From the NCBI RefSeq assembly GCF_007744675.1, contig NZ_CP036269.1, positions 6,189,046-6,253,045 on the forward strand: 64,000 nucleotides of DNA. The letters run 5' to 3'. The notes below the pieces were generated by a model, which did not search any database, was not told the DNA's origin, and saw nothing but the letters and a program-made list of their open reading frames with translations. Source of the stretch: Gimesia alba (lineage in GTDB: Bacteria; Planctomycetota; Planctomycetia; Planctomycetales; Planctomycetaceae). Shown in pieces: positions 1-64,000 of this stretch. How positions within the stretch are numbered: position 1 is the stretch's first letter; each line of letters opens with the position of its first letter. Position numbers and translations under genes: made by a program.

Positions 1-104
1 CAGATCAGGTGTTAGGAAAAGCCTGGGCACACCCGGTGGTCTGTGGCGGAAAACTTTATCTACGCGAGCAGGATGTTCTGATGTGCTACGATCTGAAAGA
101 ATAA
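1..104 (+). CDS. C-terminal end of a PQQ-like beta-propeller protein (partial)
   Basis: The frame is open from the window edge and stops with TAA at 102-104. The last residues include [15 protein letters not shown] followed by LMCYDLKE. That pattern (a blade strand with 'GGKLYLR' and a final 'L.CYDL') is typical of the closing blade of the PQQ/BamB-like beta-propeller proteins common in planctomycetes. Only about 33 residues are visible, so the call rests on a short motif. A strong terminator follows 28 bases later. Confidence 0.55.
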
Positions 105-131
105 TCTCAGATCAACTAGTGATCTTACTCG

Positions 132-168
132 AAAAGCTCTGTCGATTTTCCTCGACAGAGCTTTTTTC
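132..168 (+). terminator. Rho-independent terminator
   Basis: A 13-bp perfect stem (133-145 with 152-164, core GCTCTGTCGA) with a six-base loop is followed by a T run. It ends the beta-propeller gene. Confidence 0.85.
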
Positions 169-272
169 ATTCTCTCGGGGAGACGCTCAACTAAGAATTC
201 AGGTTGACTCATTCAGAATCACCGGATTCGATCAGAACACGACTTCCTGCACAGCATCTGCTCAAAGTCTGC

Positions 273-1067
273 TTAACCTGCCGCGTTTTTAAATTTGCTC
301 AGGTCAATTTTTCCGTTGCCTTCCACGGGTAATTTTCCGTTGGGACAGTATCGGGAACGGGCAACACTGGAGGCAATATTATAAGTGTAAACCGCATCCT
401 GACGAATCAGAAAGATGACCGTCCCTTTGTTTTGTGCACCGATTTTGTCGAGTAATTCCACAAAAGGTAAGCTCTTTCTCAAATCGTCTCGGCGCACTCG
501 TAAGTCTTTTGACGGGCCATCCAGAACCAGAATTCCATTTTTCGTACATTCAATAAAAGTGGGATTCAGATCTACGCCCGTACCACCTGGCTGAATTCGA
601 ACTTCTGCAGCGACCGGGTTTTCCCGTTTGTTTAATTCGACTTTGAGTTTATCGATTTCCTTTTGCAATTCCATTGGATCGTCTTTGATCTCTTCGATCC
701 GCTTTTCCAGACGATTCGCTTCCGCCAGGAGTTTCACTTTTTCTTCCGGCGTAATGTCATTGGGAATTTTCGTTTTTTCCTGTTTGAGTTTCTTGAGCTC
801 TTCCAATGCCAGGATCAGTTCACGATTCAGTTTTGACAAATCTTCAATCTGGCTTTTGACTTCGTCAATTTCCTCTTGCTTCTCTGTAATCTTCTGTTGT
901 TCTTTTTCAAATTCTTCGGCGCGTTTCCAGACATCGTCCTGATTATCCATCTGACTCAGTGCCATGGCGGTGATCATCAGCGTCAGCACACCAATGACAC
1001 ATGCCAGAATACTCAGGAATGGAAACAGTGAAACCGTTTCTGTGTCGTCTTTCTTTTTCTTTACCAC
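273..1067 (-). CDS. ExbD/TolR/MotB-like membrane protein with a coiled coil
   Basis: 264 residues. A lysine-rich start is followed by one membrane segment at about residues 14-37 (FPFLSILACVIGVLTLMI), then a long, charged, heptad-like region at about 45-150, and a C-terminal globular domain. This is the architecture of the single-span partner of ExbB/TolQ-type proton channels. It sits 18 bases downstream of the ExbB-like gene on the same strand, so the two probably form a stator complex in the inner membrane that transmits force to the envelope. The long coiled coil is unusual compared with short classical ExbD, and I see no peptidoglycan-binding OmpA motif. Substrate or partner is unknown. 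Confidence 0.65.
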   Translation of the reverse strand: MVKKKKDDTETVSLFPFLSILACVIGVLTLMITAMALSQMDNQDDVWKRAEEFEKEQQKITEKQEEIDEVKSQIEDLSKLNRELILALEELKKLKQEKTKIPNDITPEEKVKLLAEANRLEKRIEEIKDDPMELQKEIDKLKVELNKRENPVAAEVRIQPGGTGVDLNPTFIECTKNGILVLDGPSKDLRVRRDDLRKSLPFVELLDKIGAQNKGTVIFLIRQDAVYTYNIASSVARSRYCPNGKLPVEGNGKIDLSKFKNAAG

Positions 1068-1085
1068 TGCATCACCACACTCTGG

Positions 1086-2558
1086 TTATCGTCTTTTCCG
1101 GGAATTCCCGAACAGTCCCCAGCGTTTGCGGGGGGCTTCTACCTGCTGGATCAGTACCTGCTTCTCGCCCAGATCCGTCAGTACGGTATTCAATCCGTTT
1201 AATCCCTGCTGAACCCCATTGAATGACTGAGTCAGCACGCCGGCCGCTTCGGCCATCTCCGTCGCTTCTCCGTTCATTTTATCCAGGTTTGCCGCGTGTG
1301 CTGACTGGATTTCGGTCATTTTCTCTTCGACCGTTTCCAGTTGCTTCACCACCTGTTGCACCTGATTCAGCTGTTCCTCCTGCTGGGCACGAATTTTTTC
1401 GTCGATTTTGCCCCAGGATTTCATCACGGACTGTGACAGGGTGCTCCCGATCCCTTCCAGTTTTTCAATCCAGGTCTGCAATTCGGCATGGTGGTTCGCC
1501 ATCGCTTTATCAATGGTTCGCTGGATCAGACGCCGATGATCCTTTTCATCACCGCCGCCGCCAACATGATCGCTTTCCTTCAGCCGCTTCAACAGGTTTT
1601 CATTACAGTATTCATCCACCCAGTTGAGCAGGTCCTCTTCCGATTTCTGCATCGAGCTACTGGGAAACATCACCAGCATACTCATTACCAGCGCGACCAG
1701 TGTCGTATCAAAGGCAGTCGACAAGCCGCCAGTCACATTCCCCAGCGAATCTTTCAGCGCGGAAATATCCTCGGCTTGATCCATACCCCCAGCGAAGCCC
1801 CCCACAGCGGCACTAATCCCGATCACAGTACCAATGAACCCCAAAATCGGAATCGCCCAAATGAAGACTTTAAGAATGGTATAACTGGAATCGACGGCCG
1901 TGGCATCAATTTCTGATTGTGACTGCAGCCGGTTCGAAACCTCCGCACTGCTTTTCAAGACACTGAAATGCTCCAGCCCTCTTAAAACCCGGTTTACCAG
2001 AAAACTTTCTCGCGGATCGACGGGCAGGTTTTTGACGTGCTCGATGAATTTGGAAACGGTCTTCTCGGAAATATCCTCGGAAATATCGGTTGGCAGCGTA
2101 TCAAACAGCATCGAATCCTTCTGTTTGGACAGCTTGCGGGATTTCAAGATCAGAATCGTCGCTGACCAACTCATCAAAAAGACCAGTGCGAACGGAACCC
2201 AGCCTCGATCTAAAAACAATTCCCCCAGGTAATAGCTCCGAAAAGGGAACATGAGCACGAGAAAGACGACAGAAGACGCAATCGCAATCACCCCACTCTT
2301 GGAGAGGCTCACCTCTGTACCATCGGCCCAACCACTGGAAACATCTTTCTTCCCTCCCCGACTGCTGGTCGATGATCTGCTTGAAGAACCTCCGGCTGCT
2401 GAACTCGTCACATCGATTGACGTGTCAATGATCGGTGTTTCCGGTTTTTTGACCAGCATCGTATGATGGCAGTAAGGGCAGCGAACTTTCTTACCTACAT
2501 TTTCATCTCGAACTTTGAGCTTTTTAGAACATTTTTCACAGGGAAACTGGAAATACAT
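1086..2558 (-). CDS. MotA/TolQ/ExbB family proton channel with N-terminal zinc ribbon
   Basis: 490 residues. The N-terminus has two CxxC pairs (C7/C10 and C27/C30), a small zinc ribbon that normally recognises nothing enzymatic. After a Ser/Gly-rich linker come four membrane spans (about 88-108, 120-137, 228-255 and 275-300). The last two carry the family pattern IPILGFIGTVIGISAAVGGF and the Thr-rich 'STAFDTTLVALV' stretch expected for ExbB/TolQ/MotA channels. A cytoplasmic coiled-coil tail runs from about 345 to 470. It is the first gene of a two-gene minus-strand operon with the ExbD-like protein. The zinc-ribbon fusion is the odd part; it is a recurrent add-on in planctomycete membrane proteins. 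Confidence 0.75.
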   Translation of the reverse strand: MYFQFPCEKCSKKLKVRDENVGKKVRCPYCHHTMLVKKPETPIIDTSIDVTSSAAGGSSSRSSTSSRGGKKDVSSGWADGTEVSLSKSGVIAIASSVVFLVLMFPFRSYYLGELFLDRGWVPFALVFLMSWSATILILKSRKLSKQKDSMLFDTLPTDISEDISEKTVSKFIEHVKNLPVDPRESFLVNRVLRGLEHFSVLKSSAEVSNRLQSQSEIDATAVDSSYTILKVFIWAIPILGFIGTVIGISAAVGGFAGGMDQAEDISALKDSLGNVTGGLSTAFDTTLVALVMSMLVMFPSSSMQKSEEDLLNWVDEYCNENLLKRLKESDHVGGGGDEKDHRRLIQRTIDKAMANHHAELQTWIEKLEGIGSTLSQSVMKSWGKIDEKIRAQQEEQLNQVQQVVKQLETVEEKMTEIQSAHAANLDKMNGEATEMAEAAGVLTQSFNGVQQGLNGLNTVLTDLGEKQVLIQQVEAPRKRWGLFGNSRKRR

Positions 2559-2952
2559 GGAAGGAACCCCGGGGAGTTGTAATCTTTTAGTGGAGTGACG
2601 TTTGGAAAAGATTCCAAGTGGAAATCATTCCTTCCAGTTTATCCAAGCTGTCGTCGACTCTAAAGTCAACAGGCTGCCGCATTCTTTGAAACTCACCAAA
2701 GAGCTTGTTTTTTAAGGGTCTACCCCTACTCCAGCAAGCCGCAACTACACAAACAGACACTTCTCCTGGGTCAATTATGAAAAATCCGTCTCCAAGCTTG
2801 TTAATTAAGATCTAAATTCATCAGAATACACGAGATAAGAACAATTCGTTATACTGAGGGCAGCTCGAAGTAAATTCATCAAAACACAATCTGTTCTTTA
2901 CCCGACGACGTTTCGAGCGGAGATGAGATCCTTAAAAATAGAAAATTAATAC
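2559..2952. other. Divergent intergenic region
   Basis: 394 bases separate the diverging ExbB-like and ROK genes, so promoters for both should lie here. The only recognisable element is TATACT at 2850-2855, a possible -10 box for the plus-strand operon, with no convincing -35 box at the right distance. I see no RNA gene or repeat. Confidence 0.4.
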
Positions 2953-3975
2953 ATGTCTACTGAATCACCAGAAACTGCGAACCGCTACTGGGCCGGGTTC
3001 GATCTGGGCGGCACGAAAATGCTGGCCAAAATTTTCGATTCTCAATACAAAACTCTCGGAAAGAAGCGCAGAAAAACCAAAGGCCACGCGGGTGTTGAAT
3101 TGGGCCTGGAACGGATGGTGCAGACGATCCATCAGGCATTAGAAGAAGCAGGGCTGACTCCTAACGAATTGGCGGGAATTGGCGTTGGTTGTCCCGGGCC
3201 GCTGGACTTGGAAAACGGGATTATCTTCGAAGCGCCCAACTTAGGCTGGTATAACGCCCCTGTGAAAGAGGTATTGGAAAAAGCCTTCGGCTGCCCTGTC
3301 GTCCTCTGTAATGATGTCGATGCCGGTGTCTATGGTGAGTATCGCTTCGGTGCGGCGAAAGGTTCGACCTCTGCCATTGGTATCTTTCCCGGTACAGGAA
3401 TTGGAGGAGGCGCCGTTTATCGTGGTCATCTGATTCAGGGCAGCAAAAGCTCTTGCATGGAAATAGGGCACATCAAAGTATTACCTGAAGGTCCGGAATG
3501 TGGTTGCGGCCAACATGGTTGCCTGGAAGTCCTCGCCAGCCGTCTGGCTATTTCAGCTGCAGCCGCCCAGGCCGCCTACCGAGGTGACGCCCCGACCCTG
3601 CGATCTATGGTCGGGACTGACATTTCCGATATTCGCAGCGGCATTCTTGCCTCTGCCATCAAAGGCGGCGATCGAAGTGTCGAAAAAATCATTCTCCGCG
3701 CTGCAGAATACATTGGAATCGCTGCCGGGAACATGGTCCATATCTTTTCGCCTGAAGTCATTGTTCTAGGAGGCGGGCTGGTGGAAGCGATGCCTGATCT
3801 GTTTGTGCCGGCAGTCGCTGAAGCCACGCGCCACAATGTGATGCCGACTTTTAAGGATTCGTTTAAAGTCGTTGCCGCACAGTTGGGAGATGACTCCTCA
3901 GTGATGGGAGTCGCAGCCTGGGCTCGGACCGTGATTCAGGAAACGAAATCGTTAAATAATGAAACCAAAGTATGA
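2953..3975 (+). CDS. ROK family sugar kinase (glucokinase-like)
   Basis: 340 residues. The phosphate-binding DLGGTK motif is at 17-22, the catalytic aspartate is probably D121 in CNDVDAGVYGEY, and the ROK zinc site is intact: EIGH at 170-173 plus CGCGQHGC at 183-190. ROK kinases phosphorylate glucose or related hexoses in the cytoplasm, usually with ATP. It is the first gene of an operon with ppx and ppk1; its stop overlaps the next start by four bases (ATGA). That context hints that the phosphate donor or physiological role may involve polyphosphate. However, as I know the family, actinobacterial polyphosphate glucokinases lack the CxCG zinc motif seen here, so ATP remains the default donor. 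Confidence 0.85.
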   Translation: MSTESPETANRYWAGFDLGGTKMLAKIFDSQYKTLGKKRRKTKGHAGVELGLERMVQTIHQALEEAGLTPNELAGIGVGCPGPLDLENGIIFEAPNLGWYNAPVKEVLEKAFGCPVVLCNDVDAGVYGEYRFGAAKGSTSAIGIFPGTGIGGGAVYRGHLIQGSKSSCMEIGHIKVLPEGPECGCGQHGCLEVLASRLAISAAAAQAAYRGDAPTLRSMVGTDISDIRSGILASAIKGGDRSVEKIILRAAEYIGIAAGNMVHIFSPEVIVLGGGLVEAMPDLFVPAVAEATRHNVMPTFKDSFKVVAAQLGDDSSVMGVAAWARTVIQETKSLNNETKV

Positions 3976-5588
3976 ATACAAAAGATTCCGCGTTGACTGA
4001 AACAACCGCCAGTTCCAATCGTCCTGAATCTGACCCCAATCGCCTGATTGCGGTCATCGATATCGGTACCGGCGCGATTCGAATGGCAATCGCAGAGATT
4101 AAAGCAGACGGAACCGTCTATGCTCTGGAAAGGCTGTCTCAGGCAGTCACGCTGGGAAAAGATACATTTCAGACGCGTAATATCCAGAAATCGACGATGG
4201 AAGAATGCGTTCGAATTCTCAAAAGTTACCGCCGAAGATTAGATGAATATCAAATCAACCGGGATGATCAGATTCGGGTTGTCGCCACCAGTGCGGTCCG
4301 CGAAGCAGATAATCGACTGGCATTTACAGACCGCATTTTCATCGCCACCGGTTTCGAAGTTTCTCCCCTGGACGAAGCGGAAGTCAACCGAATTACCTAC
4401 CAGGGTATTCGTCCCTATCTGGCAGCTAAGCCAAATCTGGATGAAGCCCAGACCATCGTCACGGAGATCGGCGGAGGCACGACCGAACTGCTGCTGGTAC
4501 AAAACGGCAATGTGTTGTTCTCCAGTAATTACCGTCTGGGGGCGTTGCGTCTGCGTGAAATGCTCAAAGGCTATCGCGTGCCTTTGTCCAAAGAACGTAC
4601 GATTATGGAAAATCAGATTGAACGCGTGATCCAGCAAATCGTACATGAAGTTCCAGCGGACAAATCGATCAAACTGGTTGTGCTAGGTGGTGACGTACGG
4701 TTTGCCCTGGCTCAATTACGTCCTGAGGATGAAATTCCAGAACCCGGGAATTCACTAGATGAACTGGATCGGCTCAAAGTTTCTGAACTCAGTAAGTTTA
4801 CCGACCAAATTCTGCAGAAAAACGAAGACGAACTGGTACAAACCTACCATCTGGCATTCACCGATGCAGAAACCCTGGGCCCTGCTCTGTTGGCTTATAC
4901 CAAGCTGGCCCAGGCATATAAGCTGAAACATATTTACGTCACCAAAGCCAACTTTCGAGACGGACTGCTCAAAGAAATGGCCGATCAGAGTACCTGGTCG
5001 GATGAGTTTTACACACAGGTTATCCGTTCGACGATTGATTTCGGGAAACGCTTTGATTTTGATGAAACACACGCACGCCACGTTGCTTTTCTGGCAGACA
5101 CTCTGTTCCAGTCGCTGCAAAACGAACACAAACTCGATTTACGGAATCGCCTGCTGTTATACACGGCTGCGTTACTGCATGAAATCGGCATCTATGTGAA
5201 TCAACGTGGTTACCATAAACACTCGATGTATCTAATCAGCAATGGAAATCTATTTGGACTGGGACAGGCCGACTTATTACTGGTGGCATTAATCGCGCGC
5301 TACCATCGGCGGGCCTCTCCCAAAGCAACGCATGAGGGATATTCAACACTGGATCGTTTCAGTCGGATTGCCATCGCTAAGATGGCAGCGATCCTGAGGG
5401 TCGCCGATGCATTGGATTATTCATACAGTCAACGCGTTCAGGAAATTGAATGTGAGATTACGCAGGGGCAGTTGATTATTTCGATTCCCCATGTAGAAGA
5501 CGTTTCCCTGGAACAAATCGCGTTGGTCGAAAAAGGACCTTTGTTCGAAGAAGTCTTCGGACTGAAAGTGCATTTGAGAAAAAAATAA
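3972..5588 (+). CDS. ppx: Ppx/GppA family exopolyphosphatase
   Basis: 538 residues. The N-terminal actin-like ATPase fold shows a phosphate loop VIDIGTGAIRM (a variant of the usual DIGSNS) and the second loop EIGGGTTELLLV. The C-terminal third is an HD-type domain with HARHVAFLADTLF and LLHEIGIYVN followed by HKHSMYLI. The protein should hydrolyse polyphosphate from the end, or pppGpp. Length matches two-domain Ppx proteins of about 500 residues. The start overlaps the ROK stop by four bases, so translation is probably coupled. ppk1 follows 81 bases later, placing synthesis and degradation of polyphosphate in one transcript. Confidence 0.88.
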   Translation: MNTKDSALTETTASSNRPESDPNRLIAVIDIGTGAIRMAIAEIKADGTVYALERLSQAVTLGKDTFQTRNIQKSTMEECVRILKSYRRRLDEYQINRDDQIRVVATSAVREADNRLAFTDRIFIATGFEVSPLDEAEVNRITYQGIRPYLAAKPNLDEAQTIVTEIGGGTTELLLVQNGNVLFSSNYRLGALRLREMLKGYRVPLSKERTIMENQIERVIQQIVHEVPADKSIKLVVLGGDVRFALAQLRPEDEIPEPGNSLDELDRLKVSELSKFTDQILQKNEDELVQTYHLAFTDAETLGPALLAYTKLAQAYKLKHIYVTKANFRDGLLKEMADQSTWSDEFYTQVIRSTIDFGKRFDFDETHARHVAFLADTLFQSLQNEHKLDLRNRLLLYTAALLHEIGIYVNQRGYHKHSMYLISNGNLFGLGQADLLLVALIARYHRRASPKATHEGYSTLDRFSRIAIAKMAAILRVADALDYSYSQRVQEIECEITQGQLIISIPHVEDVSLEQIALVEKGPLFEEVFGLKVHLRKK

Positions 5589-5606
5589 CAGGTCGCAATC
5601 GTTGCA

Positions 5607-5626
5607 GCGACAGTGCCTCCTGTCGC
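5607..5626 (+). other. Intercistronic hairpin between ppx and ppk1
   Basis: GCGACAG at 5607-5613 pairs perfectly with CTGTCGC at 5620-5626 around a six-base loop. No T run follows, so it is not an intrinsic terminator. It could stabilise or process the mRNA between the two cistrons; that role is inference. Confidence 0.3.
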
Positions 5627-5669
5627 CGCCCCATGAAAATAATCAACTTACTCATATAACAGGTTTCGC

Positions 5670-7790
5670 ATGGCCCCTAAAGCTTCGAAATATCTCAACC
5701 GGGAATTAAGCTGGCTGGAATTTAATCAGCGAGTATTAGATGAAGCCCATGACCCCGACATTCCCCTGCTGGAACGGCTGAAATTTCTGGCCATTACCAG
5801 TTCGAACCTGGATGAATTTTTCATGGTCCGCGTCGGCGGACTCCATTTACTACAGGCCAGCGGAAATACGACATCCGATCCGTCCGGGATGACTCCCAAA
5901 GAAACACTGGATGCCATCAGCCTGCGAGCGCATCATATGATGGTGGAACAATATCAGTGTCTCCTGAAAGAAATTGAGCCCCCTCTGGCCGAAGCCGGAT
6001 TTCAAAGGGCAAATCCACAGGAACTGACGGATGCGCAACGGCGAATTGTCGAACATGTTTTCAGAGATGAAATTTATCCCGTGCTGACCCCCATGGCGGT
6101 CACGTCTGATATGGAATTCCCCTATCTGGTAAATCACACATTGAATCTCGTGGTTCGCCTGGCACCGGATGAAAAATCGGAAACACCACAGGATCGGTTT
6201 GCCATTATCCCGTTTGGGAGACCAGAATTTCGGTTTATCACACTCCCTTCGGAAGGCGGCTATCAGTATTTACCATTAGAAGACGCCGTCTGCCTGTTTG
6301 TCGAACAATATTTTGGAGGTGAGCATGTCCTGGAAAGTATTCCTTTCCGTGTCACCAAAAATGCCGACGTCAGTTTGCAGGATGAATTTGCCTCTGATCT
6401 ATTGCACCAGATGGAGGACATGCTCGATCAACGGAAGCAGGGAGATTGTATCCGGCTGGAAATTGCTGAAGCCGTCTCGGTAGAGACGTTGGAATTCCTG
6501 GAGCGGGGTTTAGGCGTTCTCGATGAAAACGTCTATCGGATTCCCGGTCCACTGGATCTCACCGCGTTTATGCGGTTGACGGACATTTCGGGGTTTGATG
6601 CGCAGAAAGATGTGAGCTGGCCTCCTCAACCTTCGCCTGAAGTGAATCCTCGGATCAGCATGTTCGAGAATATTTCTCAGCAGGACATTCTGTTATGCCA
6701 TCCCTATGAAAGCTTTGAACCGGTTGTCCGATTGATTGAAGAAGCAGCCGTGGACCCGGATGTACTGGCGATTAAACAGATTTTGTATCGCACCAGCAAG
6801 CGCAGTCCGATTGTCGCCGCCCTGATTCGCGCCGCGGAACAAGGCAAGCATGTGACCGCCATCGTGGAACTCAAAGCACGCTTTGATGAAGCACGCAACA
6901 TCGAATGGGCCAAAAATCTGGAGCACGCGGGCGTGCAGGTCATCTACGGCGTCAAAGGGCTCAAAACACACGCCAAAGTCTGCTGTATTGTCCGTCGTGA
7001 ACCGCAGGGAATTCAACGCTATCTGCACTTCGGTACGGGTAATTACAACGATGCCACCTCGAAAATCTATAGCGACATCAGTTATTTCACTTGCGACGAA
7101 TTTTTGGCCTCGGATGCAATCAACTTCTTCAATTCAATTACCGGTTATTCTTTACCTCAGAAATATCAGAAGCTGGAAGCGGCCCCCATCAGCTTACGAG
7201 ATAAAATCCTGGACCTGATTCATCACGAGACCGAACGCAAAAAACAGGGACAGAAAGCGCGGATTATCGCCAAGGTTAATTCACTGGTTGACCCGGAAAT
7301 CATCAATGCCTTGTACGAAGCATCGGAAGCGGGTGTCAAAATCAAACTGAATATTCGCGGCATCTGCTGCCTGCGGCCCGGCGTTTCCAAATTGAGTAAG
7401 AATATCGAAGTGGTCAGCATTATCGACCGCTTCCTGGAACACGCGCGGATTTTGTATTTCTATCACGGCGGCGACGAACGGGTTTTCATTTCCAGTGCTG
7501 ACTGGATGCCTCGCAACCTGGATCGGCGAGTGGAATTACTGGTTCCCATTGAAGAAGAAAATTGTCATCGGAAAGTGATTAAGATTCTGAACACCTATTT
7601 TGAAGATAACGCCAAGGCCCGTGTCCTGAATAGTGATGGCGTCTACGAGCGCATTACTCCGAACAAGGAAAAGAACCTCGTTCGCTGTCAGCAAGTGCTG
7701 TATGAAGAAGCAGTGGCAGCAATCAAGCAGGCAGAAAAAGCAGGTCGTACCGTCTTCGAACCACATATGGCACCCGAAGACCAGAAATAG
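5670..7790 (+). CDS. ppk1: Polyphosphate kinase 1
   Basis: 706 residues, the normal Ppk1 length. The N-domain begins with YLNRELSWLEFNQRVLDEA, a near-invariant Ppk1 signature. The autophosphorylated histidine is H453 in LHFGTGNYND, and the second essential histidine is H599 in FYHGGDERVFISSADW, followed by MPRNLDRRVEL. The enzyme reversibly transfers the ATP gamma-phosphate to growing inorganic polyphosphate at the membrane or nucleoid. Together with the upstream Ppx and ROK kinase it forms a polyphosphate synthesis/use module. No PHO-type operator was recognised upstream. Confidence 0.97.
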   Translation: MAPKASKYLNRELSWLEFNQRVLDEAHDPDIPLLERLKFLAITSSNLDEFFMVRVGGLHLLQASGNTTSDPSGMTPKETLDAISLRAHHMMVEQYQCLLKEIEPPLAEAGFQRANPQELTDAQRRIVEHVFRDEIYPVLTPMAVTSDMEFPYLVNHTLNLVVRLAPDEKSETPQDRFAIIPFGRPEFRFITLPSEGGYQYLPLEDAVCLFVEQYFGGEHVLESIPFRVTKNADVSLQDEFASDLLHQMEDMLDQRKQGDCIRLEIAEAVSVETLEFLERGLGVLDENVYRIPGPLDLTAFMRLTDISGFDAQKDVSWPPQPSPEVNPRISMFENISQQDILLCHPYESFEPVVRLIEEAAVDPDVLAIKQILYRTSKRSPIVAALIRAAEQGKHVTAIVELKARFDEARNIEWAKNLEHAGVQVIYGVKGLKTHAKVCCIVRREPQGIQRYLHFGTGNYNDATSKIYSDISYFTCDEFLASDAINFFNSITGYSLPQKYQKLEAAPISLRDKILDLIHHETERKKQGQKARIIAKVNSLVDPEIINALYEASEAGVKIKLNIRGICCLRPGVSKLSKNIEVVSIIDRFLEHARILYFYHGGDERVFISSADWMPRNLDRRVELLVPIEEENCHRKVIKILNTYFEDNAKARVLNSDGVYERITPNKEKNLVRCQQVLYEEAVAAIKQAEKAGRTVFEPHMAPEDQK

Positions 7791-8127
7791 ACCGAACCAC
7801 TTGCGAACCTCGTGTGTCACTACACAGGAAATCAGTACTTTTTTGCAGAATGAAGTTGCGAAATATCACGCTGTGTGAAATTCTGATGAATCGATAAATC
7901 CATATCCTGTTCAGACAGAATAGGTTACGGATGACAGCTTTTACCGGTTCCGAGAATTTCCTCGAGTTCACTGCAAAAAGGTATTGCCTCAATCTGGGGA
8001 ATGGTAAAAATAAGAGTAGATCATGTCTCGCACCCACGCAGTGCGATAGGACTAAAGCCTGTGTTCTAGTTGGAGCTACATACCGATGAAGAAACAGGGA
8101 GTTTATCCAAGAAAAGGAGGTGATTGA

Positions 8128-8169
8128 GTGGACAGTTATTGTTGTAGCCAGAAAGGTGGTTGTTCTTAG
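8128..8169 (+). CDS. Cysteine-rich 13-residue micro-ORF
   Basis: GTG at 8128 lies about five bases after the extended Shine-Dalgarno sequence and opens a frame encoding MDSYCCSQKGGCS, stopping with TAG at 8167. Three of 13 residues are cysteine. A second frame is also open through the hairpin (stop TGA at 8207; it would read ...WTVIVVARKVVV...), but it lacks a well-placed start codon. The product could be a metal-binding micropeptide or a leader whose translation governs the RNA fold. No structural gene follows on this strand, so a classical attenuator for a downstream operon is unlikely. Confidence 0.35.
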   Translation: MDSYCCSQKGGCS

Positions 8170-8240
8170 CGACTACTGGCGGGTTGTCATCGACAACCAC
8201 CACTCGTGAGGATCACCTCGATCCTAACGAAAATTGAACG

Positions 8241-8279
8241 GAGGCTGACCTGCCTGAGCGTAGGTCAGCCTCTCTTTTT
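8241..8279 (+). terminator. Rho-independent terminator of the small RNA unit
   Basis: An 11-bp perfect stem (GAGGCTGACCT 8241-8251 with AGGTCAGCCTC 8262-8272) is followed by CTTTTT. Confidence 0.85.
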
Positions 8280-8298
8280 AAAAGTTTGCAGTGCCTGC

Positions 8299-8342
8299 AA
8301 AAAAACAGCACCGGAATCATTTTCCGGTGCTGTTTTTTTTTT
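8299..8342. terminator. Bidirectional terminator
   Basis: A 12-bp stem (ACAGCACCGGAA with TTCCGGTGCTGT) is flanked by seven A on the left and ten T on the right. It can end transcription from both sides: the small RNA unit and the convergent oxidoreductase gene. Confidence 0.88.
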
Positions 8343-8371
8343 GATCAATCTGCTGACTCGTTGCAGTTGCC

Positions 8372-9670
8372 TTAGACTTCGTTGGGTACAACAAAAGGCT
8401 TGCGATACTGACGTGTCAGATATTTATCCGCTTCCGGATCATTCACAAACTGCTCCGTTTTGGGATCAAAATTCAACTGGCGTCCCAAGCGGAATGCGAT
8501 GTTGCCCAAATGGGCAATCCCAGAACTGGTGTGAGCCGTTTCCACAGGACCATTCAAAGTCTCTGCTTTTCGTGATCGGACCGCGTTCAGGAAGTTCGTA
8601 AAGTGAGCTTCTACCGGATCGTCGCCACTATTCTTGGGGCCTGGCTCTCCCTTTCGTCCCAGAAAGATCTCATAAGAGTTATACCCTTTCACAACCATAT
8701 AACCTTCTGAGCCGTAGAAGATATTCCCGACCGAAGCCCCCCCTTCACTATTCGTCATCCAGGGACGGACTTCAAACTGAATCATTTTGTTTTCTTCAGG
8801 ATAGAAGTAGTTGGTGGAAAGCACTTCCGGCGTTTCCTTATCGTCATCCCAAAGGAACTTGCCTCCCATGGCGGTGATTTGCGAAGGCAGCTTGACATCC
8901 AGCCCCCACAGGCACATATCGGTCTCATGCACGCCCTGGTTTCCGACGTCGCCGTTCCCATAATCCCAGGTCCAGTGCCAGTTATAATGCACCAGACGGC
9001 GGGAGAAATTGGTTTCCTGAGCGGGGCCTTGCCAGAGATTCCAGTCCAAGTAAGCAGGTGCCTTCTCATCCGGTTTGTGGCCGATGGAGGGTCGCCAGCG
9101 GAAGACCAGACCGCGTGCCATATACACATCACCAATCGTGCCTTTGCGAAGATGTTCCACACCTTCCTGGATCGCAGGCTGACTGCGAAGCTGAACGCCG
9201 TGCTGCACGATGCGTTTGTATTTCTTCGCCGCCTCAATCATCTTGCGGCCTTCGAATAGATTATGTGAACCCGGTTTTTCCACATAAACATCTTTACCGG
9301 CCTGACAGGCCCAGATCGTCGCCAGGGAATGCCAGTGATTGGGAGTCGCTACCGTCACCACATCAATGTCATCCCGGTCGAATACCTTCCGCATGTCTGT
9401 TTCGGTTTCGACCTTGCGACCGTATTTTTTCTCAAATTCCGCAGCCCGTTTTGCCAATACCTGTTCGTCAGGATCACAGAGCAACACGACATCTGCACCT
9501 TCAATATTGCCAATGGCTTTGATATGCGTACGACCGCGGCCATTAACTCCCAGAACGGCGACTCTGATCTTTCCGTTCACATCGGCCCGTGCTGTGCTCC
9601 CCAGCAACGATGTTGCTGCCACTGCCCCCGCACTGGTTTGAAGAAAATTACGTCGTGTGACTTCACTCAT
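8372..9670 (-). CDS. Tat-exported Gfo/Idh/MocA family oxidoreductase
   Basis: 432 residues. A twin-arginine signal (TRRNFLQ at 5-11, then a hydrophobic Ala-rich stretch) precedes a Rossmann fold whose glycine motif is VAVLGVNGRGRTH. The EKP motif of the family is present (VYVEKPGSH), and the C-terminal alpha/beta domain includes 'NYFYPEENKM'. Members oxidise or epimerise sugars or inositols with NAD(P) bound before export. The substrate cannot be read from sequence. Planctomycetes carry many such paralogues; another lies at 24097 and a cytoplasmic relative at 14565. It is monocistronic. Confidence 0.88.
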   Translation of the reverse strand: MSEVTRRNFLQTSAGAVAATSLLGSTARADVNGKIRVAVLGVNGRGRTHIKAIGNIEGADVVLLCDPDEQVLAKRAAEFEKKYGRKVETETDMRKVFDRDDIDVVTVATPNHWHSLATIWACQAGKDVYVEKPGSHNLFEGRKMIEAAKKYKRIVQHGVQLRSQPAIQEGVEHLRKGTIGDVYMARGLVFRWRPSIGHKPDEKAPAYLDWNLWQGPAQETNFSRRLVHYNWHWTWDYGNGDVGNQGVHETDMCLWGLDVKLPSQITAMGGKFLWDDDKETPEVLSTNYFYPEENKMIQFEVRPWMTNSEGGASVGNIFYGSEGYMVVKGYNSYEIFLGRKGEPGPKNSGDDPVEAHFTNFLNAVRSRKAETLNGPVETAHTSSGIAHLGNIAFRLGRQLNFDPKTEQFVNDPEADKYLTRQYRKPFVVPNEV

Positions 9671-10060
9671 GATTTATCCTTTTTCTGTTAACTCATAATA
9701 CGTTAGAGCAGAAAGCTGACCGTCTCTCGCTCAATTTCCTGCACATAGATTATCGTAAGTAGCCAATCAGGCAATGTCCAGAGAATGAATAGACTTCCAT
9801 CGAATTAACCTCCACAGAATTTTCTTGAAAAGGGGGTCCGACTGTAAGGGCACCCCTTTGATTCTTTATCGCAACACAGAGCCGCATGTTATAAATGCCT
9901 GATTAGCCGTAAATTACCGAAATCTCCTCAATCGGAGTGTTGCCATCTGTTGATTTTGGGAGACAGTTTTCATTCATCAAAAACAGTTCCTATAGTAATC
10001 AACCCAGGCGATCCAGCATTTGCTTTACCGAAATATTTCCGACTCCGAAAAAAATTGTGT

Positions 10061-10066
10061 TATACT
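10061..10066 (+). promoter_or_regulatory. Possible -10 box of a small transcript
   Basis: TATACT is preceded by an A/T-rich spacer and a poor -35 candidate (TTTCCG about 20 bases upstream). The terminator-bounded small unit starts just downstream. The call is weak without a start-site map. Confidence 0.25.
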
Positions 10067-10081
10067 TTCGAGGGATAAAAT

Positions 10082-10165
10082 ATGAATCAAAATAAAAACA
10101 CAATCTGTCGCATTTTAAGAACAATGGATTCCGGTCTGACCACAGAATCCATCACAATCAAATAA
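10082..10165 (+). CDS. 27-residue small ORF of unknown function
   Basis: The ATG at 10082 opens a frame reading MNQNKNTICRILRTMDSG... to TAA at 10163. Upstream GAGGG is 7 bases away, a modest ribosome binding site. It sits between a -10-like box and a terminator, so either it is a micropeptide gene or the transcript is a non-coding RNA of about 140 bases. No homologue was recognised. Confidence 0.25.
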   Translation: MNQNKNTICRILRTMDSGLTTESITIK

Positions 10166-10174
10166 TGAAATCGG

Positions 10175-10212
10175 GAAAGCTCGCCCCCCTTGCAGGGACG
10201 AGCTTTTTTTGT
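10175..10212 (+). terminator. Rho-independent terminator
   Basis: AAAGCTCG (10177) and CGAGCTTT (about 10199) form a stem, with a further CCCT/AGGG pairing inside, followed by a run of seven T. Confidence 0.75.
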
Positions 10213-10360
10213 TTGTTCGTTTTCAGCGAACCACTTTCAAAACCAACGTGAACTGTGATGAAATAAAAGCAACTGAAACTGGATCGCAATTACAATCATA
10301 AACTGTTTCTTTAATCAGGGAACTTCAACTGTTTCATTTTTTAAGTAGAAAAAGGGGCCT

Positions 10361-10960
10361 ATGAAAGTACTAGTAGTCGATGATGTTGGATACACGTGCT
10401 ATGTGCATACCAGACTTCTAGAAGAGCTTGGCTACGAAGTCCTATGTGCCTCTTCCGGATTTGAAGCACTCTCTATTCTGGAGAAAAACAGTGACATCAA
10501 AATTGTCTTCTCCGAACTGGTGATGCGGGAGCTCGACGGCCTGGACTTATTTTTAAAGGTCCAGCAACAGGAGCATTACAATGATGACGGGCAAATGGAA
10601 GCCCCCATGTATTTCCTGATGACGAGTATTCAGCCGGCCAATAAAGCACAATGTCGCCAAACCGAACGACTGGAACTCGCCAAAAAACTGGGGATCACTG
10701 GTGTGATCTACAAAACCCGTGATCGAGAAGAACTCAAGCATGCGTTCTCTAACACATTAAAAGAGACCTTAGGCGAACTCTCCGCAGCGACACCCATCGA
10801 CATTTACACGCCGGCCCAATCACTGTGTGAGGTGATCAAGGATATCATTGAAACCAAAAATGTGGAAGCCGCCGAAGAGTTCTATGATCTCATGACGTGC
10901 CAGGCTGAATACCTGGAATATTTTATTGCTAATTCAAGACAAGTCGCTGAAATGGCTTAA
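10361..10960 (+). CDS. Receiver-domain protein with Glu at the phosphoacceptor site
   Basis: 199 residues. The CheY-like fold is clear: acidic pair D7-D8 (VLVVDDVGYT), a Thr/Ser in YFLMTS and the conserved Lys in GVIYKTRD. The phosphoacceptor position, aligned from the downstream DG of MRELDG, is E52 instead of Asp, and the following Pro is Arg (ELVMRELDG). Glu here often mimics the phosphorylated state, so the protein may be constitutively active. Residues ~130-199 form a helical tail with no DNA-binding motif that I recognise. It has its own terminator, so it looks monocistronic. No kinase is adjacent. Confidence 0.75.
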   Translation: MKVLVVDDVGYTCYVHTRLLEELGYEVLCASSGFEALSILEKNSDIKIVFSELVMRELDGLDLFLKVQQQEHYNDDGQMEAPMYFLMTSIQPANKAQCRQTERLELAKKLGITGVIYKTRDREELKHAFSNTLKETLGELSAATPIDIYTPAQSLCEVIKDIIETKNVEAAEEFYDLMTCQAEYLEYFIANSRQVAEMA

Positions 10961-10987
10961 AACAGTTTCTGGCACAATCCAACAACG

Positions 10988-11035
10988 AAAAGATCAGCCT
11001 GCTCCGTGATTACGGGGCAGGCTGATCTTTTCAAT
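10988..11035 (+). terminator. Rho-independent terminator
   Basis: A long stem (AAAAGATCAGCCTGC with GCAGGCTGATCTTTT) with an inner CCG/CGG extension follows the receiver gene. Confidence 0.88.
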
Positions 11036-11214
11036 TAATATGATTCCTCATACGCCGTCATCAAAAATCATGAGTTCAAGCACCTGCCTCCCTCTCGCCA
11101 TTCCCACCTTTTTGATAGCGTTTTGTGTTTGGCCCCAGTATCATCAATATAGAGTCGCCCGGTTCGATTCTTTTCGAAATTACTTCCATACAAACTTTTC
11201 AAAAAGAAAATACG

Positions 11215-11913
11215 ATGATGGCCGATCAAAAGACATTGCTGGCAATTGGTGCGCACTTTGATGACTGTGTGTATGGCGTTCCCGGTCTCATGCTGAAAGC
11301 AGTCGCTAAAAATTACCGTGTGGTTCAACTGATTCTGATCGGCGACTACAGTAACTGGCCGCCCACCAAAGGCCGGGAAGAAGCCTTCCGAAAATCGGTC
11401 ACTTCGATTGCCCGTGAATATGGCGTCGAAACCCGCTTCCTTGATTTCGCCTCGCATCAATATGATACGAATGAAAAAACGAAACAAAAAGTAGCGGCCG
11501 CGGTCCATGACATCAAGCCGGATATCGCGCTGCAAATGTGGGAGTACGATCATCATCACGATCACACGGTCGCCTCTCAACTCAGTAAAATTGCCCTCAA
11601 TCATGGCGGGCGGGTCCTGAATCAGGATCGCTTTAAACGGCCCCGTAAGATCTATCATTACGATAATGGCCCGGGGCATACGGTTGGTTTTGAACCGGAT
11701 ACATTTGTGGATGTGACGGATTACTGGGACAAATCGATGGAATGGCTCGGGCGCTATATGGCTCTGCAGCGGAATGTCGACTATGATCCCACACAAACCA
11801 ACGGTGCCCTCCAGGGAAAAGAAACACTGGCCCGTTATCGCGGACAAACCTGTCATGTGAAATATGCGGAAGCACTCTGGGCTCCCCGAAAACAACCTGT
11901 CGAAATCTTATAA
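11215..11913 (+). CDS. PIG-L/LmbE family deacetylase
   Basis: 232 residues from the ATG at 11215; an upstream in-frame ATG at 11125 would add 30 residues that do not resemble the family, so the shorter start is preferred. The metal-binding motif appears as AHFDDC (family consensus AHPDDE), and the second histidine cluster is EYDHHHDH. PIG-L enzymes are zinc-dependent N-acetylglucosamine-type deacetylases, for example in bacillithiol or mycothiol synthesis, and planctomycetes carry several of unknown substrate. The Glu-to-Cys change at the end of the first motif is notable but leaves the His and both Asp in place. A DinB-family gene follows 48 bases later, probably co-transcribed. Confidence 0.75.
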   Translation: MMADQKTLLAIGAHFDDCVYGVPGLMLKAVAKNYRVVQLILIGDYSNWPPTKGREEAFRKSVTSIAREYGVETRFLDFASHQYDTNEKTKQKVAAAVHDIKPDIALQMWEYDHHHDHTVASQLSKIALNHGGRVLNQDRFKRPRKIYHYDNGPGHTVGFEPDTFVDVTDYWDKSMEWLGRYMALQRNVDYDPTQTNGALQGKETLARYRGQTCHVKYAEALWAPRKQPVEIL

Positions 11914-11961
11914 AACAGCACTCAGATTTTTCATTCCGGCCAACATCACGAAAGGATTCCC

Positions 11962-12453
11962 ATGAGTCTCGCAGAACACATCAAAACGACTCTGGAACTT
12001 CCGACACTCGTTGTCACTAAATATCTCGAAGACTTAACTGACGCCGATCTGTTTGTCAGACCTGCTGAAAAAATGAACCATATCGCCTGGCAGTTAGGCC
12101 ATTTAATTCAGAGTGAGCACTTTCATGTAACGCAGGTCTTCCCCAATTCAATGCCAGCGCTGCCTGACGGTTTTCAGGCAAAATATACAAAAGAAACCGC
12201 AGCCAGTGAGAACCCCGCCGACTTTCATACCAAAGCGGAATACCTGCAATTGATGCAGGAACAACGTGAGGGGTCGCTCAAAGTGCTCGCAGGCCTCAGT
12301 GATCAGGATCTGATGCAACCCGCTCCCGAATCGGTACGCTACCTGGGACCGACCGTAGGCTGTATTTTTGCGGGAGAATCCACCCACTGGATGATGCACG
12401 CCGGCCAGTGGGCGGTTGTCCGACGCAACCTGGGGAAACCACCTCTGTTTTAA
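11962..12453 (+). CDS. DinB family protein
   Basis: 163 residues forming a predicted four-helix bundle. Conserved histidines sit in HIAWQLGHL and in STHWMMHAGQWAVVRR, the positions that form the metal site of DinB/YfiT proteins. The family includes thiol-dependent S-transferases (BstA type) and DNA-damage-induced proteins. Its position behind a PIG-L deacetylase fits a low-molecular-weight-thiol role, but that is inference. Its stop overlaps by three bases the stop of the convergent gene. Confidence 0.75.
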   Translation: MSLAEHIKTTLELPTLVVTKYLEDLTDADLFVRPAEKMNHIAWQLGHLIQSEHFHVTQVFPNSMPALPDGFQAKYTKETAASENPADFHTKAEYLQLMQEQREGSLKVLAGLSDQDLMQPAPESVRYLGPTVGCIFAGESTHWMMHAGQWAVVRRNLGKPPLF

Positions 12454-13496
12454 GGCGAATTTTCTGTTTCAGGTTGTGTAAACGGCTCGGGTTGAACCCA
12501 CTTCGAATACGTACGCGGCGGGCCTGGTAAACGCCCCTGTTTTCCTTCCGGAGTCCCCAGAGTGACTGCATACAGGTAGCCGTTCATTTCTCCCACCAGC
12601 CTGGTATGCAGAATCTTATTTTGGGGATTGCCATGAATCAGTAAGTAGACTTGATCTTCCAGCGCAGCATAAGTCACATAATCCCCCGCAGAGGACTCGC
12701 TGAATTTGAGATCCCGTTTGAAGCGCTCTAACATCCGGTGCGTCGCACGATAGGTTCCCCCCGTGGGACTGACGACTTTTTTGCCGCGATACAAGACATT
12801 CCTGTCGTCGTACGCCAGAACCACAAGCCGGCGTTGCTTACACCCCTTCAACCAGTTGAGAAACTTCTTGCCATGCTGGTCTTTTTCACTGAAAGAATAG
12901 TTTGCATCCAGAAAAACAAAACGATCAACCTGATCCGGTATTTCTGCCGATCCGTTCAGGAATCCCCATAGAAAACTTCCTCCGCCGCTATGACAGGCAA
13001 GTGTGAGCTGTGACTCTTTGAGCGGAATCGCTTCCATGATGGAATTAACCACGGTTCGAATCCGCTTTGGATTATCGGGATGCCTGGCGCGCCAACGAGG
13101 CCAACTGAGCCCCTCTGCTTCCAGGCAGACTAGAATCAGGTTCTCGCGTTGGTTCAGAGACTGCCATTTCCGGTGCTGGGCAGCGATATGCTGAATATCA
13201 AAGTGCCAGTCGCGTCCCTCTTGCTGCTGGCAACCCAGTGTCTGCTCGATCGTACTCCCATTCGGAGTCGCAAACAGAATCACACGACTCGGATTTCCGG
13301 GAACAATTCGCTCTGGCCGGGGCGCAACGATAATCAAACGCACTTCTGGTTCAATTGAGAGATAGGAGATTTGCTCATCAAACCAGGGACTTGTTTGAAA
13401 CCCGGGCCAGACAGAAGGCGGCGTTTCTGCTGCCTGCAATGCGGAGCAAGAAAATAAAGCAATCAAAAGAGTCAAACAGGTGCGTCGGCTCTGCAT
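12450..13496 (-). CDS. Secreted protein with alpha/beta-hydrolase features
   Basis: 348 residues from the ATG at 13496, which has GAGG upstream; a TTG at 13511 would add five residues. A signal peptide (TCLTLLIALFSCSALQA) is clear. The central part reads TLACHSGGGSFLWGFLNG, resembling the nucleophile elbow GxSxG with Cys-His before Ser, followed by 'VDRFVFLDANYSF', where an acid could lie. I therefore see a possible esterase/lipase-like fold but cannot name a family. The final residues are Pro/Glu rich. Confidence 0.5.
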   Translation of the reverse strand: MQSRRTCLTLLIALFSCSALQAAETPPSVWPGFQTSPWFDEQISYLSIEPEVRLIIVAPRPERIVPGNPSRVILFATPNGSTIEQTLGCQQQEGRDWHFDIQHIAAQHRKWQSLNQRENLILVCLEAEGLSWPRWRARHPDNPKRIRTVVNSIMEAIPLKESQLTLACHSGGGSFLWGFLNGSAEIPDQVDRFVFLDANYSFSEKDQHGKKFLNWLKGCKQRRLVVLAYDDRNVLYRGKKVVSPTGGTYRATHRMLERFKRDLKFSESSAGDYVTYAALEDQVYLLIHGNPQNKILHTRLVGEMNGYLYAVTLGTPEGKQGRLPGPPRTYSKWVQPEPFTQPETENSP

Positions 13497-13678
13497 ACCG
13501 CCTCGCCTCAAAGGGTCAGTTCAAAAACTCTCGCTGGATGAAGTAGCGACAGGGTAGGAATCTTCTGTATCAATTTCTAAGATACCATAATCTCATTGAA
13601 TGATGAAAACACGATTTGCATTATTCTTTCGCATAACACACAAATTCACGCATACCAAGATACAGAACACGATCACCG

Positions 13679-14065
13679 ATGAGCCAGATTGCCGTTGAAG
13701 AAATTTATGACCACCTGGGCGAAGTAAAGCTCCAGCAACTGATCGCCGCCTTTTACCAGGGTGTGAAAACAGACGAGATCCTCAAACCCATGTATCCGGC
13801 TGATGATTTCGAAGGTGCCGAATATCGCCTCAAAGAATTTCTGGTTTATCGACTGGGTGGTCCGCAACGCTATCTTGATGAACGCGGGCACCCCGCCCTG
13901 CGTATGCGGCACGCACCCTTTGCGATCAATCAAAGTGCCCGTGATCGCTGGATGGAATTAATGAACAATGCGATGGATGAAACGGAACTCCCAGCCGATG
14001 TCAGACAGACACTCGAATCGTTTTTTGACCAGATGGCAACCTTTTTAATCAATCGAGCCAACTGA
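13679..14065 (+). CDS. glbO: Group II (trHbO-type) truncated haemoglobin
   Basis: 128 residues, the usual size. Group II signature features include 'AFYQGVKTDEILKPMYP', the proximal-His segment LRMRHAPFAI, and RDRWMELMNNAM just after it. The protein binds haem and O2/NO in the cytoplasm, generally for detoxification or oxygen relay. A HIT protein follows 28 bases downstream and is probably in the same transcript. Confidence 0.9.
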   Translation: MSQIAVEEIYDHLGEVKLQQLIAAFYQGVKTDEILKPMYPADDFEGAEYRLKEFLVYRLGGPQRYLDERGHPALRMRHAPFAINQSARDRWMELMNNAMDETELPADVRQTLESFFDQMATFLINRAN

Positions 14066-14093
14066 CGTTCTGTGTTTCCTGTTTAGCCAAGAA

Positions 14094-14510
14094 ATGGACT
14101 TGAAGATGAAACTGGACGACCGACTGCAGGCAGACTGTAAACAGATTTGTGAACTCGCAGAATCAACGTTGCTCTTAATGAATAACGCGCTGGTTGACTG
14201 GTTTATCCTGGTCCCCCGCTGTGAAGAAATTGAATTGACGAATCTGCCCTTCGAACAGCAGACAGCAATTTTAAAGGAAGTCAATCTGGTAGCCCGTTTT
14301 ATTCAACAGACATTGGCACCTGATAAACTGAATATCGCCACGCTGGGCAATGTGGTCAGCCAGTTGCATATTCATGTCATTGGCAGAAAGCAGAGCGATC
14401 CTTACTGGCCTGCCCCCGTCTGGGGACAAGCAGCATCGCGGGCTTACACCGATTCGGAATTCACAGCTCTCAAAGACGCCTTTCATGAATTTCAGCGGGC
14501 TCAAACCTGA
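14094..14510 (+). CDS. HIT family nucleotide-binding protein
   Basis: 138 residues. The triad region is VVSQLHIHVIGR, with Gln at the first His position as in the bacterial QLHxH subgroup; the middle His is the nucleophile. A Trp-rich segment, DPYWPAPVWG, follows. HIT proteins hydrolyse or transfer nucleotides (AMP-NH2, Ap4A or similar). It lies between the haemoglobin and an oxidoreductase gene on the same strand. Confidence 0.82.
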   Translation: MDLKMKLDDRLQADCKQICELAESTLLLMNNALVDWFILVPRCEEIELTNLPFEQQTAILKEVNLVARFIQQTLAPDKLNIATLGNVVSQLHIHVIGRKQSDPYWPAPVWGQAASRAYTDSEFTALKDAFHEFQRAQT

Positions 14511-14564
14511 TCTCGATCCCCTTATCCTAAAACACAAACACCTTGAAATAGATAGAAGAGCACC

Positions 14565-15566
14565 ATGACCAATCAGCCATTACGCATCGGAATTCTGGGT
14601 CTCATTCACGATCATGTCTGGGACCACCTGCCACAATTGCAACATTCTCAGAACGCGGAACTCATCGCCGCCTTTGACAGTAATCAGGCTCTCCGCGACC
14701 GCATTTCAGCAGAATACGATTGCCCCACCTATGCGACTCCCGAGGAATTATTTGCACAGCATGAACTGGACGGCGTTTATATTTTCAGCAGTAACAAACA
14801 GGGAGCCGAGTTGGCTTTGGCGGCAATCAGTCGCGGCATTCCCGTCATGATCGAAAAACCGATGGCAGCGAACCTGGCCCAGGCAGAAGCAATGCTGTCG
14901 GCAGCTCGCGACAAGAACGTCTGTCTGATGGTAAATTGGCCGTTTGCCTGGTGGCCACAAATGCAGCATGCGATTACGATGGCACAGGACGGAGAAATTG
15001 GAGAGATCTGGCAGATCAAATACCGGGCCGCCCATGCGGGTCCCAAAGAATTGGGCTGTAGCGATTACTTTTGTGACTGGCTGTTTGACTCCGAACTAAA
15101 CGGTGCTGGTGCGATGATGGACTACTGCTGCTATGGTTGTGTGCTCTCCAGCGTCTTAATCGGGATGCCTGAAACCATTACCGGAATTGCCGGTGTGTAT
15201 CGACCCGAGCCGCTCGGCGTTGAAGACAATGCACTGATCGTCATGCAATACCCCAATGCGATCGCCACTGCGGAAGGTTCCTGGTCGCAAATCGGTAAAC
15301 TGACCGCCTATGCGACGGCAATTTACGGCACGAAAGGCACACTCATTGTAGAACCCCAAAAGAAGGGGCGGCTGATGCTGGCTACGGAGTCACAGCCGAC
15401 AGGCGAAGAGGTCAAAGTCCAATGTCCCCTGCTCTACCTGCAGACGGCAACCGAACACTTTGCCCATTGCGTCCGAACAGGCGAAGACCCCTGGGGACTC
15501 TGTAGTCCCAATATAAGCCTGGAGGCCCAACGCATCCTGGAAGCAGGAGTGCAGCAGATAAAATAA
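14565..15566 (+). CDS. Gfo/Idh/MocA family oxidoreductase (cytoplasmic)
   Basis: 333 residues without a signal peptide. The Rossmann start is RIGILGLIHDHVWDH, and the EKP motif is VMIEKPMAANL. The C-terminal domain contains 'GAGAMMDYCCYGC', matching the 'GGG...D.G.H' area of the family loosely. NAD(P)-dependent sugar dehydrogenase activity is probable, with unknown substrate. It follows the HIT gene after 54 bases. Confidence 0.85.
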   Translation: MTNQPLRIGILGLIHDHVWDHLPQLQHSQNAELIAAFDSNQALRDRISAEYDCPTYATPEELFAQHELDGVYIFSSNKQGAELALAAISRGIPVMIEKPMAANLAQAEAMLSAARDKNVCLMVNWPFAWWPQMQHAITMAQDGEIGEIWQIKYRAAHAGPKELGCSDYFCDWLFDSELNGAGAMMDYCCYGCVLSSVLIGMPETITGIAGVYRPEPLGVEDNALIVMQYPNAIATAEGSWSQIGKLTAYATAIYGTKGTLIVEPQKKGRLMLATESQPTGEEVKVQCPLLYLQTATEHFAHCVRTGEDPWGLCSPNISLEAQRILEAGVQQIK

Positions 15567-15676
15567 GTGGGACACAAGTGTCACGACGGTTTTTCCCAAC
15601 AGGGGCTTTCACTCCTGACTGGAGAGTCATAGAATAAAAGAAGACTCACGAGACTCTCATAAAAGGATTGAAAACC

Positions 15677-16099
15677 ATGACACAATCATATGCAGAGGCG
15701 GGTGAAGTAATTGATGTTGGCCCCTTAGGCGATGCGCTGGAGTCAACAAAGACTACTACGCTGGTCAAGACCGATGATCTGGAAATCATTCGTCTGATAC
15801 TCAAAGCCGGAAAGTCGCTCCCGAGCCATACCGCTCAAGGGATTCTCATTATTCAATGCCTTGAAGGACGCGTCCGTTTCAAGGCACTTGGTAAAGAGCA
15901 TGAATTAACTACAGGGCAGTTGCTGCACTTACCTGACAAAGCGCCCCACGCTGTAGAGTGCCTGGAGCCGGCTGCTCTGTTACTGACGATTATTCATTCG
16001 CGCAATCCCACTCCCCCGATGAATGAAGTTGATGAAGCTTCTGAGGAATCGTTCCCGGCCAGTGATCCGCCTGCCTGGACAGGAACGAAAGGATCGTAG
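15677..16099 (+). CDS. Small cupin-domain protein
   Basis: 140 residues from the ATG at 15677, which has AGGA nine bases upstream; TTG at 15668 would add three. The cupin barrel is suggested by 'LPSHTAQGILIIQCLEGRV', 'LTTGQLLHLPDKAPHAVE' and 'LLLTIIH'. The C-terminus carries EESFPASDPPAWTG, a short motif I know from other small bacterial proteins. The metal-binding His set looks incomplete, so a binding or sensor role is as likely as catalysis. Confidence 0.7.
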   Translation: MTQSYAEAGEVIDVGPLGDALESTKTTTLVKTDDLEIIRLILKAGKSLPSHTAQGILIIQCLEGRVRFKALGKEHELTTGQLLHLPDKAPHAVECLEPAALLLTIIHSRNPTPPMNEVDEASEESFPASDPPAWTGTKGS

Positions 16100-16289
16100 C
16101 CTGAATAAACGACTGGCGAAGAAGTGTCGTAGTAATCAAATAATTTTCTAACAAGCTACATTTTCAGTTCAAGATTAAGATTGTATTTTCTGAGATTCTA
16201 CTATGATCTGATTCTTATCCCGAATCAGCAAATTGAATTATAATAAAACCCGTTTTTTAGTCAGCCAGGCACACTTTGAGGAGCGAACC

Positions 16290-16748
16290 ATGAGAAGTCT
16301 TTCTTTATTAATCATCTGTGGAATCTTGATCACAGGCTGGGGAGATCAGGCAGAACGCTTTTCCTCTCTGCAGGCGAAAGAAAAAACCAATGCAGTAGAA
16401 CAGCGCACGGGAAAAAAGAATCCAACACAAGAAAATGTTTCCAAATTTATGCAGGCCAAACTTGATAGTTCCAAAGATGTTCTGGAAGGACTCGTAACGG
16501 AAGATTTCGATCTCATCGAAAAAGGAACGAAAAAGATGATCGAAATGAGTAATGCGACTGAATGGCAGGTCGTCGAGGGACCGATTTTCGCGCAACAAAG
16601 TGCGGAATTCCGCAATGCAGCAAAAGAGGTTATGAATTATGCCAAGAAAAAGAATGTCGATGGCGCTTCGCTCAGTTATCTGCATCTGACGATGACCTGC
16701 ATTGCCTGCCATAAACAGATCAAGAAAAGCGTTGTTGTAATGAAGTGA
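16290..16748 (+). CDS. Small secreted c-type cytochrome (cytochrome c'-like)
   Basis: 152 residues from the ATG at 16290, preceded by GAGGAG. A signal peptide is present (SLLIICGILITGWG), then a mainly helical body, with a single haem-binding CIACH motif about 15 residues from the C-terminus. A haem site near the C-terminus of a four-helix protein is the layout of class II cytochromes c'. Periplasmic electron transfer or gas binding is likely. No redox partner is adjacent. Confidence 0.65.
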   Translation: MRSLSLLIICGILITGWGDQAERFSSLQAKEKTNAVEQRTGKKNPTQENVSKFMQAKLDSSKDVLEGLVTEDFDLIEKGTKKMIEMSNATEWQVVEGPIFAQQSAEFRNAAKEVMNYAKKKNVDGASLSYLHLTMTCIACHKQIKKSVVVMK

Positions 16749-16800
16749 CACCTCGTTTCAGCCATTCACAAACCGAACCTTTTTCAGCATTGAGTCGCAG

Positions 16801-18150
16801 ATGCAGCAGGAAGCTTTGAAGAAACAACTAGCCGAACAGAACGTAGAGCTGATCCGTGCCATTTATGTCGGCCCCGACGGGATTACTCGCGGCAAAGCGT
16901 TCCGACCAGGCAGCCTCGATGAAATTCTGGAATCCGGACTGGGGCTGACCCAGGCACAGGCTTCAGTAACCGTGTTCGACCATCTGCCCCCGGAAAGTGA
17001 ATTTCAACCAGTGGGGGAAGTACGGATTCGTCCTGACATTGAAACCTTTCAGGTATTGCCCTATCTACCGGGGCACGCCAGAATGCTTTCCGATATCGAA
17101 ACGATTGATGGGCAACCCTGGGAACTCTGTCCGCGGGGCCTGCTCAAGACATTCCTGAATCAACTCTCAGACAAAGGAATGGTGATTCGCGCTGCCTTTG
17201 AAAATGAATTTACCATTTTCATCGATGTGAATGGGGAATGGCAACCACTGGACCAGTTGAACTGTTTCAGTTCTGCTGCCATGGATCTGGCCAGCCCCTA
17301 TATTTTACCCATCATTTCCGCCTTGGAAAAACAGGGCGTAATGGTCGAAAAATATTATCCGGAAGCGGGTCATGGACAGCATGAAATTCCCGTCCGTCAT
17401 CAGCCTGGTTTGCAAGCCGCAGACCAGCAGGTTGTGTTCCGGGAAACAGTTCGCGGCACAGCGCAGGCGAACGACTTTCGTATTTCCTTTATGCCCAAGG
17501 CATCTCCGGAAACCGCCGGAAATGGATGCCATATCCATTTCAGTTTGTGGGATTCCCGCTGTGAACAAAACTTGTTTTATGATGACGCGGGGGAGTATGG
17601 TCTTTCCCAGACCGCTCGTCATTTCATGGCGGGCATCTTGAATCACCTGCCCGCGCTGATGGCGTTTACCGCACCGACAACCAATTCGTACAGCCGATTT
17701 GTCGAGCGGTGCTGGAGCTCGTGCTACGTCTGCTGGGGCCCCGATAATCGTGAAGCAACTGTCCGTGCGGCGTCTGGCTTTAGAGGGCACGAATCTGCCA
17801 CCGTCAATCTGGAGTACAAACCCTCTGATCCGACCTGTAACCCCTACCTGGCACTCTCCAGTCTCATCTGCGCGGGCCTGGATGGAATCGAGAAAGAGTT
17901 AAATCCGGGAGAACCGGTTTTAACTGATCCCGCTTTATTATCGCCACAAGAACGAGAGACGCTTGGTTTGACCAGGTATCCGATTGATCTCGACGCTGCC
18001 CTCACAGCACTGGAACAGGATGAGGTACTACGCACCGGATTGGGCATACGTCGCGTTTCCGACTATGTCACCATGAAACAGGCGGAAATTGAAATGATCG
18101 ATTCTCTGGGCAAAGCTGCTGAACAGCAGGCGTATCTATTCCGTTATTGA
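16801..18150 (+). CDS. Glutamine synthetase family protein
   Basis: 449 residues. Family motifs appear in order: the acidic residue stretch AAFENEFTIF, HGQHEIPV, the catalytic GNGCHIHFSLWD, NSYSRFVER, WGPDNREATVRA and DPTCNPYLALSSLICAGLDG. The active-site Glu, His and Arg positions are occupied. The sequence departs from GlnA at the ammonium/adenylylation region and is closer to the GlnT/PuuA-type gamma-glutamyl ligases, so the amine substrate may not be ammonia. It starts 52 bases after the cytochrome gene. Confidence 0.85.
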   Translation: MQQEALKKQLAEQNVELIRAIYVGPDGITRGKAFRPGSLDEILESGLGLTQAQASVTVFDHLPPESEFQPVGEVRIRPDIETFQVLPYLPGHARMLSDIETIDGQPWELCPRGLLKTFLNQLSDKGMVIRAAFENEFTIFIDVNGEWQPLDQLNCFSSAAMDLASPYILPIISALEKQGVMVEKYYPEAGHGQHEIPVRHQPGLQAADQQVVFRETVRGTAQANDFRISFMPKASPETAGNGCHIHFSLWDSRCEQNLFYDDAGEYGLSQTARHFMAGILNHLPALMAFTAPTTNSYSRFVERCWSSCYVCWGPDNREATVRAASGFRGHESATVNLEYKPSDPTCNPYLALSSLICAGLDGIEKELNPGEPVLTDPALLSPQERETLGLTRYPIDLDAALTALEQDEVLRTGLGIRRVSDYVTMKQAEIEMIDSLGKAAEQQAYLFRY

Positions 18151-18419
18151 GCTTAGTTCCTGGCTACTTCCTGAGCAGTCCTGCAAAACACGAATAATAA
18201 AACAAGACGAATCGATAGAATCCGACCGATTCACAGATTCAACAAATAACTATCAGCTGTAAAAACGTGTCAGCTGCAGCAATTCCCCAGTGTACAAGCA
18301 GGTGATCCTGGCAGTGTTTTCCCTTGATTTTTTGCATTAGTAGCATAAATTTCGGTGTGACAAATGATTTTAGACAATTGGAGGTTATTACTCGGTTTAA
18401 CAGCAAAGGGCAAACAGTA

Positions 18420-18833
18420 TTGAAGAGATTTACAGATTACTACCAGTATTCTCCGCAGCAAAAACATTTACTCAGCAAAGCTCTGAACATTCTCGCTCTC
18501 GTCGAAGAGCGTGCCAAGCGGATCTATGCTGACCAGCGAGCACATAAACGAATCGATTATCGCGGCTTAATCGTCATTTCGGTTCCGGAAGGCTTCTCCA
18601 AAGCGATCGAAATCTACTCCGGCGAAATGGTCACGGTGTTGGGTCGCTCGCTCTCTCAATCTGGCATCTCACTTGTATGCCCTGATGTGATTCCTCAAGA
18701 GGAAATTTTCATCAAACTTCCCTTGAACAGTCCGATCCACACCTGGTTCAGTTCCAGAATAGTACGCCGGCGAAAAGTTCTGGATGATTTCTGGGAATAT
18801 GGCGTGCAATTCCTGGCGCGAATCGACGTCTGA
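18420..18833 (+). CDS. PilZ domain protein (cyclic-di-GMP binding)
   Basis: 137 residues from TTG at 18420, which has AAGGG nine bases upstream; the frame is open to TTG 18324, so the start is uncertain. The PilZ hallmarks are RAHKR (RxxxR) and SLSQSG (the D/NxSxxG motif with Ser for Asp) followed by ISLVC. It should bind cyclic-di-GMP and change conformation. The convergent neighbours are an HD-GYP phosphodiesterase and a hybrid kinase, so it probably belongs to the same signalling circuit. Confidence 0.72.
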   Translation: MKRFTDYYQYSPQQKHLLSKALNILALVEERAKRIYADQRAHKRIDYRGLIVISVPEGFSKAIEIYSGEMVTVLGRSLSQSGISLVCPDVIPQEEIFIKLPLNSPIHTWFSSRIVRRRKVLDDFWEYGVQFLARIDV

Positions 18834-18916
18834 CAGCACTCTGTCAATGTAAAGATTCTACATTCATTCAGACGATGAACTGATTCCAGAACAGACAGTG
18901 AAACGTTGTCCGATTC

Positions 18917-20107
18917 TTAATCGGTTTCTGCATAATCAATTTGGATCTGGATGATCTCCTGGCGTCGTTTTGTAAACGCATCCAGTACACTCGGATCAAA
19001 CTGAGTTCCCCGCCCTTCCTCAAGAATCTCAAGGGATTTGGCTAGTGGAAATGCCGGTTTGTAGGAACGCTTACTCATCAATGCATCAAATACATCAGCA
19101 ACTGCGGTAATCCGTCCTTCTAAAGGAATATCTTCGCCACTCAAGCCCAGCGGATACCCGCTTCCATCCCAGCGTTCGTGGTGAGTCATGGCAATAATTT
19201 TTGCCAGGTTCAGAATAGGGGAATCAGGAATATCCATGATTTTTGCCCCCATCTCCGTATGCATCCGGATCAATTGTGCCTCTCGTTCCGGAAGACAGTC
19301 AACAATTTTTTTACCGAAACCACAATGCCGTTTCATCTCATCATATTCTTCAGGCGTCAGCTTGCCTGGTTTGAGCAGGATGGAATCTTCAACACCGATC
19401 TTACCGACATCATGCAACTGAGCAGCCGGTTCCAGCAAACAGAGTTCTCTCTCTGATAAACCCAACTCTGCTCCAATGATCCGCGCATATTTTCCAACGC
19501 GAATCACATGTTGGCCTGTATCGTCGTCTCGGAATTCTGCAGCCCGTGCCAGACACTGAATCACGCTCAACCGTGATGCTTCCAGTTCCGCCGTTCTCTG
19601 GCGCACTGCTTCTTCGAGTGTTTCTGAATTCGCTTTGAGCTGGTCCTGGTATATTTTGACGTTTAACACATTGCGAATGCGGGCAATGAGCTCTCCATGA
19701 TGAATGGGTTTGGCCAGCAGGTCGGTTGCGCCTTGCTTCAGTGCGGATATTTTTGTTTCATTATCTGAAGTCGCAGTCAGAATAATCACCGGAGTCGTCG
19801 CGAATTCCTGATGCCCTCGAATCTGCGCCAGCAAATCCAGACCGGAAACGTCAGGCATTTTAATATCGGACAACACTAAATCCGGTTTCTCAGACTGAAT
19901 CATCGAAAATGCAGACGCAGACTTATCTGTCGAAATCAGGTTACTGAAACCTTCCATCTCCAGATAGTACTTGATCATGTCGATATTGATACTTTCGTCA
20001 TCAATAATGGCAATACAGCACTGTTCGAATCCATTTCGATCAAGGAACGTTTTCTTATTTTCAGTCGATGGGCTATCCAAAGCAGAACGAATCATAGCTT
20101 CTCTCAT
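18917..20107 (-). CDS. HD-GYP domain response regulator (probable c-di-GMP phosphodiesterase)
   Basis: 396 residues. The receiver domain has the acidic pair IIDDES, phosphoacceptor D81 in LVLSDIKMPD, and Lys in LLAKP. A coiled linker (about 150-180) leads to the HD-GYP domain with HD at 232-233 (LHDVGKIG) and HHERWDGSGYP at 309-319. HD-GYP enzymes hydrolyse cyclic-di-GMP to GMP. The gene lies three bases after the hybrid kinase on the same strand and should be its cognate output. Confidence 0.92.
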   Translation of the reverse strand: MREAMIRSALDSPSTENKKTFLDRNGFEQCCIAIIDDESINIDMIKYYLEMEGFSNLISTDKSASAFSMIQSEKPDLVLSDIKMPDVSGLDLLAQIRGHQEFATTPVIILTATSDNETKISALKQGATDLLAKPIHHGELIARIRNVLNVKIYQDQLKANSETLEEAVRQRTAELEASRLSVIQCLARAAEFRDDDTGQHVIRVGKYARIIGAELGLSERELCLLEPAAQLHDVGKIGVEDSILLKPGKLTPEEYDEMKRHCGFGKKIVDCLPEREAQLIRMHTEMGAKIMDIPDSPILNLAKIIAMTHHERWDGSGYPLGLSGEDIPLEGRITAVADVFDALMSKRSYKPAFPLAKSLEILEEGRGTQFDPSVLDAFTKRRQEIIQIQIDYAETD

Positions 20108-20110
20108 TCT

Positions 20111-22120
20111 CTAAATATTTTGCAAATCACCGGTCTCTGTCTTCTTCGCCGTGAGACGCTGTCCTAATCTCGCAAGTTCTTCCAGTATTGCTGTTGCAGT
20201 CTCTTTTTCTTTCCGTTTCGCTGACAACTCTAATTGCAGAGCAGACTCGGTAAGACAACTAAACCCGGCTGTCCCTCCCGTTCCTTTTAACCAGTGAGCC
20301 AGATCTTCCAGTCGAGACCAATCAGAGGCTTTCAAGGCATTCCGCATCTCATCCAGTTTTACTGTCAGCCGCTGGATAAAATCTTCCACGATGACCAAGA
20401 TCTTCGGGATCTCTGTTGGCAGATCAGAAACGATCGGCGAGATATCCTCCGAAGTGACGCAGCTTGGTTTTTGTTTCAGCTGCGTTTTAGCTGAGGGCCT
20501 GACCTCTGGTAAATTCAGCACGACGGTTTGCAACAGACTCTCGATGTTAATTGGTTTTGTCAGGAAATCAGAGCAACCTGCCGCCAGACACTTATCTCTG
20601 TCTCCCCGCATGGCATTCGCCGTCAATGCAATAATCGGCAGCGAACAGCCACGCGAACGTAATGTACTGGTCGCGGTGTACCCATCCATGAGCGGCATCT
20701 GCATATCCATCAAAATCAAATCAAATTCGCCGCGGTCATATTCCTGCAGTGCCTCTTCGCCATTTTCAGCACACGTGACCGACGCATGCGCGTTTTCCAA
20801 CACTAGTGAGATCAAGTCACGATTGGTTTTCCCATCATCAACCAGGAGAATCTGAATGCCTCTCAGACAACTACTTTCCGCAGTCTCTGCTTGAAATTGT
20901 TCATTCGTCATAAACGCTTCGGTAGGGGGTGTCTTAAAAATCCGAACATTCTCCAGTGCTCCCGCATCAACCCACAATCGAAAAGTGCTTCCTTTACCGA
21001 CTTCACTTTCGACTGTTAGATCTCCCCCCAGTCCGTCGGCAATCTGACGGCAGATCGTCAGTCCTAAACCGGTGCCACCAAAACTGCGCGTGATGGAAGA
21101 ATCGGCTTGCGTAAACGGCGAAAAGATGTTCTTGAGATTCTGAGGATCTATCCCGATTCCTGTGTCATGCACTTCAACAACAAACTGAGGATTGGCTTGG
21201 CTTCGATCAAGAGTCGCGGTCAGTTTCACACTGCCCTGTTTTGTAAACTTTATCGCATTTCCAACTAGATTAATGAGAATTTGCTTCAGTCGCATTGGAT
21301 CCGTGTGAATCGTTTCCGGAACGCTGCTGGTCCACTGACATTCCAGCGAGAGCCCTTTCTCTTTTGCCTGCACACGCATCGTGGAAAGTGCTTCAGAAAT
21401 AATTTTATGCGGTGAGTAGTTTCGTTTTTCATACTCCATCCGGCCGGCTTCAATTTTTGACAGATCCAGAATGTCATTAATCAAGCCCAGCAGATGCTCT
21501 CCATTTTTGTATATCACATCCAGATATTCCTGTTGCTCTGCTTTCGATCCCACTCCCCGTCGTAACACATCAGTGAATCCCATTATTCCGTTCAACGGCG
21601 TACGAATTTCATGGCTCATATTCGCCAGAAAATGGCTTTTCTCATGATTGGCGATCTCTGCAATGGTTTTCTGTTCCAGCAGAATTTGACACTGAAAATG
21701 CACCAGTCGCGCGACATCCAGAAAACGGTATTCCCCGTTTTCGCATTTGATGAGCAGAGGCTCATACAGCTCTGATGGGGGACGGTTAAATAATTCCCGA
21801 ACCGCGTCGACAATGGGAGAAGTATCATTGAGTTCCAGAGCGGTACAATTAATACGAGATAATAATTTTGAAACCGGTCTGCGAGAGAAAACCGACCCAC
21901 TTAAAACTTGCGACATGTGCTCAAAATAGGAATTTCGGGAAAGCAGTCCATAAAACTCCTTGTCATCCTGAACCAGTAAGCCCACGACTTCTGGCCGACA
22001 CTTAAAGTAAACGCCAACTTCTGAGATCAGTGTATTTGGTGTGACAGATTCATTCTGTAACTGAAGATCGGCTAACGTGGAATACGTCATCAGGTCATTT
22101 GTAGTTGGTGTCATCGACAT
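20111..22120 (-). CDS. Hybrid histidine kinase with receiver and Hpt domains
   Basis: 669 residues with no membrane segments. An N-terminal ~150-residue sensory region resembles a CBS-like pair ('LISEVGVYFKCRPEVVGLLV'). HisKA follows with H170 in NMSHEIRTPLNG, then the ATPase domain with the N box ('LINLVGNAIKFT') and G boxes (GIGI, GGTGLGL). A receiver (LILMDMQMPLMDG, Asp near 490) and a C-terminal Hpt domain with AHWLKGTGGTAGF complete it. It can run an internal phosphorelay and pass phosphate to the HD-GYP regulator three bases downstream. Confidence 0.92.
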   Translation of the reverse strand: MSMTPTTNDLMTYSTLADLQLQNESVTPNTLISEVGVYFKCRPEVVGLLVQDDKEFYGLLSRNSYFEHMSQVLSGSVFSRRPVSKLLSRINCTALELNDTSPIVDAVRELFNRPPSELYEPLLIKCENGEYRFLDVARLVHFQCQILLEQKTIAEIANHEKSHFLANMSHEIRTPLNGIMGFTDVLRRGVGSKAEQQEYLDVIYKNGEHLLGLINDILDLSKIEAGRMEYEKRNYSPHKIISEALSTMRVQAKEKGLSLECQWTSSVPETIHTDPMRLKQILINLVGNAIKFTKQGSVKLTATLDRSQANPQFVVEVHDTGIGIDPQNLKNIFSPFTQADSSITRSFGGTGLGLTICRQIADGLGGDLTVESEVGKGSTFRLWVDAGALENVRIFKTPPTEAFMTNEQFQAETAESSCLRGIQILLVDDGKTNRDLISLVLENAHASVTCAENGEEALQEYDRGEFDLILMDMQMPLMDGYTATSTLRSRGCSLPIIALTANAMRGDRDKCLAAGCSDFLTKPINIESLLQTVVLNLPEVRPSAKTQLKQKPSCVTSEDISPIVSDLPTEIPKILVIVEDFIQRLTVKLDEMRNALKASDWSRLEDLAHWLKGTGGTAGFSCLTESALQLELSAKRKEKETATAILEELARLGQRLTAKKTETGDLQNI

Positions 22121-22437
22121 GGTTCTCGGTTGCTGCAGTCGACAGCGACTATTACGGGACTCAACTCGAAAAAGAGCGAGCCATTGTATAATTCATCCGC
22201 TGTGAAGAAAGAACAAGCCCTCGCGGGAGTTACCCTCTTTTCACACTTAAAAAGTAGTATTAATCCTCGATTCAAATGAAAGGATTTAGTAATTTCCTAT
22301 TCGGGACTTATCGCCAGTGGATCTCTTCAAACGGGGAACCGATCCTAAGTGTTGTTATATCAGGACTTAACTGTGGTGTTTTAGTGCCTGAATACTGCAG
22401 GAGGGATTACTCCTAATTAGACGCTGTATGGGTACAT

Positions 22438-22482
22438 CTTAAAAGCGATTCAGGTCACTTAAAAGCGATTCAGGTCACTTAA
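22438..22482. repeat. Tandem direct repeat, two 20-bp units plus a 5-bp partial copy
   Basis: CTTAAAAGCGATTCAGGTCA occurs twice back to back (22438-22457, 22458-22477), followed by CTTAA. The copies are identical, which suggests a recent duplication or a functional iteration such as a protein-binding site. Confidence 0.9.
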
Positions 22483-22575
22483 GGGAATCCCATACTGTTC
22501 ATAGAGAACCCTCATTTGAGGTCCCCCACCACTTTTGAGCCAACTTGGCAAGAGCACTCTTCCTGGGGGGAATTT

Positions 22576-22611
22576 ATGATTCTGCTGCTGGAACTCTCCA
22601 GAGAAAACTGA
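22576..22611 (+). CDS. 11-residue micro-ORF upstream of a terminator
   Basis: The ATG at 22576 follows the purine run GGGGGGAA and encodes MILLLELSREN, stopping with TGA. The terminator begins three bases later. A leader peptide or chance frame are both possible; the tight spacing to the hairpin makes it worth recording. Confidence 0.2.
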   Translation: MILLLELSREN

Positions 22612-22613
22612 TG

Positions 22614-22652
22614 GCGATTGATCTGGTGACAGATCAATCGCTTTCTGTTTTC
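22614..22652 (+). terminator. Strong terminator-like hairpin in intergenic space
   Basis: GCGATTGATCTG pairs perfectly with CAGATCAATCGC (12 bp, loop GTGA), followed by TTTCTGTTTT. No annotated gene precedes it on the plus strand, implying a small upstream transcript. Confidence 0.75.
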
Positions 22653-22907
22653 GTGAAGTCAGAACCGCCTTCGAGCAATTACCACATGCTGACTACTGAA
22701 TCAATCGATGTGATATTCAAATAATTCACCCGGGTCGCCTGAGTTCGTGTTTCCTGTGACAGAATGATTCAGCGCGGTCTTTTAGAGGGCAATTCCTCAA
22801 AATATGGAATTGAGTCGCCAGCATCGGTTTTGAGCCTATTCTGCAAACGGTATGCTTAGAGAAGAATGAAACTCGTTGCTACTTATGATTTTAAGGAAAC
22901 TGCTATG

Positions 22908-24035
22908 AAACTGTTTCGGGAACCTCTGATTCTCGTTTTGCTGCTCTCATTTTTTGTCGGTTGTGCTTCGGAAAAGCCGGCAGAAAAGCAAACCAGTTCG
23001 GAAAAGACACCTGAGGAAACGAAACCCCAGGCAACGGCGAAAGCATCTGTTCCGGAAGCAGAAGTTCAATTGGCAGAATCATTAAAAGGACTGGGAGCCA
23101 AACTGAAACAGGATAAAGACGGCTATGTCATCGAAGTCGATTTCCGGAGTGTGAAAATCGATGATGCAGCCCTTAAAGATATCGCCGGTCTATCACGCCT
23201 GCGATCGCTGCTCTTAAATGAAACAGCGATTACCGACGCTGCTCTGGAACCGGTTGGAAAAGTCGCCACCCTGCAAAATCTGGATTTGCGCAACTGCTCA
23301 TTAAATAATAAAGCGATCTCGTATCTGACGGGTCTTGCGAAGCTCAAAGCACTGCGGCTCTCCGGTAATTCCGATATCGACGACGATGCGATGGCGGATA
23401 TCAATCAACTGACAAACCTCAAAGCGTTAATGCTCGATTTCCTCTGGGTCAGCGGCGATGGGATTTCTCAATTGAAAGATCTGAACAATCTGGAAGAGCT
23501 TTATCTGGCCAAGACACTCGTCGATGACGAAGGGCTGGCCTCGTTAAGCCAGTTTCCCAAGCTGAAGAAAACACGTCTCTCACAGAATCAGATTTCTGAC
23601 GAGGGATTGAAAGCACTGACTAAAATTCCACAACTCGAAGAACTGGACCTCAGTGAAAACAGCTTGCTGTCTGATACAGGCATGAAGCATCTCTCCGGCC
23701 TGGGTGAGTTGAAGAAGCTCAACCTGTGGCGCGTCGGTCTGACCGATGCCGGCGTGGAACCATTACAGGGCTTAACAAAGCTGGAGTGGCTCAATCTGGA
23801 CAATACACGTCTAACGAATGCCGGCCTCAAATACCTGAAAGATATGCAGCAACTGGAGTTCCTGCACCTGGGCTCGACCGCCGTCTCCGACGCCGGTTTG
23901 CCTGATCTGGAAGGCCTGACGAGTCTCAAAGATCTGAAACTGACGCGCACCGCGGTCACGGAAAAAGGTGTTGCAGAGCTGAAAAAGAAGCTACCCAATA
24001 CAGAAATTCAACTGAAGTACATCGAAGGCCAATAA
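22908..24035 (+). CDS. Leucine-rich repeat lipoprotein
   Basis: 375 residues from the ATG at 22908, preceded by AAGGA; the frame extends 14 codons further but then lacks a site. The lipoprotein signal ends in FVGC (Cys about residue 18), followed by a Lys/Glu/Pro linker. From about residue 75 come roughly ten 24-residue repeats of the 'L..L..L.L..T.ITD.GL..L' type with TDAGV, SDEGL and TNAGLKYL variants. This is the LRR style abundant in planctomycetes. It probably sits on the membrane facing the periplasm and binds protein or glycan. It is monocistronic. Confidence 0.85.
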   Translation, partial: KLFREPLILVLLLSFFVGCASEKPAEKQTSSEKTPEETKPQATAKASVPEAEVQLAESLKGLGAKLKQDKDGYVIEVDFRSVKIDDAALKDIAGLSRLRSLLLNETAITDAALEPVGKVATLQNLDLRNCSLNNKAISYLTGLAKLKALRLSGNSDIDDDAMADINQLTNLKALMLDFLWVSGDGISQLKDLNNLEELYLAKTLVDDEGLASLSQFPKLKKTRLSQNQISDEGLKALTKIPQLEELDLSENSLLSDTGMKHLSGLGELKKLNLWRVGLTDAGVEPLQGLTKLEWLNLDNTRLTNAGLKYLKDMQQLEFLHLGSTAVSDAGLPDLEGLTSLKDLKLTRTAVTEKGVAELKKKLPNTEIQLKYIEGQ

Positions 24036-24078
24036 AAAAAGCCCGGCTCTCTCAACAGTGAGGAGCCGGGCTTTTCTG
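24036..24078. terminator. Bidirectional terminator
   Basis: AAAGCCCGGCTC pairs with GAGCCGGGCTTT, flanked by A and T runs. It lies between the convergent LRR and oxidoreductase genes. Confidence 0.9.
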
Positions 24079-24096
24079 TTTCACTTCTGTGCTTTA

Positions 24097-25404
24097 CTAA
24101 GCCACTTCCCAGCCGTCACGGTACTCTTTCGAGATGTACTGGTCGGCTGTGGGACAGTTAGTGGCTTTCAGATTCGCAGCATCCCATTCCAGGGGTGACT
24201 TCGAACGGTAGGCCACATTGCCCAGCAAGACGGCTTCGGTCAACGCTCCTGAGTAATCAAAGTTGCAGGTGGTTGGTGAACCATCTTTGCAGGCCTTGAT
24301 CCACTCAGCGTGATGGCCGATCGATTTGGGAATCGATTGCTCGGGTGGCGTGAAGTTGGCAAACTTTTCCTTCGGGAACAGTTTGTAGCTGCCGTAATTG
24401 GCAAACATAGTGCCTTCCGTTCCCACGAACATCACACCACTGCCGGGAACGCGCTGGCCGGCGACTTTCTTGGGAATCATGTTCCCGTCGTACCAGGTCA
24501 GTTTGACCGGAACCAGATCGCCCCGTTTGGGGAACTGATACCGTACAGTCAAACCGTGCGGACAGGCTTCCGGATGCACTTCCGGACCTTCTGCTTCACA
24601 GTGTGTGGGATGACGCAGATCCAACGCCCAGAACGGCAGATCCATATAATGGCACGCCATATCACCCAATGTTCCCTGACCGAACTGCCACCAGCGACGC
24701 CATTGCGCGGGATGATAACGACCCGCGGCGTAAGGCCGAACCGGTGCAGGGCCAAGCCACAGATCCCAGTTCAAATTCTTGGGAGGTTCCTGAGTCTTTG
24801 CGGGCAGGTCGTCGCCTCCCCAGCCTTTTCCAACCCAGACATGAACTTCATTGACATCACCCAGCACACCAGACTGAACGATTTCCACGACACGACGGTA
24901 ATTGTCGCCGGCGTGAATCTGAGTTCCCAACTGAGTCGCAACGCCTTGCTTTTTCGCTTCCTCTGCAATGATGCGTGCTTCCTGAACGGTATGCGTCAGT
25001 GGTTTTTCACAGTACACATGCAGCCCTTTACGAATCGCACGAATCGACGCCGGGGCGTGATGATGGTCGGTCGTTCCAATCACGACGGCATCAATTTTTC
25101 CATCTTCGCTTTCCAGCATCTCGCGGTAATCAGCATAACGACGAGCCCCCGGGAAATTCGCTCCGGCACGATCAAGATAATTGCTGTCGACATCGACGAG
25201 TGCGACGATATTTTCACCTTTCACTCCTTCCACATCTGCCGCAGCGCGGTTGGCCGTTCCGATACAGGCAATGTTCAATTTTCCATTGGCAGACTTGGAA
25301 GCAGCAGGAGCAAAGCCGGTCCAGATCCCGGTAGAGATTGCGGCTGCACCGGCAGTCGTCGATTTAAGAAACTCACGTCGGCTGAAATTTGAATTCTGTT
25401 GCAT
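24097..25404 (-). CDS. Tat-exported Gfo/Idh/MocA family oxidoreductase
   Basis: 435 residues. The twin-arginine signal is SRREFLKST followed by an Ala-rich hydrophobic segment. The Rossmann motif reads IACIGTANRAAAD, where the glycine pattern is looser than usual (GxxxRA), then YCEKPLTHTV gives the EKP motif and the C-terminal domain follows. Its target should be a sugar or cyclitol derivative in the periplasm. It is monocistronic and upstream of a sulfatase on the same strand but separated by 338 bases. Confidence 0.87.
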   Translation of the reverse strand: MQQNSNFSRREFLKSTTAGAAAISTGIWTGFAPAASKSANGKLNIACIGTANRAAADVEGVKGENIVALVDVDSNYLDRAGANFPGARRYADYREMLESEDGKIDAVVIGTTDHHHAPASIRAIRKGLHVYCEKPLTHTVQEARIIAEEAKKQGVATQLGTQIHAGDNYRRVVEIVQSGVLGDVNEVHVWVGKGWGGDDLPAKTQEPPKNLNWDLWLGPAPVRPYAAGRYHPAQWRRWWQFGQGTLGDMACHYMDLPFWALDLRHPTHCEAEGPEVHPEACPHGLTVRYQFPKRGDLVPVKLTWYDGNMIPKKVAGQRVPGSGVMFVGTEGTMFANYGSYKLFPKEKFANFTPPEQSIPKSIGHHAEWIKACKDGSPTTCNFDYSGALTEAVLLGNVAYRSKSPLEWDAANLKATNCPTADQYISKEYRDGWEVA

Positions 25405-25742
25405 TAATCAGTCCTATAAAAAGAGGCAGGCCGACGGAAGCATCGGCAAGTGGGAGTGATCCTGGGGTTATTGTTTCATTGAACTTGAGTCGGACGGGTC
25501 TGGCACGGCGGCTACCTTGTACTTCCTACGTCTCCACTTCCATTCTGCTGGATGTTTGTGAAGAAGAAGCAGAAAAACCAGCGGCCACCAAACTTGCCCG
25601 CCCCTAACTTAATGTTCCTTATTTATGGTAATTTGAATCGACACCATTGACCATTCCAGATCAGGTAAGTTTTGTACTTTCTTCCAGAAAGAATCAGATC
25701 TGTACAGATGCCGGATGTTGTACGGAAACAGAAATCAGCGTC
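25405..25742. other. Intergenic region
   Basis: 338 bases between the sulfatase stop and the oxidoreductase start, both on the minus strand. The only pattern seen is a perfect 12-bp palindrome, ATCTGTACAGAT, at 25698-25709, which could be a regulator site for the oxidoreductase gene. No RNA gene was recognised. Confidence 0.35.
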
Positions 25743-27512
25743 CTATTTGTTTTTCGTAAGATAAACCATCATCGGCCCTCGCTCGATGCTGCCTTCAGCC
25801 ACTTTCACATCGACGGTCTGTTTCCCCTGATGCAGGGAGACATTTTTGAAGACGTATTCTGACTGGTCTGCGGGAACCTTCGCCTGGAACTGATCATCTC
25901 CCAGCTGAACCGTCAATTCAGTCGTGACCCGATCTTCCTGTTTCTGAAATTGAACTTTAATGTCGTACGAACCCGCTTGCTCCACGGTCACCAGCCAATT
26001 GCCGCGTGCATCACGCGTCCAGCCCTTCCCCTTAGGACCTGAATACCGCCAGTCCTGACGCGTCAATACGGTGGTCGGCTCTTTGGGATTGCCCACATGA
26101 ATTCGTGGTGGTGCGTAATTATCGGGTCGCGTCGAACTGACGTCGGCAAACCAGTTGTTATATTGACGCGTCAACTTCTTTGCCAGCTTCGCTTTTTTGT
26201 CGGCAAGATCTTTACTCTCCGCCGGATCTTTCGTCAGGTCAAACAGTTTGCCCGGTTCGTTCTCTTTTGAAAATGTCATCTTATAATTTTGTGTGACCAC
26301 CGCGGCGTTGGTGCGTGGCGTCGGTTCATCGCCGCGATGCCATTGCAGAAACAGCGCGCGTTCCGGCCAGCTCTCTGCCTGATTCTTTAATAACGGCAGG
26401 ACATTCACGCCATCCAGTTTCAAAGCCTCTGGCTTGTCGACGCCTGTCGCAGCCAGAATCGTTGGAAAGACATCATAGTGGGCAGCGATCCGATTGTTGA
26501 CGGTGCCTGCTTTGAGTTGTGCGGGCCAGTGTGCCAGCAGGACAGACCGAATCCCGCCTTCGTTCACACGTCCCTTCATGCCACGATGAGCGCCTACAAA
26601 CCGAGGGCCATTAGGGCCATTATCATTCAGAAACAGAACCAGCGTATTGTCATAGGCGCCGATTTTTTTCAAATGCTGAAACAGTTTTCCGATATTCTGA
26701 TCAATGTTCTCAATCATCGAAAAGATGCGAGAGGTATTGTCAAACAGCTTCTCGTTCTTTCGCCTTTTGTTCAAGTCAAAACCGTAGGCATCATTCAGAT
26801 CCATGGCTTTATATTTTTGACGCAAATCTTCCGGCACATCATGAAAGGGGCCATGCGGCGCGTTGGTGGCGAGATAAATAAACGTGGGTTTGTCCAGTGC
26901 TTCATTTTGTTCGATGAATTTCATCGCGTGATCAAAATAAATATCGGTGCAATAACCTTTCATCTGCTTTTGTTCGCCATTGTGAAACAGAACTGGGTCC
27001 GTATATTTGCCGACCCCTTCCGGTGGATCACTGGGCTGCCCGATGCCGCCGCCTCGATGCACAAGCACTTCCTGAAACCCCTGATCCTGAGGTCGCATCG
27101 GATAGGAATCGCCCAGATGCCATTTTCCGAAAATCCCGGTCTTATAGCCGGCGGGTGCTAAGACTTCTGCAATCGTAGTCTCTTCCGGTTCCATCATCGC
27201 CCGGCCAATGTAAGTATCGATGGCACGCGTGCGATAGTTATAGCGGCCCGTCATCAGATTGGCGCGCGTTGGAGTACAAACGGGACTCACATAAAATCGA
27301 CTCAAGCGAGCCCCTCCTGCCGCCATGGCGTCCAGGTTGGGCGTATTCAGATGCTTGTTTCCCATGAAACCATAATCCCAGCCCCCCTGATCGTCGGTCA
27401 TGATCAGAATCACGTTGGTATGTTTGGCGGCATTGGCATCCGCGGCCAGATGGCAGAAGGTCAGTGAAACGAGAAGGTAACTCAGCAGGCAGATTGATTT
27501 GCAGAATGTCAT
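25743..27512 (-). CDS. Secreted sulfatase (arylsulfatase A-like)
   Basis: 589 residues with an N-terminal signal peptide. The metal-binding start is VILIMTDDQGGWDYG, and the formylglycine motif is C79-TPTR-83 followed by ANLMTGR, so C79 must be converted to formylglycine. 'FGKWHLGD' and 'LFLNDNGPNG' are further family motifs. About 120 residues after the catalytic domain look like a beta-sandwich add-on, probably carbohydrate-binding. It hydrolyses sulfate esters, probably on algal or animal polysaccharides, in the periplasm. The second sulfatase diverges from it 194 bases away. Confidence 0.92.
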   Translation of the reverse strand: MTFCKSICLLSYLLVSLTFCHLAADANAAKHTNVILIMTDDQGGWDYGFMGNKHLNTPNLDAMAAGGARLSRFYVSPVCTPTRANLMTGRYNYRTRAIDTYIGRAMMEPEETTIAEVLAPAGYKTGIFGKWHLGDSYPMRPQDQGFQEVLVHRGGGIGQPSDPPEGVGKYTDPVLFHNGEQKQMKGYCTDIYFDHAMKFIEQNEALDKPTFIYLATNAPHGPFHDVPEDLRQKYKAMDLNDAYGFDLNKRRKNEKLFDNTSRIFSMIENIDQNIGKLFQHLKKIGAYDNTLVLFLNDNGPNGPRFVGAHRGMKGRVNEGGIRSVLLAHWPAQLKAGTVNNRIAAHYDVFPTILAATGVDKPEALKLDGVNVLPLLKNQAESWPERALFLQWHRGDEPTPRTNAAVVTQNYKMTFSKENEPGKLFDLTKDPAESKDLADKKAKLAKKLTRQYNNWFADVSSTRPDNYAPPRIHVGNPKEPTTVLTRQDWRYSGPKGKGWTRDARGNWLVTVEQAGSYDIKVQFQKQEDRVTTELTVQLGDDQFQAKVPADQSEYVFKNVSLHQGKQTVDVKVAEGSIERGPMMVYLTKNK

Positions 27513-27706
27513 GTTGTCTGATCCAGAGGCAAGGATGGAAACGAGGGAATACGAGAATAAATGGTGAATCTCAGGATCATCGGGATTCCATGATTTAAAA
27601 CCCCCGATCCGGCATGCTATAATCTCAGTCTATGCTTTTGGCGAGGCTACTGCAAACAGATTGATGAGCCGATGACCAAAAGGTAATAACTTCTTTCCCC
27701 GAAAAC

Positions 27707-29263
27707 ATGAGCCTCGTCATGCCATCTACGCGCTTCAACTGTCTGATCCTGTACAGCATTGCTCTATTCCTGGCTCCCCTGCCCGCTCTGCAGGCAGCCG
27801 AGCAGCAACCCAATATTTTATACATCATGTCAGACGACCACGCCGCGCATGCCATTGGTGCCTATGGAAGCCGTCTGGCTGCGGTTAATCCGACACCCAC
27901 GTTGGATCGTCTGGCCAGCGAAGGGATGTTGCTCAAGAATGTCTTCTGCACTAATTCCATCTGTACGCCCAGCCGAGCCACGTTGATGACGGGACAGTAC
28001 TCGCACGTGAATGGTGTCACAACACTCAATGGCGCGATTGGCCCTGAACAGCAGCATCTGGCGCGACTCATGAAGTCCGCCGGTTATGAAACAGCCATGG
28101 TGGGTAAATGGCATCTCAAAAAAGAGCCGGCTGCGTTTGACTTTTATACAGTGCTCCCCGGACAGGGAAGTTATTTCAATCCCGTGTTCCGCGTACGTGG
28201 TCCTAAACCCTGGCCGAAAAATGAATTTCGCGTCAGCCGGTATGACTCCAAACATTCCTCCGACGCGATCACGGACATTTCACTGAAGTGGCTCAAAAAT
28301 CGAAATCAGAAAAACAAACCGTTCTTTCTGATGCATCACTTCAAGGCTCCCCATGACAACTTTGAAAATGCAGAACGCTACGACTGGCTGTATCAGGATG
28401 TAACCATCCCGGAACCCGAATCGCTCTGGCAGCGCAAAAATCATGGTCCGTTAAACAAGGCTCTCTATGGTACATCGGTCGGGCAGCGCAACCAGCGACG
28501 CAACATGGGCCATCACATGTTTGTAGACCCGGGACTTTCGAGTGAGGAATATACTCGTGAAGCGTATCAGCGTTATCTGAAAAAGTTTCTGCGTTGTGTC
28601 CGTGGCGTCGACGACAATGTGAAACGGCTGCTGGAGCATCTGGAAGAAACGGGCGAACTCGATAACACCATCATCGTCTACACGGCCGATCAGGGTTTCA
28701 TGCTGGGCGAACACGACTACATCGATAAACGCTGGATGTATGAAGAATCGCTGCGGATGCCGTTCATTGTTCGTTATCCGAAATGGATCAAAGCCAATTC
28801 GAAAGACGAAACCATCATCAACAATGTCAACTTTGCTCCGACCTTGCTCGATATGGCGGGAGTCAAGAAACCGGAATTCATGCAGGGACGCTCTTTTTTA
28901 CCCATTCTGAAAGGAGAAGGAACTCCCGCCGACTGGCCTGAGGCAACGTACTATCGCTACTGGATGCATATGGCCCATCACGATAATCCCGCTCATTATG
29001 GCATCCGGACGAAAGACTATAAGTTAATCTTTTTCTACGGGCTTCCGCTGGATGCGCCGGGTGCCGTGAAACCCCCTACGCCTCCGCACTGGGAACTTTA
29101 CGACTTGCAGAAAGATCCCCACGAAATGCAAAACGTCATCGCCGATCCCGCTTATGCGCCCGTTGTGAAGAAACTGAAACAGCAGTTAAAACAGCTCAAA
29201 CAACAGGTGGGTGACACCGACGAACGCTATCCGGAATTGAAAGCACGCCTGAACGCGTCATAA
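27707..29263 (+). CDS. Secreted sulfatase
   Basis: 518 residues with signal peptide LILYSIALFLAPLPALQA. The metal site begins ILYIMSDDHAAHAIGAYG. The formylglycine motif is C86-TPSR-90 with ATLMTGQ, followed by VGKWHLKKEP and YTADQGFMLGEHDYIDKRW, the motif set of the 'DUF4976-type' sulfatases of planctomycetes (N-sulfoglucosamine sulfohydrolase/iduronate sulfatase-like). It precedes an esterase gene by 61 bases in the same direction, a likely operon for ester and sulfate removal. Confidence 0.92.
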   Translation: MSLVMPSTRFNCLILYSIALFLAPLPALQAAEQQPNILYIMSDDHAAHAIGAYGSRLAAVNPTPTLDRLASEGMLLKNVFCTNSICTPSRATLMTGQYSHVNGVTTLNGAIGPEQQHLARLMKSAGYETAMVGKWHLKKEPAAFDFYTVLPGQGSYFNPVFRVRGPKPWPKNEFRVSRYDSKHSSDAITDISLKWLKNRNQKNKPFFLMHHFKAPHDNFENAERYDWLYQDVTIPEPESLWQRKNHGPLNKALYGTSVGQRNQRRNMGHHMFVDPGLSSEEYTREAYQRYLKKFLRCVRGVDDNVKRLLEHLEETGELDNTIIVYTADQGFMLGEHDYIDKRWMYEESLRMPFIVRYPKWIKANSKDETIINNVNFAPTLLDMAGVKKPEFMQGRSFLPILKGEGTPADWPEATYYRYWMHMAHHDNPAHYGIRTKDYKLIFFYGLPLDAPGAVKPPTPPHWELYDLQKDPHEMQNVIADPAYAPVVKKLKQQLKQLKQQVGDTDERYPELKARLNAS

Positions 29264-29324
29264 ATATATTCACAATTTCAAAACACGACATCAGAGAGTT
29301 CAACATACCACAAGAGGGACAATC

Positions 29325-30185
29325 ATGAGACAACGTCTGGTTCAATTCACTGTTTTATTATTTGTAGGTTTGAGTTTCACATTCCAGGCAGTGAAAGCCG
29401 TGGAGCCAGATCAAGACTATAAAACCATTTCAGATATTTCGTATTACGCGTCCGAAACGCCCGATCAAACCGAGTATCAACGCGAACGATGTAAGCTCGA
29501 TTTGTATTACCCGACATCGATTCAAAACTATCCGACCGTGGTCTGGTTTCATGGCGGCGGATTAAAGGGGGGCAAAAAAAGTATCCCCAAGGAATTGAAA
29601 CAGAAGGGCATCGCAATCGTCGCTGTGAATTATCGACTGTTTCCCAAAGCAAAAAAACCGGCGTACCTGGAAGATGCAGCGGCTGCCGTCGCCTGGACAT
29701 TCCAACATATCGCCGAATATGGCGGCGACCCGAATCTGATTTTTGTCGCAGGCCATTCGGCCGGCGGCTATCTGACCAGCATGATCGGCCTCGATCGACG
29801 CTGGCTGGCACCCTATAAAATTGATCCGAATCAGATCGCCGGACTGATTCCTTACAGCGGGCACTGCATCACGCACATGACGGTCCGTGAAGAAATGGGT
29901 ATCAAACGGGATCAGCCGATTATTGACGACATGGCCCCGCTGTTCCATGCCCGGAAAGATGCGCCGCCGATCCTGTTGATAACCGGAGATCGCAAATTGG
30001 AATTTCCGACACGCTATGAAGAAAACGCCTACATGCACAGTCTGCTGAATGTCGTGGGACACGAGCAGGTCCAGCTATTCGAGCTGGACGGTTTCACGCA
30101 CGGAAACATGGTGAAACCGGGGCATTTCCTGTTACTGGACGAAATCAAGCGGATTGTGAAGGCGAAAAACAAAGCCGATAAGTAA
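29325..30185 (+). CDS. Secreted alpha/beta-hydrolase (carboxylesterase, HSL/BD-FAE type)
   Basis: 286 residues with a signal peptide. The oxyanion motif is WFHGGGLKGG (about 74-83), nucleophile S145 sits in VAGHSAGGYL, the acid probably lies in LLITGDRKLEF (near 226) and the catalytic His in LDGFTHGNM (near 265). These are carboxylesterases acting on acetyl, feruloyl or similar esters. The preceding sulfatase suggests a shared polysaccharide substrate. Confidence 0.88.
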   Translation: MRQRLVQFTVLLFVGLSFTFQAVKAVEPDQDYKTISDISYYASETPDQTEYQRERCKLDLYYPTSIQNYPTVVWFHGGGLKGGKKSIPKELKQKGIAIVAVNYRLFPKAKKPAYLEDAAAAVAWTFQHIAEYGGDPNLIFVAGHSAGGYLTSMIGLDRRWLAPYKIDPNQIAGLIPYSGHCITHMTVREEMGIKRDQPIIDDMAPLFHARKDAPPILLITGDRKLEFPTRYEENAYMHSLLNVVGHEQVQLFELDGFTHGNMVKPGHFLLLDEIKRIVKAKNKADK

Positions 30186-30188
30186 TCA

Positions 30189-32543
30189 TCACGACTGCGT
30201 TCTGAGCCTGAGTGCATTGCTGATCACGGAGATCGAACTGAAGCTCATCGCCGCCGCTGCGATCATCGGGCTTAAGAGCGCGTGGATACCAAAGAAAGGC
30301 ACCAGGATCCCGGCTGCGATCGGAATCCCCAGTGCATTATAGCCAAACGCAAACAACAGATTTTGATGGATGTTGCGCATGACCAGTCGACTCAAATAAA
30401 TCGAGTCGGCGACACCTCTTAAGTCCCCTTTCACCAGAGTCACTTCGGCACTTTCGATGGCGACATCGGTACCCGTCCCCATCGCGATTCCCACATCGGC
30501 TTCTGCGAGTGCGGGCGCATCGTTGATGCCGTCACCAGCCATTGCCACTTTATGCCCGGCTGCACGCAGGTCTTTGACCTTCTGATATTTATCCTGCGGC
30601 TTCACACCCGCTTCGACTTCATCAATGTTGAGCGACTGTGCGACCGCGTTGGCGGTTTTCTCGTTGTCCCCTGTCAGCATCACGATCTGGAGCCCGAGTT
30701 CATGCAGTTTCTCAATCGCGTGTGGCGTCGTCTCCTTGACCGGATCAGAGACAGACAGCAGTCCCGCCAACGTTCCATCAACAGCAACAAAGATCACCCC
30801 CTGCCCCTGTTCGCGGAGTGTATTGGCCTGCGTCATCAATTCGTCGTTGATGGTGACAGACTGCTCGTTCAGAAAAGCCGCACTACCAATCAGGACCGTC
30901 TTTTGATTCACGGTGCCTGTCACACCCGCGCCGGTAATTGAATCGAAGTCTTGCACGTCAGACAGACTCAATTCCCGGTCTTTCGCCGCGACCACCACAG
31001 CCTGTGAGAGGGGATGCTCGCTATGCTGTTCGACGGAAGCCGCCAGTTGCAGGAGTTCGTTTTCACTCAGCGTGCCAGCCGTGATGCATTCGGTCAGTCT
31101 GGGTTTCCCTTCAGTCAGTGTCCCTGTTTTGTCGACGATCAGCGTATCGACTTTTTCCAGTGTCTCGAGCACTTCGGCATTTTTAATCAGAATGCCGCTT
31201 TTGGCGCCGCGTCCGACGCCCACCATGATCGACATCGGCGTCGCCAGACCCAGCGCACAAGGACAGGCGATAATCAGTACCGCCACCGCATTGATTAACG
31301 CATACGCGAATCGGGGTTCGGGCCCCAGCCAGCTCCAGAGGATAAAGGTGATCACAGACGTCAGTAGAACCGCGGGAACGAATCGAGCCGCGATAGTATC
31401 CACCACGCGCTGAATCGGGGCACGGCTTCGCTGCGCACTGGAAACCATTTGAATGATCTGTGATAACAAGGTATCGCCGCCCACTTTCTGTGCTTCCATC
31501 AGGAACGAGCCCGTCTGATTCACAGTACCACCAATCACTTCGTCACCCTGCATTTTGGCAACCGGTACGGGTTCTCCGGTAATCATCGACTCATCGATCA
31601 GACTCTTCCCTTCCTGAACGATTCCATCGACGGGAATCTTTTCTCCCGGACGCACGCGCAGCAGATTGCCCGCCTGCACTTCTTCCAGTGGAATCTCCCG
31701 CTCTTCACCATGTTCGACCAGATGCGCTGTGGGAGGTGCCAGTGCCAGCAGTTCCTGGATCGCACTGTTGGTTCGTTTCCGCGCCCGTAACTCCAGCATC
31801 TGCCCTAATAAGACGAGCACGGTAATCACCACCGTCGCCTCAAAATAGAGTTCGACTGTCCCCTCGTGACGGAATGATTCCGGAAAGATGCCGGGAAAGA
31901 TGAGTGCGATGATACTGTAGATATAGGCGGTTCCGGTGCCGATACCAATCAGTGTGAACATATTGAGGTTCATACTGAGAATCGAACGATACGCGCGTTC
32001 GTACAAAGGCCATCCCGCCCATAACACAACGGGAGTACTGAGCAGGAATTGAATCCAGCCTGAAACGGTAATGGGAATCCATTGATGAATCGGGAGTCCC
32101 GTCATCGGCAGCATCGCCAGCAGAAAGACCGGTAAGCCCAAAGCCAGCCCTCCCCAGAAGCGGCGGGCCATCTGTTCGTATTCGGCGACCTCCTCAGGCG
32201 ACTCCTCTTTTTGAGGCATGATCGGTTCGAGATCCATGCCACAAATCGGACAACTGCCGGGGCCGACCTGCTCAATCTCGGGATGCATCGGACAGGAATA
32301 GATGGTACCCTCCGGCGCCGGGGCCTCTGCTTTTTTCTGTTCGTGATGCCCTGTATGACCGCCGCCTTCATGGTGACAGCACGCTGCTTTCGGTTCCGGC
32401 GGTGTTTCTTCTTCCGCATGTTGTGCCAGAAATTTGTCGCGGCATCCCTGGCTACAGAAATACCAGGTTTGATTGTCAACGGTTTCCTGCAGCGCTGTGG
32501 ACTCGTCAACTTCCATGTGGCAAATCGGATCAATGGCGGTCAT
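30189..32543 (-). CDS. Copper/heavy-metal translocating P-type ATPase with YHS and HMBD domains
   Basis: 784 residues from the ATG at 32543, which has CAGGG upstream and avoids overlap with the preceding gene; the frame extends 21 codons further to 32606. An N-terminal YHS domain ([21 protein letters not shown]) is followed by a His-rich linker and a heavy-metal-binding domain ([22 protein letters not shown]). The P-type core has TGEP, the transmembrane CPC (about residue 428), phosphorylated Asp in DKTGTLT (about 471), HP in SEHPLSQ and [13 protein letters not shown]. Cu+ or Ag+ export across the inner membrane is the expected role. Its stop is three bases from the convergent esterase stop. 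Confidence 0.93.
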
Positions 32544-32574
32544 GCTTACCCTGCTTCCTACTGAGTATTCAACG

Positions 32575-32847
32575 TTACTGATCGAGCTTCTCTTGCTCTT
32601 TCTCAATCATCTTTTCTTTCCAGTTCACTGCACTACCGGAACTGAAAGCCTTGAAAGCGTGAAACGCCAGCCCGATCCCCCAACCTCCCAGAGGCCAGAT
32701 AAACCAGTATTTCTCAGGTGAGCGCGTCAGGTTTAATGTAATCAGACCGGCATTCACCGCCACGTACACGCCGGCATGAATCATAAAACCGATTTTTTTC
32801 TCGACCCGACTTTTGGCCTGTTCATAGTTTTTATCTTTGTTTGCCAT
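32575..32847 (-). CDS. 2TM-domain small membrane protein
   Basis: 90 residues. Two hydrophobic spans ([19 protein letters not shown] and [18 protein letters not shown]) are separated by a short polar turn, matching the 2TM domain family. A charged coiled C-terminus ([13 protein letters not shown]) follows. The gene lies immediately upstream of the P-ATPase on the same strand, 31 bases apart, so the two are probably co-transcribed. The function of the family is unknown. Confidence 0.8.
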
Positions 32848-33033
32848 AGCTCATCCTCCTGTCAGCATCATGATTTTATACCGCAGTCTGTTGTAAAAAA
32901 ACAGCTCAGTTTATTCTTTGAACTCCCCCGCACTCTCTGAAATGCAAGTGCCATGCCAACAGGATGAGAAGCAACCAGCCTGCTCGAATCCTGTAGTTCT
33001 GAAACGAAAATGATGCGAACGTGCCGATGATCT

Positions 33034-33083
33034 AGAAAAAAACGGTTGCTGATCAGTCTTTTTGAAAGATCAGCAACCGTTGG
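33034..33083 (-). terminator. Rho-independent terminator
   Basis: AACGGTTGCTGATC (33041) pairs perfectly with GATCAGCAACCGTT (33068), 14 bp; on the minus strand a run of T follows. It ends the NHLRC2-like gene. Confidence 0.88.
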
Positions 33084-33107
33084 TTATTTCCATTGTTAAA
33101 CTGGGAT

Positions 33108-35180
33108 TCATTCTTTTGAGAGATCCAACGGTAACGAAATCTCGGTCGTCTTGCTCCCTGCAGCAGTCTGAATGGGAATACTCCAATGAGCAGAATGTTG
33201 TTTGCATAATCCGCCCACACCGTCGCGACAGTAGCCGAATCTCAGATTGAGTGTGTAAGCTCCTGAAGGATCTTTTAAGGCGGGCAGTTCCAGAACCAGT
33301 TGATTTCCCGACACGGTCCCCTTGCCTTTGACGGATGCCTGATTCGTGTCCGATTTAAAGGAAAACTTCACTGGTGCCAGTGGCGAGAGTTTATACTCAG
33401 CCGGCAGCTTGGGCGTGACTGTAATTTTGAAAGGTTTGCCTGATGCGACAGTTTGAGCAGAGACCGCGAGTGCATTTTTAGCGGGTGCAAAACTGTCATC
33501 TGCCTTTTTCGGTAAGCTGGGGGGCGCTAAACCCTGCACTTTGAATTCGCTGACCTTGTTATCGTCCAGGTTCACGACACAGATCCGATGATTGTTCGTA
33601 TCAGCGACAAACAATCGATTGCCCACAAGCGCCAGACCTGACGGTTCGGAGAACTCGGCCGGGTTCAGTGCAGCACCATCTTTACCGGTTCCCAGGAAAG
33701 ATTTGACCTCGTTCGTTTTGAGATTAATGGTTTTCAGTTTGTGGTTGTAGGTATCCGCGACAAATAGACGACCTTTGTCAAACAGAACCCCCAGCGGATG
33801 CTGTAAACGTGCCTGATCGCCAATGCCGTCTTTATCACCGAATTCAAACAGAGAGCGTCCCCGTTCAAGATCGGACGTGCCTGCGACCGTGGTCACATTC
33901 TTTTTCTTGGTGTCAACTTTACGTACCGCTGAGCCTTCACTGTCCACGACGTAAAAGACATCGCCGTCAACGGTGATATCAGAGGTTTGAGCGAACGCCG
34001 ACGTATCCAACGGACCGTTGGTGATATCTTCCCGTCCCGAGCCGGCGTAGACGCTGATGTCATCGCTGCCCAATTTATGCTGCCAGATCTGGTGCGGCCC
34101 TGCCATGCAGATATAAAGCACGCCATTAATCTCAGCGAGTGCCCAGGGACTGTTGAGCGCGGATTCTCTGAGCTTGCCGCCCGGCGAACGATAACGGGCC
34201 TGCTCGCCGGTGCCTGCGAGTGTTGCCACCTGTTTTTTATCGAGATCCACGGTGCGGATCATATGGTTTTCGGTGTCCGCCACATACAGCGTGTTGCCGA
34301 CCAGCGCCATGCCTTGCGGATGATCAAAGGACGCCGTTTTGTAATCGCCGTCCTGTTTGCCAATCTGACCGGAGCCGATGACGTCGATCAGTTTTCCATC
34401 GAGCGAGGTGATCACAATGCGATTGTGATTGCTATCGGAAATAAACAGCCGCTGGTTGGGGGCGTCGGCGAGCAGCTTGCCGGGAAACTTCAAAGGCGTT
34501 GGTTTCAGCTTGGCTGCTTCCAGTTCGAAATGCACGGGGGTTTCATCGAGGGTACCTTTCGCTCGATGATAGGCAATCACCCGTTCCAGAACTTGATCGA
34601 GCACTTCGCGATTTCCTTCTCCGGATATATGCCCACAGTAATTTCCTTCGGGATCAATCAACACCATCGAAGGCCAGGCCCGCACGCCGTACTTGCGCCA
34701 GACTGTCATATTGGAATCGTTGATGACCGGATGTTTGATTTCGTAGCGCTGAATCGCCCGGCGGATGTTATCGGTCTCTTTTTCATTGTCAAACTTGGCA
34801 GAATGACAGCCAATTACAACCAGTTCATTCGGGTACTTTGCTTCCAGATACGCCAGATCGGGGAGCACGTGCATGCAGTTGATACAACAGTAAGTCCAGA
34901 AATCGATCAGAACCACTTTGCCCCGCAAGTCCTTGAGTGTGATCTCCCCCGATGTGTTCAACCATTCTGTCCCGCCATCCAGGCTGGGTGCCTTGGGACG
35001 ATTCGGAAACGGGTTTTTCACAGCCAGTTCTTTGTCCTGATCTGCCTGCTTCGTCTCTTTAGCAGGTGTTTTATCATCCGCGAACACAGATGAGGTCTGG
35101 AATAGATTGCCGGCAAAAAGAAATGCGATGATTGCAATATAGAAGTAGATTCGATTCAGAAAAGCTCGCTTTCCCGGCAT
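33108..35180 (-). CDS. NHLRC2-like protein: thioredoxin-like domain plus NHL beta-propeller
   Basis: 690 residues with an N-terminal hydrophobic signal. The thioredoxin-like part carries WLNTSGEITLKDLRGK and FWTYCCINCMHVLPDLAYLE, with the redox pair C99/C102, then 'IGCHSAKFDNEKE'. These phrases match the human protein NHLRC2 closely in my memory. Six NHL blades follow, each with 'LFVADTNNHRI'-type motifs, and a C-terminal beta-sandwich domain of about 120 residues. It should act in the periplasm, either as a thiol-disulfide protein or as a binding scaffold. It is monocistronic. Confidence 0.88.
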   Translation of the reverse strand: MPGKRAFLNRIYFYIAIIAFLFAGNLFQTSSVFADDKTPAKETKQADQDKELAVKNPFPNRPKAPSLDGGTEWLNTSGEITLKDLRGKVVLIDFWTYCCINCMHVLPDLAYLEAKYPNELVVIGCHSAKFDNEKETDNIRRAIQRYEIKHPVINDSNMTVWRKYGVRAWPSMVLIDPEGNYCGHISGEGNREVLDQVLERVIAYHRAKGTLDETPVHFELEAAKLKPTPLKFPGKLLADAPNQRLFISDSNHNRIVITSLDGKLIDVIGSGQIGKQDGDYKTASFDHPQGMALVGNTLYVADTENHMIRTVDLDKKQVATLAGTGEQARYRSPGGKLRESALNSPWALAEINGVLYICMAGPHQIWQHKLGSDDISVYAGSGREDITNGPLDTSAFAQTSDITVDGDVFYVVDSEGSAVRKVDTKKKNVTTVAGTSDLERGRSLFEFGDKDGIGDQARLQHPLGVLFDKGRLFVADTYNHKLKTINLKTNEVKSFLGTGKDGAALNPAEFSEPSGLALVGNRLFVADTNNHRICVVNLDDNKVSEFKVQGLAPPSLPKKADDSFAPAKNALAVSAQTVASGKPFKITVTPKLPAEYKLSPLAPVKFSFKSDTNQASVKGKGTVSGNQLVLELPALKDPSGAYTLNLRFGYCRDGVGGLCKQHSAHWSIPIQTAAGSKTTEISLPLDLSKE

Positions 35181-35381
35181 GCCTGATTCTCCCTGTCTTG
35201 GTTGGCGACTTAAGGTAGGTTCACGTTTGAGATTCGATGACTCTGAAAGAGCACTCTTCTATTGTAGGCGCCCTCGATTTGAGGGGAACAGTTCAGGGTC
35301 GAAAATTCACCAGACGAATCAAGATTCGTCGATCGGTTTGATTTGCACAAAGCAGGCTTTAACAGGTGAAAACCTGAACGG

Positions 35382-36722
35382 TTATTCGTGCCTGAGTGCT
35401 TCAATCGGATCGAGCTTGGCTGCAGAAATCGCAGGATAAATCCCCGAGAGGATTCCAATGGTGACGGAAATTCCGAACGCGACAGGCAGACTCCAGAATG
35501 CGATTTGCGGTTGCAGATCAAAGAACATCCGCCCGACTTCCGAGGCAGCCGTGCCACCTTCCATCACAAAATTCTGTACAAACCATTGAATGCCCAGAAA
35601 TGTGATCGGTGTGAGTAAACCGAATACGACACCAATCAATCCCCCCGAGCCGGCCAGTACGATGGTCTCAGTAAGAAACTGCTCGATGATATCGCGTTGG
35701 CGCGCCCCGAGCGCACGGCGGACACCAATTTCCCGGGTCCGTTCTGTGACGGTGGCCAGCATGATATTCATAATGCCGATGCCTCCCACCACCAGACTGA
35801 TCGCAGCGATTGACCCTAACACAACGTTAAAGATCATTCGAATCTGTTCTGCCTGCTTTAATAACTCCAGCGGCACGACAACCGCATAATCTTTCGTACG
35901 GGGATGAGACTGTTCCAGAGTTTCTCTGATTGCCTGCGCGGTGGGCAAAACGGCGTCTTTGTCATTCACACGTAGCGTAATCTGATGCAGTTCAATCTGT
36001 TCTGCGGTATTACTACCCGCCTGAGTTTTGATATCAAGATCCCCTTCGCGCGCCTGTAGCGTTTTGAGGGGAACATATACGTCTTTGTTATAATCCTGTC
36101 CGGAAAGGCTGCCGCCAATGGCGGCGGAAGCAGTCCGGTCTTTGGTTACGCCAACCACCGTGTAAAACATGGAACCGATGCGTATCGATTTTCCGACTGG
36201 GTCTTCAAATTTGAACAGACTGTTGGCAACTTCATTGGCAATGACAGCGACATTCAACAGTTTTTCCTGATCGCTGCCTGTCAGAAAGCGACCTTGGGAT
36301 AACATGAGATGATTCATCTCCAGATAATCGGCTGTGCAACCCACGACGCGGGCATTCATGGCTTCCTTCAGGTAACGAATTTCACGATCGACTTCACGAA
36401 TTGGCGCGGCACGGGTGATGGTGGGCAGGGTATTGGTTAATACTTTGTAGTCGGATCGAAGTAGCCCGTATGAGAGCACACGGCTGCGCGTCGAAGACTG
36501 CGTCACTTCATGCGGGGGCTTGACACTTCGCACGATGACATTCGTTGCCCCCAGCTCCAGCACCTGTTTCTGCGCCTGGGCACTGGCACCTTCACCAATC
36601 GCCAGCATCGCAATCACGGAAAACACACCAAACACAATCCCCAGCATCGTCAACCCGGACCGCAACTTATGTAGCAATAAGCTTTTCAGTGCGAGTCGAA
36701 CAATGCGGATGATGCGAGTCAT
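35382..36722 (-). CDS. MacB/FtsX-type ABC transporter permease
   Basis: 446 residues. One N-terminal span ([20 protein letters not shown]) is followed by a large periplasmic MacB-PCD domain (about 45-310) and three C-terminal spans with the signature [20 protein letters not shown] and [12 protein letters not shown]. It is the membrane component of a MacAB-TolC-type export system, which works by mechanotransmission rather than direct substrate passage. It is the last gene of the MarR-led operon, 42 bases after the ATPase gene. Confidence 0.93.
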
Positions 36723-36764
36723 GGGAGTGACCTGAGTGAAACGAAATAAAAGGTGTGAGTCGTT

Positions 36765-37478
36765 TTAAGTTGTGGAGAGAGGATGTTCTATGACAGTCTC
36801 AGTTTCGATAAGACCATCTTTCATGATAATCTGGCGTTTGGTTTGCTGGGCGATGCCGGGTTCGTGCGTCACCATAATAATGGTACGTCCTTCCGCATTT
36901 AAATTGTGAAGAATTCCCATAATTTCAGCTTCCGTGGCGGAATCCAGGTTCCCCGTCGGTTCGTCAGCCAAAATGATTTGAGGATCATTCACCAGAGCCC
37001 GCGCAATCGACACACGTTGTTGCTGACCACCGGAAAGCTGGAACGGACGGTGATCCATGCGGTCTCCCAGCCCGACCATGTGGGCCAGTTCCATACACCA
37101 TTCTCGTTCTTCACGACCGATGGCAGGATAGCCGGCCCGGTAGAGCAGGGGGACTTCGATATTTTCCAGCACCGTATATTGTGCGATCAGATTGAATGAC
37201 TGGAAAATAAATCCAATCATGTCGTTCCGCATTTCGGAAAGTTCGTCATCATTCAAAGTCGAGACATCGCGGCCGCCCAGAATGTATTGTCCGCTGGTGG
37301 GACGATCGAGGGCTCCCAGAAGGTTCAAAAGCGTACTCTTTCCGCTACCGGAAGATCCCATGATGGCGACAAAATCGCCTTCGGGGAAGTCGGTCGAAAC
37401 TCCCTTTAATGCTTTGACCACAACTGAACCCAGATCATAGAATTTGGTGAGGTCAACAACTTGCGCCGCCAACTTCAT
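36765..37478 (-). CDS. MacB/LolD-type ABC transporter ATP-binding protein
   Basis: 237 residues. Walker A is GSSGSGKST (41-49), the Q loop follows, the signature is LSGGQQQRVSIARAL, Walker B is IILADEPTGNLDS, and the H loop is VTHEP. The family powers MacB/LolCDE-type systems. The start overlaps the end of the MacA-like gene by four bases, so translation is probably coupled. The ATPase is a separate polypeptide here, unlike E. coli MacB, where it is fused to the permease. Confidence 0.95.
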   Translation of the reverse strand: MKLAAQVVDLTKFYDLGSVVVKALKGVSTDFPEGDFVAIMGSSGSGKSTLLNLLGALDRPTSGQYILGGRDVSTLNDDELSEMRNDMIGFIFQSFNLIAQYTVLENIEVPLLYRAGYPAIGREEREWCMELAHMVGLGDRMDHRPFQLSGGQQQRVSIARALVNDPQIILADEPTGNLDSATEAEIMGILHNLNAEGRTIIMVTHEPGIAQQTKRQIIMKDGLIETETVIEHPLSTT

Positions 37479-39517
37479 GGTCGCTTTTCTCCCGCGGGAC
37501 GGGAGCCTCCGGGAGCTCCTGAAGGGGGCCTGAGCTTGCTGAGTTCGCCTGCATCCAGGAAACCATCTTTGTTGGCATCCAGTGTATCGAAACGTTCCTG
37601 CAGCCGTTCGGGGGCTTCTTCTTTGGAGACTTTGCCGTCCGAATTTTTATCGATGCGTTTCAGGAAATTAGCAGAACCACCGCCGCCAGCAGGCTTAGCT
37701 TTGGCTGCCGCCTGTCCCTTTGGTTTGCCACCTGCTGCTCCCGGTGTCCGCGGTTTTGAGGAATCTGTTTTGGATTGTCCAGCTCTCTGTTTTTCAGACT
37801 GCTTTTTCTTTTCGATCGCCAATTGCTCTTCCAGATCGATCAGCTCATCGGCAAAGTGAGTTCGAGGATTCAGAATCACTTCGTCACCGACTTCGACGCC
37901 CTCCAGAACCTCGATCATCGTATCACTGGCCTGGCCGATTTTGACTTCTCTTCTGACTGGCGCTCCATCTGCCTCAAGCACGAACATATAACGCTGATCT
38001 CCAATCGTGATGATCGACTGTACGGGCACCTGGAGGACATTATCAAGTTGTTCAACGCGGATTTCGATTTCTGCTGTTAAACCTGGCTTGAGTTTCGTGA
38101 TATCCGCTCCGTTTGGAATGATCTTGATGGTTGCCTTGTACTCTTTCAGATCAGGACGCATCCAGTTCGAGGAAATCGGCACAGAAGAGACTTGATCCAC
38201 TTCTCCCTGGTAAAGTTCGTCAGGGAAAGCATCAACGCGAATTTCAACAGGTAATCCCTGTTTAATCATACTGATTTTAGATTCGTGAATGCGGGCGTCG
38301 ACTTTCATCTTGCTGAAATCGGGCAACTGAATAATGGCCTGGCGTTCTCGGACTTCCGTCCCTTCTTCGATGACATCTTCACCGCTGCTGCGTCGGCTGC
38401 TGTTCTGGTTCGCATACACAACCTGCCCATCTTGCGGCGCAATCAATTTACAAGCCTTAATCTGTTCCCCAATCCGCTCTAACTCACTTTTCTCGACTTC
38501 ATAGGTCAGTTGACTGGCTTTGTGACGAGCGTCGTATTGCGCTAAGGTAGCAATACCTTTACGTTCTACGCGGTCCAGATTTCGTTCCTTTTCTTTAACA
38601 TCCGCTTCCAGCTCAATGAGTTTCCGATGCTGGACATAAACTTTTTCAACATTGAGATCTTCTTTGGCAATCTCCAGATCGATTTCCGCTTTCACCACAT
38701 TGATGCGGTCTGCTTCCACATCGTTCTGGTTTTTGTAACCTTTCTTCGCGATCCGTTTGGAGAATTCGAAATTTTCTTCCGCTCGTTGCAGGTCTTCCCG
38801 GGCTTTGGTAATTGCCCCTTCTTTAACATTCAGGTCGCGCTGTGATTCTCCCTCTTTGAACTTCTTCAGATCGAGATTCGCCAGTTCCAATGCCAGTTGA
38901 GCAGCAGAGTTGTCGCTGTCATTTTGTGTCTTTTGAATTTCCACATTTTCAAAAGCCTGTTTCAGTTCGGCTTCCGCCTGTGTGACCTGAATCTGCTGTT
39001 GCTTTTGTTTATCGACGAGTAATGAGGAATCAAGCTCGCAGACCAGGTCCCCAGCTTTGACCATCGTTCCTTCTGGAACAATGCTGATGATGGTCGTATA
39101 GCCTTTGACTTTGCTGGTGAGTGTGACGTTATCCAAACTGTCAAGCTGACCACGTTCGTTCACGGTGATTCGCAACGGCCCCCGTGTTACCTTGTCAGTA
39201 ATGTAAGCCGTATTCTTTTTCGGACCGGAAGAGAACAGGGTCGTACGGAATGCGGGCGTAGCCAGAACCGTCCCCGTAACAAGTAAAATTGCCACTAAGA
39301 GCAACTTTGTCTTACTGGGTAACTTGCGTTTCTTCTTCGCTGTCTGTGGAGAGGGCGTTGAGTTCTGCTGCTGGTCGGAAGACAACGGGTCTGATGACTT
39401 CGTCTGCAGTGACTCCGGTTTCGGTTGTTTCTGGGGTGGATTGGCGGTGCTCATTGGTGGGCCTGATTCTTCCCGCGCGGTGTTGATAGAAATCGTCTTT
39501 CCAAATTCCATTTTCAT
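37475..39517 (-). CDS. MacA/HlyD-type periplasmic adaptor with C-terminal EF hands
   Basis: 680 residues from the first ATG at 39517 (GGAG four bases upstream); 39454 is an alternative. A Lys-rich, disordered cytoplasmic N-terminus precedes one membrane span (about 69-90), lipoyl halves, a long coiled coil (about 160-340) and the adaptor beta-barrel. After a Gly/Ala/Lys linker, two EF hands occur (DKNSDGKVSKEE and DANKDGFLDAGE, about 620-655), which is unusual for this family. The adaptor links the MacB-type permease to the outer-membrane TolC-like channel. The start region overlaps the TolC-like gene by 143-206 bases in another frame. Confidence 0.9.
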   Translation of the reverse strand: MKMEFGKTISINTAREESGPPMSTANPPQKQPKPESLQTKSSDPLSSDQQQNSTPSPQTAKKKRKLPSKTKLLLVAILLVTGTVLATPAFRTTLFSSGPKKNTAYITDKVTRGPLRITVNERGQLDSLDNVTLTSKVKGYTTIISIVPEGTMVKAGDLVCELDSSLLVDKQKQQQIQVTQAEAELKQAFENVEIQKTQNDSDNSAAQLALELANLDLKKFKEGESQRDLNVKEGAITKAREDLQRAEENFEFSKRIAKKGYKNQNDVEADRINVVKAEIDLEIAKEDLNVEKVYVQHRKLIELEADVKEKERNLDRVERKGIATLAQYDARHKASQLTYEVEKSELERIGEQIKACKLIAPQDGQVVYANQNSSRRSSGEDVIEEGTEVRERQAIIQLPDFSKMKVDARIHESKISMIKQGLPVEIRVDAFPDELYQGEVDQVSSVPISSNWMRPDLKEYKATIKIIPNGADITKLKPGLTAEIEIRVEQLDNVLQVPVQSIITIGDQRYMFVLEADGAPVRREVKIGQASDTMIEVLEGVEVGDEVILNPRTHFADELIDLEEQLAIEKKKQSEKQRAGQSKTDSSKPRTPGAAGGKPKGQAAAKAKPAGGGGSANFLKRIDKNSDGKVSKEEAPERLQERFDTLDANKDGFLDAGELSKLRPPSGAPGGSRPAGEKRP

Positions 39518-42089
39518 CTATCTCCATAATACCCATATCTAGATAGATGTTAAGTCGGTTTTGCTCATAATTTACCCAGTTGCTGATTAAACTGTTTTGT
39601 GCGTCTAATACCGCATTTAACGCATTTAACAGATTTAACCCTTGATTTCGTCCCGCCTGGGAAGGATCTGAGGTCGCCTCGACGGCATTATCATACTGTA
39701 AAGCAGCTAAACGAATTTGAACTCGCGATGTCTCAAAGTTCTGCCGTAAGACCGACAGTTGACGCCAGCTTTGACGAACTTGGAACTTCACAGCATCTTC
39801 CGCCGCCATGAAATCACGTCGTTCTCGCTGATAATCGATCTGAGACTCTCGATATGCGTTTCGCTCCTGTACTAATGATAAAGGGGCTGTAAACTCCACT
39901 CCTGCACGGAAACCAGCCTGACTACCGCGAAAGTCCAGCGGCTTGTTTCTGCCCAGAGGCGTACTTACATCCCCGTCGACTACGACATTTAACACCGCTT
40001 CCAGAGAATTAGACCGCACTTCCATCAATCTTCGTGCATCCATGACGATTCCACGCTGATTCATCAGGTCCAGGCGATTATCCAGGCCAATGCGGACCAC
40101 TTCACCGATATCCATCATAAATGGTTCCAGGGTAATAAGTTCCACTCGCAGACCGATCTCGATTACCTGCATCCCCTGAGAGGTTCTCAGCATGTCTTCC
40201 CGCAAATTGGCCATCTCTAAAATTATTCGCTTTTTTTGCTCATTCGTCAGTTTGTCTTCGCTCAAAAAGCTCTGCAGCCCGGCCAGACGGCTTTCGATGT
40301 TCTGCATTTCCTTGCGAATGCTTGAGTACAACCGTATATCATTTTTCGTACTTTCGCGAACCCGCTCTCGATCTTCTTCCGACTGGAAGCGACGCTGTCG
40401 TAATGAGAGCAGCTCATCAGTTGCCCCTTCATCAGTATCACCCAGCAGCAATTCCACGTTTTTGATGTCCTGCTCTAATGTCTGCAGCGCATCAGTGCGG
40501 AGTTTGGCCAGAAGTTGCTGGAGTCCTGCGACGACCTCTTTTATCTCCGCCGTTGTGGGTGGGACCAGATTCGGGTCTTCCCAATTCTCAACGTAGACTT
40601 TCGCCCAGACTTCGACATAGTCATAAATTTCCTGTTCGATCTGAGGGAGCAGGGGATCGATCAATTCAAACGGCTTTAATAAAGAGTCGTCAATCGTCAT
40701 CGGCATGTTGGGGGGGAGCCCCAGAAAGATTTTGAACGAGCCCAATGAATCCTGATACTGTCGTTCAAACGTTCTCAAGCGATTGATTGATTGTGCCAGT
40801 CGTGTTTCCAATTGTGCCACATCCAAAGTCACGACCTCAGTGCGAATCCGCGATACAAGTTCATTGGCGGTTGCCTGAAAGGAATCGGCATCACTCAGCG
40901 CCAACAGGAGTTTCTCCTGTTCTTCGGTCATCTCGCCTTTCCAGGAAAGCATTCGAGATTCGTCATCGAATTCGAGCTTATCCACGAGCGCTGGTGGAAT
41001 GATCCAGTTCTCTGGAAGCTGATCGAGTTTTTCGGATTGGACTTTAGGTTTCTGAGAAGACAGAGCTCGCAGAATTTCCACCTGGCGTTCCAGACGTTTG
41101 ATATTCCCGCGTTCGTTTTCGATGACCTGAATCTGCTGCAGTAACTGTAAAAAGCCATTTCCCCCGGCGACATTATCAGTAAAAAATTCTTTTCGGAATC
41201 GGGCGAGTGTTCGTGTCTGATACAGCACGTTCCGTTCGTCCTGTGTCAGATTATTCAAGACAACTTTTCGACCTGCACCGAGGAGCAGGGGTTGTACCAG
41301 AGAATAAGACAGCACGCTGACTGAACTGGTTTGGTTTGAACCGGAAAACAGCCAAAGCGTGTTGTTGGCCAGTTCGACGGCCCATTGCGCACCACTGGGG
41401 AGCACCTGATTGACGCCGATGCGGCTGGCCAGATCCAGTTCCTGTGTACCATTTGATAAACGACGACGATTGATTTCGGCTTGAGGATTCTGCCCGCCGA
41501 CACCCAGATAACGAACATCAAACTGGAATCGACCGAAGGTTAAATCCAAGGCTGCCAGAAACAGATTTTCAATTTGGAACTGGTATTCACGGCTATTAAT
41601 GTTCGCGATATCAATCGTTTCAGCGAGAGTAAGATTATTGAGCGCCGGTAGTTCCACGCCTTCCAATGCATCACCAGAGGCGGCAATTTCCGCACTGAGT
41701 TCCGGGCTGATACCATACTGCACAAGCCAGTCGGGATTTTCGATACTGAGTGCGCGGCCGAATTTGTGCCAGCTTTTATACCCTTTTTTGCATTGCAGCC
41801 AGTGCATATAAACATTCGCGGCAGGGTCATCCGGCGGCAGTGGTTCGTGGTTGGGATCATAGGGATCATAAAACCGACTGCGCGGATCGGGTTCCACATC
41901 GAAACGAGGCACGTGCCAGGCAGGGTCATTCGCGTTCTCGGCAAGAATTTCATACGTATCCTGATTCGCTTGATCGAACCAGAACGTCGGAGAGCAACCA
42001 GTGTGAGCCACGGTCATAAAAACGATCAGAGCGATCGTCAAATATGGTTTGGTCTTGCCACAAAATGGAGTCAGTCTTATACGCCTCAT
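39312..42089 (-). CDS. Large TolC-family outer-membrane channel lipoprotein
   Basis: 925 residues, about twice the usual TolC length. A lipoprotein signal ends in HTGC, and the 'LTLAETIDIANINSREYQ' and 'VNQVLPSGAQW' stretches are TolC-family entry motifs. The extra length is mostly charged, heptad-like sequence in the middle (about 330-640), probably a longer coiled coil or an inserted helical domain. The second family repeat resumes near 680. It provides the outer-membrane exit duct for the MacAB system downstream. The 3' end overlaps the adaptor gene by at least 143 bases. Confidence 0.85.
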   Translation of the reverse strand: MRRIRLTPFCGKTKPYLTIALIVFMTVAHTGCSPTFWFDQANQDTYEILAENANDPAWHVPRFDVEPDPRSRFYDPYDPNHEPLPPDDPAANVYMHWLQCKKGYKSWHKFGRALSIENPDWLVQYGISPELSAEIAASGDALEGVELPALNNLTLAETIDIANINSREYQFQIENLFLAALDLTFGRFQFDVRYLGVGGQNPQAEINRRRLSNGTQELDLASRIGVNQVLPSGAQWAVELANNTLWLFSGSNQTSSVSVLSYSLVQPLLLGAGRKVVLNNLTQDERNVLYQTRTLARFRKEFFTDNVAGGNGFLQLLQQIQVIENERGNIKRLERQVEILRALSSQKPKVQSEKLDQLPENWIIPPALVDKLEFDDESRMLSWKGEMTEEQEKLLLALSDADSFQATANELVSRIRTEVVTLDVAQLETRLAQSINRLRTFERQYQDSLGSFKIFLGLPPNMPMTIDDSLLKPFELIDPLLPQIEQEIYDYVEVWAKVYVENWEDPNLVPPTTAEIKEVVAGLQQLLAKLRTDALQTLEQDIKNVELLLGDTDEGATDELLSLRQRRFQSEEDRERVRESTKNDIRLYSSIRKEMQNIESRLAGLQSFLSEDKLTNEQKKRIILEMANLREDMLRTSQGMQVIEIGLRVELITLEPFMMDIGEVVRIGLDNRLDLMNQRGIVMDARRLMEVRSNSLEAVLNVVVDGDVSTPLGRNKPLDFRGSQAGFRAGVEFTAPLSLVQERNAYRESQIDYQRERRDFMAAEDAVKFQVRQSWRQLSVLRQNFETSRVQIRLAALQYDNAVEATSDPSQAGRNQGLNLLNALNAVLDAQNSLISNWVNYEQNRLNIYLDMGIMEIDENGIWKDDFYQHRAGRIRPTNEHRQSTPETTETGVTADEVIRPVVFRPAAELNALSTDSEEETQVTQ

Positions 42090-42155
42090 AGAGGAGAATC
42101 CGTTACAGTAGTTAGTAAAATGCCAGGATTGGTAAGAAGAGGAAAAACGATTACG

Positions 42156-42728
42156 TTACGCTGCCGGTGCGCCCTGATAAGGATAAGGGCTGGAAGCATC
42201 CTGAAAGGTTTTGACTGTTTCGCGCTGGGAGCGCTGAATGTAGGCCGACTTCAGTAACGCCTGCAGAATGCTGGTCAACTGGCGCCGTTGATCCGGATTC
42301 AATGCAGCCAACAGACGGTGTGAAACCATACCGTGATACGCTTTGACCTGTTCCAGAATACGGGAACCTTGCTCAGTCACTTGCAGTACACGTTTGCGGC
42401 GGTCTTTTTGTGACTGCCTGCGAATGACTAACTGATCCCCCTCCATTCGTTCGATCAACGTACAGATATTCGATTCCGACTGCCCCAGCCTTCGTGCTAA
42501 CTCAGATTGGGAACAACCGGTCTCACAAATGTCATCAATCACTTTCAAAGCAGAGTAGCGCACTTCATTGATTTCCAGATGTGCAAAACTGTTATTTAAC
42601 GCCGCCCTGACCAGATGCGCGGTTCGGATCAATAAATCAATCTGTTCCACACATTCATGGTGATGCAATGACTTCCAGTCTGTCGAACCAGATGGAGCTT
42701 CTGAATTGGGTTTGCTATCCTGTTCCAT
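42156..42728 (-). CDS. MarR family transcriptional regulator
   Basis: 190 residues from the ATG at 42728 (GAGGCGGAAG upstream); GTG at 42743 is an alternative. The winged helix is visible in SQSELARRLGQSESNICTLI (recognition helix) and 'RRQSQKDRRKRVLQVTEQG' (wing with DRR). MarR proteins repress efflux genes and release DNA when they bind a small ligand. It is the first gene of the export operon, 66 bases before the TolC-like gene, and probably autoregulates through the inverted repeats upstream. Confidence 0.9.
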   Translation of the reverse strand: MEQDSKPNSEAPSGSTDWKSLHHHECVEQIDLLIRTAHLVRAALNNSFAHLEINEVRYSALKVIDDICETGCSQSELARRLGQSESNICTLIERMEGDQLVIRRQSQKDRRKRVLQVTEQGSRILEQVKAYHGMVSHRLLAALNPDQRRQLTSILQALLKSAYIQRSQRETVKTFQDASSPYPYQGAPAA

Positions 42729-42799
42729 ACACTTCCGCCTCACGCTTGATAATTCGTTTTAAAATGACGCCTCGCCTGTTTGAGCACAGAGGTTGCCCT

Positions 42800-42829
42800 T
42801 ACTAATATTTCGGACGTGAAGTATTAGTA
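42800..42829. promoter_or_regulatory. Inverted repeat, candidate MarR operator 1
   Basis: TACTAATA (42800-42807) and TATTAGTA (42822-42829) are perfect mirror arms 14 bases apart, in the divergent region between the MarR gene and a sulfatase. Assignment to the MarR protein is inferred from position. Confidence 0.4.
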
Positions 42830-42860
42830 TCTGAAGGAGTTATCGGCATAACCGTCAAAG

Positions 42861-42876
42861 TTTTACATAAGTAAAA
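42861..42876. promoter_or_regulatory. Inverted repeat, candidate MarR operator 2
   Basis: TTTTACATAAGTAAAA is a 16-base perfect-arm palindrome in the same divergent region. The spacing is typical of MarR-type sites. Confidence 0.4.
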
Positions 42877-42932
42877 TCTTATTTTTAGGTTGCACTTCGG
42901 AAGGAAAGCGTGAACAATCAGAGGAACAACCC

Positions 42933-44405
42933 ATGACTTTTCATTTCAAAACCCCATTCGTGAGAAAGCTTTACATGAAACGGCTCGCACTCATTCGTAG
43001 CAAAAAACAACACGCCTTATTAATCCTATTCTTCCTATTCACCCTGAGCTCATCACTCGTTGAAGTTCGTGCAGAATCTAAGCCGAATGTCATCGTGATC
43101 TACGCCGATGACCTGGGATACGGGGACCTGGCCTGCTTTGGGCATCCTACAATCAAAACGCCTCACCTGGATCAGATGGCGGCGGAAGGGATGAAATTCA
43201 CCCAATTCTATTCAGCGGCCCCGGTCTGTACTCCCAGTCGGGCCGCTTTGCTCACAGGCCGCTATCCGATTCGTTCTGGAATGTGCAGTGACAAACGCCG
43301 GGTACTCTTTCCCAATTCCGGCGGCGGCATTCCTGCCAGCGAGGTGACTCTGGCCGAAGCACTCAAGGACGCCGGCTATCAAACAGCCTGTGTCGGAAAG
43401 TGGCATCTGGGCCATCTCCCCCAGTTTCTGCCCACCAATAATGGCTTTGATTCTTACTATGGAATTCCTTATTCCAATGACATGGATCGCGTGGCAGATA
43501 GAAAAATGGGCCGCAATATTTTCCTGGATCCCAAAGTCAAATATTGGGATGTCCCCTTGATGCGCGATACGGAAGTCATCGAACGACCGGCGGACCAGAC
43601 CACCATTACGAAACGCTACACCGAAGAGGCGATCAAATTCATCAAGCAGAATCAAAAACAACCGTTTTATCTCTATCTGGCGCACAGCATGCCACACGTT
43701 CCGCTGTTTCGCTCGAAAAAGTTTGTCGACAAAAGTCGGCGTGGCTTATTTGGAGACGTGATTGAAGAGATTGACTGGAGTGTCGGACAAATTCTGCAGG
43801 AACTGAAATCACAGGGACTGGATCAAAATACGATCGTCTGGTTTTCCAGTGACAATGGTCCCTGGTTGATTTTCAATCAACAGGGAGGCTCTGCGGGGTT
43901 ATTAAAGGATGGGAAAGGCAGCACTTGGGAAGGTGGCATGCGTGAGCCAACTCTCGCGTGGTGGCCTGGACATATTCCTTCGGGTACCGTGTCACAGGAA
44001 CTGGGCAGTACGATGGATATCTTTACCACTTCCATCAAACTTGCGGGCGGGAAAGTTCCCCAGGATCGAGTCGTCGATGGCGTAGATCTGACACCCGTTT
44101 TAATGAATACCGGCAAAGGCCCCCGAGAGGAAATGGTCTATTATCGAGGGACCAAACTGATGGCGATTCGCAAAGGTCCCTGGAAAGCCCATTTCATCAC
44201 CAAACCAGCTTACGGCAGAGAGCCGTTCAAAGAACACGATCCCCCGGTGCTGTATCATCTTGAACACGATCCCTCAGAAAAATATGACATTTCCAAGGAT
44301 CATCCCGATGTGATCAAGGAATTAAAGGCGGCCGCTGAAAAACATCAGAAAACGGTCAAGCCGGTCCCTTCCCAACTGGAAATTCCCCTTACGAAAAAAT
44401 CCTGA
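42933..44405 (+). CDS. Secreted arylsulfatase
   Basis: 490 residues. GAGG lies eight bases before the ATG. A long n-region precedes the signal anchor (ALLILFFLFTLSSSLVEVRA). The metal site is VIVIYADDLGYGDLACFG; the formylglycine motif is C99-TPSR-103 with AALLTGR, and 'VGKWHLGH' and FSSDNGPW follow. It matches arylsulfatase A/N-acetylgalactosamine-6-sulfatase types. It is divergent from the MarR/efflux operon and may share its control region. Confidence 0.93.
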   Translation: MTFHFKTPFVRKLYMKRLALIRSKKQHALLILFFLFTLSSSLVEVRAESKPNVIVIYADDLGYGDLACFGHPTIKTPHLDQMAAEGMKFTQFYSAAPVCTPSRAALLTGRYPIRSGMCSDKRRVLFPNSGGGIPASEVTLAEALKDAGYQTACVGKWHLGHLPQFLPTNNGFDSYYGIPYSNDMDRVADRKMGRNIFLDPKVKYWDVPLMRDTEVIERPADQTTITKRYTEEAIKFIKQNQKQPFYLYLAHSMPHVPLFRSKKFVDKSRRGLFGDVIEEIDWSVGQILQELKSQGLDQNTIVWFSSDNGPWLIFNQQGGSAGLLKDGKGSTWEGGMREPTLAWWPGHIPSGTVSQELGSTMDIFTTSIKLAGGKVPQDRVVDGVDLTPVLMNTGKGPREEMVYYRGTKLMAIRKGPWKAHFITKPAYGREPFKEHDPPVLYHLEHDPSEKYDISKDHPDVIKELKAAAEKHQKTVKPVPSQLEIPLTKKS

Positions 44406-44412
44406 ATCGCAA

Positions 44413-44458
44413 AACAGACGGCTCACCAGTAACAGTTATAGCGTGGGCCGTCTTTTTC
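44413..44458 (+). terminator. Terminator of the sulfatase gene
   Basis: AGACGGCTCAC (44415) and GTGGGCCGTCT (44443) form a stem with one wobble, followed by TTTTT. It overlaps the 3' end of the convergent gene. Confidence 0.7.
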
Positions 44459-44932
44459 CTCTCGAATCCGAAAGTGGACAGAAGAAATCGATTTGTGGTG
44501 ATCCAGGTCTGAAAAAAAGTGATCCCAGGCTTTGCTGAAGCGGGGTAACTGCTTTTCATCAAATTCAGGCTGCGGCTCGGGTAGGCGCTCGTAGGCATCA
44601 TGGGTCAATGCCAGAGCCACCAGCGACATATGCTCATCGTAATCAGGCTGTGACAACAGCACTTCCATTGCCTCAGCGGCTTGCCTGCAAGGAAGAAACT
44701 CTGTTTCGCGCAGACACTGCGTTGCCATCCGCTCCACATATTTCAGCAGGTTATTCACACCCCGCTGATTGAGCAGAAAATCGGCTCTGGAATCAACTTG
44801 CAGGGCAAATTGAATTTGCTCATAGAGTTCTTCATCTGTCTCACTGGGAATTGACATTCTGCCATATCCATCCGGTGCGATAGACTCAATCGTTTTGATC
44901 GCGTTGGCAATTGCTGTATGACTGGTATTCAT
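44423..44932 (-). CDS. Hypothetical protein
   Basis: 169 residues, acidic, without a signal or membrane segment. The sequence looks helical (EELYEQIQFALQVDSRADF, NNLLKYVERMATQCLRE), with a C-terminal 'AWDHFFSDLDHH' stretch. I do not recognise a family. It lies between a sulfatase and a lipoprotein gene and appears monocistronic. Confidence 0.55.
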   Translation of the reverse strand: MNTSHTAIANAIKTIESIAPDGYGRMSIPSETDEELYEQIQFALQVDSRADFLLNQRGVNNLLKYVERMATQCLRETEFLPCRQAAEAMEVLLSQPDYDEHMSLVALALTHDAYERLPEPQPEFDEKQLPRFSKAWDHFFSDLDHHKSISSVHFRIREEKDGPRYNCYW

Positions 44933-45042
44933 AATCGGTGATTAAATTCATTCAAGAAGGGAAACGGTTCCTGCTGATACCGGACATTATACACCCCGCT
45001 TGTGAATCAACAAAGAGAACGAACTCAGTGTCTTGCTCCCAA

Positions 45043-45083
45043 TAAAAAAGGAGCTGACTGAGTAGAACTCGGCCAGCTCCTGA
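45043..45083 (-). terminator. Rho-independent terminator
   Basis: On the minus strand a ~15-bp stem (AGGAGCTGG... with ...CAGCTCCT, one mismatch) is followed by TTTTTTATT. It ends the lipoprotein gene. Confidence 0.82.
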
Positions 45084-45111
45084 ATCAATTGTCGTTTTGG
45101 AAAGCGTCTTC

Positions 45112-45519
45112 TTATTTCAGAAAGAAGTCATCTGGTCCCTTATGAGTATAGTAAGGATATTGCACTATGCCCAGGGGCTGATTTTGCTGAGGATAGACAG
45201 CTGCAGGAGGGATGTATTTGTATGTCTGATAATGCTTCGGGCGTTGTTTGTGAGTATAGCGGTTTTTGTGGCCATTATTCCAGCCGGGAGGACAGTAGGC
45301 ACCACCGCCGTGGCGATAATGACCCATTTGCTGAATGGGGGCCTGTTGACCAGCAAGCTGCTTGTGCATGAGCTGTTGGTATTTGACCATTTCAGCCTGC
45401 TGCTGCATCATGAATTCCCCGTCGCTCGATTGACCTCGAATGACCTGGCTATTCGTGCATCCCACACATAATGGCAGAATCAAACACGCGGCCATTTTAC
45501 ATAACAACTGAGGCTTCAT
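45112..45519 (-). CDS. Small lipoprotein rich in Gln, His and Tyr
   Basis: 135 residues. The signal ends at LCVGC, so the mature protein starts at about Cys21. The rest is low-complexity: Gln/Met-rich helices followed by a His/Tyr/Pro-rich segment (GHYRHGGGAYCPPGW, KHYQTYKYIPPAAVYP). It is likely envelope-attached and disordered. No family was recognised. Confidence 0.6.
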   Translation of the reverse strand: MKPQLLCKMAACLILPLCVGCTNSQVIRGQSSDGEFMMQQQAEMVKYQQLMHKQLAGQQAPIQQMGHYRHGGGAYCPPGWNNGHKNRYTHKQRPKHYQTYKYIPPAAVYPQQNQPLGIVQYPYYTHKGPDDFFLK

Positions 45520-45904
45520 TGGCTTCCCTTCCCCTGAATTCCTGAATATGAACGAATCTGAAGATTCAGTTCAAAAACGTTGGTACCTGATGCAATTCCT
45601 GCTGATATTGGTTTTGAGAGAACCAACCCTGATCAGCAGATGACTTATTTCTTTTATCGGCCGATGAGAGTCAAACAATAGTTAAAATCCCCAATAAATG
45701 GAAAACCGCTGTAATATTCAAAACTGATCGACCTTGCAGAATCGTTAAAACCGGGATAGATTATCATGGTTCCCCACTCTATGACCGGGTCTGTATAAGC
45801 TGGTCAAAGTGGGTTATTTTTAGATTTGAGTTTTTAAGGCAAGACAGCGTCAGTGACGAAGTGCTCATTTTGATTAGATCTTTGCCAACAAGGGAGTGTT
45901 CGGC
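45520..45904. other. Divergent intergenic region
   Basis: 385 bases. A possible promoter for the TIM-barrel gene is TTGCAG (45734) with TAGATT (45757), spacing 17, both imperfect. Nothing else was recognised. Confidence 0.3.
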
Positions 45905-46651
45905 GTGTTTGTAGCTGCATCATCACGTTGTTTTTCTGATGAATCGTTTGAAGTCAGTTGTGAGCGACTCACCGATCTGGAATTCGACAAAATCGAAATC
46001 TGGATGGATGAAGAGAGTGACCACCTGAAGCCATCGGAAGTGGCCAATTCACCAGAAGAATTTTATTCGCGTTTTAAAGAAGTCACTCGGCTGACTCCGA
46101 TTGCATTTTGTCTGGAAAACGACATAGACCCCGATTCGTTTCAATCGTTGTGTAAAACAGCGAAGCTGATGCGAATTGCTCAGATTACGATTCCCGCTTC
46201 TCCATTGGGAACACCATTTAATTCTGAGATTGATCGTTTAAAGACCTTACTGGAAATTGCCAGCCGCGACGGAATCTGTCTTTCGATCAAAACCAAAACA
46301 GGACTGTTGACGGAAGATCCACGAACGGCGACAGAGCTTTGTCAGTCTGTAAAAGGATTAGGACTGACTCTTGACCCCAGCTATTATACCTGCGGCCCTT
46401 ACAGCAATACGTCTTATGACATGGTCTTTCCTTACGTCTGCCATGTGCATCTCCGCGATTCTACCAGTGATCAAATTCAGGTTCCGGTGGGACTGGGGGA
46501 AATTGATTACAGCCGCCTGATCAGTATGCTGGAACGACAGGAATATCACCAGTTCCTCTCGGTCGAGATTCTTCCAGCTCTACTGAAAGACGTCGACCGT
46601 GCACTGGAGCTACGCAAATTGCGAATGCTTCTGGAATCCGTTGTGATCTAA
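45905..46651 (+). CDS. Sugar phosphate isomerase/epimerase-like TIM barrel
   Basis: 248 residues from GTG at 45905, eight bases after AGGGAG; a GTG at 45896 overlaps that site and is less likely. Barrel-strand motifs include FVAASSRCFSD, 'FDKIEIWMDEE', 'LTLDPSYYTCG', CHVHLRDS and 'LSVEILPA', in the order seen in AP-endonuclease-family-2/xylose-isomerase-like proteins. The His and Glu/Asp residues are suited to a metal site. The substrate is unknown. A terminator shared with the S1 gene follows. Confidence 0.8.
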   Translation: MFVAASSRCFSDESFEVSCERLTDLEFDKIEIWMDEESDHLKPSEVANSPEEFYSRFKEVTRLTPIAFCLENDIDPDSFQSLCKTAKLMRIAQITIPASPLGTPFNSEIDRLKTLLEIASRDGICLSIKTKTGLLTEDPRTATELCQSVKGLGLTLDPSYYTCGPYSNTSYDMVFPYVCHVHLRDSTSDQIQVPVGLGEIDYSRLISMLERQEYHQFLSVEILPALLKDVDRALELRKLRMLLESVVI

Positions 46652-46683
46652 TTTGAAACTGTAGTCAGGCATGACCAATCAAC

Positions 46684-46740
46684 GACTACAAAAAAATGGC
46701 ATCTCACTTTTAGAGGAGATGCCATTTTTTATTTGTAGTC
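46684..46740. terminator. Long bidirectional terminator
   Basis: A 15-bp perfect stem (AAAAAATGGCATCTC with GAGATGCCATTTTTT) is extended by outer GACTACA/TGTAGTC arms. It separates the convergent TIM-barrel and S1 genes. Confidence 0.92.
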
Positions 46741-46757
46741 TTAATATATCGCGTCGA

Positions 46758-48503
46758 CTATTTGTAATCGTTGGGATTTCCAAACAAGCCGCCACCACTG
46801 GAACCGGATGTGTCTTCTGCATTGCCGCCGAGCAGTGGCCCTTTGCGTTTTCGTTCATAGGCTGGCTGCTCTTCTGCCTGCTCGGCAGGAGCATCCGGCT
46901 TGTCAATCAATGCTTTGAGTGACAGACTGATTCGCTTTCGGTTGGTATCAACTTCGAGCACCTTCGCTGTGGTTTCCTGACCTGTGGTCAAAATTTCTGT
47001 GACCCGTTTCACACGACGGTGGTCCAGTTCACTGATATGAATCAAGCCTTCCAGGCCGGGTTCCAATTCGACGAACGCGCCAAAGTCGGTAGTTCGAGTG
47101 ACTTTCCCCGTCACGGTGGAATCGGCTGCGTAACGATCTTCCGCCAGCTGCCACGGATCCTGCTGCAGTTGCTTCATCCCCAGACTGATGCGGTTTTTCT
47201 CGCGATCAATCTTGAGAATTTTTACATTGATCTGCTGCTGTTCGCTCAAGGCATCTTTGGGATGTTTAATACGGTTCCAGCTGATCTCGCCGATATGCAG
47301 AAATCCGTCAATTCCGCCGATATCGACGAACGCGCCATAGTCCTTGATGTTTTTGACTGTTCCCGTATGCTCCTGACCGATGGCCAGTTTTTCCCACAGT
47401 TCTTTCTGAATTTCTTCTCGTTCTGCTTCGAGGTATTTGCGGCGGCTAACAACCAGATTTCGTTTCTTGGGGTTCACCTCCGTAATTTGCACAGTCAACT
47501 TTTGACCTACGAACGGTTCCAGATCTCCTACGAAATACAGATCGGCCTGACTGGCGGGCAGGAATCCTCTCAGACTTCCAACATTCACTTCCAGTCCGCC
47601 TTTGTTCGATTTATTCACCACGCACTCAACGACCTGACCTGCAGAGACGGCATCCCAGTCACCTGCGGGTTTGTGATGTCCGCGTGGTAATGAAAGTTGA
47701 ATCAAACCTTCTGCTTCTTTGATGCTGGTGATTTTGACGTCGATTTCCTGTCCGACTTCAGGGGGCTTATCGCCAAACTGTCGCAGAGGAACAATGCCGG
47801 GGGTCCCCAGTGCCTTGCTTCCCAAATCAACAAAGACATCGTCGTTATTGATCGATTCCACGATCCCCTTCAGACGATCGCCTTCGGCCAATCCCTCATC
47901 AGCGGGAGTTGCTGCTGCTGGTGTCGCTGCGGTGCCTGCGGCAGCGGCTTCAGCGGCCGCTTCTTCATCGCTCAACGTTTTCGGAAGTTCCTGACCTCCC
48001 TGTGCTGTCAGAGCAGCGGCCAGTTCCGCTTCGAGTCCTTCGCCCAGATCATCAACTTCAGGTGGAATATCAATGGGAACAGCGGCTTCGGCAATCTGCA
48101 ACATCGCCGCTTCCTCAAGTTCTTCCTGTGAAGCTGCTTCAGTTGGGGCTTCTTCCCCTTCCGCTGCTTTCGGTTGAGGAGGCATGCTGGTACCGGGTGA
48201 AGGCTTTGCTTTGAACTGCTCCGGATCGACCTTGGGTTTCAGCTGGATTTTGCGTTCGGTCTTAGCGGGCTCCGGCTGCTCAGAAGCTTCTGCCGCTTGT
48301 GGACTCTCTTCACTGCCTGTTTCTGCTGTCGTCGCCGATTCAGCAACCGGTTCGGCCTGAGGTTCTTCCTGTGGAGCAGAGGCTGCAGCTTCAGCCGTCA
48401 CATCAGCTGCGTCGGCAGACTGACCTTGATCGGCGGGTGCATTCGCTTCCACTGCTTCTTCACTGGTTTTGATTTCTTCAGTTGATGGTTGTTCTGAACT
48501 CAT
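46758..48503 (-). CDS. rpsA: Ribosomal protein S1 with long acidic N-terminal extension
   Basis: 581 residues from the ATG at 48503. An N-terminal ~200-residue segment is Ala/Glu/Pro/Gln-rich and low complexity. Then four S1 RNA-binding repeats follow, each with the 'G.V..I...G.FVDLG' pattern ([64 protein letters not shown]) and an SL(S/G)-type last strand. S1 binds mRNA on the 30S subunit. E. coli S1 has six repeats; four is common elsewhere. It follows the SUMF1-fold gene on the same strand after 180 bases. Confidence 0.9.
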
Positions 48504-48683
48504 GGGAGATGAACTTTCTCGCCTAATTACATACATTAAAAACAGGATTGATTTGAAACCGGATTGCCTGGCTCATCGCGAACTGGATCCCAATTTATAC
48601 CGGAACATCAGATTTCATGCGAAACGCCATCTGGACTATGTAAAAGAGTATCACCGCTGCTACGCCCCTGCAATTCGCAGAGC

Positions 48684-49601
48684 CTAGTTTTCCGATTTTT
48701 TCACTTTTGCTTTCACACAACGTAACCCTAATGCAGGACTGGTACTTGTTGGTGCAATCTTCGCTCGAAATGCCGATCGATGACCGTCATAGCGGTCCAT
48801 CCAGGAGCCGCCCCGTATCACGCGAGGTGAATCAGGAGCCCCTGAGCCCCATACACTACCATCCACAGGGGCATTTTTATAGGTCTCGTGCCAGGGATCT
48901 GCGACGAACTCCCAAAGGTAGCCGTGCATGTCATACAACCCCCACGGATTTGGCTTCAGAGCACCAACGGGGGGATCATTGCCGGCGGCATTTCCGGTAT
49001 GCCAGGCGTATGCGTCCAGGTTTCGGGCCAGTTTGCCTGCATCACCCGGCTTTTGTGCTGCATCACCAAAACTGTATTCCGTCGTTGTTCCGGCCCGACA
49101 GCAGTATTCCCATTCGGCTTCCGTGGGCAGCCGGATTTCTTCATCGGCGGCGATGAGCCCGTTTTTCCGTAGCAATTGGGTCAATTTCTGACAAAACTGA
49201 TTGGCGGTTCGCCAGTCAAACATTTCGGCGGAATTGCGAGGGCCTTTCCAGCGACTGGGATTCTCTCCCATGACAGCCTGATACAAGTTTTGCGGGACTT
49301 CATATTTGCCGATCCAGAAATCTTCGGCAAAAGTCACCGTATGAACAGGCATCTCCGCAGGCAGACCTTTCGCAGAGCCCATTTGAAACGATTTCGGGAA
49401 TTTGCCTTTACCGGGCGTAATCGGCACCAGCTCTTCAACAAACAGTTTCAGTAACGCGGCCTGTTTTGCATCGGTAGCGGCACCAGCGGCTTTCTCCTGT
49501 TTCTCGTCTGCCGAGAGCAAGCCAGACCCCAAAACAGACAGGAACATTCCCGACAGAAGAAACGGTCTGATATACGCGGCAATCGTTTTGTGATGTTTCA
49601 T
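48684..49601 (-). CDS. Secreted SUMF1/FGE-fold protein lacking the catalytic Cys pair
   Basis: 305 residues from the ATG at 49601; GTG at 49610 is also possible. A signal peptide is followed by the formylglycine-generating-enzyme fold: FQMGSAKGLPAEMPVHTVTF, 'WIGKYEVPQNLYQAVMG', 'LPTEAEWEYCCRAGTT' and RVIRGGSWMDRYDGHRSAFR. In active FGE the segment after GGSW contains two cysteines; here Asp and Gly/His occupy them. It is therefore probably not the sulfatase-maturing enzyme but one of the many SUMF1-fold proteins with other roles. Confidence 0.85.
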   Translation of the reverse strand: MKHHKTIAAYIRPFLLSGMFLSVLGSGLLSADEKQEKAAGAATDAKQAALLKLFVEELVPITPGKGKFPKSFQMGSAKGLPAEMPVHTVTFAEDFWIGKYEVPQNLYQAVMGENPSRWKGPRNSAEMFDWRTANQFCQKLTQLLRKNGLIAADEEIRLPTEAEWEYCCRAGTTTEYSFGDAAQKPGDAGKLARNLDAYAWHTGNAAGNDPPVGALKPNPWGLYDMHGYLWEFVADPWHETYKNAPVDGSVWGSGAPDSPRVIRGGSWMDRYDGHRSAFRAKIAPTSTSPALGLRCVKAKVKKSEN

Positions 49602-49753
49602 GTGCTTCACTACTGCTTCTGAATTTGTTAGGGTACTCTTTTGAATCCTATTTTATCAATGCGGGATGGAATCCGAAAGTGGAGTGACGATTCGCGAGCC
49701 TGCTTCGATCCATTCTGTCACGCTTTTTTCTGTTTTGCCAGTCAGGTTAATCC

Positions 49754-50335
49754 ATGTCAGAATCAGTTCCCTCGTTTCCTCGCAGCATTGATTTGCTTTC
49801 GCATCAGGAATGCCAACTGGTCATCGTCGATGTGCAGGAAAAGCTGGTCCCTGCGATTCCCGTTTCTAAAAAACTGATTCACCGCATCCAACAGTTAATT
49901 CAGGCAGCCACCCTGTTTCAAGTTCCCGTGAGTTGTACCGAGCAATATCCCAAAGGGCTGGGCCCCACGATTCCGGAACTCGCCTCGCTGCTGCCGACTC
50001 CCATTGAAAAACTACGATTCAGTGCAGCCGAATGTTTGGGTTGGGGCGGTGCTTCCAATACCATCGATAACCGGACGAAAATCGTACTGACAGGAATTGA
50101 AGCGCATATCTGTGTGCAGCAAACCGCTCTGGATTTGTTAGCCGCCGGTTATCGCGTTATCATTCCCATAGATGCCATTGCCAGTCGCAATCAACTGGAT
50201 TGGAACTTCGCCATCAAACGCATGGAAAATTCGGGAGCGTGTATTACCACCGCCGAATCGATCCTGTTTGAATGGTGCGAGGTTGCGGGCACCGATGAAT
50301 TTAAACAGATCAGTCGCCTGGTGACTGGAAAATAA
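49754..50335 (+). CDS. Isochorismatase-like cysteine hydrolase
   Basis: 193 residues. The catalytic triad positions can be read: D26 in LVIVDVQEKLV, K86 in PIEKLRFSA and C120 in GIEAHICVQQTA. Members hydrolyse isochorismate, nicotinamide or similar amides. The substrate is not evident. The class V aminotransferase follows 74 bases later in the same direction. Confidence 0.88.
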   Translation: MSESVPSFPRSIDLLSHQECQLVIVDVQEKLVPAIPVSKKLIHRIQQLIQAATLFQVPVSCTEQYPKGLGPTIPELASLLPTPIEKLRFSAAECLGWGGASNTIDNRTKIVLTGIEAHICVQQTALDLLAAGYRVIIPIDAIASRNQLDWNFAIKRMENSGACITTAESILFEWCEVAGTDEFKQISRLVTGK

Positions 50336-50409
50336 ACACCGACCTGGAATATCGTTTGCGAAAAATTAAATCCTTTCTGAGCATTTTTAAAGTATAAAGA
50401 GCAAAAGCC

Positions 50410-51609
50410 ATGATCACCGAACACCATCTTCACAGCCCGATTCAACCCCCACGTCGCACTCTGATGGGCCCTGGTCCCAGTGATGTCTCTCCCAGCGTTC
50501 TGTCAGCAATGGCCTCACCGACAGTCGGACACCTTGATCCGTATTTCCTGCAAATCATGGATGAAGTCCAGGACATGCTCCGAACGATTTTCCATACCAC
50601 AAACGAACTCACGCTGGCTGTCAGCGGTACCGGCAGTGCCGGAATGGAAGCCTGCGTGGTGAACCTGCTCGAACCGGGAGACAAAATCGTCGTCTGCACG
50701 AACGGCGTGTTTGGCGGCCGGATGGCGGATGTTGCCAGTCGGATTGGTGCGGAAGTCGTTCAGATCGAACGCCCCTTCGGCGAAGTTTTTTCCGTTGAAG
50801 AAGTGGCAGAAGTCGTCAAAAAAGAAAAACCGAAAGTCGTCGGCATCGTGCATGCAGAGACATCTACGGGAGCCGCCCAATCGCTGAAAGAAATTTCCGA
50901 AGTCGTCCATGAAACGGATGCATTGCTGCTGGTTGACTGCGTGACCTCACTCGGCGGAATGCCTGTGAAAATTGATGAGTGGAATGTTGATGCCGCCTAC
51001 AGTGGGACGCAGAAATGCCTGAGCTGCCCTCCCGGTCTGGCCCCAGTTACATTCAGTTCCCGCGCCCTTGCCGCCATGGATGCCCGCAAGACCAAGGTTT
51101 CGAGCTGGTACCTGGATATGTCCATGGTCCGTGCTTACTGGGGCGGCTCACGAGCCTATCATCATACTGCACCGATTAACATGAACTTTGCACTGCATCA
51201 GGCGTTGCGACTGGTGCTCGATGAAGGTATGGAAAACCGATTTTCGCGTCATTATGCCAATCATTGCGCCCTGAAAGCCGGTCTGCAGGCGATGGGAATT
51301 CAGTTTGCGGTCGCCGATGACCATCAGCTTCCGATGCTCAACGCCGTCAAGATTCCTGACGGAATCGATGATGCCACCATTCGTGGCCAGCTGTTGAACT
51401 GGTTTGGCATCGAAATCGGTGGCGGCCTCGGCCCCATGAAGGGCAAAACCTGGCGGATCGGCCTGATGGGAGAGAGTAGCCAGAGTTCGCATGTGCTGCT
51501 GTTTCTGGCGGCCCTGGATCAATGTCTGCTGCATGCGGGCTACCAGCTGACACCCGGCGCCGGCGTAGCTGCTGCAAATGATTTTTACCGCACAACAATT
51601 ACAGACTAA
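50410..51609 (+). CDS. Alanine-glyoxylate/serine-pyruvate class V aminotransferase
   Basis: 399 residues. The N-terminus has [14 protein letters not shown], the family's substrate-loop signature. '[17 protein letters not shown]' binds PLP phosphate, D176 in [12 protein letters not shown] stacks on the ring, and K202 in [12 protein letters not shown] forms the Schiff base. The C-terminal domain reads '[27 protein letters not shown]'. It transfers the amino group from Ala or Ser to glyoxylate, linked to glycine or photorespiratory-type metabolism. A close relative would be PucG of purine degradation. Confidence 0.93.
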
Positions 51610-51868
51610 CCCCAGGCGGTCGCTAAGTTTCGTTTTTTTGATCGAATAAGACGGTTATATTTAATGAGTTCCGACGAGAATTCCGATTCCTAAGATACGA
51701 TTCTCATATGACTTGCCGACCATCGCAGGTCGCGTTATATTGGGATCATCACGCAAGGGAAGCATCCTTTGCGTGCCGTCGAGAGAATTTTCGAACATTC
51801 TCACGAATTTTGTGTCGAATGAGTGGCAATCACGAAAATCTTTGCCTATCATTTCCGACCACCTGTAA

Positions 51869-51942
<74 letters not shown>

Positions 51943-51960
51943 CTTATAGTGTTATCTGAT

Positions 51961-52000
51961 TAAGGGACATCGAATTATTGATTCGGTGTCCCTTTCTTTT
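51961..52000 (+). terminator. Terminator after tRNA-Asp
   Basis: AAGGGACATCGAAT pairs with ATTCGGTGTCCCTT (one wobble), followed by TTCTTTTT. Confidence 0.88.
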
Positions 52001-52049
52001 TGAATCAGCCTGCTCCTGAACGCCCCACTAAGACCAGGGAGAGCTAAAG

Positions 52050-52748
52050 ATGCCTGAGTATCAACTATTGCTCCTGGGGATCGGAGCCTTACTTGGCTTC
52101 TTTTTTATCCTGATTGTTTCAGTCTGCATGTGGGAAAAACAGGCGATTCAGCCGTTTTATTTTCCAGATGACGGTGAAGAATATCCACTCGTCGATGCCG
52201 CCGCTGAGGCAAACCAGGAAGCTGCTAAGCTCGGCTTTGAATACGGCTGCCTTTGTCATTTTGGAAAAGCAAAAATGTATCGAGTGCGGTATGACTTCTG
52301 GATCACCCCCGATTGCTCAATGATCGCCACCGTCAGTGGTGGCGAGGTCGCCAAACTTCCCTGTAAAGGGATCTGGCTTTATTCAAAATCTGCAGATGGT
52401 CGTATTCTCTGTACCACGAATGAAATCGGGGAGCAGGACATTTCCGGCGTCATGGAACAATCAACCTGGACAGATTACGGATTCAAAGAACTCCATAAAA
52501 AACATTTGCAGCGGCTAAAAGAAATTGCGATTGAACCTTTTGAAGCAGACAAACCACTGGCTGGCTATTTCGAGATCAGAAAAATGAAAGCGGATCTACT
52601 CGTCAACGCGAAGGATGCTTATTATACCGATGACGAGGGGCTGGTCTGGCGGTATACACTGAAAGGTGCACTCAAGTTCTATTTTATCTCCCAATGGGTA
52701 CGTCCGCTAAAACGTGGTTTACGTTCCATTGGTCTGGTTAAAGACTAA
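52050..52748 (+). CDS. Membrane-anchored hypothetical protein
   Basis: 232 residues; GGGAG lies nine bases upstream of the ATG. One N-terminal span (LLLLGIGALLGFFFILIVSV) is followed by a soluble domain with no motif I recognise; recurrent aromatic/charged stretches (YRVRYDFWITPDCSMI, DYGFKELHKKHLQRL) suggest a globular alpha/beta fold. It is the first gene of a group with two further unknown genes at 5- and 36-base spacing. Confidence 0.6.
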   Translation: MPEYQLLLLGIGALLGFFFILIVSVCMWEKQAIQPFYFPDDGEEYPLVDAAAEANQEAAKLGFEYGCLCHFGKAKMYRVRYDFWITPDCSMIATVSGGEVAKLPCKGIWLYSKSADGRILCTTNEIGEQDISGVMEQSTWTDYGFKELHKKHLQRLKEIAIEPFEADKPLAGYFEIRKMKADLLVNAKDAYYTDDEGLVWRYTLKGALKFYFISQWVRPLKRGLRSIGLVKD

Positions 52749-52753
52749 TACTG

Positions 52754-53197
52754 ATGCAAACATTCGATGAAATGAAAGCGTTCCTGCTGAGCCATGAAAT
52801 CTTTCAAGACATGCTGACGATGGATCTGAAACAAACCGACCTTTCCATTTCTGAAGATATCGAAACTGCGGACAACTTTGTCAAAGAACTCGGCTTTAAA
52901 CCACTGGGTAATGGCTGGAATGAACTGGACCAGCCCACTGCTTTGAAATCACTCACCCAGGTGTTATATCTGAGTCAGGCGTATAATATGGAACTAATGC
53001 CCTTTGAAACAGCACGAGAGATCGCCAAAGGTTTCCTCGAACTGTTTGACAGCTATAACGCATCGTATTATGCCAACGGAGATTTCCAGTCACAGTCTGC
53101 TGGCTGGAATCCGCTGACAGAATCCACATTTGACATGGCAGTCTTAGTGATGGATCATGAATCGATCGGCATCATCTGCGTTGAGGACGAGGACTGA
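52754..53197 (+). CDS. Hypothetical cytoplasmic protein
   Basis: 147 residues, strongly acidic, no signal or span. Five bases separate it from the previous gene, so coupling is likely. The C-terminus ends in 'IGIICVEDED'. The size, acidity and position between unknown membrane-linked genes resemble small immunity-type proteins, but no family was recognised. Confidence 0.6.
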   Translation: MQTFDEMKAFLLSHEIFQDMLTMDLKQTDLSISEDIETADNFVKELGFKPLGNGWNELDQPTALKSLTQVLYLSQAYNMELMPFETAREIAKGFLELFDSYNASYYANGDFQSQSAGWNPLTESTFDMAVLVMDHESIGIICVEDED

Positions 53198-53233
53198 AGA
53201 CATCGAAGCTACCAGCAAATTCAAGGTAATCAT

Positions 53234-53917
53234 GTGACAGTCGAAGACCAAACTCTGACCGTTCAACAACAGCCACGTCTGAGTGTTCGCGTTCGATTAC
53301 TCATGGGGATCCTTTTTCTGTTGCTGGCGATCGTTGTTGTCGCAATCTTGCGTCTTCCCCCCAAGCTTGAGGCAGGTCAGGTGATCGATCAATTTGGCGT
53401 TTATCGTTTTCCTGCGGGCGGACATCAGTTCGAGATCAAAAAAACGGCGGACAATAACGTACAAATTATACTCCATCGACGGATTACGGAGGTCAAACTT
53501 TTTTCCATCCCCGTTTACTCAAGGTTGGCTGCAGACAGACCGATCTCATTTGAAGCGGAACGGGGCTGGTTTGTTTCTGTAGACCGCTATCAGCGACTTT
53601 GGATCTTCCACGGCCTTTGGGACAAGGAGTGGGGCGCACCACGCCCTATGCCTTCAGGAGGGACAGTGCCCTACGCACCCGCGGTTCTCATGCAGGGCTC
53701 CTGGTTTTTACCAAGCGGCAAATTGGTATTAGGTGGTAATGTTGTGAGTGAAACAGGTGAATGGGCGGGCGTTCCTTCCGCTTTTTTTGATCGACTACCA
53801 GATAAAAACCAGGAACTCTCCGTCTGGGGAAGTATCCCGCCGATTCCGGTATCGCCTCCCCGCTTCACAAAGCAGCAGCAAATGATGCTTGAGCAGAAAC
53901 TCAATGCTCTCCGCTAA
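53234..53917 (+). CDS. Membrane-anchored hypothetical protein
   Basis: 227 residues from GTG at 53234, with AAGGT six bases upstream. An N-terminal cytoplasmic tail leads into one span (LMGILFLLLAIVVVAILRL), then a beta-rich region (VYRFPAGGHQFEIKK, 'WIFHGLWDKEWGAP'). The C-terminus is Pro-rich. No family was recognised. It is probably co-transcribed with the two genes before it. Confidence 0.6.
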   Translation: MTVEDQTLTVQQQPRLSVRVRLLMGILFLLLAIVVVAILRLPPKLEAGQVIDQFGVYRFPAGGHQFEIKKTADNNVQIILHRRITEVKLFSIPVYSRLAADRPISFEAERGWFVSVDRYQRLWIFHGLWDKEWGAPRPMPSGGTVPYAPAVLMQGSWFLPSGKLVLGGNVVSETGEWAGVPSAFFDRLPDKNQELSVWGSIPPIPVSPPRFTKQQQMMLEQKLNALR

Positions 53918-54087
53918 GATTTACAATCTCCCAAGAGACCTATTTTAGAAATTTTCAATCGGTCATTGGCATGTTTCAGAGAATTCTCTTCAATAAAAAT
54001 AACTTGATCCTTGAATCACAACCCGCTAACGTGAGCCTGAAGAAATTCCATTTGGATTCCCTATAACAGCCAGATAGGAATAGTGCC

Positions 54088-54594
54088 ATGAACCAGTCTG
54101 ATAGCAAGGTCTACATCTATAATACCGTTGACGGTGAGATGCACCATTACTATGTTTCTCCACTTTCACACGATCTTGGCTTTACAACGGGCTTGCCTTC
54201 TGAAGCAATTATGGGAGAGCTGACAAATGGTCCGGAAAATATCACGCCAGAATTCTTCCAACAGAATACTCAGTTTCTTGAATTCCTTGCGGGTGTGATT
54301 GGCAAGCATGCAATTCATTGCCCGGGATTAATAGCCGAGACAGAAAGACAACAAAACGGCTATGTGTTTATTCTCGATCGACGAACCCCCACACCAGAAG
54401 ATGGCGTTCCTCCAGAAGATATCATTGGATATGTTGAAATCAAGAATGGCCAAATGTTGCAGTTTCACAGTTCTCCCAATTATCGAATCTTCACAAAAGA
54501 TGGTTTCATGAAACTTGAACGCTGGATGCATGAACGATTGCTTGAAGAACTGAAAATCGTAGCAGGCGTCTCTGCTACCGAAGACACGAAATAA
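54088..54594 (+). CDS. Hypothetical protein
   Basis: 168 residues, soluble. Visible features are a His-containing start (GEMHHYYVSPLSHDLGF) and a C-terminal helix (KLERWMHERLLEELKI). No family was recognised. It is separated from the preceding unknown gene by 170 bases. Confidence 0.55.
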   Translation: MNQSDSKVYIYNTVDGEMHHYYVSPLSHDLGFTTGLPSEAIMGELTNGPENITPEFFQQNTQFLEFLAGVIGKHAIHCPGLIAETERQQNGYVFILDRRTPTPEDGVPPEDIIGYVEIKNGQMLQFHSSPNYRIFTKDGFMKLERWMHERLLEELKIVAGVSATEDTK

Positions 54595-54951
54595 CCTTGT
54601 AATTGATCGCTCTCATAATAAATTCTACACCCTAAGGAATTCTCATATGCCAACTGGTCCCTCGCGCAAAGAGAAACGACGTCAAGCCGCTCTCCGCGAG
54701 CTGGATCTAAAGACAGCAGAGTGCAGCATGCGCTGAGTTTCAACGAAGTTTGAAAAGCAATTAGATCTCGTTTAAGAACAGAACGGACACAATTCTTTGC
54801 AGTTTTGTTTGCATTAATCATTTCTTCCATTACAGTAGACGCAGCGTGGATATACACATACGTATCCCCAGTCAGAAACTACTGATGTCTCTGTTTGGCA
54901 TGCACTACGGGGTGCTTCAAGCGTTCGTTCAATAAATAAAGGATGAGACTC
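54595..54951. other. Gene-poor gap
   Basis: 357 bases. It contains a 29-codon open frame with a good ribosome binding site (54647), listed separately. Nothing else was seen. Confidence 0.4.
54647..54736 (+). pseudogene. Short ORF, possible remnant of a truncated gene
   Basis: AAGGA lies eight bases before the ATG, a good start context. The 29-residue product is Lys/Arg-rich (RKEKRRQAALRELDLK) and stops at 54734. The good start and early stop suggest either a tiny basic protein or a gene broken by deletion; no continuation in another frame was recognisable. Confidence 0.3.
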
Positions 54952-55833
54952 ATGCAAAGAATCTGTCAAACTCGATTGCTGATCCTGGTATTGTTTCTTT
55001 GGACTTGCCCCGTCTATTCCGCTGCCGCTGAAAATCTTCCCTGGTCGCCCGGTCAAGCGACAGGAGAAATGAATTCACCGAAAGCCGGAGATCAGAAAAC
55101 GGCTTGGGCTGCGCTGGCACAGGACAAGGGCGCCGAATGGATCAAGCTGGAATACAAGACCCCCGTTGAAGTATACGCGGTTCGCATTTATGAAAACTTC
55201 AACCCCGGCGCCGTCAGTAAAGTCACGGGATTCGACAAAGCGGGAACGGAAGTCCTGATTTGGGAAGGGAAAGAGCCTCTCAAAAAAGCGCCAAATATTT
55301 TCGAAGTGAAGCCAGAATCCAAACTGGTCTCGCAATCAATCAAAGTTTATCTCGACACCAAACGTGTCAAAGGCTGGAACGAAATTGATGCCGTCCAACT
55401 GGTGAGTAGCAATAATAGCAAACAATGGGCCACCAAAGCTTCGGCCAGCAGCACCTATGCATCAAGAGCCGGCAGAAGCGAAGCTCAGGAAATCACCTGG
55501 GACTCATTGCCGCCATCCGTGGTGAAGACGGTTCCCCAGGCGGGCAGCACAGACGTCGATCCTGATCTCAAAGAAATTTCGGTCACTTTCAGTAAAGACA
55601 TGCTCACAGATCGCATGTGGGCTGTCGTCCAGATCTCGAAAGCATTGTTTCCCAAAACCAGAAAAGGGATTCACTATCTGGATGATCAACGCACCTGCGT
55701 GATCCCCGTCGATCTTGAGCCGGGTAAGATGTACGTGATGTGGTTCAATCGGGGTCGTTATAACAGTTTTCGCGATACCGAGAACAACCCTGCTGTCCCC
55801 TACCTGCTGGTGTTCAAGACAAAGTCGAAATGA
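54952..55833 (+). CDS. Secreted beta-sandwich protein with discoidin-like and Big_5/SbsA Ig-like domains
   Basis: 293 residues from the ATG at 54952 (AAAGGA eight bases upstream; ATG 54943 overlaps that site). A signal peptide (LLILVLFLWTCPVYSAAA) is followed by a galactose-binding-like sandwich (EWIKLEYKTPVEVYAVRIYE, 'GWNEIDAVQLVS'), typical of discoidin/F5/8 domains. A second domain begins SVVKTVPQAGSTDVDPDLKE, the SbsA-type Ig-like pattern. It probably binds glycan outside the cell. Confidence 0.7.
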   Translation: MQRICQTRLLILVLFLWTCPVYSAAAENLPWSPGQATGEMNSPKAGDQKTAWAALAQDKGAEWIKLEYKTPVEVYAVRIYENFNPGAVSKVTGFDKAGTEVLIWEGKEPLKKAPNIFEVKPESKLVSQSIKVYLDTKRVKGWNEIDAVQLVSSNNSKQWATKASASSTYASRAGRSEAQEITWDSLPPSVVKTVPQAGSTDVDPDLKEISVTFSKDMLTDRMWAVVQISKALFPKTRKGIHYLDDQRTCVIPVDLEPGKMYVMWFNRGRYNSFRDTENNPAVPYLLVFKTKSK

Positions 55834-55999
55834 AGCTTGATGAAATGATTGTTAAGAACAACGCTGAAATGAAGCACGCCGTTGACAGACAACTTCAGTC
55901 TGATACGATTTTTAAATCGCGCTACACTTAGAACGATCTACGATCAGAAGTGGATTTTTTTCATTTCATCACAAATTCGGCTTCCGGAGAGGATGCCCT

Positions 56000-57913
56000 T
56001 TGACTTTGGAACACAGCACTACCAGTTCTGGCTTGACGTCGGAAGACTATGAGCCGGTACTCAAAGAACTTGCCACCATCCGCTCCGAGATGGTCATTGA
56101 GGCAGATCGCTCCCGGTCTCTGCTGGATCAGGTTCACCCCTGCTACCGGGAAAGTGCGCGTAATCTCCTGCATTACCTGGCACTCCGTCATCACGACATC
56201 CGACCGTTACAAATCCGCCTGGCAGCGCTGGGTCTCTCCTCGCTTGGACGCGCCGAGTCGCATGTGATGGCGACCGTCGATGCGGTACTGGATGTATTAC
56301 ACCGCCTGGCGGGACACTCCCCGGAACAGTCTGCTGCAGAACCGGCAGCCATCAATTTTGCGACCGGGGAACGACTGCTGGTTGAACACACCGAAACATT
56401 GCTCGGTCCCGCCGTCCCCGGGCGCTGGGTCCGAATTATGGTCACCATGCCGAGCGAGGCAGCCGACGATTACCACCTGGTCCACGACCTGCTGCAACAG
56501 GGCATGGATTGCATGCGGATCAATTGCGCACACGATGATGCGACTGCATGGTTGCGGATGATTGAACACCTCAGACGGGCAGAAAAATCATTAGGGCGAT
56601 CGTGTCAGGTCATTATGGATCTGGCAGGCCCCAAGCTGCGCACCGGGCCTCTGGAGCCAGGACCGGCGGTCGTCAAGATTCGCCCACGCCGCGATCTCCT
56701 GGGACGAGTCACCGCCCCCGCACGGGTCTGGCTCTTTGCCGAAACTAATCCCCAACTGTCGCCTTCCCCCGCCGATGCCTGCCTACCCGTTCCAGAACCG
56801 TGGCTCTCCCGGCTGCATCTGGACGAAAAAATCCAACTCACCGACGCACGCGGCTCCCGGCGCACTTTGACCATCGTTGATCTCACTGATGAAGGGTGCT
56901 GGGCAGAGGCGGTTCAAACGACCTACATCATTCCCGGCACAATCCTGAAACATGAACACAAACTCGCAAAGGCAAAGCATCGCGAAGCGGCAGTCGGCGA
57001 CATAGCGGCTACGGAAAACTATCTCACATTGTTTCAGGGCGACCAGCTCATTATCACCCGGAACCTCGAACCGGGACGTCCCGCGACCCACGACAGTGCG
57101 GGAGAGGTGCTGACTCCGGCACAGATTGGCTGCACGATCCCCGACGTGTTTAATGATGTTCGTGCCGGTCAGTCCATCTGGTTCGATGATGGCAAGATTG
57201 GCGGCGTCATTGAAAAAGTAGACAGCACACGCGTGCTCGTTCGCATCACGCAGGCGCGTTTGAGCGGCGCGAAGTTACGCGCCGACAAAGGCATCAATCT
57301 GCCCGAAAGTAATCTGAGCTTAAATGCCTTAACCGACAAAGATCTCGAAGACCTGGCCTTTGTCGCACAACACGCCGATGTCGTCGAGATGTCGTTCGCC
57401 AATCGCGCGGAAGATGTCGAAATGCTCCAGCAGCATCTGACAACTCTGGATGGCCGCCAGCCCGCAATCGTTCTGAAAATTGAAACGCGGCGCGGCTTCG
57501 AGAACCTGCCCGACATGTTGCTCACCGCCATGCGATCCCCCTGTTGTGGCGTGATGATTGCCCGCGGCGATCTGGCCGTTGAAAGCGGCTTCGAACGGCT
57601 GGCGGAAGTTCAGGAAGAGATTCTCTGGATCTGTGAAGCCGCCCATGTCCCCGTGATCTGGGCCACTCAGGTTCTAGAATCTCTGGCTAAAGAAGGGATG
57701 CCGTCCCGTGCAGAAATCACGGATGCGGCCATGGGCCACCGGGCCGAATGCGTCATGCTCAACAAAGGCCCACACGTACTCCACGCCGTACGAACGCTCG
57801 ACGATATCCTGCGACGGATGCAGTCTCATCAAACCAAAAAACGAGCCATGCTCCGCGAATTACGGCTGGCCACACATACGCCGTCCGAGAAATCGGATGC
57901 AACAACAGGCTGA
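56000..57913 (+). CDS. Pyruvate kinase-like protein with N-terminal extension, no C-terminal domain
   Basis: 637 residues from TTG at 56000, with GAGAGGA six bases upstream. About 140 residues of helical sequence precede the barrel. Pyruvate kinase motifs are 'MRINCAHDD', IMDLAGPKLRTG, VLKIETRRGFENLP (catalytic Lys), VMIARGDLAVE and ATQVLESLAKEGMPSRAEITD. The usual 'MLSGETA' is MLNKGPHV, and the protein stops there without the ~130-residue allosteric C-domain. An insert of ~150 residues in the B domain is also present. The chemistry may be altered; the substrate could differ from phosphoenolpyruvate. Confidence 0.8.
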   Translation: MTLEHSTTSSGLTSEDYEPVLKELATIRSEMVIEADRSRSLLDQVHPCYRESARNLLHYLALRHHDIRPLQIRLAALGLSSLGRAESHVMATVDAVLDVLHRLAGHSPEQSAAEPAAINFATGERLLVEHTETLLGPAVPGRWVRIMVTMPSEAADDYHLVHDLLQQGMDCMRINCAHDDATAWLRMIEHLRRAEKSLGRSCQVIMDLAGPKLRTGPLEPGPAVVKIRPRRDLLGRVTAPARVWLFAETNPQLSPSPADACLPVPEPWLSRLHLDEKIQLTDARGSRRTLTIVDLTDEGCWAEAVQTTYIIPGTILKHEHKLAKAKHREAAVGDIAATENYLTLFQGDQLIITRNLEPGRPATHDSAGEVLTPAQIGCTIPDVFNDVRAGQSIWFDDGKIGGVIEKVDSTRVLVRITQARLSGAKLRADKGINLPESNLSLNALTDKDLEDLAFVAQHADVVEMSFANRAEDVEMLQQHLTTLDGRQPAIVLKIETRRGFENLPDMLLTAMRSPCCGVMIARGDLAVESGFERLAEVQEEILWICEAAHVPVIWATQVLESLAKEGMPSRAEITDAAMGHRAECVMLNKGPHVLHAVRTLDDILRRMQSHQTKKRAMLRELRLATHTPSEKSDATTG

Positions 57914-58146
57914 CCCGACGCTTCATTTTCTCCTGATGCGTCTGAATGATTGCTGAGGGCGTTCCATTCGGCGACAAGACAAAATCCTGCACCATTTCGA
58001 AGAGCAACAATTGTGCGAATTTCGTTGTTGACAAAGTCTCTGAGTCAAATATGATCATATGTACCTTTTGGTAATTCATTTCTTAACGTGAAATCCAATC
58101 TGGATTTTTCGAGTAAACACAACCATGCGGGCAAAAGGAATGACTC

Positions 58147-58938
58147 ATGAACTATTCACTCACTCCGTTCCCCGACCAACCTTCCTCGGAAACGCCTTTC
58201 GAATTACGTGAACGATTTCCAGATATTCGGGAGTCGCTCGCCCCGCGTCCGAAACCGGATCACGCACAAGCGATTGGTAATTCGGCACTGCTTGACCTGA
58301 TTGTTGAGACCCTGCTGGACGTGACTGTGCCGTTTTTTATCACCCACTGTCACGAGGCAAACGGTGATCTACACCTCTCTGTAACCGCAGCAGGCGGCGG
58401 GCATCAGGTCTCTGCAGGAGATGAATTACGCGGCGGCTTGTTCATTCGCAACTCGGAATCGTGTCGTTTTGAAACGCTGATCTGTACGCGGCTCTATCGG
58501 GTGATTTGCGAAAACGGTGCCTTAATGGAATGTGATAAAGAACAAGCCTTTGCCATTCCTATCACAGACGCGCCTCCCGCAGACTGGCAGCTCAAAGTCA
58601 GCCAGGTGATTCAGCATTCGTTTGATGAACAGTACCTTCAATTTGACTTTCAGCGATTTCAGGCAACCACTAACGAGATGATCGTGACGCCTTACGAATT
58701 TTTGTGCCATCTGGAGGCGCAACGTCTGATTAACGAAGACGAACAATCTGAGATCTTAGCTGCCTTTAACGACAATGCCGACTTCACAATGTATGGCCTC
58801 ATCAACGCGGTGACCCAGACCGCACATGAACATCGTGCGAGTGATCGCTGGCTGCGTGCCTTTGAGATCGAACGACTTGCTGGAGAAATTCTGCGCGGCG
58901 ACCATCACTTACCCGCGTTTGACTTTGCATACTCTTGA
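58147..58938 (+). CDS. DUF932-like protein
   Basis: 263 residues. AAAGGA lies six bases before the ATG. The core reads GGGLFIRNSESCRFETL-like sequence with RLYRVICENGALM, and a C-terminal helix 'RAFEIERLAGEIL', which resembles the DUF932 phage/plasmid-related family. Resemblance is by eye only. No phage genes are adjacent. Confidence 0.4.
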   Translation: MNYSLTPFPDQPSSETPFELRERFPDIRESLAPRPKPDHAQAIGNSALLDLIVETLLDVTVPFFITHCHEANGDLHLSVTAAGGGHQVSAGDELRGGLFIRNSESCRFETLICTRLYRVICENGALMECDKEQAFAIPITDAPPADWQLKVSQVIQHSFDEQYLQFDFQRFQATTNEMIVTPYEFLCHLEAQRLINEDEQSEILAAFNDNADFTMYGLINAVTQTAHEHRASDRWLRAFEIERLAGEILRGDHHLPAFDFAYS

Positions 58939-59105
58939 GATACCCACTGGTCATGTATGATTGCCGCTTGCCAAAATAGTGATTCCCCTTAACTCAGACG
59001 AAATCTGAAATAAATAGTGGGCTACAAAGGGATTCCTGAAACAAAACCGTCATCGCTGTCGTCTCTAAAGGGTACGTACCAGTTACTCCAATAAGGAAAT
59101 TCATC

Positions 59106-59984
59106 ATGCGGCAGTTTTGTTTCAATTTACTGGGTATGCTGCTGACTTTGTGCAGTTTGTGTTCACACGCCTGGGCACTGGGCGAAGAGGATTTCGGCAA
59201 CAAGCCCTTAAATGCAGAGAATTTCCGGGATTGGCCGGGCATTATGCCGGTCGTCAATCATCAGAGCCGCATTTACCACCGCTGGATCAATGGCAACGAA
59301 CACTGTTTCTATCGCGGAGACACCGAGACGCTCAACGATGTCTTACAGAAATTTGCGGCTACCGAAGAAAAAGTGCACGAGGTTGTCCTGCGACCGGGGC
59401 CGGCTACCGTGGAATCGTTTCAAAAATCGCAAACGATGGATTACAGCTGGAATCTGCATCTGGTTGGCGGAATTGCGCGAGCCATGTCACAAAAGCACAA
59501 GGGCAGTCTGATCTGGAACAAACACCCGATCTTGACGGTTTATGTCGGCGGTGCGATTCAGTTGGACAAAATCAAAATTCCTCAGGGGATCACCCTGCTG
59601 CAACTGGCCGACCTGGAACAACGCTATTCCCAAGGACTGACCAGCAGCGACACCACCGTGCGCGGCTGGAGCACCGGACAACTGGCAAGGCTAGATCCCT
59701 ATAGCAAACCCAGCTTGGAGGCGATTGCCAAATTACTGCAGGATAAAGAAATATGGGTCCGCCGAAATGCGGCAGGAGCGTTAGCAACGTTTGGCAAACA
59801 GGCTGAGCCGGCTCTGCCCGCATTGCGCGACGCACTCAATACCAATGACGAACAACTGCAAACACGAATTCAAGAGACCATTAAAACGATTGAAAAAGCC
59901 CCCGACAGATCCACAGAGGAAAAACAACACCGCGAGACTCTGGATAAAATCCGTCAGTTTTGTAAGTCGCAGAAAAAAGACTGA
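59106..59984 (+). CDS. Secreted HEAT-repeat protein
   Basis: 292 residues with signal peptide FNLLGMLLTLCSLCSHAWA. The middle is unassigned; the C-terminal ~110 residues contain paired helices characteristic of HEAT repeats (SKPSLEAIAKLLQDKEIWV, RRNAAGALATFGKQAEPALP, ALRDALNTNDEQLQTRI). It is probably a periplasmic scaffold. It starts a run of small secreted genes (60075, 60623). Confidence 0.7.
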   Translation: MRQFCFNLLGMLLTLCSLCSHAWALGEEDFGNKPLNAENFRDWPGIMPVVNHQSRIYHRWINGNEHCFYRGDTETLNDVLQKFAATEEKVHEVVLRPGPATVESFQKSQTMDYSWNLHLVGGIARAMSQKHKGSLIWNKHPILTVYVGGAIQLDKIKIPQGITLLQLADLEQRYSQGLTSSDTTVRGWSTGQLARLDPYSKPSLEAIAKLLQDKEIWVRRNAAGALATFGKQAEPALPALRDALNTNDEQLQTRIQETIKTIEKAPDRSTEEKQHRETLDKIRQFCKSQKKD

Positions 59985-60074
59985 TCTCGGATCATACTTT
60001 TATCATTGACGGAAACTCATGAACTTCGCAGGAACCGAACATTGCCAATATCCCTCGTTTGAAGGAACCTTCTG

Positions 60075-60521
60075 ATGTCTGCACGAAAATCTCTTTTGTT
60101 GTTATTACCATTTTTCGGTCTGTTGTTTTCAGCAGACGTCGCCTGGGCAGTTGGTTTCGAAATTGGTCAGACCAAAGAAGAATTGAAACTCGAATATGAA
60201 ATCTCGGTCGTCGATCATGGCACCGGCCGCGTGACCGTTAATCTGACCATCGCCGACGAGGGGAAATTGAAGCCAATCGAATCAGTCTGGTTGAATATTT
60301 CCTCTCTCGATGACCCCCATCGTCCCGATCTCTCCGTCTCTCTGGCAACGAGAAAGGTCGATGGAAAACTTCATGTTCGGGCACATCTGAAAAAAGAACT
60401 GGCGGAACGCGCCCAACTTCAACTCAAGACCTGGACGAATCCTCGCACCGGCAAGCAGGAACCATTAACCTGGTTTTATTATCCGATCTCCGTAGCGAAG
60501 TTGCTCAAGAATCAAAAATAG
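60075..60521 (+). CDS. Small secreted hypothetical protein
   Basis: 148 residues; GAAGGA precedes the ATG. The signal peptide is SLLLLLPFFGLLFSADVAWA. The mature part is beta-rich (KLEYEISVVDHGTGRVTVNL). No family was recognised. It lies in the same direction as its secreted neighbours. Confidence 0.55.
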   Translation: MSARKSLLLLLPFFGLLFSADVAWAVGFEIGQTKEELKLEYEISVVDHGTGRVTVNLTIADEGKLKPIESVWLNISSLDDPHRPDLSVSLATRKVDGKLHVRAHLKKELAERAQLQLKTWTNPRTGKQEPLTWFYYPISVAKLLKNQK

Positions 60522-60622
60522 AAACCCAGTCTAATTCGCTGAAAGATGCTATGTCGCAGTTGAATCCACAGCAGTTCCATTCCTGATTGATCGACTATTT
60601 TCCCATCAAAAGGCGTTCTGCC

Positions 60623-61075
60623 ATGAAGCTAATCACAGTATTGACCACGCTTGTTGCCATGATAATCTCTGTGCCTCTTTCGGCAGCCGAAGATGATAAA
60701 AACCCGACTACAATCACCCCGTCACTCGGTGCGGGCTTCGGCAAGATCATTGAAATCGAAGGAAAAATCGTTGACGATACAGACACACGCCTACGATCGC
60801 ATCTGGGCAAGAAACTGATCAAGGTACACACAGTCAACACGCGCCGCCTTGCTAAACCTGTGGTCATTGAGTTAACCAAATTTTCCTTTGCCGGCACGAA
60901 GATTCCCGTCAGAGGGAACCAGGTCAAATTGCGGGGCTACGAAACAGGACACTTTGCAGGGATTCCCAATAAGGCATTTGCCGACATCCCACAGGTCGCC
61001 ACCACTAATTTCCATTTCCAAAGTGTGTTTCAGGTCACCAAGCGTTTGAAACCAGCACAGGTACAACAAAAATGA
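60623..61075 (+). CDS. Small secreted hypothetical protein
   Basis: 150 residues from the ATG at 60623 (AAAGGCG eight bases upstream); the frame opens 12 codons earlier. The signal peptide is LITVLTTLVAMIISVPLSAA. The mature part (GKIIEIEGKIVDDTDTRLRS, 'NQVKLRGYETGHFAGIP') suggests a compact beta-barrel of OB type. No family was recognised. Confidence 0.55.
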   Translation: MKLITVLTTLVAMIISVPLSAAEDDKNPTTITPSLGAGFGKIIEIEGKIVDDTDTRLRSHLGKKLIKVHTVNTRRLAKPVVIELTKFSFAGTKIPVRGNQVKLRGYETGHFAGIPNKAFADIPQVATTNFHFQSVFQVTKRLKPAQVQQK

Positions 61076-61126
61076 GGAAAAGTCTGACAGACCGTTGCTG
61101 TTAAACTTCTGCAGAGGAATTCTGAA

Positions 61127-61597
61127 TTGGCAGCCCTGAATCTGCTGTTTTTGATCATATTGTTTACTCTCACCTTCGCTGTGATCGCAGCGGTGGTGGC
61201 GGGGGGACTCTGGTTGTTCGGCGTTGGTCGGAAGCGGCGGTGGATCACAGTCACGTTCGTTCTTTATTGCGGTTTTATCGCCGTCGACTTTTATCTGAGC
61301 ATGCGGCCGGCCGCGGTATTTGAACGACAGTTTGGGTTTTCTCCGTCGCCCCAGGTTCAAAATCTAACGTCAACGCATTGGGTGCTCGGCGACTATGGAA
61401 AAATCACTCTGTCATTTTACGCGCCTCGGGAAACCGTTGATCGAATTCTCCAGCGGGGAATGGAGCGTCAGCCGGACGTGGGCCGCGCGGTCCATTATCA
61501 TCGCACGTATTCTGAGTATTTCGGTCGGGAAACAGAGGACCTGTACTTCGATGAGACCACAGGGTGTGCCGGTTACACCTGGATTGGCGTTGACTGA
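61127..61597 (+). CDS. Two-span membrane hypothetical protein
   Basis: 156 residues from TTG at 61127, preceded by GAGGAA. Two spans at about 5-30 and 38-55 (VTFVLYCGFIAVDFYL) are followed by a ~95-residue soluble domain ending in 'CAGYTWIGVD'. No family was recognised. Confidence 0.5.
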   Translation: MAALNLLFLIILFTLTFAVIAAVVAGGLWLFGVGRKRRWITVTFVLYCGFIAVDFYLSMRPAAVFERQFGFSPSPQVQNLTSTHWVLGDYGKITLSFYAPRETVDRILQRGMERQPDVGRAVHYHRTYSEYFGRETEDLYFDETTGCAGYTWIGVD

Positions 61598-61751
61598 AAA
61601 ACCGTATTCTTACCCGACCTTGAGAACAGAAATCGCACCAAGACAAATCCTCTGTTGACAGACTGCTTCAGCTTAGTACGATTTCGGTTCCTGCATCGCG
61701 GAAACAACGGCTTCACCTTCCAGCACTCAATATTATTCCAGGGATCGGTTC

Positions 61752-62582
61752 ATGAGTACTCAACCAGAAAACAAACAATGTATTTTAATCACCGGCGCCT
61801 CGGCCGGGTTTGGCAAGCTGGTCGCCGAAAAACTGCTGGCAAAAGGGCACACCGTTTACGCAGCCGCCCGGCGGGTCGAGAAGATGCGAGACATTGAAGC
61901 GAAAGGCGCCCACATCCTGCTCATGGATGTCACGGATACCGAATCAGTCAAAGCGGGCGTGGATCAGATGCTGGCCGAGCAGGGACGGATTGACGTACTG
62001 TTCAACAACGCCGGCTATGGTTCGTACGGGACGATTGAATGTGTGCCGCTGGAGGAAATTCAGTATCAATACGACGTCAACGTCTTCGGCCTGGCACGGC
62101 TGGCTCAAGCGGTCCTGCCTCAAATGCGAAAACAGCGTTCTGGCCGCATTATCAATACCGCGTCGGTCGTGGGGCATGTCTCGACCGCGGTCCTGGGCTG
62201 GTATGCTTCGACAAAATTTGCGGTCGAAGGTTTTTCGGACGCACTGCGGATGGAAGTCAAACAGTTTGGCATCGACGTGGTCCTGATCGAGCCGGGGGCC
62301 GTCAAAACCGAATTCGACGAAGTCGCCTTCTCCAAACTGGACAGCCTGGAACATGCGGAAGATTATCAGCCGCTGGTTTCCTCTTTCCGAAAGTTCACCG
62401 GCAAACTATATTCCAAAAGCCCGGGCCCCGAAAGCACAGCGAACGCGGTGATCAAGGCCATCGAAGCCAAACACCCCAAAACCCGCTACGCCACCACGAT
62501 GGACGCGAAATTCCTGCCGCGCGTGAAACGGCTCTTTTCCGACAAACTGTTTGATAAAATTGTGCTGAGTCAGATGAAGTAA
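61752..62582 (+). CDS. Short-chain dehydrogenase/reductase
   Basis: 276 residues. The NAD(P)-binding TGASAGFG motif begins at residue 14, 'NNAGYGSYG' follows, and the catalytic pair is YASTK with an upstream Ser in NTASVVGHVS. The C-terminus has the 'EPGAVKTEF' motif of classical SDRs. The substrate is unknown. It precedes a small membrane protein by 23 bases. Confidence 0.92.
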   Translation: MSTQPENKQCILITGASAGFGKLVAEKLLAKGHTVYAAARRVEKMRDIEAKGAHILLMDVTDTESVKAGVDQMLAEQGRIDVLFNNAGYGSYGTIECVPLEEIQYQYDVNVFGLARLAQAVLPQMRKQRSGRIINTASVVGHVSTAVLGWYASTKFAVEGFSDALRMEVKQFGIDVVLIEPGAVKTEFDEVAFSKLDSLEHAEDYQPLVSSFRKFTGKLYSKSPGPESTANAVIKAIEAKHPKTRYATTMDAKFLPRVKRLFSDKLFDKIVLSQMK

Positions 62583-62605
62583 CGTTTCTTGAGAAGAAAA
62601 AGACC

Positions 62606-63091
62606 ATGAATATCACACGGGGATTGATCGCCGGCGTCCTGGGAATATTCGCAGGTCTCATCCTTCCCGTGTTACTCGTCGGCAGTTATCTGCTTTTGAC
62701 ATGGTACTTCAATGAGACCTTCGAAATGGACCGCCGCGCCGATATCGCCTATTGGCGCAAATACGGGATGGAACCACTGACAGGTTGTGCGATCTACCAG
62801 GGTCTGACTGCCTGGGCCACCTACACGCCAAAGCGAAACTATGGCTTTGCCAAAACGCTGGCGATTCTCTTTTTTTGTTCGATGGCCTTGATGGTATTCA
62901 TCAATATTTTGTATCAATCCCCCCCACAGCCGAGAAGTGCGAACAGAGACTATGGTCTTTCCCTATCTGGTTTCTTATTTCTGCTGATTCCGCCACTGAT
63001 TGTTGCTTGTGTGTTGATCGCCGTCCGACGAGCGGGGACGAAAGAAACGGAACCAGAGAGTGAACCTGTCGGGCAGGAAAACGCTCTCTGA
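62606..63091 (+). CDS. Four-span small membrane protein
   Basis: 161 residues. Hydrophobic spans are visible near the start (GLIAGVLGIFAGLILPVLLV), at LLLTWYF, in the middle (TLAILFFCSMALMVFINILY) and near the end (GFLFLLIPPLIVACVLIAV). The C-terminus is charged. No family was recognised. It probably shares a transcript with the SDR gene. Confidence 0.55.
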   Translation: MNITRGLIAGVLGIFAGLILPVLLVGSYLLLTWYFNETFEMDRRADIAYWRKYGMEPLTGCAIYQGLTAWATYTPKRNYGFAKTLAILFFCSMALMVFINILYQSPPQPRSANRDYGLSLSGFLFLLIPPLIVACVLIAVRRAGTKETEPESEPVGQENAL

Positions 63092-63207
63092 TATATCTAA
63101 TGGCTGAACATGGGATATCGCGATCTCAAATTGAACGGCCGTTGATCTTTCAGTTAAATACCCTAGGTAGTGTCTCTTAATTCGAACGCTCCTTACGAAT
63201 GACGCAC

Positions 63208-63235
63208 AACCGGGGCTAACGCCCTGCGGCTAATG
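63208..63235. repeat. Short intergenic repeat of planctomycete type
   Basis: The sequence ACCGGGGCTAACGCCC followed by TGCGGCTAA reads like the 'GCGGCTAACGCCC' family of short interspersed repeats that I remember from planctomycete intergenic regions. Only one copy is visible in this window, so the call depends on memory. Confidence 0.35.
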
Positions 63236-63384
63236 GGCCTTTTCTGCGGTCATTGTCCACTAAAACAAGGGCGACATTACACTGTCGGCCAAGACGTATT
63301 CTTACATCGCTAACGCTGTCGTCCTCAAAATCAGGATCGGAGTGATTAAAAAACGCGACCTGGTCGGCCTGCAAGAGAAATATC

Positions 63385-63939
63385 ATGGGAACACGAATCA
63401 ACGTTTTATTTCCGCATCAGCTAGCCGATTGGTCAAATCGGGAAATGATCATGGACCTGCTCAATGACACACTCCCTTCTGTACTGAATGTTGAGGCATA
63501 CTGGCCTGAAAAGGAAACGGCAAAAACAATTGAAAGCAAAACATGGGTCGCTCGACCACCTCACCCGTATCCCTTCACCAGAGACTTCGACCGATATTCT
63601 GGTCCCGGTCCACTTTTTGTGTCAGTCAATCCATCTGTAGCACATCTCCGTACTGGCGGACGCTGGCGCGGATTTTTGAGTATTCAACAACTGCGTTCAG
63701 TCCATATTTCTGCTTTTCTTTCGATTGCCAATGCATTTGCAGCTCCCACCATGCGTCTCTATCCTGATAACGATTTGATATTTGACAAATTCGCAGAAGG
63801 TGGCGATTTTGATGCGTGTTCTTCGATACTCGATCAGATTTATGACACCCCCATCCCCCTCGAAGAGAATATCGATCCGGTATTAGCAGTTGAGACTGAC
63901 ACTGGATGTCCTACGCTGCAATACATCTATACGCTTTAA
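63385..63939 (+). CDS. Hypothetical protein
   Basis: 184 residues, soluble, no signal. Features are a His-containing start (INVLFPHQLADWSNREMI) and aromatic/Pro-rich stretches (PPHPYPFTRDFDRYSGPGPL). No family was recognised. It lies alone after a 293-base gap. Confidence 0.5.
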   Translation: MGTRINVLFPHQLADWSNREMIMDLLNDTLPSVLNVEAYWPEKETAKTIESKTWVARPPHPYPFTRDFDRYSGPGPLFVSVNPSVAHLRTGGRWRGFLSIQQLRSVHISAFLSIANAFAAPTMRLYPDNDLIFDKFAEGGDFDACSSILDQIYDTPIPLEENIDPVLAVETDTGCPTLQYIYTL

Positions 63940-64000
63940 AAAGAAAAGTATTTCATAGACCAGCCGAACCTCTGACTATGTGTCACAGAAAGAAGAATCG

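Follow-up and report, generated by a model that had tools for sequence, protein, structure and literature searches.

A candidate Planctomycetota RNA family combining an extended Shine-Dalgarno sequence, a micro-ORF and covarying helices

What is encoded by a short intergenic stretch of the Gimesia alba genome in which an extended Shine-Dalgarno (SD) sequence leads into a very short frame, several hairpins and a terminator? The stretch lies within a window of 64,000 nucleotides, the whole piece of DNA that was analysed and to which the positions below refer. It looks like a stand-alone RNA gene of ~260 nt on the + strand at ~8018-8280, or about C1:6197063-6197325 on its own genome. Upstream is a + strand frame (5670-7790) that is presumably polyphosphate-kinase-like, and downstream is a convergent − strand frame (8372-9670) that we take to be Gfo/Idh/MocA-like. 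From 5' to 3' the order of parts is a sigma-70-like promoter, a structured 5' domain, the extended SD, a 13-codon GTG frame, a hairpin domain and a terminator, and the predicted fold energy of 8060-8285 is 4.9 standard deviations lower than that of dinucleotide shuffles. A first-pass annotation of the sequence had described the part at 8112-8279 as a unit of ~170 bases with a perfect 12-base anti-anti-SD, a GTG-started 13-codon frame, two mutually exclusive hairpins of 9 and 7 bp with a common strand, and an intrinsic terminator, all without a structural gene behind it. These elements hold up in the analysis given here, and a promoter-like sequence and structured 5' domain upstream (~7984-8110) are added to them.

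The distribution of the locus was examined by searches of increasing reach. A DNA search with 8000-8300 found it in all 17 genus genomes searched, the other 16 having 89-96% identity over 256-301 of the 301 bases, and gave weaker significant matches in other families. A pattern search matched 32 of 198 genomes of the class, and when the loci were read, more families proved to share the anatomy. Loci L032-L038, from seven family f2 genomes, were left out, as their SD-like pattern falls at one place of an apparent conserved protein-coding stretch and is unrelated to the RNA. A covariance model, R1, was built from 16 sequences and matched 144 of 170 family genomes at E<=0.1 and 124 at E<=1e-3, mostly with one match per genome; ~25-base matches with E values of 0.014-0.02 are probably due to chance, and the number to be used is therefore 124, not 144. 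Across the phylum, R1 matched 44 of the 392 genomes drawn (E<=1e-3), and a second model, R2, built from a set of distant homologues (alignment A6), matched 77 of 392; 30 of the R2 loci (L220-L249) were read by eye. The two models match the same place in 17 common genomes, 12 of which are outside the R2 training alignment, and together they account for 104 of 392 genomes (44 + 77 − 17), taking both draws as the same genomes. One match included in this total (L178/G477, outside the homologue rows described below) is probably chance. Because filtering was strict in both phylum searches and 8-10 candidates were scored in each genome, genuine copies may have escaped them.

When 84,980 species were scanned for AAGGAGGTGATCCAGTG followed after 25-55 bases by CCGACGGG, 28 loci were found. 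Records titled as planctomycetes (Phycisphaerales, Phycisphaeraceae, Gemmataceae and others) contain 27 of them, and one is in a record titled Cyanobacteria bacterium. The latter (L189, RHKP01000017.1) is a Phycisphaerales-like copy with a micropeptide, MKMSDCTGGLRR, identical to that of a Phycisphaerales record; its genome bin is probably mislabelled or mixed. The window, 76 model matches and these 28 loci make up the 105 homologue rows used below, including two duplicates (L170 = L200 and L173 = L205). Judged from these sequences, the recurrence of the same anatomy in distant families is conservation beyond chance. The locus is almost certainly one copy of an undescribed Planctomycetota RNA family without an Rfam entry, usually present as a single copy per genome.

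The 5' part of the RNA gene appears to begin with a sigma-70-like promoter on the + strand at 7984-8011 (−35 TTGCCT, 7984-7989; −10 region TAAAAAT, 8005-8011), from which we infer a transcription start near 8018. A strict consensus promoter scan of the window found none. The pattern TTG[ACT]N-N15-19-NANNAT occurs upstream in 51 of 70 Planctomycetia-type rows, compared with a mean of 3.8 and a maximum of 8 in shuffles. It is followed in the window by a 5' hairpin on the + strand, TCGCAC-CCACGCA-GTGCGA (8028-8046), whose conserved part is the loop ACGC; 40 of the 71 Planctomycetia-type rows have a stem of at least 5 with the loop NNACG[CT][AG], where 0.5 would be expected. Two further + strand stems, whose layout is similar in relatives, were read by eye: P2 (CCTGT 8058-8062 with ACAGG 8094-8098) and, inside it, P3 (GTTGG 8069-8073 with CCGAT 8083-8087, including two G-U pairs). 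An alignment of 23 distant homologues (A7) also gives a 5' hairpin and then an enclosing stem with an inner hairpin, and 14 of its 18 predicted pairs have compensatory changes, in a structure derived from the same rows and without a shuffle control. The hairpin in A7, whose stem covaries and whose GACG loop is invariant, is at the same place as the 5' hairpin of the window. A7 holds 23 of the 31 rows extracted: L170, L173 and L189 were removed as doubles or near-doubles, and L193, L195, L200, L204 and L211 as diverging by eye. An upstream frame at 8087 (ATG AAG AAA CAG) was considered and rejected, as by eye its DNA is conserved within the genus but the frame is not kept in distant relatives. 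Complementarities between GACTGT in the ORF and ACAGTC downstream, and between the 5' loop and the core, had no consistency when read by eye.

The extended SD, AAAAGGAGGTGATT (8112-8125, + strand), contains the 12-base AAAGGAGGTGAT that the annotation had called a perfect anti-anti-SD. A pattern search of the organism's own genome for the 16S 3' end did not find it, so the tail letters used here for SD/anti-SD matching are the generally accepted ones. At least 11 contiguous bases of the complement to this tail are present in 94 of the 105 rows. The micro-ORF, MDSYCCSQKGGCS, follows at 8128-8169 on the + strand, with a GTG start, 13 codons and a TAG stop. A frame of 10-18 codons (the parser accepts 9-20) is open close behind the SD in all 105 rows, with 94 GTG, 6 ATG and 5 TTG starts, in a collection found by two models and a scan pattern that favour or require a start codon. 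When the start codon was kept and later bases were shuffled, a frame was found in 30 rows on average (maximum 41), and in 12 rows (maximum 18) when everything after the SD was shuffled. Of the 59 Planctomycetia-type rows that could be anchored, 56 have a distance from the start to the ORF-end helix described below that is divisible by 3 (24, 27, 30, 33, 36 or 42 bases); nine rows, the window included, did not fit the anchor, and for the distant homologues an anchor of this kind proved ambiguous in G runs and was set aside. The frame is kept in L099, L141 and L142, with its phase shifted relative to the helix. Translation of the micro-ORF is judged very probable.

The end of the frame is also part of a structure. 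In the window, GGTGGTTGT at 8155-8163, which holds the Gly-Gly-Cys codons, can pair over 9 bp with ACAACCACC at 8193-8201 (+ strand) to form what is termed here the ORF-end helix. The 7-bp hairpin A (GGTTGTC 8182-8188 with GACAACC 8192-8198, loop ATC, + strand) overlaps its 3' strand, and it is the overlap of 8192-8198 with 8193-8201 that makes the two pairings mutually exclusive. Five pairs of the ORF-end helix, GGTGG:CCACC, are paired in 94.0% of alignment cells, with 8 double-change cells compared with 0.6 in shuffles; slid by 3 columns the helix is still 77-79% paired, with less covariation. A 9-bp counterpart was examined in the 30 distant homologues of A6, which holds 30 of 36 distant loci (L195, L175, L176 and L177 were removed as irregular by eye, and L170 and L173 as doubles; L195 is without a clear near helix). 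It is paired in 95.5% of cells, compared with 32-55% in slid controls, and its 14 double-change cells were reached by none of 500 shuffles and its 5 double-change pairs by 4 of 500. Tested one sequence at a time, the ORF-end helix beats shuffles (at most 2 of 40) in 42 of the 105 rows, mostly distant ones. Lineages that rewrite the helix alter both strands, for example GGGGAAGC/GCTTCCCC in L185, TGTGCTGCCTGA/TCAGGCAGCGTG in L137 and GGGCTGCGCA/TGCGCAGCCC in L174. In distant homologues an inner hairpin is nested inside the ORF-end helix, so the window's exclusive switch is not universal. In family f32 (L233, L234, L242-L244 and L246), a large part of the micro-ORF's second half (CTATCAGGAGGTGGGTTC in L233) is apparently complementary, by eye, to the downstream strand, which looks like a longer version of the same helix.

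Between the stop codon and the hairpin is the motif CTGGCGGG (8176-8183, + strand), a variant of the consensus YYGRCGGG. Within 60 bases after the stop, 61 Planctomycetia-type rows have 50 copies of CG[AG]CGG, compared with 5.8 expected, the window itself having TGGCGG; GACGG is invariant in A6, but the search pattern selected for it in most A6 rows. Hairpin B, TCGT-g-AGGATC-ACCTC-GATCCT-a-ACGA, is at 8204-8230 on the + strand. Hairpins A and B together with a small stem were assessed in 67 distinct Planctomycetia-type rows, in an alignment that was fitted to the tested structure. In these, 84.7% of cells are paired (23-45% in slid versions), 21 of 22 pairs are changed on both sides, and there are 130 cells with both-side changes compared with 33 in shuffles. 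All 7 pairs of hairpin A have both-side changes, with 93.4% of cells paired, as do all 10 modelled pairs of hairpin B, with 82.3% and 90.3% of cells paired; the small stem, GCCAG:CTGGC, is the weak part (70.7%). A further alignment, A4, was badly aligned at its 3' end and was not used. The RNA ends in an intrinsic terminator on the + strand (8240-8279), with a 14-bp stem (8240-8273) and a T run, and terminator-like sites are found in 92 of the 105 rows, compared with 20-27 in shuffles.

Does this anatomy belong to an RNA that is already known? The only match to Rfam 15 at the gathering threshold in the window is a tRNA elsewhere, and there was none in 13 distant loci (95,459 bases). When 7791-8371 was scanned permissively, the 16 matches obtained were all under the gathering score, and a known Rfam family was ruled out by the lack of any gathering-score match in the RNA stretch or the 13 distant loci. 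6S RNA (RF00013) was ruled out, the one match in the genome being elsewhere (C1:6118244-6118425; 39.6 bits, where the cut-off is 46.4). The same applies to tmRNA (RF00023), which is found above its cut-off at C1:2669019-2669375 (162.8 bits); its weaker matches, among the matches listed, are also elsewhere than the window RNA. A short open frame and overlapping pairings are present, which may correspond to the translated frame and alternative hairpins of a trp-type attenuator leader; a regulated downstream gene on the same strand is not, the next gene being convergent. The peptides, of 10-18 residues and polar by inspection, are not the hydrophobic membrane peptides of a type I toxin mRNA.

The genes around the locus were compared across 77 loci, using mechanically called ORFs of at least 90 aa within at most ~5 kb on each side. 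No neighbour is conserved in place: members of the largest neighbour cluster touch 10 of the 77 loci and are scattered in position, and a few trios of related loci have a common neighbour. Downstream, no gene family is common to more than a few of the loci. A role as the cis leader of a neighbouring gene was ruled out on this basis, and the RNA product therefore probably acts in trans.

A frame that is open in all 105 rows, together with covarying helices, makes a translated, ribosome-responsive RNA the best reading, and we regard it as an evenly balanced judgement that the RNA is a trans-acting, ribosome-gated regulator. Small subunits (30S) would load at the extended SD and translate the micro-ORF, and a ribosome on the last codons would melt the ORF-end helix and free its 3' strand. 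In the clade of the window, the freed strand would let the alternative hairpin form. The RNA would thus have two folds, ribosome-free and ribosome-occupied, one of which would expose a motif for a target RNA or protein; candidates for this motif are YYGRCGGG, the C-rich 3' strand or the 5' loop. It would work, in effect, as an attenuator leader detached from any operon. The annotation had suggested either a self-regulated micropeptide mRNA or a ribosome-sensing RNA; the SD-led micro-ORF and covarying helices are consistent with that suggestion, and SD masking as a general mechanism is not supported. More tentatively, the family may be a phylum-wide housekeeping RNA that senses the pool of free 30S subunits, in which the near-complete complement to the 16S tail would capture a subunit, the frame would convert capture into a change of fold, and targets would be regulated in trans. 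If true, this would be the ribosome counterpart of the role that 6S RNA has for RNA polymerase.

Alternatively, the micropeptide could be the product, the RNA being a small mRNA for a peptide of 10-18 residues with translation tuned by RNA folds. Single-base codon differences at codons −9 to −5 of Planctomycetia-type rows are 39% synonymous in frame compared with 20% and 15% out of frame, values not corrected for relatedness, and this excess supports a selected peptide in these rows. Likewise, SQRGG recurs near the C-terminus and D-C-[TS] is common to distant homologues too. However, the synonymous fraction in Phycisphaerae-type rows (0.158 in frame) is below that in the other frames (0.328 and 0.187) and does not support selection for a peptide, 97 distinct peptides occur among the 105 rows, and the RNA parts are the best conserved. 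We consider it unlikely that the peptide is what the family is kept for.

Repeated CGRCGG and GACG motifs, some of them in loops, raise a different idea, that of a protein-binding sponge or scaffold for a regulator, which translation would clear or load. The 115 bases before the start in 26 Phycisphaerae-type rows hold 47 copies of CG[AG]CGG compared with 8.2 expected, with related rows counted apart, and the GACG loop on its covarying stem is invariant across 23 rows. The 3' copy of the motif in Phycisphaerae-type rows is part of the search pattern, and its count there is therefore by construction. In 61 Planctomycetia-type rows, however, 5' copies are few (20 compared with 11.6 expected), and a sponge seems distinctly improbable.

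The mechanism proposed in the first-pass annotation, in which an internal copy of the 16S tail masks the SD and so regulates its own RNA, fares less well. The copy, GGATCACCTC (8210-8219), can pair with the SD in the window, where the minimum-energy fold uses this pairing, and RNAalifold applied to a 16-row alignment (A3) also preferred an SD:GATCACC helix. The same bases form the 5' arm and loop of the covarying hairpin B, and a larger alignment gave no covariation support to the helix with the SD: 82.3% of its cells are paired, with covariation no better than in shuffles (193 of 500 reach its score and 235 of 500 its percentage paired). Because the 16S tail dictates the SD, little covariation is to be expected, and its lack is weak evidence against masking. 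A downstream Watson-Crick complement of at least 7 bases to the row's own SD is present in 15 of the 70 Planctomycetia-type rows and in none of the 35 others, and is thus absent in 90 of 105; 13 of 70 reach the 0.05 shuffle level, compared with 3.5 expected, and if G-U pairs count as well, this level is reached by 15 of the 70 Planctomycetia-type rows and 6 of the 35 others. GATCACC itself is found in 16 of the 70 rows and in none of the 35. The search for covariation across planctomycete genomes that the annotation had suggested therefore has a split outcome, with hairpins A and B and the ORF-end helix covarying and SD:GATCACC no better than shuffles. Homologues that keep the terminator and lose the SD/anti-SD and hairpin complementarity had been named there as evidence against the proposal; what is seen is half of this, since relatives keep the SD, micro-ORF, ORF-end complementarity and, mostly, the terminator, and most lose the SD/anti-SD pairing. 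Going by these alignments, masking may operate in some lineages and is not a common theme, and as the explanation of the family it is very improbable. A 9-base SD complement, CCACCTCCT, was also observed downstream of the micro-ORF in six loci (L118, L104, L092, L131, L091 and L093), in five of them on the strand paired to the Gly-Gly codons. The SD and the end of the ORF (GAGGTGG) look alike, so one strand could serve both. Finally, a repeat or mobile-element remnant, or chance intergenic conservation, would fit the changing neighbourhoods between loci, but is hardly credible, being already contradicted by the copy number (mostly one match per genome), the deep conservation and the compensatory changes.

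A ribosome-gated RNA that acts in trans can be set beside several known systems. rnTrpL combines a short SD-led frame, exclusive hairpins and a terminator with action of the RNA in trans; it stands at the head of an operon and contains Trp codons. The window RNA has a similar frame, exclusive hairpins and terminator, and trans action is proposed for it; it differs in having no gene following and in its large structured 5' domain. For rnTrpL and peTrpL of Sinorhizobium meliloti, a trp attenuator that encodes a leader peptide acting in trans is described (PMC7298713). In cyanobacteria, yfr6 (the Downstream-peptide motif) is an RNA of ~250 nt with a short frame supported by synonymous changes and indels in threes; its conserved part is the 5' UTR, for which ligand binding is suspected (PMC2864571). 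Both are short-frame RNAs, but on this description yfr6 belongs to another phylum, and the fold of the window RNA runs into and past the frame. The same source lists the Rhodopirellula-1 motif as a structured-RNA candidate of Planctomycetes and Proteobacteria, without an Rfam accession and with the row '? y ?', which we take to mean probably cis-regulatory; it and the window RNA are both planctomycete structured-RNA candidates, compared here by description. Extended SD motifs on weak start codons are described in Staphylococcus aureus, where many small frames were mapped (PMC13009471); they resemble the window RNA in joining a long SD to a non-canonical start, and differ from it in not being a conserved RNA family.

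6S RNA and tmRNA are, like the window RNA as proposed, trans-acting genes of wide taxa, and both have matches elsewhere in this genome, that of 6S RNA below its cut-off. To our knowledge, few structured RNA genes that act in trans are conserved throughout a bacterial phylum. RNA regulation in the Planctomycetota is little studied, and in the open-licence literature on planctomycete small or noncoding RNA, SD sequences, structured RNAs, small ORFs and ribosome profiling, no such RNA is described among the matches listed, as far as their available text goes. The family would tie translation initiation to RNA folding, with an anatomy visible in about a hundred of the genomes examined. The interval separating the RNA from the convergent gene contains another hairpin, AACAGCACCGGAA...TTCCGGTGCTGTT (8300-8342), which has A and T runs around it, looks like a terminator for both strands and is found again in the genus.
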